Below, one piece after another: positions 1 through 64,000 of a stretch of DNA of 64,000 nt. The first letter of the stretch is position 1. Each line of letters begins with the position of its first letter. Both the position numbers and the translations under genes were made by a program. The notes under the pieces were generated by a model. The model saw only the letters and a list, made by a program, of their open reading frames with translations, was not told the DNA's origin and made no database searches. The DNA is taken from contig NEEC01000008.1 of assembly GCA_002189035.1 (NCBI GenBank), positions 2,914,001 through 2,978,000 of the forward strand, written 5' to 3'. Source of the DNA: Utricularia gibba (lineage: Eukaryota > Streptophyta > Magnoliopsida > Lamiales > Lentibulariaceae).

Positions 1-71
1 CTCCAGCACAGAAATCAGATCTACACCGTCCCCAAGGGAGGGACGCCAAGAATGGAAGTGGGATGACTTAC

Positions 72-281
72 AGCACGAACAACCAGACTACGGCGCCTGG
101 CGGAGGAATCAAGCTTGTAAGGCAATGAAGGAGCGAAAGAGGCGCCCCCGGCGAATGTAGAGCCGTAGGAAACGGAGAGAGGAGAAACCGATTTCTTAAG
201 AGAACTGCGAGGTTTTGGGTTGAGATTGGAGTTAGATGAAACTAACGCAGACATGGAAGCGGCAAACGCCGAGCAAGCCAT
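72..281 (-). CDS. First exon of a plastid-targeted protein, 3' part beyond the window
   Basis: The minus-strand frame from the ATG at 281 encodes about 70 residues rich in Ser, Ala, Arg and Lys with almost no acidic residues, starting MACSAFAASMSALVSS and ending near RRRSLVVRA. This is the composition of a chloroplast transit peptide, and the VVRA segment looks like a processing site. The frame then meets a consensus donor (GCT/GTAAGT, exon end at 72), so the mature protein is encoded left of the window. An upstream in-frame ATG at 299 would add six residues; the later one gives the more typical start. I cannot identify the family from the transit peptide alone. Confidence 0.55.
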
Positions 282-300
282 GCTTCTTTCAAAGGGCAAA

Positions 301-733
301 ACACTCGACGGATAATGAACGGCGACGCTCGCCTCTCCACCTTGCTACTGCTTCCCCCAACTGTCCACTATTTGGCGAACAGACAAATTCAAACGGCGCC
401 GTTTCATACGTGGGACAAGACCAACTTTTCTCTAATTTTTAAAAGCATATTCTAAATTTCAAAATTAAAATTCAATTTTAAAAAGTTTTTTTTCATTGAA
501 AACAACTATTTTTTTTATTTATCATATATTTAACCAAATATATTCACTTTTTACACACTTAAATTATTCACTGGATTTGAACATGAAGTACCCCTAAGTT
601 ACATACATCAAGCTGCTGACTCTCAAAAGTGCAGGCATCACGCTCAGCGTTTGATTTGGATCCTCTTCAAGCTGCTAACTCTCAAAAGTACTCCATCATC
701 TCCTTCTTCATATTCGGTTAATGGAGCCCATAC
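301..733. other. Intergenic spacer
   Basis: This stretch holds the promoter side of the minus-strand plastid-protein gene and the 3' side of the NYN/LOTUS gene. It is AT-rich from about 430 to 570, with no convincing ORF. A direct repeat (AAGCTGCT.ACTCTCAAAAGT) occurs at about 610-630 and 669-689. No RNA gene or mobile element is apparent. Confidence 0.5.
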
Positions 734-2379
734 TCACTGAAGAAGGTATGCAGTGAGCATGCCGCCTTCCCCTCCAATGATGATGATATCTGATAACTTT
801 TCCAGTAGACTGATGAGCTTTGTGGCCCCAAACTTGGAAACATCAAGAGGGTGCTGGAAAAGCTTCGCATATTCCACCGGAAAACGACTCAAAAGCAAAT
901 GACCACCATACGTCTTCAGCAACTTGATCAACCGGCGCTTCAGATCATTGAGATCACCCGGTTGGGCAGACGTCCCAGGAAGAAAAGAGGATGCCTCAGA
1001 TACTGACTGTTGAAGGTACGCAACCCTGTTATTGGACTGCCCTCCAATGGCAATAACATCCGGTAACTTTTCCAAAAGGCTGATGAGCCTTGTAGCCCCA
1101 TATTCAGGCAAAATAAGAGGCTGTTGGAATAGCCTCGCATATTCTTGCTGAAACTGGTTCAAAGACAAGCAACCACCTGATAATTTGAGCAACTTTACAA
1201 GTTGGCATCTCAAAACATTCATATCCCCCGGAAGCAGAGACATTCCAAGCGAACAAGATGGCATCGTGTTCGACTGGCCAGTTTTTGCACTCTGGAATGT
1301 GTTCTTCCGTTCAGCTTCTCCAGCCTTTTTCCACTTACCATATTTTTTTGGAGTGGATACAGCAAGAAATGCTTCCTTGTTATCAGTATTCCCTCGAATG
1401 CTGATAACATCGGATAACTGTTCTAGATAATGGATGGGCTTTTCACCCCCGTATTCAGAAGAAATAAGAGGTCGCTGGAAAAGCTTCAAGTATTCCTTCG
1501 GGATATGATTCAGAGACAAACAGCCACCTGATAATTCGAGAGACTTCACGAGTTGGAACTTCATCTCATTCATGTCTCTTGGCTGCAGAATGGCCGTGCA
1601 ACCTTTATCAGTAGAAGGACGAGTTCTGGCTGATGTTTCAGGTGAAGAAGATGATATCTTAGCTGATTGGGAAGTTTGATAACTGTAAAAGGTCGCTGTT
1701 GAAGCACTGCTGATGCATTCAGATAGAGATTTCGATTCTTTAACTTGACTTCCCACAGACCCTTTGACAGGAGTCCTCATCATCTTGGCTGGAATAGAGC
1801 AAGGGGTGACAAAGCCCTTCCCATGAGCCAAGCTTGGCCAATCCCACACGAATCGGCCAGCATTCTGTAGTGCAGTGAAACACAAACACCAGTTGGGATG
1901 ACAAGAATAACATTGTACCCACGCTGGCCCAAAATATGAAGCGTGGGAGCAAAATCAGCATCTCCAGAGATAAGCATAATAGATGATGGAGGACGATTGT
2001 CTAAAGCGAAAAGGAACATGTCAACCAAGATGGCCTTATCAGCTGCTTCTTTTCGATTGTTTGGGACATCAACAATCTTGACTCCAGTTCTATAGAAACA
2101 TTCTCTAAACCGCTTCGAAAAAGACATTAAGTCCGCAAATGCTGAAAATAGAGTGACTTCTCCCTCTATCATGCTATTATTTTGCAATGCAGTCCTGATG
2201 TTACCTGCCACATCTTCAGGCAAAACATCACTAGGCACAGCACAGTTCTCTATGTCCCAAAAAATCCCAATGGGACCTTTTAGCAAACACTTATCGTTGC
2301 TAGGCATCTGCTTGGAATGGAATAATCCACTCATAACTCCTCCCATGATTACTGTTACACATGCATCATCATCTAACAT
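734..2379 (-). CDS. NYN-domain protein with three LOTUS (OST-HTH) domains, broken by a one-base frameshift
   Basis: The minus strand from 2379 encodes an NYN (PIN-like) nuclease domain: the motif GIFWDIENCAVP carries the first acidic patch and LISGDADFAP the second. After IPTGVCVS at about 1876 the homology continues in another frame (ALQNAGRFVWDWPS), followed by three LOTUS repeats, each with GG.L.L..(F/I)..EY.(R/K)LF..PL, ending at a stop at 734. This is the plant relative of MARF1/limkain-b1, which are RNA-binding or RNA-cleaving regulators; substrate and location cannot be read here. Joining the two frames needs one extra base near 1874-1876. I saw no splice-site pair that would do it. 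It is therefore a pseudogene, a recent loss-of-function allele, or an assembly error. The start is uncertain: ATGs at 2379, 2343 and 2334 are all in frame. Confidence 0.8.
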
Positions 2380-3698
2380 AATTAATTTCGATCATACAGG
2401 AACACAAGATGTAATGAAGAGCAAATCATATCATGCGAAGAATATGACAAAGATGAAATCCAGAACCTTGAAGAAGAAGGAACCGGAACCCCGAAAGACA
2501 AGAGGAAGCTGGGGCACTTCCTCAAATTCAAGGTCGGCAACTGAAAGAAGAATGAAGTCAGATCAAGAACGATCTTTTTTCAGATGAAGAACAGCTTTTG
2601 TTAAAGATATAACCATTGCTTCTTCTATTATAAAATCAATACTTGTAATTTAGAACTCAGTTTTTGGGAGTGAAGAACTCTACCTTCTTCTTCACCTTCT
2701 CTTCTGCACTCTCCTTCCCTGCCTTCTCCCTTCTTCAATTTTAATCTTCTCTATATGTTCCCTAAGTTTTGACAATTTCCTACTACACCTTGAGCAATCG
2801 ATATTCTGCTTTCCTGTCACACCTCAAATTCTAAACGATAAAGAGAGGAAATGAGCTTAAGAACAATATCAAAAACCATGTATCAAAATAATCAAACACA
2901 TTGAAGGTAAACCGTAAAACCAGTTAAGCAAACACATTGAAGGTGTAGAAAACAGGGTTGAAAATGAACACCCACAGAAGCAGTGCCTCGTCCCCAATAC
3001 TAAAAACAATGAGACAAATGGGGTTGATCAAATTGGAAAACTAAGTAAAGGTAGCTTTGAAGTTCCACGTAATAACCCAACCACTAAGGAAACTTTCTGC
3101 AACCGCCCTTTTCTTCTTTTCGATATGGTGGCATAGTGGATGCTACTTTGCTATGAACAAATTAAAAAAAAAAAAAAAAGAGACAACTTACATTCGCCAT
3201 TTCGATCCAAGAAGAACCCACGTCACCAACGCCTTCCCCTGACGAGGACGAAATCGACGGTTGCGTGGATTCACCAACAAATATAAGTGAAGCTCAATCG
3301 ACCGAGCTTCAAACCCCCTTGAAACGCGTTGACTAGACTCATTATTGATCGGGGAAAGGAAAAGACGCGTACGCTGCGCCGATCCCCGACAAGCCGCCAT
3401 AACCAACTTACGAAAACAGTAACTTCGGGGCATCAAAAAAAGTATCTTGCATTCCAATTTCCACCCAACATCTTTGGAAATACAGAAATCAGATGCAGAA
3501 ATCCTGCATTTTCACTCATCAATTTAATTTTAAGTAAAGGATAATTTGGTACTTGGCATACATCTTAAAAAAAAACATAATTAGAATAGATTCTGCATAA
3601 AACACAAACTTTCCAAGGAGTGCAGCAAAAACATGGGAATAGGTTCAGGGGAAAACATGAAGGAATTTGAACGGGAACCACAAATGGGAGCAGAGGGA
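2380..3698. other. Spacer with a possible 5' leader exon of the NYN/LOTUS gene
   Basis: There is no conserved coding sequence. On the minus strand a GC-richer block (about 3190-3440) ends in ATGGCGAAT followed by a consensus donor GTAAGT near 3193. It could be a 5' leader exon spliced to the NYN/LOTUS gene; the match is weak because no acceptor gives a clean in-frame join. A poly-A/T tract lies at 3165-3180. Confidence 0.3.
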
Positions 3699-4858
<1,160 letters not shown>

Positions 4859-4907
4859 CGCTGGAAACCTTACTCAGATCTGCTCCGCCGCGTCTACCTG
4901 TCTCTGA

Positions 4908-4992
4908 AACGAAACCCTAACTAGAATCATATACATAGTAAACTGGGCTCATTTGGGCTTTAAGCTACCCAATGGGCTTGTTCCCGGGCCGA
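4908..4992 (-). promoter_or_regulatory. Ribosomal-protein-type promoter elements (telo-box and site II)
   Basis: Just upstream of the eL24 start lie an AAACCCTAA telo-box (4912-4920) and three TGGGCT site II elements (4944-4949, 4954-4959, 4973-4978), then a GGGCC core at 4986-4990. The telo-box plus site II pair is the known signature of plant ribosomal-protein and cell-proliferation promoters, so this block probably drives eL24. Function is inferred from motif and position. Confidence 0.6.
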
Positions 4993-5580
4993 AACAGCAT
5001 AGAATTTGTCGGTTAAAATAAGATTTAATTAAACTCATTTAATTTTATCAATGTAATAAAAAAATATTATCGGGACATGATTCCATAATTTTAATTGAAT
5101 ACTTTAGTCATACCAGTTCAATAATTAAATTTTTTATCAAAAGAAAATGGCCACTTCTTATCTTCCCATGGTTCATTAGTAGTTGTGTTTTCAAATCCAC
5201 CAATTAACCAACAACTAAAACCCATTACCGATTTTTAGCAAATTACCGATACAAGAAATTTTCAATTTTGTGAGATATAGTATGTAAATAGTCATCATTA
5301 TTATGATACACTTTTATTTAAAACTATTATCCTTTTTTTGATTGGTCAAATTGATCAAAACTGGATTTTGAACCGAACCAATACAGTACCGGTTCGGTTT
5401 GTAATACCGGCTTGAAAACATAGATTAGTAGGCAATCTCCCAGTGTAAACCCATCCATGCAAAATATTCATTGGAGATGAGTAATATACAGAATCAGGTT
5501 GCACAGTTCAAACCTGAGGTCCAATGCAATTCCAGCAAAATGGCGATCATGTAGTCGCCTCCACCTCCATCTTCTTAGTG
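4993..5580. other. AT-rich spacer with a short inverted repeat
   Basis: No gene is visible. A perfect 9-base inverted repeat, AACCGAACC at 5371-5379 and GGTTCGGTT at 5391-5399, could form a hairpin with an 11-base loop. Sequences of this kind are common in plant transposon relics, but no terminal repeats or target duplication were found. Confidence 0.4.
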
Positions 5581-8500
5581 CTATTGCTCAATGGGTGAAA
5601 GTGCAGCAGTGTAGGAACCATCACTGTATTTCAAGCCTTTCAAATAAGCACGCCGTTTGTGGAGAGCTAGGCTTGTGTTCGGAATTCCGAAGTGCAAAGC
5701 GCTTTCTTGTTCCTTTCCGGTTGTGTTGTCGATGGCAAAGTTCAAGCCGACTGACATTGGTTCCGTGACAAAGCTGCGATGAGATAGGGGAATTTCATGC
5801 ATCAGCATGAAATGTTCAGTTGGACATGGATGATTAAGGGGAGGTAATTCAATGAACTTGACTAAAGCAAAGCACATTAGCCTTGCTTCCAACCCTTGAG
5901 ATAACCGAAGAGAGAAAATCACATGAGATCTTCGTTTAAGAGCAGGAAGAATGGGAATACCTGGCCTGAAAGTCGGCGCCATTGGTGCGCATAGTATCAC
6001 AGATACCACAAATCAGCCAAGGTGGAAGAAGGGCATCCTTAATTTCAACGCTGTAGCAGATGCCAGGAGCAGAAGCACTCCCGGTTTCAAAAGCCGAAGT
6101 AGAGCCTGTTTGTTGGGATGACATGTAACCAACTTTTCTCACCTGCTTGCATTTAACCTGCACAGTTGCAAAAGGATGGATGCTTTAGAATGTCGAAGCA
6201 TGCAGGGAACATATGCATATATTATTTGATTGTTAAATAATTTGACAACTCAGAACGCATCACTCATGAAGACCCATTTTTGAGAAACCCCCCTTTTTTT
6301 TACCGTAGGCATAGTTTTTTTCATACCAGAACAAAATGGTGATGAGCTAACCTCGGGAGAAGAAAGTGCAGCATTCTCAAACGGAACAGGTGCATATAGA
6401 ACTGGTACATCACCGCCAGTCAAAGTTGTCAATAAGAATCTGAAAGCAAAGACAGGGAAAACTTAGATACAAATGGTCACACATGATCTTCATGCTTCGT
6501 ACACGATATGCTCCCTGGGACCAACCTATAATTTAATATAAAGTCATATAATGCATGCACATTTTTTGGTCCAGTAAACATCAACAAGGATTGTGGGGTG
6601 TTATCAACACCGGGGATTCCCTCTGGAACTCGAGTCTGTCATGTGGTTGAATCACAAGTTAGGGTTGGTGAACAATAAATATGTTAAAATGCACATCAAT
6701 ACTGTGCTAAATTGTGGACCTGGCCAAGATTATGTCTTTCAATTTCTGAAAGTTCAACAAGGTCTTCTGCAGTTCCTTCTTCCATTTTGGAGCAGCAAAG
6801 AGGCATTGAGAAAAGAACATCCTGAACCATAATAAACAGAAAACGTGGAAAGGTAAAGTTCATATGATATTTAGCAGTTACATTTTTATGAAAACGTTAA
6901 ACTTACATGCTGTTTCAGAAGCGACCTTAAATTTCTCGTAGACTGAGATATATAAGCACAGCACAAAGACTTTGTTTGGTTTGCGCAATCAGATAAAGTG
7001 AACATTACTACAAACTGTGAGCTGCAAACTGCACATAACAGTGTGAAAAAAAAAAATCAAAAGAACCATCTAAAGAACGATAGCAAAAACAATTGCAAGA
7101 TGGAAAGCATACAAACAGATGGTGGGCTAGATGATATAATATTTTCAATTATTTCAATAATTCAAGATTTGAAAAAACGTGACAAGACGTTATTTAGCTC
7201 AATTTTCACTATTTGTGGCAAAAGGCAATACCATAGAAGATTCTACAAAGCCTCCTCCGCAGCATATAATAAAGACCTCGAAATGACTCCTCCCATGCCT
7301 GCTGCCGTTTATCAAGGAAGTCTGTTTTTTCATTGATAGAGGATGTAAGAATTGCTTAGACCTATGTAGCAACAAAAGAATGGAGCAGTTATAAGGAGGA
7401 TGTTCAATAAAGTTACACCTCCTGGTGCAGACGCCAACGCTGATATTGCTTGACATGGAAGACAAACTTGCGGGTGTACCCATGAGTGTAAAGTTCCCAG
7501 AGGACCCGATAATTCACTTTTAATTTTAGGTTGACAATCTCCACTCGGAAACATAGACGTGCTGCTTATTGAAGCAGAATTTATTAACCGGTGAAACCTG
7601 TAAAAATATTCTGAAAGATGTCAAATGAAATATTAAGATTTCTGGAAAAGCAGGTGCTAAGAAAAGCAAGAAGGGTTATGGTTACCAGCTCACAGGCGAT
7701 GAGGATATTAAGTGCATTTTAGTTTTGAGGGTGAAATCTAAAGGAATTCCTCTGGTGGACACAGAAAATTCTGTGAAAATTGTTGGTAAACCATTTCCTG
7801 ACATGTCGGTGGTCGCTTTCAATGGAGCTGGAGCAATAGATTCATGTGAAACCAAGCCCTTCAAAGCTGTACCCTGTAGACACCGGAGTATTTTGGAACT
7901 CATTCATATATTGGCAAGTTGAATTGAAAAAAGTTACCATATCCATAAATAATGAGCAATCTGTCTTTTCATCACGAAGTGATAATTCCCGCACAGTTTT
8001 GAATGTACTGAAATTCTGTGTGGAGTTGTCACCCATATTTGAAGCATTGCCACTTTCAGAAGTGATGGCATCCCCTGGACTTAAGCACGTAAATACAAAA
8101 TTTGAGTCAGTCCATAACATAAAATATACAGAAGTTAAAAACTGTCATAAAGGGAGATGGGGTATACAGAAAATTTGGTTCTCGATTTTGAGACATAACA
8201 CCCAATGGAGCACTGGAATGCAAATGGCAGCTCCCGAAATTCTTAGAAACAGTTTCCTGCCAAGGTTTTATAACAAATTACAAAAACTACGGGTAAGAGA
8301 ATTCGCTAAACCAAGCAAGCACTTTCTAACCTTCGATGAATCCTCCTTTCTGGGAAGCAGTCTACTGATTTTAGTGACAGGATAATGTTCATCCATCCTT
8401 GTACATCGTGGTCCTTTTGATGAATCACATGTCTTGTGCCTGAAGATGAGTTAATTAAGAGCGAACAGAAATACAATACCAATGATTATGACAAACTAAT

Positions 8501-8965
8501 ACCTCATGTCACTAGTAAAAGATGGTGATTCATCCATTGTTTCCACTGAAAGCCTTCTCCTCAATAATTCTCCCTGTAACATTAGAGAATTGAAACAGAA
8601 ACTGTCTGATACATTCTATAAAATCATGTACAAACAGCGCCGAATTTTTAGGAATTAGAGATCAAAATAATTGTATTTCTCCACTACCCTAGCTCACATT
8701 CCACAGCTTATAACCATAACATAGTAGGAATACCACACCCAAACACACAAAAAAATTAATGAATTTTAATTAAGTGGACACAACAATACCAAAATATATA
8801 AAAAAAATTCATATCCAGGGATAGCAAAGGTACTCTTAATTCAGATGGAGTTTTCCGCTTCATGTTTTTCCCGGTAACCATCAAACCCCTGCTTGCAGTA
8901 GATACAGGGCCAAAATGCAGCGCATTTTGCGCGGGCAGGTCACCGGCCGTGGCAACCTTGGTCAT
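5581..8965 (-). CDS. DONSON: DONSON (downstream neighbor of Son) homolog, replication-initiation factor
   Basis: About 13 minus-strand exons can be chained in frame: 8965-8834, 8573-8503, 8439-8331, about 8263-8172, 8079-7957, 7866-7685, 7598-7431, 7353-7232, 7045-6908, 6833-6724, 6441-6354, 6157-5961 and 5773-5581. The N-terminus has KRKTPSELRGELLRRRLS. The middle has RGIPLDFTLKTKMHLISSSP, then AWEESFRGLYYMLRRRLCRI leading into FVVMF. The C-terminus has LPPWLICGICDTMRTNGADF and FVTEPMSVGLNF. These are family hallmarks of DONSON, a replisome-associated protein needed for CMG helicase assembly and fork stability in animals; the plant role is inferred by homology. The start is the ATG at 8965; no disabling lesion was seen. 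Internal exon borders are approximate where not tied to a conserved codon join. Confidence 0.9.
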
Positions 8966-9616
8966 TTTAGTGCCTGCATACATCACAGAAATCCCTAAAA
9001 TCCAAAGAAAAAAGCGAAAACAAAATCTCAAACAAAAATGACAACAACAGCATCTGTCATAACCTGAAAATCCATTAGAAACCGCCAAAATTATCTATGG
9101 TTCATCACTCACCTTCTTCGCCGACGGCAGTTCGACGGCGCGGAATATGAAGGTTTTAAAAATATCTGGGTTTTCCCTCGCTCGTATGTCGTGTACATTT
9201 GCCGTCAAGTGCCGTTATTGCTTGACGGCCGTTGGTAGCGAATTTGTTTCTTTGTTTAAATAGCAGGATTTCGAATTTGAGTTGGGCTTCGTAAAAAAAC
9301 GCGAGCCCAGCCCAGCCCAGCATCGTCATATAGGGGAGAGATTTTGTATTTCGTTTAAAGTAGGGGAGTACACATTATTACAGTAAAATCTGGGGACTAA
9401 GTTACAAATAAAATTATACTAATTTTATTAAATCGGACTTTCATTAACGATATCCAAAATCTCCCCATAGAAGCTTAAGAAGATTAATTGCTAAAAACGC
9501 CCTCATTTTTTCTATTTTTACAGAACGCCGTCAATTCTGCAGCAAGTTGCAGCCTCTCGCCGTCGCCGTCATTGCATCTTCTCCGGCAGCTTCCTCGCCC
9601 ATCTGGTCGCCTTTTG
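8966..9616. promoter_or_regulatory. Probable shared promoter of DONSON (-) and FLX-like (+)
   Basis: The two genes are head-to-head. Between them lies a cluster of site II-type motifs: TGGGCT at about 9282-9287 and three overlapping GCCCA units in AGCCCAGCCCAGCCCAGC (about 9305-9322). Site II elements are known in proliferation-linked plant promoters, which suits DONSON. Bidirectional use is inference. Confidence 0.45.
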
Positions 9617-9693
9617 CAGTTTTCTACTGTAGTCTTCAGGCCTCAGTTTTCTACTGTAGTCTTCAGGCCTCAGTTTTCTACTGTAGTCTTCAG
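9617..9693 (+). repeat. 27-bp tandem repeat, nearly three copies
   Basis: Copies start at 9617, 9644 and 9671 with the unit CAGTTTTCTACTGTAGTCTT plus CAGGCCT; the third copy diverges after 23 bases. It lies in the probable 5' leader of the FLX-like gene. The copies look identical over the shared part, so the expansion is recent. Confidence 0.9.
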
Positions 9694-10285
9694 ATTACCG
9701 TAAGGCGCCGTGGTTTCGACTTTGGCATAATTTTGAGTGTTTTCTTGCACTCTGTTTGATGAAGGATATTCTTTGTTGTTACTGGGTTGATAACAAAAGT
9801 TTTGAAGATGGTATTGTGCTAATTTCGTTAAATATTATGCCAATTTCGTTGAAGATCAATGATGTGATGCCATGTAAAGCTGTATCTGTATATGCATTTA
9901 GGTTACTTGTAGCATCATCTAAGGATTATCTCAGTTGATCACTCGAAGTCAATCCCTCCTCTTAGAAGTCTCCCTTTCAGCAAAGAATCGTTGAAGAATT
10001 CCTTCATCAATTGAATGACTGCAATTTAAGGCAAGTTTTTTGACTGTGTGCAGAGTTCTGTTCTTCCCTGAAATTGTTCTTTTTGTTGCTTATATCATGA
10101 AACATTTCAAAAGATTGCTTTTTTGTGCCTTTGAAATCGACGAGCTGCTTGATGTGTGTCCCGTTGTTTTTTGGAAATAGGGGGATCTGTAATTAATATT
10201 TGAAATCACTCTAAGTTTCTGTGCGTACCCTCCTTGATGATTTCAAGAGGTTCACCTGAAGATTCATTTTGTATAGTATCTAGGA

Positions 10286-11311
10286 ATGATACCTGAGGCT
10301 TCAAGACCTCGTCCATTCCATGTTATGGAACCAATTCCACCTGTGGAATTTTTGGAGAAGACACTTGCGACACAGGAAGCAAGGCTTGAACAGCTTGCCA
10401 GGGACAATCGTATATTGATATCTAGTCATATGAGGTTGGTGGACACTGTTGCAGCTGCAAGAATAGAAGCTGACAGACTCAGAGAACACATAAGAAATAT
10501 CCAGGCTGAGGGCGATATAGAAGTACGGATTATCTTGGACAGGTACTCGAAAATAGAAGCTGAAATTGGAGCTGGAGATACCGTGAGAAGAGACATTCAG
10601 GAAGCCCGCAAGGAAGCTCAGAGCTTATTGACATCAAAGATGATGCTAACGTCTGCGATCGACCAGGCTACAAAAGAACTGGCAAAGGCGCGTGTGGACA
10701 TAGACAATATTCCTAGAATGCATGTTCAACTTGATAGCCTGAGGCAGGAGCAGCTGAGATTACGGTAATTTAACTCTTTTTGCATTTGCTGCTAACCTTG
10801 AATGAATCCTTGAAATTTCATATCTTCCTTCTTACAACTTTAACTTCTCATATACAAAAAAACAGCAAAACTTTCGAGTATGAAAAGGGGCTGAACACCG
10901 AGAAAGTTGAGCAAATGAAGAGGCTGGAAAAAGACTTGGTTGTTGTGGCTGAGGAGGTTAAAAAATTGCGGAACAGGTTATCGGAAGCCGAGAGGAGAAC
11001 CCCTGGTAAAATTTACACTTTACTTACTATGATCTCCTCCTCCAATGGCCAAAACTGAAACCTCCCATATGTTTGTAGCTGCTGTTCCTTGTGATGCTCC
11101 ATTTGTAAACCGAAACCCTCCAAATCCTCTACCAGCTCAGAGATGCTATGCAGAGAGTTTCAGCAGACCGCACCTCCATCTGGATGGCGGTGACAGCAAT
11201 TCTCACCGGAATCAAAACGACGCCGGCACCTCTCATCCCCCTGCTCTGGAGAAGGGTGCTGGCGATCCTGCTTCAGGTACGGACAGTGACATGTCCTACG
11301 ATGAATTGTAG
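10286..11311 (+). CDS. FLX-like (FLOWERING LOCUS C EXPRESSOR-like) coiled-coil protein
   Basis: Three exons (10286-10764, 10866-11005, 11079-11311) join exactly to 283 codons plus a stop. The product is mostly a long coiled coil: LEKTLATQEARLEQLARDN, then IEADRLREHIRNIQAEGDIE, and in exon 2 EKVEQMKRLEKDLVVVAEEV. A low-complexity Pro/Asn/Gly tail follows. This order (short N-terminus, EARLEQLA..N..L....RL, long helix) matches plant FLX/FLX-like proteins. Arabidopsis FLX and FLL4 act with FRI in the nucleus to activate FLC; other FLX-like members have no settled role. The N-terminus lacks the usual MAGR/MSGR-type glycine-rich lead, so an upstream coding exon cannot be excluded. Confidence 0.8.
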
Positions 11312-12421
11312 ATCATGAAGTGGAAGATGTTGATGCCTCTGAATGGAAGCTAATACATCACAGTTTCTTCCCTGCAATCTACACCAGTGGGGAAAAAATC
11401 AGTAGCTCGTCAAGGTTTTCTTTATTATCCTATATTTAGCGTTTTTTTAGCATAATATTTTAAATTAAATTAGTAAATCTAATTTTAGAAAATGCATAGG
11501 ATGCCAAATTTTAAGATCAAAACAATCTTAAAGAAGTGATTTTAGAAGTACTTTAGTTTTTTTTGAAATAATAGTACTCCATTTTTTTCAATTTTTTTCA
11601 AAAAATTAAAGTATTTTATTGTTTTAACTTCATCTAAATTAGAAGTAACGTATGTTTTATTAGAGAGTCATTTTTAAAAATATTTTTATTGAAATTAAAA
11701 CTGCACAAACATACCTTTAGGATGAACAATATAAAATCGGTTTAAAACTTCTTCCATTTATAGAAAATTTCGTTTTTTTTTAATAATAATATTTATTTAT
11801 AAACACAATTATCATAAATTTTATAAATATGTATTTTAAAATGTTATTAATTTTGACAAACATATTTAAATAAATACATCTCTGAAAAAAAAAGCCCATC
11901 ATCAAGTGCAAATAGTACTATGTTTGTCGGAAATATTTTCAGGGAAGCAGATTTAGTTATCTAAGTACAGTGAGGAGAAAAGATTAATGTAAAGTCGGAA
12001 GCATGGATGATTTGATGTGAAACAGTCGATGGCGACTTGGGACAGCAACAAGTGCATATGAGAAAAAGTCAAAATTTCAATGCAGAAGATATTATAGAGA
12101 GGATCCCGGAGGATCCAAGGTTTCCGCTTTAGGAGTTATCTTTGAGGTTTTCAACAATGGCTGGTGTGGAGGAAAAAGCTTGATTTCAAAGCGCATGCGC
12201 TTATTTATTCGCGGAGTGGCATCTCATCATTTACTTTTCTTCCCCACCGCTCTTTATTTTGAGGTGTGTCTGAGAATGAATTGAATTCCTGTTTCTGGGT
12301 TTGGGAGATCTCCGGTGTTTTATATTCACAATTTAATTTTTTTTTTCTGGGTTTTGTTTTCCACAGGTCTTGGTGCGTTCCCACGTATTTTTGTTTTGCT
12401 CTGGGCCATTCTCTTCCTTCT
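11312..12421. other. AT-rich spacer and RHF2A 5' leader
   Basis: From 11400 to 11930 the DNA is very AT-rich, with homopolymer A/T runs and no gene. From about 12000 it becomes more balanced and probably contains the RHF2A promoter and leader. A short upstream ORF (ATG at 12156, nine codons including the stop) may lie in the leader. No transposon ends were recognised. Confidence 0.4.
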
Positions 12422-14791
12422 ATGGAGGTAATCTAATCACGAAATTATTTGCTTTTTTGTTTGTTTCATTTGATTGATTTCGGGGTGTCCTCCAATGTTT
12501 CGGGCAATTGGACATTCCCACTAGTTTGTTGGATGCCGAGTGCGTGTTTTTATGTTTGAAGACTCGTTCTGCGAGTTGGGAAAGCAGTGATGGTTTTGTA
12601 TGTGACCGATTTCCGGTTTCGCCTATGAAAGTGTGGCTGGTACCTGCTCTGAAAAAAATTCAATCTTCCGAAGCCTCTTTGTACTGATCAATAATAAGAT
12701 TAATTAGTTCTTGATTGTGATGTCGTGTTTCCACTTTATGTGGTGGACCTTGTGTGTGTGTTTTTTTTTTTTGTTGTTGTTTGTTTCCATTAGGAGAGGC
12801 AAAATTCTTCCTTTTGATGTATGTGAAGTAACTTCATTTTCGTCCTCTCTTCACTTTTTTCTCAAGGTTGAGGGAATGGAGGTGGCCAATGGTGCAACGA
12901 TTCACTTAACATCAGCTGCAGCTTTTGTAGAAGCGGGAAGTCAAGATGCCCTTGATGATGCTTGCAGCATTTGTCTTGAGGCATTTTGCGATTCAAACCC
13001 TTCAACGGTGAATTCAAGATATGCTAATAATTTTTCGAATGCAACATGTTTCCAGTTGATTGAACGTGTGATGCTTGAATTGTAGATGACAAGCTGCAAG
13101 CATGAATTCCACCTCCAGTGTGTCCTTGAATGGTAGGCTAATGCGTCAGTGAATCCTCGTTTCTGTACTGCCATGCTTGTGCTGGGATTCTTCAGGGGTA
13201 TCCTAATATACATATTATTTAATGAGTAGGAAGGTGATACTGATGAAGCTCTCAGGGATGATCGATTCTTTTTTCTGTTGGGAAAACCTTCTTAGCATAT
13301 CGTATGGATGGAAATGGACTATGATGATAATTCATTCGTGTGCAGGTGTCAGAGAAGCTCTAACTGTCCAATGTGTTGGCAAGCCATCACCTTGAGGGAT
13401 CCTTCCAGGTTAAACCTCTCTAATGGACCTACTCATTGTCATCCACTCTGTTTTTTGCCCTTGCGTCTTGCAGTTTTCGTGTTTTTTTTCATCTTTGATG
13501 ATTCAACTGTTGTGCCATCACCTTCCATCACTTCCTTCACCAAGAAGTCGATAAATTTTCAGATTTTCTTTGTTTTTGAGCACACACATGTTTAGGGTGC
13601 TATGCCTGATGAACGTTATATTGCTTGATTTGGATGATCAGGAGCTTTCAGTCTTATGCTTTCCTCTCTGGGATCAATTACAGTTTCATCTTATATTGAA
13701 GTCATCCATCTCTTGAAATTTCGGTCTTTTTTACAGTCAAGAATTACTTGAGATGATTGAAAAGGAAAGAATCCTGCGGTCAAGGCCAGTAAGGAATGCA
13801 GCAGTATTTCATCACCCTATGCTTGGTGATTTCGAGTTACAGCATGTTCGTGCTGTTTGGTTTTGGTTCATCTTTCCCCAACTTTTTCTTGCTTCTCACT
13901 AAACTTTCCTCCTTGCTCAGCTGCCAGTAGGGGTTGATGCTTCTGAACTCGAGGACCGGATAATGCAACATTTAGCTGCAGCTGCTGCGGTAGGGAGGAC
14001 TAGGCGCCTTGCCATTGCTAGGAGGGAGGGCCTGAGGAGCAGCTCATCTGCTCAGACTAATCCACAGCTTGTGGTGTCATCACTGAGTCCGAGTGAACCC
14101 TTCTCTTCTCCTGTTTCAGATACCGTAAATGAACCGCCTTCGTTGGCGAGCATCCGCCCACGCCCCATTCCACGCTCACTGTATGTTAACCAGCCTATCC
14201 AACCGGTGATTCCTAGTGAACCTGCAGGATCCTGGTCCGTTTCTGGCAACAATAGTAGGTAATGTCATTCTTGTCCTGAAAAATGCATTACATGCATTGA
14301 GTGATGTGATTCTCAATGCATTGTCTTCATCGTCCCGGATTTGCAGAAGCCCTGCAAGTGAGGCATCCACAATGAACTCTACAGATGCAGTAGGGTCCTC
14401 AGAACTACAATCTGCTTCGGAGAAATGGAAATCTCTATTCAGCTCCATGTCCATGAAGTAGGAATCAACTGCAATGAAAGATTCAACTTCCTGTTTGTTC
14501 AATGCTCTCATTCTGACTCTTGGTTTTCGATTGTGATGAAGATACAAAGAGTCAATCTCAAGAAGTACAAGGGAATGGAAGGAGAAGCTGTTCTCACGAA
14601 ACTCGACCATCCCTGGAATTGGGTCGGACGACCAGAGACAAGTCAATGCTGGTGTTGCTTCGGTATCCGGGATGATGGAACGGATGGACATGAGGGAAAA
14701 CCAAGCAGCACCCGGAAATCCAAGAGCTCAAGGCACCAGCGATGGACCAAACGCTGATCACCCTTCTTTTTTCGCGGCTACTGCAACCTGA
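12422..14791 (+). CDS. RHF2A: RING-H2 E3 ubiquitin ligase of the RHF2A type
   Basis: Eight exons (12422-12427, 12867-13007, 13086-13132, 13346-13408, 13737-13845, 13921-14258, 14347-14457, 14542-14791) join to 354 codons plus a stop. The RING-H2 finger spans three exons: CSICLEAFC, then TSCKHEFHLQCVLEW, then CQRSSNCPMCW, giving the C3H2C3 ligand set. It follows HLTSAAAFVEAGSQDALDDA and precedes ELLEMIEKERILR and GDFELQHLPVGVDASELEDR, all typical of RHF2A. In Arabidopsis RHF1a and RHF2a target the CDK inhibitor KRP6 during gametogenesis. The six-base first coding exon (ATGGAG then GTAATC) is my preferred start because it joins in frame to exon 2; the alternative is the ATG at 12876. Confidence 0.93.
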
Positions 14792-15296
14792 ATGCCCAAG
14801 ATGAACGTTCCATTCTCAGCATTTCACATTGAAGGTGCTTTGCAGTCTTTGTCCTGTGCTACTGGTATTTTATCTCTGTCGTCTAATGTGCCACGAGCAG
14901 CTTGAAACATGCATGAAAACTTGTTGGATTGTGTATGTTGCTTCTGGTCTCCAAATATGAAATGCCAAGAATTCGTCTCCTCTATCGAATACCCAACAAG
15001 AGGGTTAGGAACTACATATTAGAAGCCGGGAATTGTGAATCCTGAGGGCATTCTCCCCTTTGTTTTAGAGCATTCTAAGAAGGGTACAGAGGCAGTTGAC
15101 AGCAGTACTCAATGATAGTTTCATTACAAACCTGGATTCCGTAACTGTGGAAGCCTCCACAAGTCATCATATGCATGTCCGACATCAACATAAATAGAAG
15201 CCACATTATATCTATATGAATATTCACAAGATCACAGCACAGGTTTGCTCTCATATGCTAGAAGCAAATAGCATTCAGGGTTTTCCAAACCATCCT
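14792..15296. other. Convergent 3' regions of RHF2A and the WVD2-like gene
   Basis: The two genes end towards each other. The stretch holds their 3' untranslated regions and no further ORF or repeat that I can support. Confidence 0.5.
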
Positions 15297-16808
15297 TCAA
15301 ACTTGGACAGTAGCAATATCACCAGAGTTTACCTCAAGCTTCGGCTCCAAATTCCCATCCAGAGATCTATTTTCAGGGTCTTCCTCCTCGGCTTCACCAT
15401 TGTTATCTGGAACCGGTAATGCAGCAGCCACCTCCTCATTTTTGTCTGACTTTGCTAGATGGGGTTCCTTGTCTCGCTCCTCTGTTTCATCAGGTTTCGC
15501 CTTTCTTGGATTAGTATTGCGAATGCGGGGTTTAGAAGGAGATACTTTAGTCGACTTCTTTAAAGCAGCATTGTCTTTAAGAGGAGGATTCAATTGAGGA
15601 GAACAAGACAGGTCGCCATTGTCTTTAGGAGATGCTCCTTTGTTCCTTCCAAGCTTGGGGGATTTGGGGCGTGTAGTTGGGATCTAAGCAAATGCAACAA
15701 AGTGTTTGTGAAAAACAAAGGATTTCCAGTAGGGAACCATACAAACAATCCGGATCGAGTTACCTTCTTCAATTCAACTTTTGGTGGAGGCTCTTTGTAG
15801 AAAGTTGGCATCGGAGTGGCCTTGAACGCCAGGCTCTTTCTCAGTTGCTTAATTTCTGCCTCTTGACTTTCCTGTTATAAAATAAGAACAAACAAGGAGA
15901 CGGTGAACACACAAAAACAAAAAAACAAATCACGCATAGTACCCATAACGAACCTTGGATTTCGCCTGTAAGTTCGTCTTTTCAGCTTCCTTGGCTTGTA
16001 TTTTCTCTTCTATCTTTGAAAAGAACTGATGCAGAACACAGTAACTTGGGTAACATTACCCTACAAGTGAATCAAACCAAATGGCAGGGTGGATTCAGCA
16101 GATTTAGGTACCTGTTTTCGCTTCTCAGCTCGTTCTTCCAACCTGAAGGAGAATGTTGACACATTGATCCTCTGCCTGCACACAGTAAATTAATTAGAGA
16201 ATGGGATCCATAGAGAAGCAAGGAACCATAGAAACATGAGCACGATCATACGATGCAGCGGAGTGATCCTCTTCTTCTTCCTCCTTCGCTCTGATTGCAT
16301 TATTTCTAGCCTTTAGGGCGTCCAAGAAACCCTTATTATTTGCTCCAAGATGACTTTTTGATTCAGCTTTTGTACCATTTTTCAGGGATTCCTTGGCCTT
16401 CTCATGGTAAACATCAGAGTTTCGTTTTGTTTCATCGGCATGACGGTCTCTAGTACGCGGAAAGGAGAGGCTTTTCGCCACTTCTGCATTTTCACTGCGG
16501 TTCAGTGTAACTGAAACCTTGGTATCAGAATGATTCTTCACAGATTTCCTGCTGGTGATCGAAGTTTTATCATCATTTGATGACTTGCTCCAGGATAAAG
16601 CCACGGGGGATTCAACATCCCTCGCGGAGGAATCAACAGCGGTAAGCTCCTTAATCCCATCGTCAGAAACCTGAGTCTCAAGAGTGGATTGCCCGAAACA
16701 ACTGCTGACATTTTCCTTGTTCACATCGACAGATGAACCCTCTGAGTTGGAATTCTCAAAGACAACACGCTTCTCATCTTCAATCGAAACCCCATTCTCA
16801 GATTCCAT
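15297..16808 (-). CDS. WVD2-like protein with TPX2 C-terminal (KLEEK-type) domain
   Basis: Five exons (16808-16252, 16175-16112, 16025-15954, 15871-15764, 15683-15297) join to 395 codons plus a stop. The N-terminal half is acidic and Ser-rich ([15 protein letters not shown]). The conserved block runs [20 protein letters not shown], then [17 protein letters not shown], then [19 protein letters not shown], the TPX2/WVD2 helical signature that binds and bundles microtubules. The tail is basic then acidic. WVD2/WDL proteins act on cortical microtubules and cell elongation. A possible donor (GAG/GTAAAC) near 15332 means the last few residues could be spliced differently. The in-frame ATG at 16817 is an alternative start, but MESENG is the family start. 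Confidence 0.88.
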
Positions 16809-18626
16809 TCCAAGCAAAAATCAGGCACCCTTCCCTGTAAAAAACAACCATACAACAAAAGAAGTAAAATTTCCTGAGATTACGAAGATTTGAAAATTCA
16901 AGCCAGATCCACACACCCATAATGCTTGCTACAGAAAAAAAATGAAATCTTCCCCAAAACCCAGTTACAAACTCGATTCACAGAGAACCCAAACAAAACA
17001 CAACCAAGAACCCACTTTCACAAAGTTGACAGATCCCGCAAACAAAATGCTGTAACTGGCAAAACGGAACCAGTTTCAAGAACTCACTCAGCACACGAGA
17101 TCTGGTAAATGTGGTTAGGAAATCCACGAGAAACAAGAAGAATTTACCAAACGAGAAGTTCAAAAACACCAGGATTCAGAATGCTGCTGCTTTGCGTTTC
17201 ACCAATGGCAGGCGCTCCCTCCCTCCTCCTGGTTGGCTCCAGAATATCCATCCATAAACCGCCGACGGGATTTCATGTCATTTCTAAATGGAAAAAATTA
17301 TTCAAAAACATAACTGGAAATGAGGTGGCTGTTTCACAAGGGACTAAACCATCAATTCCTTATATAATACATTGAAACGTCACCCGTTTATTATATCAAT
17401 AAAAAGACTCCAATTTATTAAATTATTTACTTATAACATTTAAAATTAAGTCTAACTTAAATAAAATTGGAGATAAATTAGTTAGTTGTTTGCAGCTTTT
17501 TTTACTGTGCCATGTGACACTGTACGGAACTATAACATCCCAAGGGTTAAATCCCGAGTCTATGGTGGAAGCTTGATTGATGGCTCGTGCAGCAACAGTT
17601 ACAGACACTGCATGTGCGGATCCCAATCTTTTTTACTTTATTCGCACAACTTACCTGACAGTTAAAAAAAATTTTACCCTTTGGGTTGTTTTCTAACATT
17701 GAAATAACGTGTAATTAATTGATTATAATCAGGAAGTGCATTTTCTATGGAATTACTGAGTTATTCATTTTGATGATAAGAATTAAATTGTTTTATGGAA
17801 CACCGGATCATTATAAATTATAATATAAAATGAGAATTAGATTTACCTATTTTTTATTTAAAAAATTAGAAATAATATTTTTCATAAGGTGATGGAACAC
17901 TCTTCTAACAGTTGCAACGAGGATCAGGTGTGGCACTCCAATAGCGACAAACCAGCCACGACGGCAACGTACCACCAGCATAATCACGTGCTCCCGTCTC
18001 CGCTGACAACCCAATGCACCCGCGCATCTCAGCCGTCCAAAGCGATCGACGGCTGATGATGTAGCGGGTCTCTGGGGGGGCTGCCCGACAGCTCACGATC
18101 GACGGTTGGCGGTTAACGTCCCGCAACGTGGGCCGATCACCATGGTCCATACTGCCACGTAGACCACACCCCATGCCCATGACTTCAGGATTTTTTTCAA
18201 GTGTATGTGGCTTGGAAGAATTTACTGTTTCACCCCCAACGCTTAGTACCAATCATTATAATAATCATTATTTTTAAGGGCTAGTTTTATCGCAGAAAGC
18301 GTTCGAAGAATTTAAATTTATAGTTTGTTAATCATCAGATTTTTCAACAATGAAGGTAATGCCACAGGGTTAATCAAGTAAATATCTAAATAGAGTAAAA
18401 AATAGAACATATAAAAGAAAAGCAAGGGAATGACAAATTTTATATGCTGAATAAATTGATTGAGAAATAGGTAAATAACAACTCCTTTTCGAATTCCATT
18501 TTTCAGCACAAGCCAAGCCAAGAGATTGGCACACTTGGAAGCAAAATCAGACAATGTATAGCATCGTATTTATTCAACATGTTTACCTGTTGTGAACTCA
18601 GACATCTTTTCCCATACCAGAGAGAT
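16809..18626. other. Spacer: WVD2-like 5' leader, AT-rich tract, GC-rich island
   Basis: From 16809 to about 17280 lie probable leader exons and introns of the WVD2-like gene. From 17380 to 17890 it is AT-rich with nothing recognisable. From about 17900 to 18260 the base composition jumps to GC-rich, with a CACGTG G-box at 17985-17990 and further ACGT cores, but no ORF with recognisable homology. Past 18300 it is AT-rich, running into the 3' region of the next gene. Confidence 0.4.
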
Positions 18627-19780
18627 CTACATAGCCATCAGAGGTCTTCTTAGGAAGGGGCTCAGGGGGTCACTTTCGATGCGAATTCCAGGCCTCTTCC
18701 ATGTAAACGCATCTCCATTGCGGTCATATGGTCCTCGAACTGAGTTGAAGAACTCGTTTGCTATTTCTTCAGCAGCTCCAAAGAAGCGGCCAAAGCCCCC
18801 AAGGAAGTCACGTTCAATGGCTTCCAGGTCGCTACGTAGACCAGGAAAGTGGAGTGAGGATGCAGATGCACCATGGTGTATGTGTGACTCAGCAGGGTAT
18901 GAGTGGTTGGCAATGTCATCAGTGACATCCTCCTCGGAGTACTCGCTGTTTGATTGTATCATTTCACTGGGCCTGGGTGGGAGACAAAGTTCAGACAACA
19001 GAAGTTAGAATATCAAGTTCCAGGATGAACTAGAAAGAAATTGATAATAGAAACAGCATCTATGGGGTACAATTTTCAATAGAACATTCAATGCAGGTTA
19101 TTGAAAAACAATTACTGTGAACTGTTTTGTTGCAAAATGCTCAAAGGTGGAGCTCCAACATACACTCAAACTCAAAGTCACTGAGAACAGAAGTATTTGA
19201 ATACAAAAGGTTTCTAAAAAACAGATAGTCCAAAGTAGGCCAATTCATAGACACAATCAATTAAAATAAATCAGTTCTGGAGACTGCTTTAAGCCAGGTT
19301 TAACAGAAATACGTCTGTAATGACAAGGGGTGAAATATCAGGTTGAATTAATTCAAAGAAAAAGCAGAAACACGGGGAAACTCATTGGGGATAAAGTCAT
19401 ATACTAACTGACTGAACGCAACGAAAAATCAAACAGAACAAATCACTCAATTACCAAACCGTAGCACCCCAAAGAGTTTCTCGTAAGAGAAATACTTGAC
19501 ATCAGAATCGACTCAGGAACACTGAAATGCATATAATTTTAAACGAAATGATCGAATCTCACCTCCCAAAAAAATCTTTAAAAATTTGCTCTGTCTTCTC
19601 GCACTTACGCACGAATCTCCCAGGCTCAACCTCCTCCGTCGAGCAGTTTGACCTAACAACCTTCCGCGTCGCGCATCGTCTACCTTCGGCATCTAAACAA
19701 TCGCTCGAAGCACCGAATCTAGTGGCGACCTTCGACGAATTCTCGTCGGAAACATCGTGGTCTCTCCGCCCAGAGCCCAT
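18627..19780 (-). CDS. Fra a 1 / Mal d 1-associated-type protein
   Basis: Two exons (19780-19563 and 18972-18627) join to 187 codons plus a stop. Family hallmarks are visible: EEVEPGRFVRKCEKTEQIF, then RPSEMIQSNSEYSEEDVTDD, then LHFPGLRSDLEAIERDFLGG with FGRFFGAAEEIANEFF. This is the plant family annotated as Mal d 1-associated or Fra a 1-associated protein, a small soluble protein named for copurifying with Bet v 1-like allergens; its biochemical role is not settled. Exon 1 starts MGSGRRDHD; the split Arg codon (AG/G) at the junction supports the join. The 5' side faces UBP12 across about 520 bases. Confidence 0.85.
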
Positions 19781-20301
19781 CGCATGTACGAAATTCGCGC
19801 CGGAACTCTTCCCGAAGGTTCGAAATGTTGTTGCCTTGTAAAACAAGCTAAGCAAGCAATTCAAAAGATGGGCCTGTATTCTTTCTGCCTTCCGGAAGAC
19901 GTCGGGCCCAATTTGAATTCACTCGAAACCCCATGCTCAATTTTCTAAAATTAAATAAAATAGGGGAATTTGGTCTTTCGAAAATTAAAAAAAAATATTT
20001 GCAATGTGAAAATTTAATTTAATAATAATGAAATTCATATTCTTTTTCTTTTGTTTTAACTTGCGGGCCAAGAAACGACCCAAGTTTTCTCGACGCTTTT
20101 TTCTGGAATTCCCATATTACCCTCACGGGTTTGCGTTAATTACAGTCATGTCCCCGGGGAAAAAAACCAAGGCTGAGAACACCCAGCCGGGGAGACTGTG
20201 GCGGTCTCGCTCTCTCTCCCTCTCTTTCTTTCTCTCTCTTTCCTCGAATTACATTAATTCGTCATTGATTTCTCGATCGGGCGGTTGTGATTTCTCCAGC
20301 C
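19781..20301. promoter_or_regulatory. Probable bidirectional promoter: Fra a 1-associated gene (-) and UBP12 (+)
   Basis: Only about 520 bases separate the two divergent starts. Site II-like TGGGCC (about 19869-19874) and GGGCCC (about 19905-19910) lie on the minus-gene side. The UBP12 leader shows a CTCTCT-rich pyrimidine tract (20208-20242), common in plant leaders. Shared control is inference. Confidence 0.4.
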
Positions 20302-28355
<8,054 letters not shown>

Positions 28356-28851
28356 ACCACGAACCTCGACGATACGGGCGAAGGCGTGATGTGTTCATAA
28401 GGTATGTAAAATTGATGGTAGCGACGGCCCTCATCTCACCCACCCTTTTGGATAACAAGGACCCCTCACCCCCCTGTGACGAAGTGAGTTGGAAATGAAG
28501 CTCCCCATTTGCTAGATGCAGAATTTGGTTTGGTTTTTGTCGTCGGGGCCTGCCTTTTAAGAGTTTTTTCCCCCACTTGGTTTGAAAACCACAGGCGTCC
28601 GTCCTTGTAATTTTTGCATCGTGTGCGTGCGTGCGTGCGTTCATCCATATTCACATTTTGGTCGATGGGCTTGTAAAGTTGGCCATAGCTCTAGCTACTA
28701 GTCGATGTTCTCTTCTTGACCATTGCGTTTTTTTAGTGTATAAACTATTCATGTCCTTATTTCCCACTTTATAGTGCACAATTTTTTTGTACGTCAGAAA
28801 GTGGATTAGTTAACAAAGATTTCTATATGTTGGTCATAAATAATTAATCTA
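28356..28851. other. UBP12 3' region with a GTGC microsatellite
   Basis: Presumed 3' untranslated region and terminator of UBP12. It includes a (GTGC)n run at about 28623-28640. No ORF with support. Confidence 0.5.
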
Positions 28852-28924
28852 GCGCCTGTAGCTCAGTGGATAGAGCGTCTGTTTCCTAAGCAGAAAGTCG
28901 TAGGTTCGACCCCTACCTGGCGCG
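28852..28924 (+). tRNA. tRNA-Arg (anticodon CCT)
   Basis: The 73-base sequence folds as a nuclear tRNA: acceptor GCGCCTG with CTGGCGC (one T-T mismatch), D stem GCTC/GAGC, anticodon stem TCTGT/GCAGA around loop TTCCTAA (anticodon CCT, reading AGG), T arm GTAGG-TTCGACC-CCTAC, and discriminator G. The internal promoter boxes are present: A box TAGCTCAGTGG and B box GGTTCGACCCC. No intron is present. A TTTT at about 28945 can terminate Pol III. CCA is not encoded, as expected for a nuclear gene. Confidence 0.97.
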
Positions 28925-29654
28925 CACGGTGTCCTGCGAAAGTTTTAGTGCTACAAAGAAAATGCACAATTATGACCTTTTTTAGTTCTCTCTATCACTA
29001 TTTTGAAGGGTACATGGAGTGCTTGACGTGGGATTATTTGTTCCCATGAATGAATTTAAATATAAAAATATTCGAAAAAGGGTTTTACAAAGCACTCAAA
29101 TAAAGTATAACTAATAAGGTATAGATTGAGTTGGCATTTTCGTAGAATTTAAATATTCATTTATAAAAATATTTAATGTTTTCCACTTCTGTATTCTCAT
29201 AGAAACGCCGCAACCATCATCCCTATTGAATCCTTCTTCCAGTTATGTTGTTTTTGGTGGAGCTGTTGATACGATGTTAAATAGCATTGCTGTTCACTCT
29301 GCATTTTTAATCAGCAACTTTGGGTTTTAGACATGATACTGAAAGGAGATTATTGTTGCATTCATCACATTGTGTTCCATCTTTTTTTAATCATGAAACT
29401 CATCTCAAAGCCATTAATTCACATGCGGAAAAAGAAGGATAAGCGAGCCTGAAACAAAGCCATTTATCATAGTAATTCATTCATTGCTTCCATCAGGAGT
29501 ACCACCAACAGACAAAAACAAGGTGGGGAGCTAAGCAAACAACACAAACAGCTATATCTGTCTCTGCACAACGAAAAATTTTCAATATTAGAGAACTAAA
29601 CTTCTGTATATCCTATGCAAGAGATACATACCACCCAAAGGCATTGCGTGGGTG
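28925..29654. other. AT-rich spacer
   Basis: It lies between the tRNA and the 3' end of the 7TM gene. The right half (from about 29440) is probably the 3' untranslated region of that minus-strand gene. Nothing else is recognised. Confidence 0.5.
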
Positions 29655-30827
29655 CTATACTCTTGGGATCATGGGCCACCCAACTAGACTGGAGGGTTGC
29701 TGGTTAGGACTGAAGAGGCTCAGTTCCACAAAGACTTCATCCTTGTCCGTTGTGTGAAACGATATTGATCCACGCATTCCGGATGCTGAAGAAACTCTTG
29801 ATGGACTAATCAGTGTGTTTTCATACACAGGGCTCTCGTTGGCAACCAAGGATATGGTTTCTGCATACTCCGTGTCTGCCCTGATTGATGACTCAGGGTA
29901 TCTTTGCAGACTCATTATGGATAAAGAATCTGCAATAGGGAGGTATACAAGCATGTAGATACCTACTCCGGCACAGGTTACAAGAGATAGGAAAGCTAAG
30001 AATGACACTGCGTCAAAAAGGAGTCTCTCTGGAGTGGACAGGACAGATAAACCAAGTAGAAGAACCCTCAGTGGAAGAGAACTTGAGATGCACAATATTA
30101 AAGTGTATACTCTTCGTTGCAGAACCTTATTTATAACCAGATGGAGAATTTGCCTACCAAGCAAAACTAAGTAAGAAGTCACAACTGTGGCAAAAATTCC
30201 AAGTAAGATAGTACTCAACAGCGGGTAAGTGCAGAGAGCAACATCATCACATGCCTTGGATGTAGAAGCTGCTTCAACAAAATAAGAAGCCAGCTTGGGA
30301 TTGAGTTCTCTCCTGTATTTGGGTCCGATTACGATGACTAGAAGTTGAAGTATCAGCATGGGAAAGCAAAACAGAAGAACAGAACTAGCAGTTTTCCAGT
30401 TCCATCTCGGGCTTAACATTTCTGTATTATGCACTGACGCACGAAGAAGAAAGATCAGGGTGAGAAACAAGCAAGGTTCTGCAAATCCAAGATTTGAAAT
30501 AATGTAGCACTTGCAGACATTATCCTGCAATTGAGAGTTCAATGAATACAGCATCCTCCCATTGTGCCTCAATAGATTCAACCTGATGATCTCGCCGGTA
30601 CCCCACCAAACCGCAAAAAGGATGTAAACAATCCTGATAATCCATGGTCCAGTGAAGTAATTCAGCTGAAAGAGTCCATGCCCAAGGATCTTGCTTCGGA
30701 ATTGAATTGAATAAATGATGCAAAATAATCCCAAAAGAACTAATATAGCAACCAGGGAAATAGTTGCCACACCAAAGGCATCAGCAATAACACTTTCCAG
30801 GGGCATTACCCAAAACACAGATTCCAA
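29655..30827 (-). CDS. CAND1-like seven-transmembrane protein (candidate GPCR family)
   Basis: A single uninterrupted minus-strand frame of 390 codons. Hydrophobic spans are visible in order: VATISLVAILVLLGLFCIIY, WIIRIVYILFAVWW, CLFLTLIFLLR, VLLFCFPMLILQLLVIVI, YPLLSTILLGIFATVVTSYL, LPLRVLLLGLSVL and LAFLSLVTCAGVGIYMLVYL, giving about seven membrane segments, then a Ser-rich cytosolic-type tail. The motif CKCYIISNLGFAEPCLF is characteristic of the plant family that includes Arabidopsis At1g57680 (CAND1, proposed to interact with the G-protein alpha subunit). Receptor function is not established. The second in-frame Met at 30803 (MPLESVIADAFG) resembles the family start. A leader exon probably lies upstream, up to about 31540. 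Confidence 0.75.
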   Translation of the reverse strand: MESVFWVMPLESVIADAFGVATISLVAILVLLGLFCIIYSIQFRSKILGHGLFQLNYFTGPWIIRIVYILFAVWWGTGEIIRLNLLRHNGRMLYSLNSQLQDNVCKCYIISNLGFAEPCLFLTLIFLLRASVHNTEMLSPRWNWKTASSVLLFCFPMLILQLLVIVIGPKYRRELNPKLASYFVEAASTSKACDDVALCTYPLLSTILLGIFATVVTSYLVLLGRQILHLVINKVLQRRVYTLILCISSSLPLRVLLLGLSVLSTPERLLFDAVSFLAFLSLVTCAGVGIYMLVYLPIADSLSIMSLQRYPESSIRADTEYAETISLVANESPVYENTLISPSRVSSASGMRGSISFHTTDKDEVFVELSLFSPNQQPSSLVGWPMIPRV

Positions 30828-32358
30828 GCATGCTTGAAAGTCCTTTATTTAAAAGTGATTTTCCCAAGCACTGTAATAAAGGCAAGGCAATATGAAGGGA
30901 ATATCTAAGGAGCAGCCTCCAAAAGATCATATGCGCACACGTTACTCTCGGGATACTGATTATATGCTCTCCACTTGATGAACTCTAGATTGTAAACATT
31001 GTTTTCCAAAACTCCAAATGAAAACGTTAACCAACGCGAGAAACCCTTCAGACTGCTACCCAGTACCTTCAAAATGAACAACGACTTTAATTACAACAGT
31101 ACTGAAAAAAAAATTAAAACAATAAGTGTACTGACAAGATGATGATACACCAAGGATAGAAACACTTCCACAACTTACCAGTATCTACAAAAATAAAACT
31201 ATCACAAATTTGAAGAGAGAACAGCGAAAACAAACAAACCACACACAACAGTGAAATCGCAATACGATCACGCGAAAGCGCAAAGACAAACTAATACCAT
31301 GGAGAAAACCCAGCACGTTAATTTAGCAAAATAATCAAAGGAATTGAAAAGAACAAAGCCAATACCCAAAATTACAATCGAGAAACAACAAATGAAAAAA
31401 AAAAAAAGAAAAGCTTTGAAGTACCGTTTCAAATCAAAGATCCGTGGCGATTCAGCGGCGACCACCCAAGCCAAAATTGCTGAAAGGACACCCGAATTCG
31501 AAGCAAGAAAACAGGGACGCTTTCTCAGAAGAAAATACAACGAATGGTTCTGGGCAAGATCGTGGAGAGGCTCTGATAGCGTATTGCCAGCAAATTTAAT
31601 AAAATACAGACATTTTTTAATATTTTGTATGAAATTGATTTCATTAATTTTTAATTATATTTATCTTAAAATATAAATATTATGAAAAATAAAAATAATT
31701 ATTTAAATCAAATGAATTTATTGTAAAATAATAGTAGAGTTGGAGGGGCGTACTGCAAATATGAAAGGAGACGATAACGGTCCACTATTGATTCCACTGT
31801 CGCTTTTTCGCACTCGTGTAAATGTGAATCCCAGACAAGGAACTACCCCTAGAATTGGCAACGCGATCTTCTTCCCCGGAGAAGAAAAAGCGTATCCGCG
31901 GCAGTGGCTTGCATCTCGTTGACCTTTCTTGCAGTTGAAAGTGTGTTTTCGTCATCCTTCCATTTTTTTTAATCTTATTGTTGATGATCAAGGACTTGTT
32001 TTTATGCGGACGGTCTGTGATCATGTACCGTGATTCTATTTCATTGATGAAGCCCGTGATGTGTTTGTGTCCTTTTTTGTTTTCTTCTGCTTTGGCTTTC
32101 TCATATTATGTTCGAATTTGATCGTTTCGGATTTTCTTTTGATTTTATAGTCCTTACAATCAACTGTGAGGACTTTTGGAGATGTTTTTCGAAAGTTTTT
32201 TTTTTTTGGCTTTGTTATGGTGTCATGTGGTGGAGGGAGGTTTTATTATGGCCCAATGAACTTCTTTGGCATCTTTTCAGAACTGTTTTAGCGAACCGTT
32301 TCCTGCTTTTGAAAAGGTCAAAAAACTGACTATTCTACTTTTCTACGAGAAGGAAAAT
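30828..32358. promoter_or_regulatory. Divergent 5' regions of the 7TM gene (-) and the glucosylceramidase gene (+)
   Basis: The left part (to about 31560) probably contains leader exons of the minus-strand gene. The middle (31600-31740) is AT-rich. The right part (31740-32358) probably holds leader exon(s) and an intron of the plus-strand gene. No ORF here has recognisable homology. Exon limits of the leaders cannot be fixed without transcripts. Confidence 0.4.
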
Positions 32359-35300
32359 ATGCCAGAACATAGAGATCCAGATGAAATTGAATCAGCTTTG
32401 CACCAAGATCAGGTGGGAATCTCCAGCTGTTTCTTGGTTATTATTACTTGGCATACTTTTCTATGCGATTGCTCACTAGTTCATTTTTTAAATTGATAGG
32501 GGAATCCTGTGTGTAGTTCAGATCGTATGGTGGGATGTTTTTTCTCTGCTTCTGTTTTGCATTCGTAACTTGGTGTTAGTGTTGAGAGTTGTAGGTGATA
32601 ATGGAACCCAAGGAGCCTCCATCTCTGGCATTCAAACGGAACCTAAGTGATGAGGAAAAGGCCCTTTCTGCATTGCCACTAACTATTAAAGAGATTATTA
32701 GCATGGTATTTTTCAAAATTTGACCCAACTTCTATAAGGCCTTTTTGCTCCAAGTGCACTTTATCTTGAATAACGTGATCCGCTACGCTATATTTCATTC
32801 TTGGAGCATTTACACGAATTGAGGCATTAGTATGGCGACAGTTTTAGAGTGTAATACCTTTTTTTTCTTTCTTCAATGAAATTTATGTTTTTGCTTTTTT
32901 AGGCACCAATAGGCTATAGAATTTGGAAGACCCTTCAAATCCCAAAATCAAAAGGCCAGGTAAGTTATTTATTAGTGAATACTACCTCTATTCTTCAAGA
33001 TGAAAACTTTTCCCATTTACTGTCCTTTCAGGATGTATTCATCGACCCCTTTCTGAAGCGATACACATCATCTTGTCAAGGGGTGCCTTTAGGTGGTATT
33101 GGGTACAATTCCTGTTCTTTTTTTTGTTCTCTCGGATAATGAAACCTGTATCTTGGTCGTGACCTTTCTGAGATATGAATCAACGACAATGATTTTTTTT
33201 TTACTGTCACAGCCTATGAGAAATTTATAGGCATCAGCAGATGCAGGTTTTTTCTTTCCAGTTTGGTTAAAACCTATTGTACTCATCTGTCTCACCATCT
33301 AAACTATAGCCCCAATCTAATTCATCTATTTTACTCGCTGGGTATTCCAATCCATGACCCTCAAATTATCACCACCACCACTATTCTCCGGTTGAACCCC
33401 TCAGCCTTGTTGAGAGAGTTTTCTTTTTCCTGTTATTCCTGTTTCCGTGATTCCACACTTCAGAGATTAAGTGGGAATTAGAAATTAAAAGAAGCTTATG
33501 ACTACTTTTGAGTTTTAGTTTAAATTTTCAGAAGGTAAAAGTTAAGTTTTAATGCACAGGAAGTAATAGCTATTGGTTTAACACTTTTCAGTGCTGGAAG
33601 CATCGGAAGAAGTTGCAGGGGCGAGTTTTTTCGTTGGCAGCTATTTCCTAGGATCTGTGAAGATAAGCCAGTCCTAGCAAATCAGTTCTCTGTAAGCTCA
33701 ATTTCTAAGATCTATTTTAATGGCCCAATATCGTTTCAAAATGACTTTTTTGTTGTTGCCTTGCCTTTTAGTCACTGTTTACAAAAATGAGTAATAAAGC
33801 TTCAATATGTCCACGCTGTAGTTGGGAACAATTCTTAATTAATAACGTATCAGTCATTACACTCTAAGGATATTTTTCCCTTATGATGCCCCTGAAATGG
33901 TTTCATCTATTGCTACTTTTGTAGATTTTTGTTTCACGACCAAATGGTGAAAAGTTTTCTACTGTACTATGCCCCAAGCGTCCAGGGACATTGAAGTACG
34001 CTGATAGTTCAATACTTCAGCATTTTATGATGTTTTTGCTCCTTTCTCTGGAGTGCAGTTGAAAAATTTTTCACTTGCAAGGACTCCCTTTTTGGAGTAA
34101 ATATTCACTATGCCTAAATTATTTGATTAACAGTGATAATTCAGCTTCTGGAATAGGATCATGGGACTGGTCCCTTGATGGTAAAAATTCTAGGTACCAT
34201 GCATTGTATCCTCGGGCTTGGACAGTATATGATGGTAACTTTTTGTTGTTTCTGATATTTTTTTTCTTCCACATTTTCAATCTCTATCATTTCTGGGGTT
34301 CTTTTGTCAAACAAAGGTGAACCTGATCCGGAATTAAAAGTTGTCTGTCGCCAAATTTCACCTTTTATTCCTCATAATTACAAGGATAGTAGTCTCCCCG
34401 TTGCAGTCTTTACATACACGGTATATGAATATGATCTCATATTACATTTCTCCATGTGCGTCATAGGATTAAACCAGCTATTAGTAATTTTTACAAAATA
34501 TGTTTTTCTATGGTTCCATCAGCTAACTAATATGGGGAAATCAGAAGCAGCTGTTTCCTTGCTATTTACATGGGCTGTAAGTTTCTTTCCTTTGTTTGTT
34601 ATTAGGAGCAAAGTGCACTACGCGTACACTTTGACATCTCATTGTATTTCTCCCTGAATTTAATTTTAGAATTCAGTTGGTGGGGACTCAGGGCTGTCTG
34701 GTCATCATTTCAACTCAAAGTTCAGGTTAAATCGCTTGACTAGTTTTCAAATGTCAAAATAAATGATTGCCATCAAACTAGTAGCTGGTATTTCAGGGGC
34801 AAAATAAATATTTGATTACCTGTATTTCTCCATATCTAACTGTTCCTTTAAATTTATCCATCATACTGGCCTGAACTTGATATGCTTTTTCAGGACGGAT
34901 GATAACGTCAAGGGAGTTCTGTTGCACCATATGTAAGTTTAGATTATTTTATGTTACCCTACATTTTTCCTTAAAGGATCCGATTTGTGCATCTCATCTT
35001 CTCATGTTTCTTGACTCCTCCTAATTAGGACAGGACTGCAGGCGGTCTACCTTCCGTAAATTATGCAATTTCAGCTGAAGAAACATCAGCTGTTCATGTC
35101 TCACAGTGCACTTGCTTTACAATATCTGGAAAGTCGCAAGGCATTACTGCAAGAGACTTGTGGCAAGAAATTAAGGAGGTAAAAAGCATTTGCCCAGAAG
35201 TCATTGGCAGCACTTTGTTTTGCTTGTAAATGTTTCTGAACTCCCTTAATCGTTCTTGTTGTGTTAGCAAGGATCATTTGACAACCTACCCTCTCAAGAC

Positions 35301-37756
35301 GTGTCACCGCCCTCTGAGCCCAACTCACTCACTGGGGCAGCCATTGCAGCTTCTGTGAAAGTACCTCCAGGAACAACACAAACTGTTTCGTTCTCATTAG
35401 CATGGGCTTGCCCTGAAGTTAACTTTCGTAGTGGAAGAACTTATTACAGGTCATTAAATTATTGGTCTTCTGTCTGTATTTGCATGTTTATCTGGTTCTT
35501 TAAACTCGACCGATTTTTTTACCCCCTTGTTTTTTTTTATTTCATTTCTTTATCAGGCGCTACACCAAATTTTATGGTACTCATAGCAATGTGGCAATAA
35601 ATATTGCGCACGATGCAATTCTTGGTACTTCATCTAACCATTGTTGGCAAATTTTACTGACCCATGTTGTCATGTTTTTTGAAAAATGGGTTTGTCAGTG
35701 TATTAATGGTTATTAATTCATGGAGAATTCTTAAATGTATTTCAATTTTGTCATTCTTGGTTATTTCTAAATTTTTTTATACAAAAAACAAGGGCATGGA
35801 GAATGGGAGTCACAAATTGAAGCATGGCAGAGGCCCGTTCTTGAAGACAAGAGTCTCCCGGAATGGTATGCTGTGTTAAAAGTGTTGCTTCTTGGATAAC
35901 TGTAATTTCAAATTGCTCATAATTTTCTGATGCAGGTACCCTCCGACTCTTTTCAATGAGCTTTACTTCTTGAATGCGGGGGGACAATTTGGACAGGTAG
36001 TCAACTCCTTGATATTTTCTTTAAGGTTGGTGCGCTTGCTCTAATGGGAGTTCGCTTTCTCTTCAGATGGTACCCTGCCAAGTAGTAATTCGGGAAAACA
36101 TAGGCTTTGCCGCTCTATCTCTAATTTGGTTTTCAAGAATGACGATAACTTATCTGATGATGATGGAATGGCAGTCAGAATTCTTGAGAGTATTATGTTG
36201 TTGCACGAGGTTAAAATTCCTGAAATGGTAGCTTCTGCTATGGGCACACGATTGCTTCATGAAGGAGAAGAGAATGTGGGCCAGTTTCTCTATCTTGAAG
36301 GGATTGAGTATCATATGTGCAACACATATGATGTCCATTTTTATGCATCTTTTGCTCTAACTATGCTATTTCCCAAAATCGAACTTAGCATACAAAGAGA
36401 TTTTGCTGCTGCAGTGATGATGCATGATCCTAGTGGAATGACGCTTTTACAGGATGGAACATGGGCTCATAGAAAAGTCCTTGGTGCCGTTCCTCATGAT
36501 ATTGGGATGAAAGACCCATGGTTCGAATTAAATTTTTACAGTCTACACAATACTGATAGGTGGAAGGATTTGAATCCCAAGTTTGTTCTACAAGTTTATA
36601 GAGATATAGTGGCAACAAGTGACAAGAAATTTGCTCGAGCTGTGTGGCCCTCTGTGTATATTGCAATGGCATATATGGAACAGTTTGATAAGGATGAAGA
36701 TGGAATGATAGAGAACGAAGGATTTCCAGATCAGACATATGATACTTGGTCCGTATCTGGTGTCAGTGCGTACTGTGGTGGCCTTTGGGTGGCAGCCTTA
36801 CAGGCTACTTGTGCAATCGCGCATGTGGTGGGTGATGAATCTTCCGAGGAGTATTTTTGGTTTAGGTATCAGAAAGCAAGGGGAGTCTATGAGAAGTTAT
36901 GGAATGGCTCTTATTTCAATTATGATGACAGCGGTAGAGCTACAAGTTCATCCATTCAGGCTGATCAGTTGGCAGGACATTGGTAAGTGACACAAGGAAC
37001 ATACGAATCTGGTGGTACTCCATTTCATTCATGTTTTTGTATACTCAACCGCCAGCAATGATGTTTCTCTTTTGATGCTTTTAGGTACGCGCGAGCATGT
37101 GGTCTACATCCGATTGTTGACGTAGAAAAGGCCCAAAAAGCACTTGATATGGTTTATAAGTTCAATGTAATGAAAGTGAAGCAAGGGAGGATAGGGGCTG
37201 CAAACGGCATGCTGCCTAGCGGAGAGCTAGATATGTGTACCTTGCAGTCAAGGGAGATATGGAGCGGGGTAACATATGCTGTTGCAGCCAGCATGATTCA
37301 TGAAAACATGACTGAACCGGCATTCAACACCGCCGTGGGCATTCATGAAGTTGTATGGTCTGAGAGAGGCCTCGGGTGAGTGCAGTTGACACATCACAGC
37401 ATTCACTTTTTCTTTCGATAAGCACTTAACTTACAGATGTTCCTGGCACTGAATGGCCAAACAGTTATGCGTTCCAGACACCGGAGGGTTGGGACGTGGA
37501 GGGTCGATACCGATCTCTTGGGTACATGCGTCCTCTGGCAATCTGGGCGATGCAATGGGCGCTGGAACAAAACAACACCACGAGCCAAAGGCTAGTGGTG
37601 AAGCTGAAGGAGAGGGAGATACAAGAAGAATCTGTTCTCAAACAACATGTTGCTTTCATCAGCGTTGCTCGTCTCTTGAAGCTCCAACCACAGCCTGATT
37701 CAAGGAGTCGTCTACAGGTAATGTACGAATCCACATGTAAAAGGATGTTCCGATAA
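32359..37756 (+). CDS. Non-lysosomal glucosylceramidase (GBA2 type, GH116), with a one-base frame break
   Basis: A multi-exon gene. The N-terminal beta-sandwich part has [46 protein letters not shown] and [20 protein letters not shown]. The catalytic (alpha/alpha)6 part has [20 protein letters not shown] (with the nucleophile Glu), [18 protein letters not shown] and [16 protein letters not shown] (acid/base Asp). It ends at 37756. GBA2 enzymes hydrolyse glucosylceramide at ER/plasma-membrane faces. In the exon ending at 35998 the conserved AGGTxW motif is broken. The run of six G at 35980-35985 needs a seventh base for the frame to continue into DGTLPSS of the next exon (from 36067). As read, translation would stop soon after and lose the catalytic domain. 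Either this copy is dead or the G run is miscalled. The first coding exon (MPEHRDPDE) is tentative. Confidence 0.88.
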
Positions 37757-38098
37757 AGCATCACTATTCATACTAGTCATTATAAACTTGAATTTTGTGA
37801 TGAGAACAAATAGAATAAAGTACTCTTGTCAGATGCTTTTGTTTGCATTATGCGTTTTCCCCAGATCAAAGATTCTGTTCATATCAAAGATTGTGTGCTC
37901 CATCAGATTCATAAACAGAAAGATTCTTAGAACCTTGCTTGTTCTGCAACTCTTGAACCACTCTGGTCTCAGACTTTGTGAGAAAATTGACATTTTACAA
38001 TTGAAACTCCCAACTCATGTGAAAATCAAAAATCTAAACTCGCCCAACCATGAAGTGCGACCACAAGGGAGAGAGACAGACAAAAGCAGCTTCTCTGC
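37757..38098. other. Convergent 3' regions
   Basis: The stretch holds the 3' ends of the glucosylceramidase (+) and FAR1-related (-) genes. No other feature is seen. Confidence 0.5.
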
Positions 38099-40429
38099 TT
38101 AAGGTTGATGTGGAGTTTGAGTTAAAAGAGGTTGCTCCCTAATCTGAGATAGAAGAGCAGCGATTTGATCAATGACCAAATCCATGCGTTGCTTGGATTT
38201 TGCTGATTCTGCTACGAGACTTGACAGCATGCTCTGCAATAACTCTACTCTTTCTCTGTGATCATTCCCAGTAGCATGTCTATTCCCTCCGGAAGGAAAA
38301 CTGCTTACCCTGCGCCATCTCATGGGCAGATACTGCTCTGGTAACTGAAAACAATTCCCTGTTGAAAGAACTCGAAGAGCATGCCTGCACAGGATCCCGC
38401 TGAACTCAAAGTGGTGACAGCTGCAACTTATGATCCCTTCCCTTGGGGACCAGTAGACTTTCCTGCCTCCTTCCACCTTCGTGTGGTGCCTCACAACGAA
38501 ACCATCTTCTGTCTGGTATGTTGCATAGTGGGCAGCCATAACGAGTTGTTCTTGAAACTTCGAGAAGGCGAAAGGTGTGAGAACCGATGCAGCATGCGAT
38601 TCCATGGGTGCACCTGTCTTTAAGCTGATATTTTGGATATTCTGCTGCATTGTCTGCTGCTCTCCAGGTTGGTCCTTGAAATCCACAGCTACAGCAACCT
38701 GTTAAGTAACAGGAGGTTAATGCAACATCTAAGTTACCGGATTTAAACAAAAATAATCCACAATATAATGCATGACGACAAAAAAGAAATTTACTTGCTC
38801 AACAAAATGTGCAAGCCGGGTTTGAGCGCTTAAAAAACGTTGAATAAAAGCATTAATTGATTTAGAATGGCCTGGTGCAGTCATTCCTGCAAAAAAGTGG
38901 GTTCTCAAATATGGCAGCGCCCAAAGAGTTCTAAAGGCATACAAGCCAGCAATATGCCTGTTTGTGTCCAAGCCAAAAGTGTTCACCATATCTTGCCATC
39001 CCATCTCAAAATCCTGAACCGATTCCAGATGATAAAGGCGATAGAATTCAGTTTTCCACTCATTGTAGCGCTCTCCCAAAACAGCATTAAACCATGAGGG
39101 GAATTTAGCAACAATAAGCCATATACAAAGAGCATGCTTGGTGGTAGGCAACTCCATTGCAATGGCATCTTTGAGGCACATACTCTGGTCAGTCAGTATA
39201 GTCTCTGGAGCTTTTCCATTCATGAATCCTGAGAAAGCCTTCAGATTCAAGAGAATGTTCAAATTTAGAAGTTGTGCAAACTGTCAAAAAAAAAGTTTGC
39301 AAAAATGACAAAATAAGGGTTTAGGTCTCCCTCTCCTCCTTTCCATCAACGCAAAAAGTGGTGTCACTAAGAATCGAATGAGAGAATGTAACAAAGAAGC
39401 TTCATTAGCTACAAATGAAGGTTAAGAATCATATCTTACCTTCAAAGCCCATGAAAAAGATCTCAGGTTCTCTTCACGAAGAAGCACACAACCAAAGAAG
39501 CATGGCATCCCATAATTGTTCACTCCTACCCATATACCCAAAGGCATGTCAAAAGCAGTCAGCCGGTGTGTTGTATCAAAAACTACAGCATCACCAAAAA
39601 TATCGTAGGACTGAACAGATGAGGAATATGACCAAGCTATGTTCTCCAATCTTCCATTAGAATCAAGCGTGAACTCAAATCTAAAACCAGGATCTTTGTC
39701 CTTAATGTTTCGGCACATCTTGAGTAAATCAATGCTCCCATGCTCAGGATCTACTTTTTTTAATGATTGTAGCAAATTCCTTACATCTTTCTCAGTGAAC
39801 GGCAAGTATCCAGGCTCCACACACTTTTCAAGTTCCAGAAGTCTCATCATTTGTTGAACTGAAATACCTGTCTTAGCAAACATGAGAATTCGGCTCTTAT
39901 CAGATTCTGAAATAGTTCGATATGCAGGAAGAAAGCGCACTTGATTCGGTTCCAGTAGATCATGATTATGATGATTCGAAAATCCTGTGACTCTCCATTC
40001 AGGTATTCCCAAATCAGTTGACTTGGTTATCCGCATGAATGCTTGGCATCCACACCTTGAAGATTTTCTATTCCTTTGTGATTTATTTTCGCTCAATGCC
40101 TTCACAGGGGTATTCCCCGCTCGATGGCACACAAAGTATCGTCTGGTGAGACCTTTCCCAACACCATCTTTACCCTCTGTTCTATGCCGCCTGATCGAAA
40201 ATCCACTGTGTTTCGCAAAATCACTGTAGAATTCATAAGCAGAGTCATGAGTTGCAAACCGCTGACCCATATAAGGAATAGGGTCATTGACTGTTTCTAA
40301 GGAGAGCTTTGTTCCATCTGGTGAATCTTCAGTGCTACTTGCATCATCCAAAGAAATGGATCTCTGATCAGAAGTCTCCTGATACATCAGAATCATATGC
40401 TCGTTGTCTTCTGTCATCCCTGTCTTCAA
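38099..40429 (-). CDS. FAR1-related sequence (FRS10/FRS11-like) transposase-derived protein
   Basis: Three exons (40429-39440, 39238-38795, 38698-38099) join exactly to 677 codons plus a stop. First comes a FAR1 DNA-binding zinc-finger domain: FATHDSAYEFYSDFAKHSGF, SIRRHRTEGKDG, RNRKSSRCGCQAFMRI and WRVTGFSNHHNHDL. Next is a MULE-type transposase domain: AVVFDTTHRLTAFDMPLGIW, ILTDQSMCLKDAI, and LWALPYLRTHFFAGM. A SWIM zinc finger follows (CSCHHFEFSGILCRHALRVL). FHY3/FAR1 relatives are domesticated Mutator-like transposases acting as transcription factors in light and stress signalling. The motif usually read as CIWHI is CIWLI here. Starts at 40429 (MKTGMTEDN) or 40417 are possible. No break is seen. 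Confidence 0.9.
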
Positions 40430-41265
40430 AAAATATCCCAGCTTCTGCTATTTTGCACCCATTTCCGAGCCTAATATCATTCAGAAAACTGCAATACATT
40501 GATTATCTTTACGTTATTCACTATCGATTCAAGCGCCAACAGCCAAGGGAAAAGAAAAAACACAACAAGAGCATGAAACAGCATATGAAGCACCAATACC
40601 AACACCGCACTCCCGTTTTCCATCAACGTAAAACACCCAACGCCGCAAAAGCACACAGCATTCAAGAACTAATACAAGATTAAAACTTGAGAACTATATC
40701 GATCAACACTTCATGCTTAAACTTTCGCTTACATAAAAGGAAAAAAGAAAATCTTCATTGATGATACAAAAAGGGATTTACATGAACACTGCAGACAGCA
40801 GAAGGCATTCAGAAATACACCAGAATCGTCCCTCCTTCCGGGGGAGCAAAACGAGGAGGAACCCTAAATTGCGCAGGGGCGTGAGGCGCAACGTATATAC
40901 CAGTAGCGCGTCCTGCTATATGACGCCGAGTTTTTATTGTACGGCCAGAGGGTTTGGTTCGGTCCAGATGCGATAGTAGCGATCCAATCGACGCGACCGG
41001 GTGGTTGACTCTGAGCAAATCTTGCCGAACCGGTCCAAAAATTTTATTTTCCGTTTTTTTATTGAAAATTTCTGCTGCAACAAAGCCGACCGTTTTTTGT
41101 AAATAATCTTTTGTGACGTTTTATTTCATTAATTTATTCCCTGGGAAACATATTAGCAAATTAGGATAATACGACCATAAATGAATTTCTAAATTAAAAA
41201 TAAAAGACAAACATTTAAAATTGCAATTCGCTTGGAAAACAAAAAAACAAGGCAGAAACTTGAAG
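40430..41265. promoter_or_regulatory. Divergent 5' regions of the FRS (-) and Lines (+) genes
   Basis: This holds the FRS leader and promoter to about 40800, then a balanced-composition stretch (40840-41040), then an AT-rich tract up to the Lines start. No ORF shows homology, and no transposon ends were recognised. Confidence 0.4.
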
Positions 41266-44200
41266 ATGAGCGCGCGGCTTCAAGTACACCGTCTCGCTCG
41301 CCTCGTCGACGAGTTGCTCCATCCATTCAACGTAAGCGTTGCCTTAGTGCTTTGAATTATTATCTCATTTTGGTCAGATGTTGTAGCATGGTTCCGATTA
41401 CGTGGCAGGGTCTTGATTCGATTTTTTTGACTGAAGATGCCGAGAAGAAACTCCTGGTTTCTTTGTCTCAGGTTTGATTCTGGTTTTTCTCGATATTTCA
41501 TTAAGTGTTTGATCTTGATTGGTTGTTTATTTTTTGTGGATTCAGATTCTTAAACAAATTAATCAGTGGAAACATGAATTTATCTCGGGCGAGGTTTGTG
41601 TTTCGTTATGGTTTTAATGTTTTCAGAATTCCGTGTCTCATGATTTGAGCTCGAATTTTAGCTGGCGCTTGTGAAAGATTCTTCAAATTATACGGAGTAT
41701 CTTGTTGCTGCGATTCCAACTTCAAATTGCCTGGCTAAGATAATCTGTAGTTTGGTATGAACAATCATTTGCACTAGATGAGTTCTAATTATTTTTTTCT
41801 AGTGATTCTCACTCTCTGTTTATGTGGAAATATTTTGAAAATTCATATGTGAAGTAACTGTACAAATATGGAACCAAAATATTTAGGGTGTTTTTGAAGC
41901 GGCATTCACACATTCATAATCTTGCGCTGATCTCTTTGCAGGTTCATTTACTTGGAATTAAAAATCAATATGCAGAGTATCTTGTTGGCAGTACACTCTT
42001 TGCTGTTTGTGAGTTCCTGCTAATTATAGTATGTTCCCATTTGGAGCATTCACTCTCTTCAATTGCATATTTTCCGAATTGTTGATTTGGATCAAGTGTC
42101 CGCTTTTTTTCCAGGATCATGCTTGGGATGATTTCCTGATTTTGATGTGCTATTGTGTGAAATTAGTAATTGGAAAATGCAGTGCACAGTCTTCAGAATT
42201 AGATACTTCAAACGTGAGCACTTCTCATTCTGATCTATTCGATGCACAATCTTTGTTGAAGTTGAAGTTGAATAATACAAGTTTTTCAACAGCAGCGACA
42301 CTATTTCAAGTCTTGCATAAGGTGCAGAAATATCTTAAGAAGGACTCGGATGAAACCATGGCAGCTTATCTGGATTATACCAGAACTCTAGTGTCAAATT
42401 TACCTGCTGATATTTTTTTATGTACGGTAGATAGGCATACTGACTCTTGCAAACAATCTGGTGTGGAAGCTGTATATGTGACAGATTCGGCAGGTCTGGG
42501 AGAAGAAACAATTTTTGTTGGGGCATTTATTCAGTTACTCTGTTCTTTGGTCACAGAGAGCTGTTTCCTGGAAGCTAGGGATGGTTGTTCACCATTTTCT
42601 TGCAAAATTATTGGCCTTATTCCCTATCTAGCATCTTGGTGTCTACTAGAGCCTCAAAGTGGTATCAGCTTCCGTGCTTCCCATTACATCAGGCATAAAC
42701 TGCTGGTATTCATACTTAAGTAGATCATTTTCCTATTTGGTACTTTGACAACAAGATTATGTCTGTATTTTTTTCTGATGACGGGTGCATTACTTATTCT
42801 ATGTCTGATCATTATATCCATAATTGGCAGTTTCTAATGGTCAAGCTTAGTTCTTCTCAACTTGAGAAAACAATTTTAGTGACTTGGATAGATTTGCTCC
42901 ACAAGAATTTCGAAGATCTCATTTTGGAACCTATTTATGGGGTTGAACTTGATGATCATGATGATGATGGCTTTCTGGAGGGCTCTCCATTTTTCTCTAG
43001 TGTATTCAATTCAGAAAAACCTATTACAAAATCCCGCCATTTGCAGAGGCTTGCTGCTTTCCTCTTCTTGAAGTGTTCACTCAGTTTGATGAGTATGCCC
43101 GATGAGCTCCTGCCTGTGAAAGGAAGTATGAATCAAAATTCGATTGTCAATGAAAGCTTGTGCATCCAGTGTGAGGTTAGGAGTCTAGGTTCCATGAAGC
43201 TCCATCAATGGTTTGTAGCACATGCTCCTGCTGATATCTTTGTAAGGACGGAAACGTGTCATGAATGGTGCCTTCAGTTTTCCTTGTGCTTTCTCCGGTT
43301 ATATATGCACGAGGTTTGTTTGCAGTCAACTGCTTTTGAGGGCCTTGCGAGTTATCTTGAAGTTCTTTTCGCTTGACTGCTTTCGGGTCTTTTGTCGTAC
43401 CTTTTCCTTGATTTCCCAATATTTCATTTAATATTCAATCTATTTTCGCTTCCCTTGATTGCAGGACGATATCCTGTTTGAAGTTCTCTTACTTCTGCTT
43501 CGTTTTCCATTGCATCCCCTCCGTCAGTAAGTTGTATTGGGGGATCTACTTCAAGTTTCAAATCATTAGAATAGAATTTTACAACTGATACAAATTACTG
43601 TAGGGCTGCAGATGATGAACCTCTCCTGCACGGAAAGAATATCGAGATCCTTGCTTCCAAATTGTTCAACCCCATAAATCTTTTTCATTTATTTCTCTCT
43701 GAGGTAATATGTCTTCGTAAAAGGTAGATGCATGATCAGTGTTGTAGCAATGCTTATCCTGGTAATGATTTCGTCTTTAATTATGTGTTTGTAGATATTC
43801 TATGATCATCAAGTTCTCCTCGATTATCTCATCTCAAAAGACACTGGCCCCAAATGTGCTGAATACATTTTAAGGTTCTATTTTATGTCAACCTCGTTGA
43901 ATTCCATGTTATAAACTGAGGCTTATTTGCGTCACGTGTATTGCTCTCAAGGTCTCTGCGATATGTTTTCGATTCTTGGAAATCGTTCACTGAGTTCCCT
44001 GGAGTGGAAAGCCGTTCTAGATCAAGTTGGAAGCCGCAAAAGGTTTCTGTGGAAAGCCATGACTTGATGACAGAAGAATCTCATGAAAAACTGAGCGATT
44101 GCATCACTTCAGCACATGAGAATCACGACGAAGATTTTGAGCACAAACGAAAGCGCCAACGGAACTCTAGGCCTCCACATTCTGCTGTTAGGCATTGTTT

Positions 44201-44448
44201 TGCATCCTTGAGAAGATCCATTGACAGTCTTAACAGAAAGAAGTTGTTTCCTTATAATCCAAAGGTGCTTCTTCAACGGTGAGAACGCTTGGTATAGTAT
44301 GCTCCTCTGTTTTGAACATATTATTCTGACGGCAGTTACTGTCCATTAACTCATATCACCCTCCATTTCTTGCACCTTCCATGCCTACACTTAAATTCTA
44401 CACATTTTCAGTTTGGCAAGATTCGAGGAACTGTGCGCACAAGCATGA
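41266..44448 (+). CDS. Lines homolog (LINS1-like)
   Basis: Exons chain through LLVSLSQILKQINQWKHEFI, SNCLAKIICSLVHLLGIKNQ, then VGAFIQLLCSLVTESCFLE and HKLLFLMVKLSSSQLEKTIL. The later part has VTWIDLLHKNFEDLI, HEWCLQFSLCFLRLYMHE, then DDILFEVLLLLLRFPLHPL, and ends LARFEELCAQA at 44448. These are hallmarks of the plant Lines family (an N-terminal LINES domain and a short C-terminal domain). The fly gene acts in segmentation and human LINS1 in neural development; the plant function is unknown. A basic linker (HKRKRQRN) near 44150 could be a nuclear signal. The N-terminus is uncertain. MSARLQVHRLARLVDELLH from the ATG at 41266 looks right but lies one frame away from VPITWQGLDSIFLTEDAEKK. The alternatives are starts at 41232 or 41388. 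Confidence 0.82.
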
Positions 44449-44546
44449 TGTCTACCCCAGTCAATGGCGGTGCATGCAGAGGCCCTGGTTATCATGACGT
44501 TCTCTCACGGTATGTTACACTCTCATTTCTTTACTACAGAAGGTGA

Positions 44547-44639
44547 CCCTAAGTGTTCCAGTCTGGTAAATTGTCCTCCCTAAGTGTTCCAGTCTGGTAA
44601 ATTGTCCTCCCTAAGTGTTCCAATCTGGTAAATTGTCCT
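44547..44639 (-). repeat. 31-bp minisatellite, three copies, inside an LRR remnant
   Basis: Copies begin at 44547, 44578 and 44609 with the unit CCCTAAGTGTTCCAGTCTGG plus TAAATTGTCCT. The right part of the unit is the antisense of the LRR segment found in NLR-A (GGTAAATTGTCCTTGGGACA at about 46536), so the array arose by amplifying a piece of NLR coding sequence. Confidence 0.9.
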
Positions 44640-44821
44640 TGGGACAGATTGCACCATTCCTCATTTTCAAATATGTAGAAAATGAATTGCAGCACCTCCA
44701 GATTGTGCAACTCCATAATAGTTCTCGTCCGAGCTATTAATGAAAAAAGTTTTTTGTATAAAGGTTTAATTATAAATTTACTAGAATCGAAAATTAATGA
44801 ATTAGAAAACATGAAAAACAC
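44549..44821 (-). pseudogene. NLR leucine-rich-repeat fragment
   Basis: On the minus strand the frame reads ARTRTIMELHNLEVLQFI, then FENEEWCNLSQGQFTRLEHL, matching the terminal LRRs of NLR-A. It then runs into the 31-bp repeat, which is translated as repeats of L(G/R)..(I/L)(Y/P)(Q/D)(T/W). No NB-ARC part is nearby. It is an isolated relic. Confidence 0.8.
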
Positions 44822-45279
44822 AAATACATATATATTTACATTTTTTTAATAATTTTTAATATATATTTAAATATATTAATCATTTTTAATATATTTTATT
44901 GAAAATCATAATTTACAATAAACGTATATATAAAAAAGTTGGAGTTAAAAAATGTTTGTATTGTTTTTTAATTTTTTCAAACAACGTATGTATCTAAACA
45001 ATATTTTAATAAACGTTGATATTTAAAAAATGATATAATATTTAACGTTTGAACTAAAATGATGTATTTTGAAATGTTTGTATTGAATTTAAATAAAAAC
45101 TAAAACATTTGTATTACAAAATTATTTTAATAAATCTGTGTATCTAATTATAATCAACATTTGAAACGTTCGTATTTAAACGAATTTTTTCCCGAACCAA
45201 AACCAATTAGTTCGGAACTGATCACAACTCTACTCTCAAGTTTGCTCAAGATCGCTCAAGAGATTACTATCCCATGAAG
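44822..45279. other. Very AT-rich spacer
   Basis: It has long A/T runs and repeated short words such as AACGTTTGAA and TTTGTATT. No ORF, terminal repeat or gene is seen. It separates two NLR relics of opposite orientation. Confidence 0.4.
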
Positions 45280-45690
45280 CTCTGATCAATGACTCTTAAA
45301 CGAAGACTCTTATGAAGTTTCACCATCTCAAGGAGATCATATTCTTCATGTGTCCTACGCTCAAGTACTTTAGAGTGGGAGAAGAGCGATTCCCCCAACT
45401 CCAAACTCTTGGGATAGACAGCTCCCAAACAATGAGGATCTCTCATGATGATATTCATGGCATCTCAACGCTGTTGAGGATTCAAATACGATCTTGCGGA
45501 GCCTTGATCGGGGGAGACAAAGATTTCTACGTTGAGCTCCAAAATGACCAGTTGAAGATACAAGAAAAAGATATGATGATGATGATGATAGCGATTACAA
45601 TGACCCAGATGTGGAGTTGTAAAGCAGCATCCGTCTGCCGTCCCCATCGCCGGTGTAGCGCCGATCAATTGAAATGCAATAGTAGCTTCA
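45280..45690 (+). pseudogene. Inverted NLR leucine-rich-repeat fragment
   Basis: On the plus strand the frame reads MKFHHLKEIIFFMCPTLKYF, then VGEERFPQLQTLGIDSSQT, DIHGISTLLRIQIRSCGAL and DKDFYVELQNDQLKIQEK. This is the C-terminal LRR pattern of the cluster (compare EEQFPQLLTLEI, ITTLSSI.L..CG, W.DEDF.VEV...LL.LEE). The orientation is opposite to every other NLR piece here. The N-terminal domains are absent. Confidence 0.75.
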
Positions 45691-46250
45691 GCAATGTGAT
45701 CGCTTTGTCAAGGAAATGGAAACCGAAAGCATTCATCTTGGGAGTAGTTGATCGATGTAGATAAATAAGATAATTTTGTTTTTATGTTATATTAAGATGA
45801 TCTTTTCTTCCAACTTATTTAATTGCATTTTCAACCCTTTTTATTATTACTTTTCCATTTGATTTAAAATAATGGTGCTTTGATGTTTTCCAATTTTTTT
45901 TTCTCTTCTTTATAATTTTGTTGGGCTTGATGTTATAAATTTAACAAATAAAGTATAATCATCTTTACATCAAAATAAGTTTCCCTAAAATATTTTTATA
46001 TCATTTTCAATTTATTAAACAAATATATTTTTTTCAAAACATCTCTTTAATAAAACATATCGATTTCTTATTTATATATTTCTATTAAAACATTTTCCTA
46101 TATATCACTTTCACCAAATGAAACATATCATTCAATAATACGTAAATTGATAACAAAATCATGTCCTGTCATTTTTCCATGGATTTCAAAAAATTTAACA
46201 AAAAAGTATATATGATGATTATTTTAAAAATTTAACATTTCTTTTTTTTT
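45691..46250. other. 3' flank of NLR-A
   Basis: AT-rich DNA. The part from about 45895 to 46210 resembles 50330-50600 (downstream of NLR-B) and 58730-58990 (downstream of the LRR fragment at 59340). It shares words such as TTTCAAAACATCTCTTTA and CTATTAAAACATTTTC. It is therefore the conserved downstream flank of the duplicated NLR unit, not unique spacer. Confidence 0.65.
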
Positions 46251-46378
46251 TCCTTCTTCTTCTTCCAATGTCAACAATTCATCATCAACCATGACATAGA
46301 ATTCCTCATCTGCCCAATCATACCTCCTTTCTCTTAATATTTTCTTGGCTGCTATAATGGTTGAGGCTCCACAATCCC

Positions 46379-47180
46379 CTAACCGAATTGATGATAGCGT
46401 TGTAATATTACATGTAATATCACAAATACCGTCCTCCCTTTTATTCGAAGAGTTAGTAGCTGGGGAAATTGCTCTTCTTCCACTTTCAAGGACTTGAGAC
46501 CACCTGGATAATCAATCCTTAATTCTTTCAGTTTGGTAAATTGTCCTTGGGACAGATTGCACCATTGATTTTCAAATGTGCAATCATAGAATCTCAGCAC
46601 CTCAAGATTGTGCAACTCCATAATAGTTCTCGTCCGAGCTTCATCAATTAAAGTGGAAGAGACTCTCAATTTCTTAAGCAAACTTGAGAGGGGGGCTCCG
46701 CCCCATGCCCATAAGCATCCTTTTTCTTTTTCTTCTTCCTCCAACATCAATAACTTGCCACCAACCTCAAGAGAGAAGTCCTCATCTGCCCAATCATACC
46801 TCCTTTCTCTTAATATTTTCTTGGCTGCTATAATGGTCAAGGGTCCACAACACCCTAACCGAATCGACAATAGCGTTGTAATATTACATGTAATATCACA
46901 AATATTGCTACTATCACTTATTTCAAGAGTTAGTAGCTGGGGAAATTGCTCTTCTTCCACTCTCAAGGACTTGAGACGAACTGGATAACGAATAATTAAT
47001 TCTTTCAGTTTGGCAAATTGTCCTTGGGACAGATTGCACCATTCCTCATTTTCAAATGTGCAACGATAGAATTCCATCACCTTGAGATTGTGCAACTCCA
47101 TAATAGTTCTCGTCCGAGCTTCATCAATTAAAGTGTGCTGGAGTTCCAATTCCTTGAGCAAACTTGGGAGGGGGGATCCA
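46379..47180 (-). repeat. About 481-bp tandem duplication inside the NLR-A LRR region
   Basis: The block from 46379 to about 46700 and the block from about 46860 to 47180 align with an offset of about 480-481 bases: for example CATCAATTAAAGTG occurs at about 46641 and again at about 47121. Both encode LIDEARTRTIMELHNL and WCNLSQGQF(T/A)KLKEL, so the protein carries this terminal LRR module twice. Confidence 0.85.
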
Positions 47181-49944
47181 TCCCATGCTGCCCTCATTCT
47201 TATGACCTTCAGATTTGGATATCGGACTGCAGTATTAGAATACCGTTTGGGCATAGGAGACCCTTCTCTATAGTCAATCATACTTCTTTGAAAGAGGAAA
47301 AAGTGTTCTCGTTGCCAGTCTTTGTGAAATCCACTTAGATAATTGATTACGTCTTTGTAACTACGCCATGTCATGTCAATTAGTTGTGTACAGATCATCA
47401 TTTCAAGCAATGGAAACTCTTGGTCTTCCAATCCTTGTCTACATAAAAGCATAGAAGGTCTACAAATCTGCCAAACTCTCTTTGACCAATCAAACTGCAT
47501 CCTTCCATCCATCTCTACATAAAAGTTGTTATCCCCCAAACTCCGCTTCTTCTCCAATATTTCCATCGCCCATTCGACAGTAGACTCTCCACAACCTTCC
47601 AATCTGATCGACTGCAAGGATGAATCATCACAAATATAAAAGGATGCATAAGGAACATTGTGTAGCCAAAGCCTTTCAAGTCGAGGACAACCAATCTCAA
47701 GACAACGATTCCCGCCATAGTTAGAAAGCCAACGATTCCCCCCATAGTCAGAAATTCCAAAGTATCTCAAACTATGTGATCCTACTATGGTGGTTCCAAC
47801 ATGGTCGTAAAAGCTGAGAGCCAAATACTCGAGATTAGGCATATCCCAAATAGCACTTCGGATTTGCTCTGAGAAGTAATTACAAAATATTCCCAATCTC
47901 TTGATCGATTTGGACAAGAAAGGGTTCTCCCAAACATACATCATGGAATCTATGCCAATTAATTGTTCCAGCACGATGTCCTCCTCATCTTGATTAGGCA
48001 AATAATCCAAAAATTTAAGTTGTGGCATCATCCTAAATGAGCGTGGTTCATGACCACGATACTGTTGAACATTCCATAGAAGATTTCCTGGAAAATGATA
48101 TTGCTCAAGTGATTCAAAATAAATAATATCCTCATTTATTCCATGAAAATGTGGAACCTTGATTTCTTTACACATAGATATGTTGCTAACTGAGAAAGTA
48201 GGATGCAGAAGCACTCCATAAATAAAGAGCTCCATTTTGACCACCTTGTTGCATTCAACGCAAAGTTGTGCACACACATACTCTATAGGTAAAATAGAAT
48301 GTATCTGATGAAAGATTCTACCATAACACAGCCATGTACTACTATTGCTCACCGGGACAATGTCACAAAACTCCATGAAATAAGTAGTGGAACAAACCAC
48401 ACATCTCGTCGCTTGAATATCAACAGATGATTTCTTTTGTCTATCGAAAATTTTATCCACTCCTGCTGCCACACATACATTCTCAATAGATGATTCCTTT
48501 CTGCATAGCTCAAACAAGAGATCATGTATTCCGATATAATTAATTTCCATGATATGATTATATTTTCTAACAAAGATCATGTTCCTTCCAATAAGATCTT
48601 TCAAATAATCTAGTGCAACCTCTTCCATTCCTCGACCTCCTTCCGATCTTACCATCATCTCAACAATCCACCATCGTATTAAATCATCAGCATCAATATT
48701 TTCATCTTCAGGATAATATGAAAAACTAAGAAAGCATAATTTAAGATGAAGCGGAAGGTTATCATAGCTCAAGTATAATGTTTTCATACAACGCTCATCA
48801 TCTTCCAAACTCACAAAGGATGTAACAGCATCCGCAACATTCCTCCAGGATTGCAAACTCATGTCAGATTTTGAGAGAAGCCCACTGATTGTAACGATTG
48901 ATAAAGGAAGTCCTTTGCAATTTCGAGCAATCTCTCTTCCGATTCCTTGGAGCTCATCCGGACATGGGACTTTTTTAGACAATAATTCCCAACTTGCCTC
49001 TTCATCTAATAAATCCATTTGGTGAATAAGTGCAGGGGAAAGAGATTTAGCAACACTTAACTTCCTTGTAGTCACAATAATCCGACTTCCATTATTCCTA
49101 TTAGGAAAGTATACTACTAATTCTTCCCAAGCCTTAGTACTCCATAAATCATCCAATGCGATCAGGTACTTATCATCAAATAGCTTCTGATGTAACATAG
49201 TCCCCAAATCTCTTACCTCGTGAGTTACTTTATCACCTAACATATCTTGAAGTATTTTTCGTACATCGTATTCTTGAGAAATAGTGACCCAATAGTGTTT
49301 GTCGAAGTGCCTCCCAGTCGCTGAACAATCATCATAAACTTTCTGTGCTAAAGCCGTTTTACCACTACCACCCATACCGACGATCGCTATCACTCTTCGA
49401 TCTTTCACGTGACTCTCAAGTTCCTCCTTTATCTCTTTAAGGGGGCGCTCAATTCCCACTAGAGTTGCTGCTTCCTTGGTCTTCTGATAAGAGAGGTGAA
49501 CCACTTCCTCCTTAGTGCTCCTCGAGTAGCTTGATGATTCTTCTCGAATGCTTGCTGATTGGAGTGTGATCAACTTTAGTTCATCACTCAAAAGATCAAT
49601 ATCTCGATTGATATCAAACATGGCTTTGCAAAATTCATCCCAAAAAGATGAATATCATGCACTTTCTGATCAACAACATGATAATCAAGGATATTACTCC
49701 ACTTGAAGGCATACTGGCTGAATCTTTGAGACATCTCTCTTACCTCTCGAGTCACATCCCTTGACTTGAGGCTTTCCAGTAACTTCATCCAAGAACGAAT
49801 CTTGTCTTCAAAATCACAGATCTGCTTTAGATCAACTGCTAGCAGTTTATTGTTGTGGTGCGCCTGCATGGATTGGAGAAGCTGCAAAAGACGGAGCGCA
49901 GAGTAATAAGCAGATACTATTCCCGGACCCTCTTCCATCGCCAA
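46379..49944 (-). pseudogene. NLR-A: R1-type CC-NB-ARC-LRR resistance gene with frame breaks
   Basis: The Rx-type coiled coil starts at 49944 (MAMEEGPGIVSAYYSALRLL). The frame breaks at 49639-49641: NLR-B has four G on the coding strand where A has three. An open frame of 1080 codons continues from 49621. It holds P-loop GMGGSGKT (residues 82-89 of that frame), kinase 2 YLIALDDLW, RNBS-B GSRIIVTTRKL, GLPL CKGLPLSIVTISGLL and an MHD variant in IHDLLFEL, then the LRRs. The last two LRR blocks are a tandem duplication of about 481 bases. A second one-base loss near 46432-46443 ends the frame early; with it restored, the homology runs on to about 46250 with a Glu/Lys tail. The family are intracellular immune receptors (R1/late-blight-resistance-like). 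As read, it would make only a CC-truncated protein. Confidence 0.85.
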
Positions 49945-50941
49945 TCACCAAACAAGATTAGTGACTGATTGGGTAATTCTGCCCTATACAGAAGAAAGAT
50001 GCGCCCCCAGAAATACTCCCCAGTTTTGCATATAAGAAGAAATAGGTTCCTTGGAATGAAGAGAAGCTATGGGTTGCAAATGACTTGACTCAAGTCTTCT
50101 ACTCATCTTCACACGTCTCTGGTATCTTATCTCTGAAAATTTTATCACCAAATAGCAGTCACATATTATCATGGACAGATTAAAAATCAGCTGATGCTAA
50201 TAGATGATGAGATATTCAATTTAATGTAAAAGTAAAAGTATAATTGCATTTTTTTTTTTGTAAACTCAAGATGAACATTTGTGCTTCAATTTGTTTAAGA
50301 AAATTGTGTTTTCTGTTTTGTTTTCAAATTTTGATTCTTTTTTTTTTCTCTTCTTTAGATTTAGTTGAACTTGATGTTATATAGTTAAAAAAAATACAAC
50401 ATAATTAATTCTACATAAAAATAAGCCCCACAAAAATATTTTTTATCCTATGTTCAATTATCAATCAAATATATTTTTTTCAAAACATCTCTTTATGAGA
50501 TTATTTCGTTTTTCTTATCTTATTAAAACCCTATTAAAACATTTTCCCATGTATCAATTTTATGAAATGAATACAAAAACATCTTTAAATGATGCGTAAA
50601 TTGTTAACAAAATCATATTAAAATATAAATTTTAAATCATATTTTTTTATATGGCAATTCGTATAAAAAATGCAGTTAATTTTTGTAAAAGTTGTAAATG
50701 AAGGATCATAGTTTTAGAATTAAATAAGCATGCTAATTAGGATTGTGGTTTTAAATTTCTATTAAAAATGAATTGATACAGTATATGATGCTATATTTTG
50801 GAATCATGATTTTTGGATAAATTGTTTTGAGCTAATGAAAAATCGAATATCATTAAATCACTCATTTATTGTTTGTAATAAATGCATAGTAACACTCTAG
50901 GCCACAACAATTATTTCCTAATCATCATTTTTATTAGTATT
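49945..50941. other. NLR-A 5' flank joined to NLR-B 3' flank
   Basis: The part 49945-50215 is closely similar to the 5' flank of NLR-B (54175-54640): both read GGTTCCTTGGAATGAAGAGA and AATCAGCTGATGCTAATAGA. NLR-B has about 220 extra bases at 54365-54590 and lacks about 39 bases present here. From about 50260 to 50940 is the AT-rich downstream flank of NLR-B. No separate gene. Confidence 0.65.
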
Positions 50942-53900
50942 CTATTTCTTCTTATTCTTCTTCTTTTTTTTCTTTTTCTTCTTTTTTTCTTCCAATGACA
51001 ACAATTCACCATCAACCATAACATAGAAGTCCTCATCTGCCCAATCATACCTTCTTTGTCTTAATATTTGTTGGGCTGATCTGATGGTCGATGTTCCGCA
51101 ATCGCCTAATTGAATTGATGATAGTGTTGGAATACCACATATATCATCATCATCAGCATCTGAGATGATATTCAATGTTTCACACCCAAATATCCCAAGA
51201 ATTAGTAGTTGGGGAAATTGCTCTGCTCCCACCTTCAAATACTTGAGATCATATGGATCATAAATCATCAACTTTTTCAGTTTGCAAAATCGCCCTTGGG
51301 ACAGATTGCACCATTCCTCATTTTCAAATGCGCAACTCGAGAATCTCAGCTCCTCGAGATTGCACAACTCAATAATAGTTCTCGTTTTAGCTTCATCAAT
51401 TAAAGTGCCACAGAGATTCAATTTCTTGAGCAAACTTGGGAGGGGGATCCATCCCATGCCGACCTCATCCTTATGGCCTTCAGATTTGGAAATTGGATTG
51501 CTGTATTAGAATACCAATTGAATATATGATACATTGTCCCGTCTGCATGAAAGAGTGTAGATAAAGGACGCAATCTTGGCTTTGGAGGAAAGAGGAACAA
51601 GTGTTCTTGATGCTGTGCTTTGTTAAATCTGCTTTGATACTCGATTACATCACTATAATTATGCCTTCTTTCGTCATATCTTTGCATACCCATCATCATC
51701 ATTTCAAGCAATGCAAACTCTTCGTCATCATAATCTTCTTCTTCTTCTTTTGCATCACAATTGTTAAATCTTCCATCCGTCTCTACATAAAAGCTGTTAT
51801 CCCCCAAACGTCGCTTCCTCTCTAATACTTCCATAGCCGATTGGACAGCAGACTCTCCACAACCATCCAATGTGATTGATTGCAAGGATGAATCATCACA
51901 AATATAACAGGATGCATCACGAACATTGTGTAGCCAAAGCCTTTCAAGTCTAGGACAATCAATTTCCAGTCGGCAATTTGCGTAATAGTCAGAAATCCCC
52001 AGGTATCTCAAACTATAAGATACTATGGGCATTACATGATTGTAATGCCTGAAAGCCAAATGCTCAAGATTAGGCATATCCCGAATAGCTATTTCGAATG
52101 ACATGCAGCCCCATATTCCCAATCTCTTGATGGGTTTCGGCAAGAAAGGTTCAGCATAAATACCAAGCATTCCATCTAGACCAACTAATTGTTCCAGCAC
52201 GATGTCCTCCTCATCATGATGAGGCACAAAACCTAAAAATTTAAGTTGTGGCATTATCCTGCATGAGCTTTCTCCTGAACACAAATACTGTTGAACATTC
52301 CACAACAGATTTCCTGGAAAATGATATTGCTGAAGTGATTCAAAAGGAATAATATCTCCGCCCACTCCATGAAAATGTGAAACCTTAACTGCGTTACACT
52401 CAGATATGTCGTTAACTGAAAGAGTAGGATGCAGAAGCACTCCATAAATAAAGAGCTCCATTGTTTCAAACTTGTTGCATTTAAAACAAAATTGTGCATA
52501 GACACAATTTTCCATCTGTAAAATAGAATGTATCTGATGGAAGATTCTGCCATAACACGGCCTCATACTACTATTGCTCACGGGGACAATGTCACAAAAC
52601 CCCATGAAATAAGTAGTGGAGCAACCCACACATCTCGTCGCTTGAATGTCGACAGACGATTTCTTTTTTCTATAGAAAATTCTATCCATTCCTTCTCCCA
52701 CACATACATTCTCAATAGATGATTCCTTTCGGCATAGCTCTAACAAGAGATCATGTATTCCGATAAGTTTAATTTCCATAATATCATTATATTTTCTAAC
52801 AGAGATCATGTTCCTTCCAATAAGATCTTTCAAATAATCTAGTGCAATCTCTTCCATTCCTTGATCTCCTTCCGGTCTTACTATCGCCTCAACAATCCAC
52901 CATCGTATTAAATCATCAACTATAATATATTCATCTTCAGGATAATATGAAAAACTAAGAAAGCATAATTTAAGATGAAGCGGAAGGTTATCGTAGCTCA
53001 AGTATAATGTTTTCATACAACGCTCATTATCTTCCAAACTCACAAAGGATGTAACAGCATCCGCAACATGCCTCCAGGATTGCAAAGTCATATCAGATTT
53101 TGAGAGAAGCCCACTAATTGTGACGATTGATAAAGGAAGTCCTTTGCAATTTCGAGCGATCTCTCTTCCGATTCCATGGAGCTCAACCGAACATGGGACT
53201 GTTTTAGACAATAATTCCCAACTTGTCTCTTCATCTAATAAATCCATTTGGTGAATAAGTGCAGGGGAAAGAGATTTAGCAACATTTAACTCCCTTGTGG
53301 TCACAATAATCCGACTTCCGTTATTCTTATTAGGAAAGTATACTACTAATTCTTCCCAAGCCTTAGGACTCCATAAATCATCCAATGTGATCAAGTACCT
53401 ATGATCAAAAAGCTTCTGATATAATATAGTCCCCAAATCTCTTACCTCTTGAGTGTTGTTATCATCTAATATCTTTTGAAGTATTTTTCGTACATCGTAT
53501 TCTTGAGAAATAGTGATCCAATAGCATTTGTCGAAGCGCTTCCTAGTCACTGAAAAATCCTCATAAACTTTCCGTGCTAAAGCAGTTTTACCGCTACCAC
53601 CCATACCGACGATCACTATGACTTGTCGATCTTTGACGTGATTCACAAGTTCCTCCTTTATCCTTTGAAGAGGGCGCTCAATTCCCACTAGAGTTGCTGC
53701 CTCCTTGGTCTTCTTATAGGAGGGATGAACCACTTTCTCCTTAGCGCTTCTTAGGGAGCTAGATGATTCTTCCCGAATGCTTGCTGGTTGGAGTGTGATC
53801 GACTTTAGTTCTTCACTCAAAAGATCAATATCTCGATTGATATCAAACATGGCTTTGCGAAATTCTTCCCCAACAAGATGAATATCATGCACTTTCTGAT

Positions 53901-54174
53901 CAACAACATGATAATCAAGGATATTACTCCACTTGAAGGCATACTGGCTGAATCTTTGAGACATGTCTCTTACCACTCGAGTCACATCCCTCGAATTGAG
54001 GCTGTCCAGTAACTTCATCCAAGAACGAATCTTGTTTTCAAAATCACGTATCTGCTTTAGATCAACTGCTAGTAGATTATATTTGTGGTGCACCTGCACG
54101 GATTGGAGAAGCTGCAAAAGACGGAGCGCAGAGTAATAAGCAGATAGTATTCCCGGACCCTCTTCCATCGCCAA
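50942..54174 (-). pseudogene. NLR-B: chimeric R1-type CC-NB-ARC-LRR gene with a late frameshift
   Basis: From 54174 a frame of 918 codons encodes the coiled coil (MAMEEGPGILSAYYSALRLL, as in NLR-A), the intact CC-to-NB linker, P-loop GMGGSGKT (190-197), kinase 2 YLITLDDLW, GSRIIVTTREL, CKGLPLSIVTISGLL, IHDLLLEL and LRRs. It stops early at 51418. The LRR homology continues in another frame (LPSLLKKLNLCGTLIDEAKT) to a stop at 50942. The cause is a G run at 51442-51446 with five G where NLR-A and NLR-C have six. The distal part ends in a Glu/Lys-rich tail encoded by a CTT-rich tract. From about 51675 to 53455 it is nearly identical to NLR-C. The 918-residue product might still be made, because the CC and NB-ARC are whole. 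Confidence 0.87.
51675..53455 (-). repeat. Near-identical tract shared by NLR-B and NLR-C (other copy 55351-57134)
   Basis: The two copies are offset by 3676-3679 bases. By eye they differ only by a 3-base indel (CATGCAGCC against CATCATGCAGCC) and one substitution changing Leu to Phe in GLDGM(L/F)GIYAEP. Outside the tract similarity falls at once: for example GAGTGTTGTT against GAGTGTTTTT at the right edge, and many changes left of 51675. Confidence 0.85.
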
Positions 54175-54656
54175 TCACCAAACAAGATTAGTGACTGATT
54201 GGGTGCTGATCTGTAATTCTGCCCTGTATAGAAGAAAGATGCACCTCCAGAAATACTCCCCAGTTTTGCATATAAGAAGAAATAGGTTCCTTGGAATGAA
54301 GAGAAGCTATGGGTTGCAAATGACTTGACTCAAGTCTGAAAATTTTATCACCAAATAGCAGCCACATATTGAGTTCGGTTGGTGGGAATGCAACATCAAC
54401 TATAAATGCATCACCATTATTGTGAAAGAAGAGAAGCCAGGGACTCGGTCAAGATACATATTTCTTAAACGAAAAATGGGCATCAATTCATATTAATCAA
54501 TTATTTGCTCTGTATCAGTTGCTGTCAGTAGTTCACATTGCTGGTTCAATCGTACGGTTCCAATAAACTGCACAAGACGAAGCACAGACTAAAAATCAGC
54601 TGATGCTAATAGATGATGAGATATTCAATTTAATTTACAAAGTAAAATTATATTTG
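54175..54656. other. NLR-B 5' flank
   Basis: It is similar to the 5' flank of NLR-A except for about 220 bases at 54365-54590, which begin GAGTTCGGTTGGTGGGAATG. The flank then joins the 3' end of NLR-C directly: the long AT-rich 3' flank found after NLR-B (50260-50940) is missing here. Confidence 0.6.
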
Positions 54657-57600
54657 CATTTTTTTATTCTTCTTTCTTTTTTTCTTATTTTCTTCCAATG
54701 ACAACAATTCATCATCAATCATAACATAGAAGCCCAATCATACATTCTTTGCCTTAATATTTGTTTGGGTGATCTGATGGTTGATGCTCCACAATTGCCT
54801 AATTGAACTTATGATAGTGTTGGAATACCACACATATCATCATCATCTGAGATGATATTCAATGTTTCACACCCAAATATCCCAAGAATTAGTAGCTGGG
54901 GAAATTGCTCTGCTCCCACCTTCAAATACTTGAGAGCATCTGGACGATTAATCTCCAACTTTTTCAGTTTGCTAAATCGCCCTTGAAACAGATTGCATCA
55001 TTCCTCATTTACAAATGTGCAACCCGAGAATCGCCGCTCCTCGAGATTGCACAACTCAATAATAGTTCTCGTTTTAGCTTCATCAATTAAAATGCCACAG
55101 AGATTCAATTTCTTGAGCAGACTTGGGAGGGGGGATCCATCCCATGCCAACCTCATGCTTATGGCCTTCACATTTGGAAATCGAATTGCAGTATTAGAAT
55201 ACCGAGACCCTGTCCCGTTTGGATGAAAGAGTTTAGATGCAGGACGGAATCTTGGGTTTCGAGGAAAGAGGAACGAGCGTTCTTGTTGCAGCGCTTTGTC
55301 AAATCTGCTTTGATACTCGATTACATCACTGTAATTATTCCTTCCCGCATCATATCTTTGCATACCCATCATCATCATTTCAAGCAATGCAAACTCTTCG
55401 TCATCATAATCTTCTTCTTCTTCTTTTGCATCACAATTGTTAAATCTTCCATCCGTCTCTACATAAAAGCTGTTATCCCCCAAACGTCGCTTCCTCTCTA
55501 ATACTTCCATAGCCGATTGGACAGCAGACTCTCCACAACCATCCAATGTGATTGATTGCAAGGATGAATCATCACAAATATAACAGGATGCATCACGAAC
55601 ATTGTGTAGCCAAAGCCTTTCAAGTCTAGGACAATCAATTTCCAGTCGGCAATTTGCGTAATAGTCAGAAATCCCCAGGTATCTCAAACTATAAGATACT
55701 ATGGGCATTACATGATTGTAATGCCTGAAAGCCAAATGCTCAAGATTAGGCATATCCCGAATAGCTATTTCGAATGACATCATGCAGCCCCATATTCCCA
55801 ATCTCTTGATGGGTTTCGGCAAGAAAGGTTCAGCATAAATACCAAACATTCCATCTAGACCAACTAATTGTTCCAGCACGATGTCCTCCTCATCATGATG
55901 AGGCACAAAACCTAAAAATTTAAGTTGTGGCATTATCCTGCATGAGCTTTCTCCTGAACACAAATACTGTTGAACATTCCACAACAGATTTCCTGGAAAA
56001 TGATATTGCTGAAGTGATTCAAAAGGAATAATATCTCCGCCCACTCCATGAAAATGTGAAACCTTAACTGCGTTACACTCAGATATGTCGTTAACTGAAA
56101 GAGTAGGATGCAGAAGCACTCCATAAATAAAGAGCTCCATTGTTTCAAACTTGTTGCATTTAAAACAAAATTGTGCATAGACACAATTTTCCATCTGTAA
56201 AATAGAATGTATCTGATGGAAGATTCTGCCATAACACGGCCTCATACTACTATTGCTCACGGGGACAATGTCACAAAACCCCATGAAATAAGTAGTGGAG
56301 CAACCCACACATCTCGTCGCTTGAATGTCGACAGACGATTTCTTTTTTCTATAGAAAATTCTATCCATTCCTTCTCCCACACATACATTCTCAATAGATG
56401 ATTCCTTTCGGCATAGCTCTAACAAGAGATCATGTATTCCGATAAGTTTAATTTCCATAATATCATTATATTTTCTAACAGAGATCATGTTCCTTCCAAT
56501 AAGATCTTTCAAATAATCTAGTGCAATCTCTTCCATTCCTTGATCTCCTTCCGGTCTTACTATCGCCTCAACAATCCACCATCGTATTAAATCATCAACT
56601 ATAATATATTCATCTTCAGGATAATATGAAAAACTAAGAAAGCATAATTTAAGATGAAGCGGAAGGTTATCGTAGCTCAAGTATAATGTTTTCATACAAC
56701 GCTCATTATCTTCCAAACTCACAAAGGATGTAACAGCATCCGCAACATGCCTCCAGGATTGCAAAGTCATATCAGATTTTGAGAGAAGCCCACTAATTGT
56801 GACGATTGATAAAGGAAGTCCTTTGCAATTTCGAGCGATCTCTCTTCCGATTCCATGGAGCTCAACCGAACATGGGACTGTTTTAGACAATAATTCCCAA
56901 CTTGTCTCTTCATCTAATAAATCCATTTGGTGAATAAGTGCAGGGGAAAGAGATTTAGCAACATTTAACTCCCTTGTGGTCACAATAATCCGACTTCCGT
57001 TATTCTTATTAGGAAAGTATACTACTAATTCTTCCCAAGCCTTAGGACTCCATAAATCATCCAATGTGATCAAGTACCTATGATCAAAAAGCTTCTGATA
57101 TAATATAGTCCCCAAATCTCTTACCTCTTGAGTGTTTTTATCATCTAATATCTTTTGAAGTATTTTTTGTACATCGTATTCTTGAGAAATAGTGAACCAA
57201 TAGCATTTGTCAAAGTGCTTCCTAGTCACTGAAAAATCCTCATAAACTTTCTGTGCTAAAGCCGTTTTACCACTACCACCCATACCGACGATCGCTATGA
57301 CTCGTCGATCTTTCACGTGACTCTCAAGTTTCTCCTTTATCTTTTTAAGGGGGCACTCAATTCCCACTAGAGTTGCTGCCTCCTTGGTCTTCTCATAAGA
57401 GAGATGAACCACTTCCCCTTTGGTGCTCCTCAAGGAACTAGATGATTCTCCCCGAATGCTCATTAGTTCTTCTATCAACATCACTAATTCTCCATAGAAA
57501 GTATGCACAGCTCCACCAAACTCAACGCCATACACTCCACACTTTTGATCAACAACATGATAGTCGATCATATTACTCCAGTTGAAGGCACAATGGCTGA

Positions 57601-57820
57601 ATCTTTGCAACAGGGCTTTTATACCTGGGGTATGATCTGTTGCCGTGAGGCCTTCCAATAATTCTATCCAAGCGTGAACCTTGTCTCGAAAACCATGTAT
57701 CTGCTCCATATCAACGGCAAGCAGTTTATATTTGTTGTGCACTTGCACGGATTCAAGAAGCTGCAGGAGACGCAGCGCAGAGTGATAAGCTGATAGTAGT
57801 ATTCTCGAATCCCCGGCCAT
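54657..57820 (-). pseudogene. NLR-C: R1-type CC-NB-ARC-LRR gene truncated by a nonsense codon
   Basis: From 57820 a frame of 940 codons starts MAGDSRILLSAYHSALRLLQ, with a coiled coil clearly diverged from A and B. It carries P-loop GMGGSGKT (179-186), YLITLDDLW, GSRIIVTTREL, CKGLPLSIVTISGLL, IHDLLLEL and LRRs. It stops at 55000-54998, where NEEW in the sister genes has TGG changed to TGA. LRR homology continues beyond the stop to about 54657 but has a further stop (TCATAA for TCATCA, near 54810) and a 9-base deletion, so the distal LRR is decaying. The truncated product lacks only the last LRR block; whether it is active cannot be judged. Confidence 0.87.
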
Positions 57821-59340
57821 CGCCAGTCAATAAACTCGACCACTTGTTGGGTGCCGATCTTCAACCCCGCCCCTGTCAAAGAGAGTCCCCAATTTCACAC
57901 ACCAGAAGAAGTGGGTTTAGGAGTTCAATGAAGAGAAGGTAGCACCACAGCGTCTATGAATGATTGAGTCAACAGGAAGGCGTCGTTCTCCAGTAAGAGT
58001 CTTTTTTCTGCTTTATCAAGAAACAGCACCCACACGTCTTTGAAAAAATTGTCACAAATAATTGGTACGGACTCATATAAATTATTAGTTTTTAGAATCA
58101 TGTTTATAAAAATTACAAAGTTTTTTCCAACTCATTATTCATATTTTCCAAGTTACACATTTTCCAAACATATCCTTTCAAATAATATCATTTTCCATAA
58201 GTTTTATTTAATTCTTTTTTTTCTTAGACAAGAAAAAATAATATCATTTATCCAATAAGTTTCCAAATGCAAACAAGTTATGTACGGTAAAGCTTTTTTT
58301 ATATATATACAAAAATGATTAAAACCCCAATTATTTCAAATGATAACTACATTTTTGTGTTGTCGCACTGAAATCAAGCACAAAAAATAAAAAACATTAA
58401 TGTATTAGTAGTCTATTAAAATCAACTATCACAATTCTACTCCTACGCAGAATTCTTTTCCATTCTATTAACTTTCTTTACACTTCCGCGCTTCTTAAAA
58501 ACCGTATTAGCGATGCTTATACTCTAACATGTAAAAACAATTTGTAAAAAGTTTGCATAAAAGAACTAGATTGTGTACTTTATGAATTTGGATATTTAAT
58601 GAGACATATTAAAAATTTACTTCTATCTAATATCAGATTGAATCCATATTTTCTCTCAATTTTTTTTGCTATTTTCATCGCATTATTGTGTCTAAGAAAA
58701 TTGTGTTTTCTGTTTTGTTTTCCAATTATGATTCTTCTTTTTTCTCTTCTTTAGAATTTTTTTGGGCTTAATATTATAAATTTAAAAAATACACACTAAT
58801 CATCTTTACATCAAATTAAACCCCTAAAAAATAATTTTTATGCCACTTTCTACTTACTAATCAAACATATTTTTTCAAAACATCTCTTTATTAAAATATA
58901 TGGACTTTCTTATTCATATATTTCTATTAAAATATTTTCTCATGTATCAACTTTACGAAAACAAACACATTGTTAAATAAAACTTAAATTGTTAAGAAAA
59001 TCATATGACCATATATAGTTTTTAGATCATATTTTCTTGTATGGCAATTTGTAAAAAAAAAAATTGCAGCTAACTTTTGTAAAAGCGGTAAATGAAGGAT
59101 GATGGTTTTTAGAATAAAATAAACATGTTGATTAGGAAAATGATTTTGAATTTATATTAAAAATGAAATGAGATAGTATATAAATATATATTTTGGAATC
59201 AGAATTTGTGGATCAAATCATTTTGAAGCATTGAAAAATCAAACAATCAATAAATCACTGATTTTTTGCTTCTAATGAATATGTAGAAGGACTTGTACAC
59301 TACAACAATTATTTCCCAATCCTCATTTTTGTTAGTTTCC
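57821..59340. other. NLR-C 5' flank, AT-rich spacer and a conserved NLR 3' flank
   Basis: The part 57821-58040 is the NLR-C leader and promoter; it keeps only faint likeness to the A/B flank (AGAAGAAGTGGG, AATGAAGAGAAG). The middle is AT-rich with no gene. From about 58650 to 59340 it resembles the downstream flank of NLR-A and NLR-B, placed just before the LRR fragment at 59340, so the fragment is the end of a former fourth unit. Confidence 0.6.
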
Positions 59341-59618
59341 TTTTTATTCTTCTTCTTCCTCCAACGTCAATAACTGCCATCAACCACAAGAGAGAAGCCC
59401 TCATCTGCCCATTCATACCTCCTTTCTCTTAAAATTTTCTTGGCTGATCTAATGGTAGAGGCTCCGCAATCCCATAACTGAATTGACGATAGCGTTGTAA
59501 TATTACATGTAATATCACAAATATTGCTACTATCACTTATTTCAAGAGTTAGTAGCTGGGGAAATTGCTCTTCTTCCACTTTCAAGGACTTGAGACCATC
59601 TGCACAATTAATCACTAA
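59341..59618 (-). pseudogene. NLR leucine-rich-repeat fragment (fourth unit), cut by a transposon
   Basis: The minus strand reads DGLKSLKVEEEQFPQLLTLE, then SNICDITCNITTLSSIQLWD and AKKILRERRYEWADEGFSLV. It is close to the NLR-A block at 46740-46985. It ends abruptly at the transposon border at 59618. Nothing NLR-like follows on the far side, so the rest of the gene is lost. Confidence 0.8.
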
Positions 59619-60837
59619 GGTTGTGTTTGGTAATAAGGATAAAATAGAATATTCTAATATGTAGTATAATAATAACACGTTTAGTAATCTAAAGTAAATT
59701 TTTCTGGGATACTTTTTTCATTTCTATAAATCATAAAATTATCTCCATCAAAACATTTCCTTAATTTTATACCTAATATATGAATAAATTTTTGATTATG
59801 AAAAGTCTAAAATACCCATAAATACATCTACATATTAAATTAAATTTGGGGGAAAATTATTTTTCAACTATAACGATTTTGTTTCCCCCCAACCTGCGAA
59901 TATCTCCCTCCATCTACGAAATTTCTTCCTCAACCTATGAAATTTTCTACATCAACTTGCAAAATTTGGATTGAAGACCCATTGTTGGGTCTCAAATTCA
60001 GGTAATTGAGGTTCATGTTTTGACTGTTCGGCAGCACAACAAAGTATTCAATCAGTGTCCCACTCATTTGGAGACATCAAAATTGAAGTATAATAGTTGA
60101 GATGAATGAATAATTTCTTTAATTATTTTTTGCACTGTTCTTGATGTGTGTACGCATAAACATGTAGTCTCTCATGCATTAATTATTATATGTGATGAAT
60201 TAATTGTAAAAACCCAAAGTTTTTTTTAATGGAATCGATTGATGAGAATGCTCAATTATTACTATTGGCACATTTGCTGCAAAGGAATTTCGAAATTGCT
60301 CATATTATTATGTTGCTCCGACTACGTTCTCATGGTTCAAGACATCAATGTCGATATAAATTAATTAGCAACATAAACAACACAGCTTTGGAGGAACTGA
60401 GGATGAATTGGAATGTCTTTGGACGAATGTGTTGTCTACTTCTTAATTATGCAAGGTTTCGTGACTCCTCTATCCACTGTTAATAATATCCTTGAAAACG
60501 ATAATAAGAATACGTCATTCTTCAACACTCCACCCGCGTTTCGATTTCAATTGACCATTGTTGATCTCTATGTGGGACATGCTCATTTCGCACAAAAAAT
60601 TGGAGAATTATTGAAAAGTTGAAGCCAAGAACCCTACTTAGATAAAAAAAAATATATAAAAAGGTAAAAATATGTTTGTTCAAAATCTTTAAAAAATAAT
60701 CAAATATATATCTACCAAACAACTTATTCCAATCCACAAATTACATACTACCAAATATAATGTACACTTATAGAAGGAATAATTTTTATTTGATATAAAT
60801 TATACAAATAGTACTAAAATCATTACCAAACACGGCC
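59619..60837. mobile_element. PIF/Harbinger-like element, degenerate and non-autonomous
   Basis: The ends are imperfect inverted repeats: GGTTGTGTTTGGTAAT on the left and, read inward from the right, GGCCGTGTTTGGTAAT. They are flanked by TAA (59616-59618) and TAG (60838-60840), which fits the 3-base target preference of PIF/Harbinger with one mutation. Inside, the plus strand at about 60229-60480 encodes LEELRMNWNVFGRMCCLLL, resembling the N-terminal part of plant PIF/HARBI1-like transposases. No complete transposase domain remains. The length is about 1.2 kb. Confidence 0.7.
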
Positions 60838-60922
60838 TAGAGATTCCACAACACTTTATTCATTTTATTTCATCGTTTCCTTTCATTTTTGTACATCGAA
60901 GCTGCTACAGGAGGGTATTTAT

Positions 60923-62966
60923 CTACCATCGGCAAATCCCCGGCGCCTCCATCCGCGATAGAGCCACCATCTCGTCGTACTTGGAAGCATATACGAAACC
61001 CCATAGCTACAAGATGGAGATAAAAGGGAATCAATAGGATCACCATCTCGATGTCATTCCCAATAAAGCAGCCTTTGTATACCTCAACCTCCTTCACTTG
61101 AAAATCCTGAGACTTGGCCAAGCAAGGGTTTCCGTACGTCTCTGAAGACGAGCTTGATCCACTTAATCTATACAAGCCAGGTTGTGAGTAGAGTAACCTC
61201 ACCACATGAGCTGTTATTTCAGGAATAACCATGAAAATGCAAGGCTTACAGATCAGAGTCCAGATACAGCGCGAAATGGCTGCCTCCACCCAAGGCCAGG
61301 TAGTCCACCGAACACAGTGTAAAATACCGATTTATACCTGTTCAACTTTGAGAATATAAAGACCACTGGTAGAGACAAGATTAAACGCAGGAAAGTTGGA
61401 GCTTGGTTAGAATTAGGCAACTCCTTTATCATTTACTATTATGCTTCCTCACTCGCAGCCTGATGACTTTGGCAGGTCAGATGCGAGCGATGAAAATAAC
61501 AGTTAGTAGTAACCTGTTGGACGAAATATTTGAGGCTGCCCAGATGTATTCGAGAATACAAAGGAGGTATTTGTTCCCTGTGATGCTTGCAAGTTGAGCA
61601 TGTCGCAGATAAAATGTCACTCTGTATCAAATGATCGATCATCAATTTGTTACCTGGTACCTTTTCTTGTTTGTTGGATTCAAAGGAGCCTCAACTAACC
61701 CTCCAAAAACAGCACCTTTACAGTCTCCCACGACCTAAAGAGAAGATGGCAAAAGAGAGAGAAGTGAAGGAACATTATCTCTATAGCTACTCCTAAACGA
61801 AGAGATGAATCACAAAGAGGATAATGCAAGAAGGAAAATCAACTGGTATTTGAGATCATGAGAAGTCACTGGCCTCAATCAAAAAAGGATAATCGAAAGC
61901 ACAACTGCAGCCGAAGCATGCAAAAATGATCATGTAGAGAATGAGATTACCAACAGACTGAGGCCAGGCCAAAGCGTGCTTCTTCGGTACAAGGTCGAAA
62001 GTGAAATACCATGCCGAAAAGTGCTGAAAGATACCATAAAAAGGAATTACAAAACAGGCATGCTGTGGGACATGATTGCTAGATACCTGTACAACAACAT
62101 CCATTTTCGGCCTTGGACAATCACAGGTAGAGCAGAATAAAGGAAACCCCGAGTCTTCTCTGAGAGGAGCGCTGAAGGTTCAGAAATTTCAGGAAGATTT
62201 TCAACCGGTCGACTCTCAAGCTCCTTCAATGTCTGCATTGCGATGCCCTCTTCCTCATTGATCTCGCAGACACCGTCGGAACTACTCTTGGAGTGTTGAT
62301 GATGGAAACCGCCTACCTTAGCTGCTTGATGCCACACTTTTCCCAGTGCTCTCCTGCCCCTGGATAAGATATCTGACCTCTTCTTCGTCACTACTGCTTC
62401 TAAAGATTTCATCAACTCATCATCACTCAGAACAATATCTTCCTTAGGTGCTTTCGTGTCAGGAGATGCCAAGAGGGAATAGAGGAATGCAGCAAAAGAA
62501 GATGTATCAGGACCATCAACAGTGTCCTTTGCACTCTCATCAGTTTGGCTTTCTCCACATTCATCCTGATCATCATCCTATACAAAACATCTATGGACAC
62601 AGTTATCACATGGATTCAAGACAAGAACCATTTCCAACGTATCCAACAACAGAGAAGAGATGAAATTAAAACCATTCACTACAAACACTTCCTGCTTCTC
62701 GTTACTATACACAGACACTCTGGTTCGGGGTATTGATTGAGGAAGCATTAGCACGAATGATATAAGTGACAAGCAATTACGCCTAAGGCGAACAGAAGTA
62801 CAGAAGAGTGGTAGAAAGAATAAAAGATCTCCATCGCTATCGCATCATAAGAATAAGAACACCCAACTGGGAGTCTAAGGAAAATGGAAACCAGATAACC
62901 ATAAAAATAAAACGTTCTTCAGAAGAATTTCACCTGCGTAGGAACAGTGTGCGGTCGGTCCGACAT
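60923..62966 (-). CDS. TLDc-domain protein (OXR1-like)
   Basis: Eight exons (62966-62934, 62577-62087, 62023-61951, 61734-61654, 61577-61514, 61337-61250, 61167-61083, 61006-60923) join exactly to 332 codons plus a stop. After a Ser/Asp-rich N-terminal half, the TLDc domain runs SALPVIVQGRKWMLLY, FRHGISLSTLYRRS, PGLSLLVVGDCKGAVFGGLV, NTSFVFSNTSGQPQIFRPTG, INRYFTLCSVDYLALGGGSH and FALYLDSDLLSGSSSSSETY. It ends with KEVELWGFVYASKYDEM. TLDc proteins are linked to oxidative-stress resistance and, in animals and yeast, to V-ATPase regulation; the plant role is open. All conserved positions I know are present and no break is seen. The start MSDRPHTVPTQ is on a 33-base first exon. Confidence 0.92.
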
Positions 62967-63518
62967 GGGATTGAGTAGAGCGGTGGAAAGCCCGGATACA
63001 AATTGGACTGCTCTACTCTTCAAGGACTTGTGTTGCTGGACGGTCTCCGCCTTCAGTTCCCCCTGCCGCTTTGTCTCCATTGCTGGTGCGTGATTACTAA
63101 GCTAAACGCTTCCGAAATGCAGCGGCGCATGACGGTATGTGCGATACACTCGGGAACATTTTTAGGTTTTCCGGCAATTTTACCCAACCAATTCCACTGT
63201 TTTCACAAACCAGGGAAGAAGGAACAGCCAACCGGTTACGAGGCAGCAATCAGCATGCCCGGTATAATAATTTATTTTCATTATTTAAAATATCTATTTA
63301 TTTTTATTTTATTTTATTTTATTTTTGTAGGTGCACCAAAATATCTAATGAGAAATTCTGGAAAATTTTATTATGAGGTCGTTTTTTCGCGGGAGGTTTT
63401 GGAAAATTTATAGCCTGTGAATTGGTTTAAATGACGTCGAAAACCCTAAAGCTGAACCCTGGGTTGCAATTGGTAAAACCCTAACGGCCAACTCCGAATT
63501 CCCCATATCTTCGGTACA
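62967..63518. promoter_or_regulatory. Bidirectional promoter of the TLDc gene (-) and PRMT1 (+)
   Basis: The starts are divergent and about 550 bases apart. Two AAACCCTAA telo-boxes lie close to the PRMT1 start, at 63441-63449 and about 63476-63484. The middle (63260-63330) is AT-rich with repeated ATTTT units. The plus-strand ORF across 63003-63413 has no recognisable homology. Confidence 0.45.
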
Positions 63519-63980
63519 ATGGACCACGGCCACCGAAAAGCTCCCACAGCAGTTGGCCAATCTTCGAAAATCAGGTTCCAGTGTAACGACGAAGATGAAG
63601 CTGATGCCGTTGAGGAAGTAGCCACCGAGAGCTCCAATCTAGAGGAGGACTCTACTATGTCAGAGGCCGGAGATGATAAGACCAGCGCGGATTATTACTT
63701 CGATTCATATTCACATTTCGGTGAGTTGCTTCTCTGGATTGCCGTAATGTCAATTTATTCCTCGACAAGATTTGATTTTTCTGGTTGTTTCTTGACTTTG
63801 CTGCCGAAATTGTACTTCAGTGATTGGTTTTGAATGGATATGGTCTTTTTATTGGTTTTGAGATCGAAAAAGATGGTTGTAGTTCTCTCCCTTTTCGATA
63901 ATGTTTGGCAGCATGCTAGGGAAAACACCGAGTGGTCTCACATTCTCATTTTCTGTTTTTAATTTTCAGGAATCCATGAA
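63519..63980 (+). CDS. PRMT1: Protein arginine methyltransferase 1, first two exons, 3' part beyond the window
   Basis: Exon 1 (63519-63720) encodes MDHGHRKAPTAVGQSSKIRF, an acidic stretch, and DKTSADYYFDSYSHF, then a donor GTGAGT. Exon 2 (63970-63980) adds GIHE and ends at GTAAGT. ADYYFDSYSHFGIHE is the start of the PRMT1 catalytic core, which in full proteins leads to the SAM-binding region outside this window. PRMT1 makes asymmetric dimethylarginine on histone H4R3 and RNA-binding proteins. The acidic N-terminal extension resembles plant PRMT1 (PRMT11) proteins. Confidence 0.93.
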
Positions 63981-64000
63981 GTAAGTATTCAGTTAGAAGT

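Follow-up and report, generated by a model that had tools for sequence, protein, structure and literature searches.

How do neighbouring NLR genes come to share an almost identical middle portion while their two ends differ? This question is raised by three genes of Utricularia gibba, arranged C, B, A along the minus strand, which are, judging from their predicted domains, tandem CC-type NLR genes and putative immune receptors. A reduced NLR repertoire has been reported for the lineage of this species (PMC9579050), and our NB-ARC search of the whole assembly (100.09 Mb in 516 contigs) returned 45 matching places only. The window, by which we mean the whole stretch of 64,000 nucleotides that was analysed, corresponds to positions 2914001-2978000 of contig C414. 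The sample consisted of this single genome, and paralogues were compared within its contigs. Besides A, B, and C, we extracted the paralogues D (contig C255), E (C414, at 3.13 Mb), and H (C415), as well as the 5′ fragments F5 and G5.

Domains of the three tandem genes

The NB-ARC domain (PF00931) was recovered in A, B, and C with E values from 1e-52 to 4e-51, and the winged helix (PF23559) with E values of about 1e-12. According to Pfam, residues 164-394 of B form the NB-ARC and residues 409-478 the WH_DRP domain. The P-loop motif GMGGSGKT is found at residue 188 in B and at residue 179 in C. The only profile support for an LRR is a sub-threshold LRR_8 match in A, and the LRRs of B and C are predicted from their position and sequence. 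The coordinates of all features are collected in Table 1.

The sequence-only reading referred to the N-terminal domains as coiled coils. The Pfam profile Rx_N gave no match in the 125 N-terminal residues. Meanwhile, single-sequence AlphaFold2 models of these domains displayed four main helices at low confidence (pLDDT 65), and the top PDB fold match for the models of both B and C was the potato Rx-CC (probability 1.00, TM 0.62-0.77 depending on the target), with E values of 0.2 and 0.012 for models of this low confidence. These matches favour a predicted Rx-type coiled coil in both N-terminal classes, and the term can be kept as a description of the likely fold, short of proof.

Besides the frame breaks of A and B in Table 1, breaks occur in the copies of A and X (a fused gene described below) on contig C439, at the equivalents of 49441 and 57349. 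Since these breaks fall in short homopolymers and differ between C414 and C439, those of A, B, and X are probably sequencing or consensus errors and not signs of pseudogenes.

Table 1 Features of the NLR locus, in window coordinates
Feature	Position	Strand	Basis or remark
NLR-A	46379..49950	-	Class-1 N-terminal domain and LRRa
Frame break of NLR-A	near 49638	-	In homopolymer; one extra C in C439
NLR-B	51418..54168	-	N-terminal four-helix (Rx-CC-like) domain, NB-ARC, winged helix, and LRR predicted from ORFs, domain and fold matches
Frame break of NLR-B	near 51441	-	In homopolymer that differs in C439; frame resumes in ORF 50942-51457
B 3′ LRR and 3′ flank	50940..51673	-	10.8% diverged from C, near-identical to X
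B homogenised tract	51674..53457	-	B residues ~238-832; comparison with C
Switch interval of X, C-type (5′) to B-type (3′)	51674..52100		B coordinates; from the X alleles at 52101 and 52167
B third segment, between N-terminal domain and tract	53458..53735	-	P-loop part of NB-ARC; 60-base windows and AU test
B 5′ flank and class-1 N-terminal domain	53793..54668	-	Common to A, H, D, and F5
NLR-C	54998..57820	-	Class-2 N-terminal domain, NB-ARC, winged helix, and predicted LRR; 940 codons
C 3′ end and 3′ flank	54647..55349	-	Diverged from B and X; only on C414
C homogenised tract	55350..57136	-	Partner of the B tract

A near-identical tract in B and C

The tract shared by B and C measures 1784 bp in the former and 1787 bp in the latter, and spans the part of the NB-ARC that follows the P-loop, together with the winged helix and most of the LRR. 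Over this length we found a single substitution (G at 52167 in B, A at 55846 in C), by which Leu becomes Phe, and a single indel of 3 bp (after 52101 in B, 55778-55780 in C), where a short run of ATG triplets differs by one. Across 594 aligned residues, B and C thus differ only by the Leu/Phe change and one Met (593/594 identical). An earlier description of the locus from its sequence had reported about 1.78 kb of near-identity with a 3-base indel and one residue change, and we reproduced it, with its limits correct to within a few bases. The first differences past the edges stand at 51673/55349 and 53458/57137. DNA divergence immediately outside is 10.8% on the 3′ side and 9.6% in the P-loop part of the NB-ARC, and it reaches 28% in the N-terminal domain; the corresponding protein identities are 69% (3′ LRR), 84%, and 52%. 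The sharp drop of similarity proposed for both edges is therefore real, and the uniform identity along the whole unit that would have spoken against an exchange is absent, as the flanks diverge by 9.6-28%.

The length of the tract is far beyond what the paralogues would lead one to expect. Counted over columns that are polymorphic among the six full-length paralogues, the longest run in which B equals C covers 325 columns and extends to 487 when one mismatch is tolerated; the longest run in 2000 permutations was 46. When the divergence of the flanks is scaled by the outgroup D (B-C to B-D), about 119 differences are expected in the tract, and the log10 probability of observing one or fewer is about -50.

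Could the two copies have remained alike, or been made alike, without recombination? The tract is coding, and purifying selection might in principle preserve it with no exchange at all. We consider this practically out of the question: there is a single change in 1784 bp, synonymous positions included, and across this stretch A, D, and E are 13-16% divergent. Selection alone was rejected on this absence of synonymous differences between B and C. The second possibility is that assembly or polishing copied the tract in one of the genes, or erased their differences. Homopolymer-type errors are present in this assembly, and contig C439 could in principle represent a false join through the tract. 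However, the flanks of B and C are each unique, two differences persist inside the tract, C439 carries the alleles of C at both of them, and typical PacBio reads are longer than the 1.8-kb tract. Wholesale copying by the assembler was rejected on these grounds, and we hold an artefact of this kind to be very improbable.

The tract is best read as the product of a recent exchange of the gene-conversion type between B and C. Near-identical sequence is bordered on either side by homologous sequence that has diverged. Such a pair of edges is better explained by conversion than by a single crossover, while a double crossover would be indistinguishable from conversion. The outgroups give no direction, as B and C are about equally distant from D on either side of the tract. 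As sequence is present at the 3-bp indel in A, C, D, E, and H, the gap in B is probably a deletion, which says nothing on the direction of the exchange. Assuming the Arabidopsis mutation rate of 7e-9 per site per generation, the one substitution yields a rough age of about 40,000 generations (1,000 to 220,000).

Domain trees and the breakpoints of B

The two ends of these genes tell different phylogenetic stories. In the tree of the 5′ flank and N-terminal domain, A, B, D, H, and F5 are set apart from C, X, E, and G5, whereas in that of the LRR and 3′ end the split lies between B, C, X, and D and the group of A, E, and H, with support at or near 100 in both cases. In AU tests on A to E and H, each topology was rejected in the other block (p values of 4.7e-5 and 2.7e-4). 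Hence, among the six full-length paralogues, the two N-terminal classes and two LRR types occur in all four combinations: CC1-LRRa (A and H), CC1-LRRb (B and D), CC2-LRRa (E), and CC2-LRRb (C). The presence of all four requires at least one exchange between domains.

The sequence-only reading took B for the recombinant, made of A-type and C-type genes. This assignment was not supported, since the intact gene D on contig C255 already has the combination of B; parsimony then requires at least two events for B as the recombinant, and one for C or E. C or E would accordingly rank at least as likely as B, going by these domain combinations. CC1 has been homogenised in A, B, F5, and H, which diverge by about 5% where B and D diverge by 10%; this adds noise and makes the assignment a preference and not a proof. 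Other parts of the claim fared better. The 5′ flank and N-terminal domain of B do resemble those of A (4.6% divergence), although a CC-1 gene fragment located on C414 at a distance of 160-170 kb outscores A as a relative of this part of B. The coiled coil of C is indeed distinct from that of B, given the divergence described above and its placement in a separate N-terminal class. Different N-terminal domains do occur on the same type of recognition domain, as the AU tests place both classes on one LRR type, but this does not make B the gene in which they were joined.

The breakpoints within B point to more than one event. In successive windows of 60 bases, B is 88-98% identical to A down to about 53793 and 82-92% identical thereafter. 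The likeness to A thus ends at about 53.79-53.74 kb (53793-53736), but the tract begins only at 53457. In the 278-bp stretch between them, A and C are the closest pair and B is not A-like; the AU test there rejected both other topologies in favour of the tree that places A next to C. These roughly 280 bp of P-loop sequence ahead of the tract indicate that the domain swap and the tract arose in separate events. On the other side, the 3′ LRR of B outside the tract is 89% identical to C and was already of the C type, so that the tract merely homogenised two genes of one LRR class.

These breakpoints also bear on the simplest scenario, in which a single unequal crossover would have fused the 5′ part of an A-type gene to the rest of a C-type one, as had originally been suggested for B. 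Such a crossover would account for a 5′ flank and N-terminal domain that are 95% identical to A and for a middle identical to C. It also predicts that identity to C persists through the 3′ end, yet identity falls to 89% at 51673; B is not A-like between 53735 and 53458, and D carries the same combination intact on another contig. We rejected the scenario because the 3′ edge is sharp and the 5′ breakpoint lies elsewhere, and regard it as improbable.

A fused gene on contig C439 and a proposed history

Contig C439 (32,734 bp) is collinear from end to end with the locus, from window position 37276 to 9.7 kb past the window, minus exactly one repeat unit, so that this form is about 3.68 kb shorter. 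In place of B and C it carries a single gene, X, whose 5′ part is C and whose 3′ part is B, with the switch located within the shared tract. From 55350 upstream, X equals C except for single-base homopolymer indels, and it has the alleles of C at both tract differences. Below 51674, it equals B except for one substitution and two 1-bp homopolymer indels. C439 thus displays an alternative arrangement that lacks one repeat unit and has a fused gene at the junction, as expected of unequal crossover. This structure fits a recent deletion by unequal crossover and a copy-number polymorphism of two versus three genes, provided that C439 represents a second haplotype. The three-gene form would be the older and the two-gene form derived, since the N-terminal half of B (its 5′ part about 5% from A) and the 3′ end of C (about 11% from X) are unique and could not be regenerated from X. 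A history in which X arose before it passed the tract to B or C by conversion fits equally well and takes equally many events.

Alternatively, C439 may be a misjoined contig, in which case the exchange between B and C would be real but the copy number would not be polymorphic. The contig is short, hardly any substitutions separate it from C414 outside the unit, and its sole structural difference falls at a repeat, the identical 1.78 kb. The few differences outside the unit are mostly single-base homopolymer indels, which look like consensus errors. Their distribution is informative: the terminal 7 kb on one side contain 41 differences and the terminal 6.7 kb on the other contain 12, but the 19 kb in the centre, around X, contain just 16. 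A misjoin built from two reads should be thinnest at the junction, where the density of differences is in fact lowest, which suggests that coverage was best at the fusion and argues for a real haplotype. The contig is also centred on the junction, as expected for a bubble of spanning reads, and a second NLR cluster on C414 likewise has an alternative contig of different copy number (C415). Pieces of other short contigs, searched for further cases of alternative haplotypes, matched only repeat families or nothing. We judge a misjoin unlikely, although it deserves more weight than the alternatives rejected above, and favour the reading of C439 as a second haplotype.

Based on these observations, we postulate that ectopic homologous recombination among paralogues has repeatedly reshuffled A, B, and C. 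At least one older exchange between N-terminal and LRR regions, with breakpoints around the start of the NB-ARC, would have produced the four combinations. Much later, an interlocus event of the conversion type may have copied about 1.78 kb between B and C, in either direction, leaving the two genes with different N-terminal domains and nearly the same putative recognition surface. The identical tract would then have served, or may still serve, as a substrate for unequal crossover, by which the C439 haplotype lost one repeat unit. We assign this three-step history a probability of roughly 80% as the best explanation of A, B, C, and C439. More tentatively, a single locus in an NLR-poor genome may record old shuffling, a fresh conversion, and the use of the converted tract as the site of a deletion crossover, preserved in a second haplotype. 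If so, conversion would prime the loss of a gene copy.

That new resistance specificities arise by exchange among tandem NLR genes is textbook knowledge, and the locus is a clean additional case of such reshuffling and not a new kind. It is a convenient natural case, recent enough that donor and recipient differ at two sites, and parental-type and fused forms apparently occur in one genome. It might serve to examine if a given recognition domain can act through different N-terminal signalling domains, and if later changes in copy number start from conversion tracts.

The closest parallel is the RPP8 family of Arabidopsis thaliana, which is present as a tandem pair or a single copy depending on the chromosome, together with a distant paralogue, and undergoes both intergenic gene conversion and crossing over (PMC6771003). 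The likeness lies in the tandem versus single-copy polymorphism accompanied by gene conversion; for RPP8 the pattern was shown by population sampling, whereas here it comes from a single genome, in which one conversion tract and one alternative contig were seen. RPP8 belongs to a different NLR lineage from the genes described here. In maize Rp1, unequal crossing over and intragenic recombination among paralogues of more than 90% identity yield chimeric NLRs with the N-terminal part of one gene and the LRR of another (PMC4342346), and the resemblance to our locus is in these chimeras made by unequal exchange. Rp1-D21 is autoactive, has its breakpoint in the LRR, and belongs to a different lineage. 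The best PDB sequence matches of B are NRC2, NRC3, and NRC1 (E values from 3e-60 to 2e-57, reaching up to residues 55-502). Together with the potato Rx-CC-like fold predicted for the N-terminal domains, they suggest a likeness to CC-NLRs of the asterid NRC superclade, a comparison that draws on sequence and fold matches and in which the absence of a Pfam Rx_N match is a point of difference. The genes may be either NRC helpers or NRC-dependent sensors.

Several minor features of the region were observed as well. The intergenic region between C and B (54647-54668) is without the spacer of about 680 bp found between B and A (50258-50939), and its join falls in a T-rich stretch. Detached copies of NLR 3′ ends and 3′ flanks, 65-90% identical, occur at 44612-44735, 46238-46898, and 58685-59618, and are relics of earlier duplications or deletions. 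The second NLR cluster is located on C414 at a distance of about 165 kb, and its alternative contig C415 (50 kb) corresponds to it over C415:11767-36747 versus C414:3,129,236-3,145,000. C415 carries tandem copies, 99.8% identical, of an 11.55-kb NLR-bearing unit in an arrangement not seen on C414, which reflects either a difference in the copy number of the cluster or an assembly problem.
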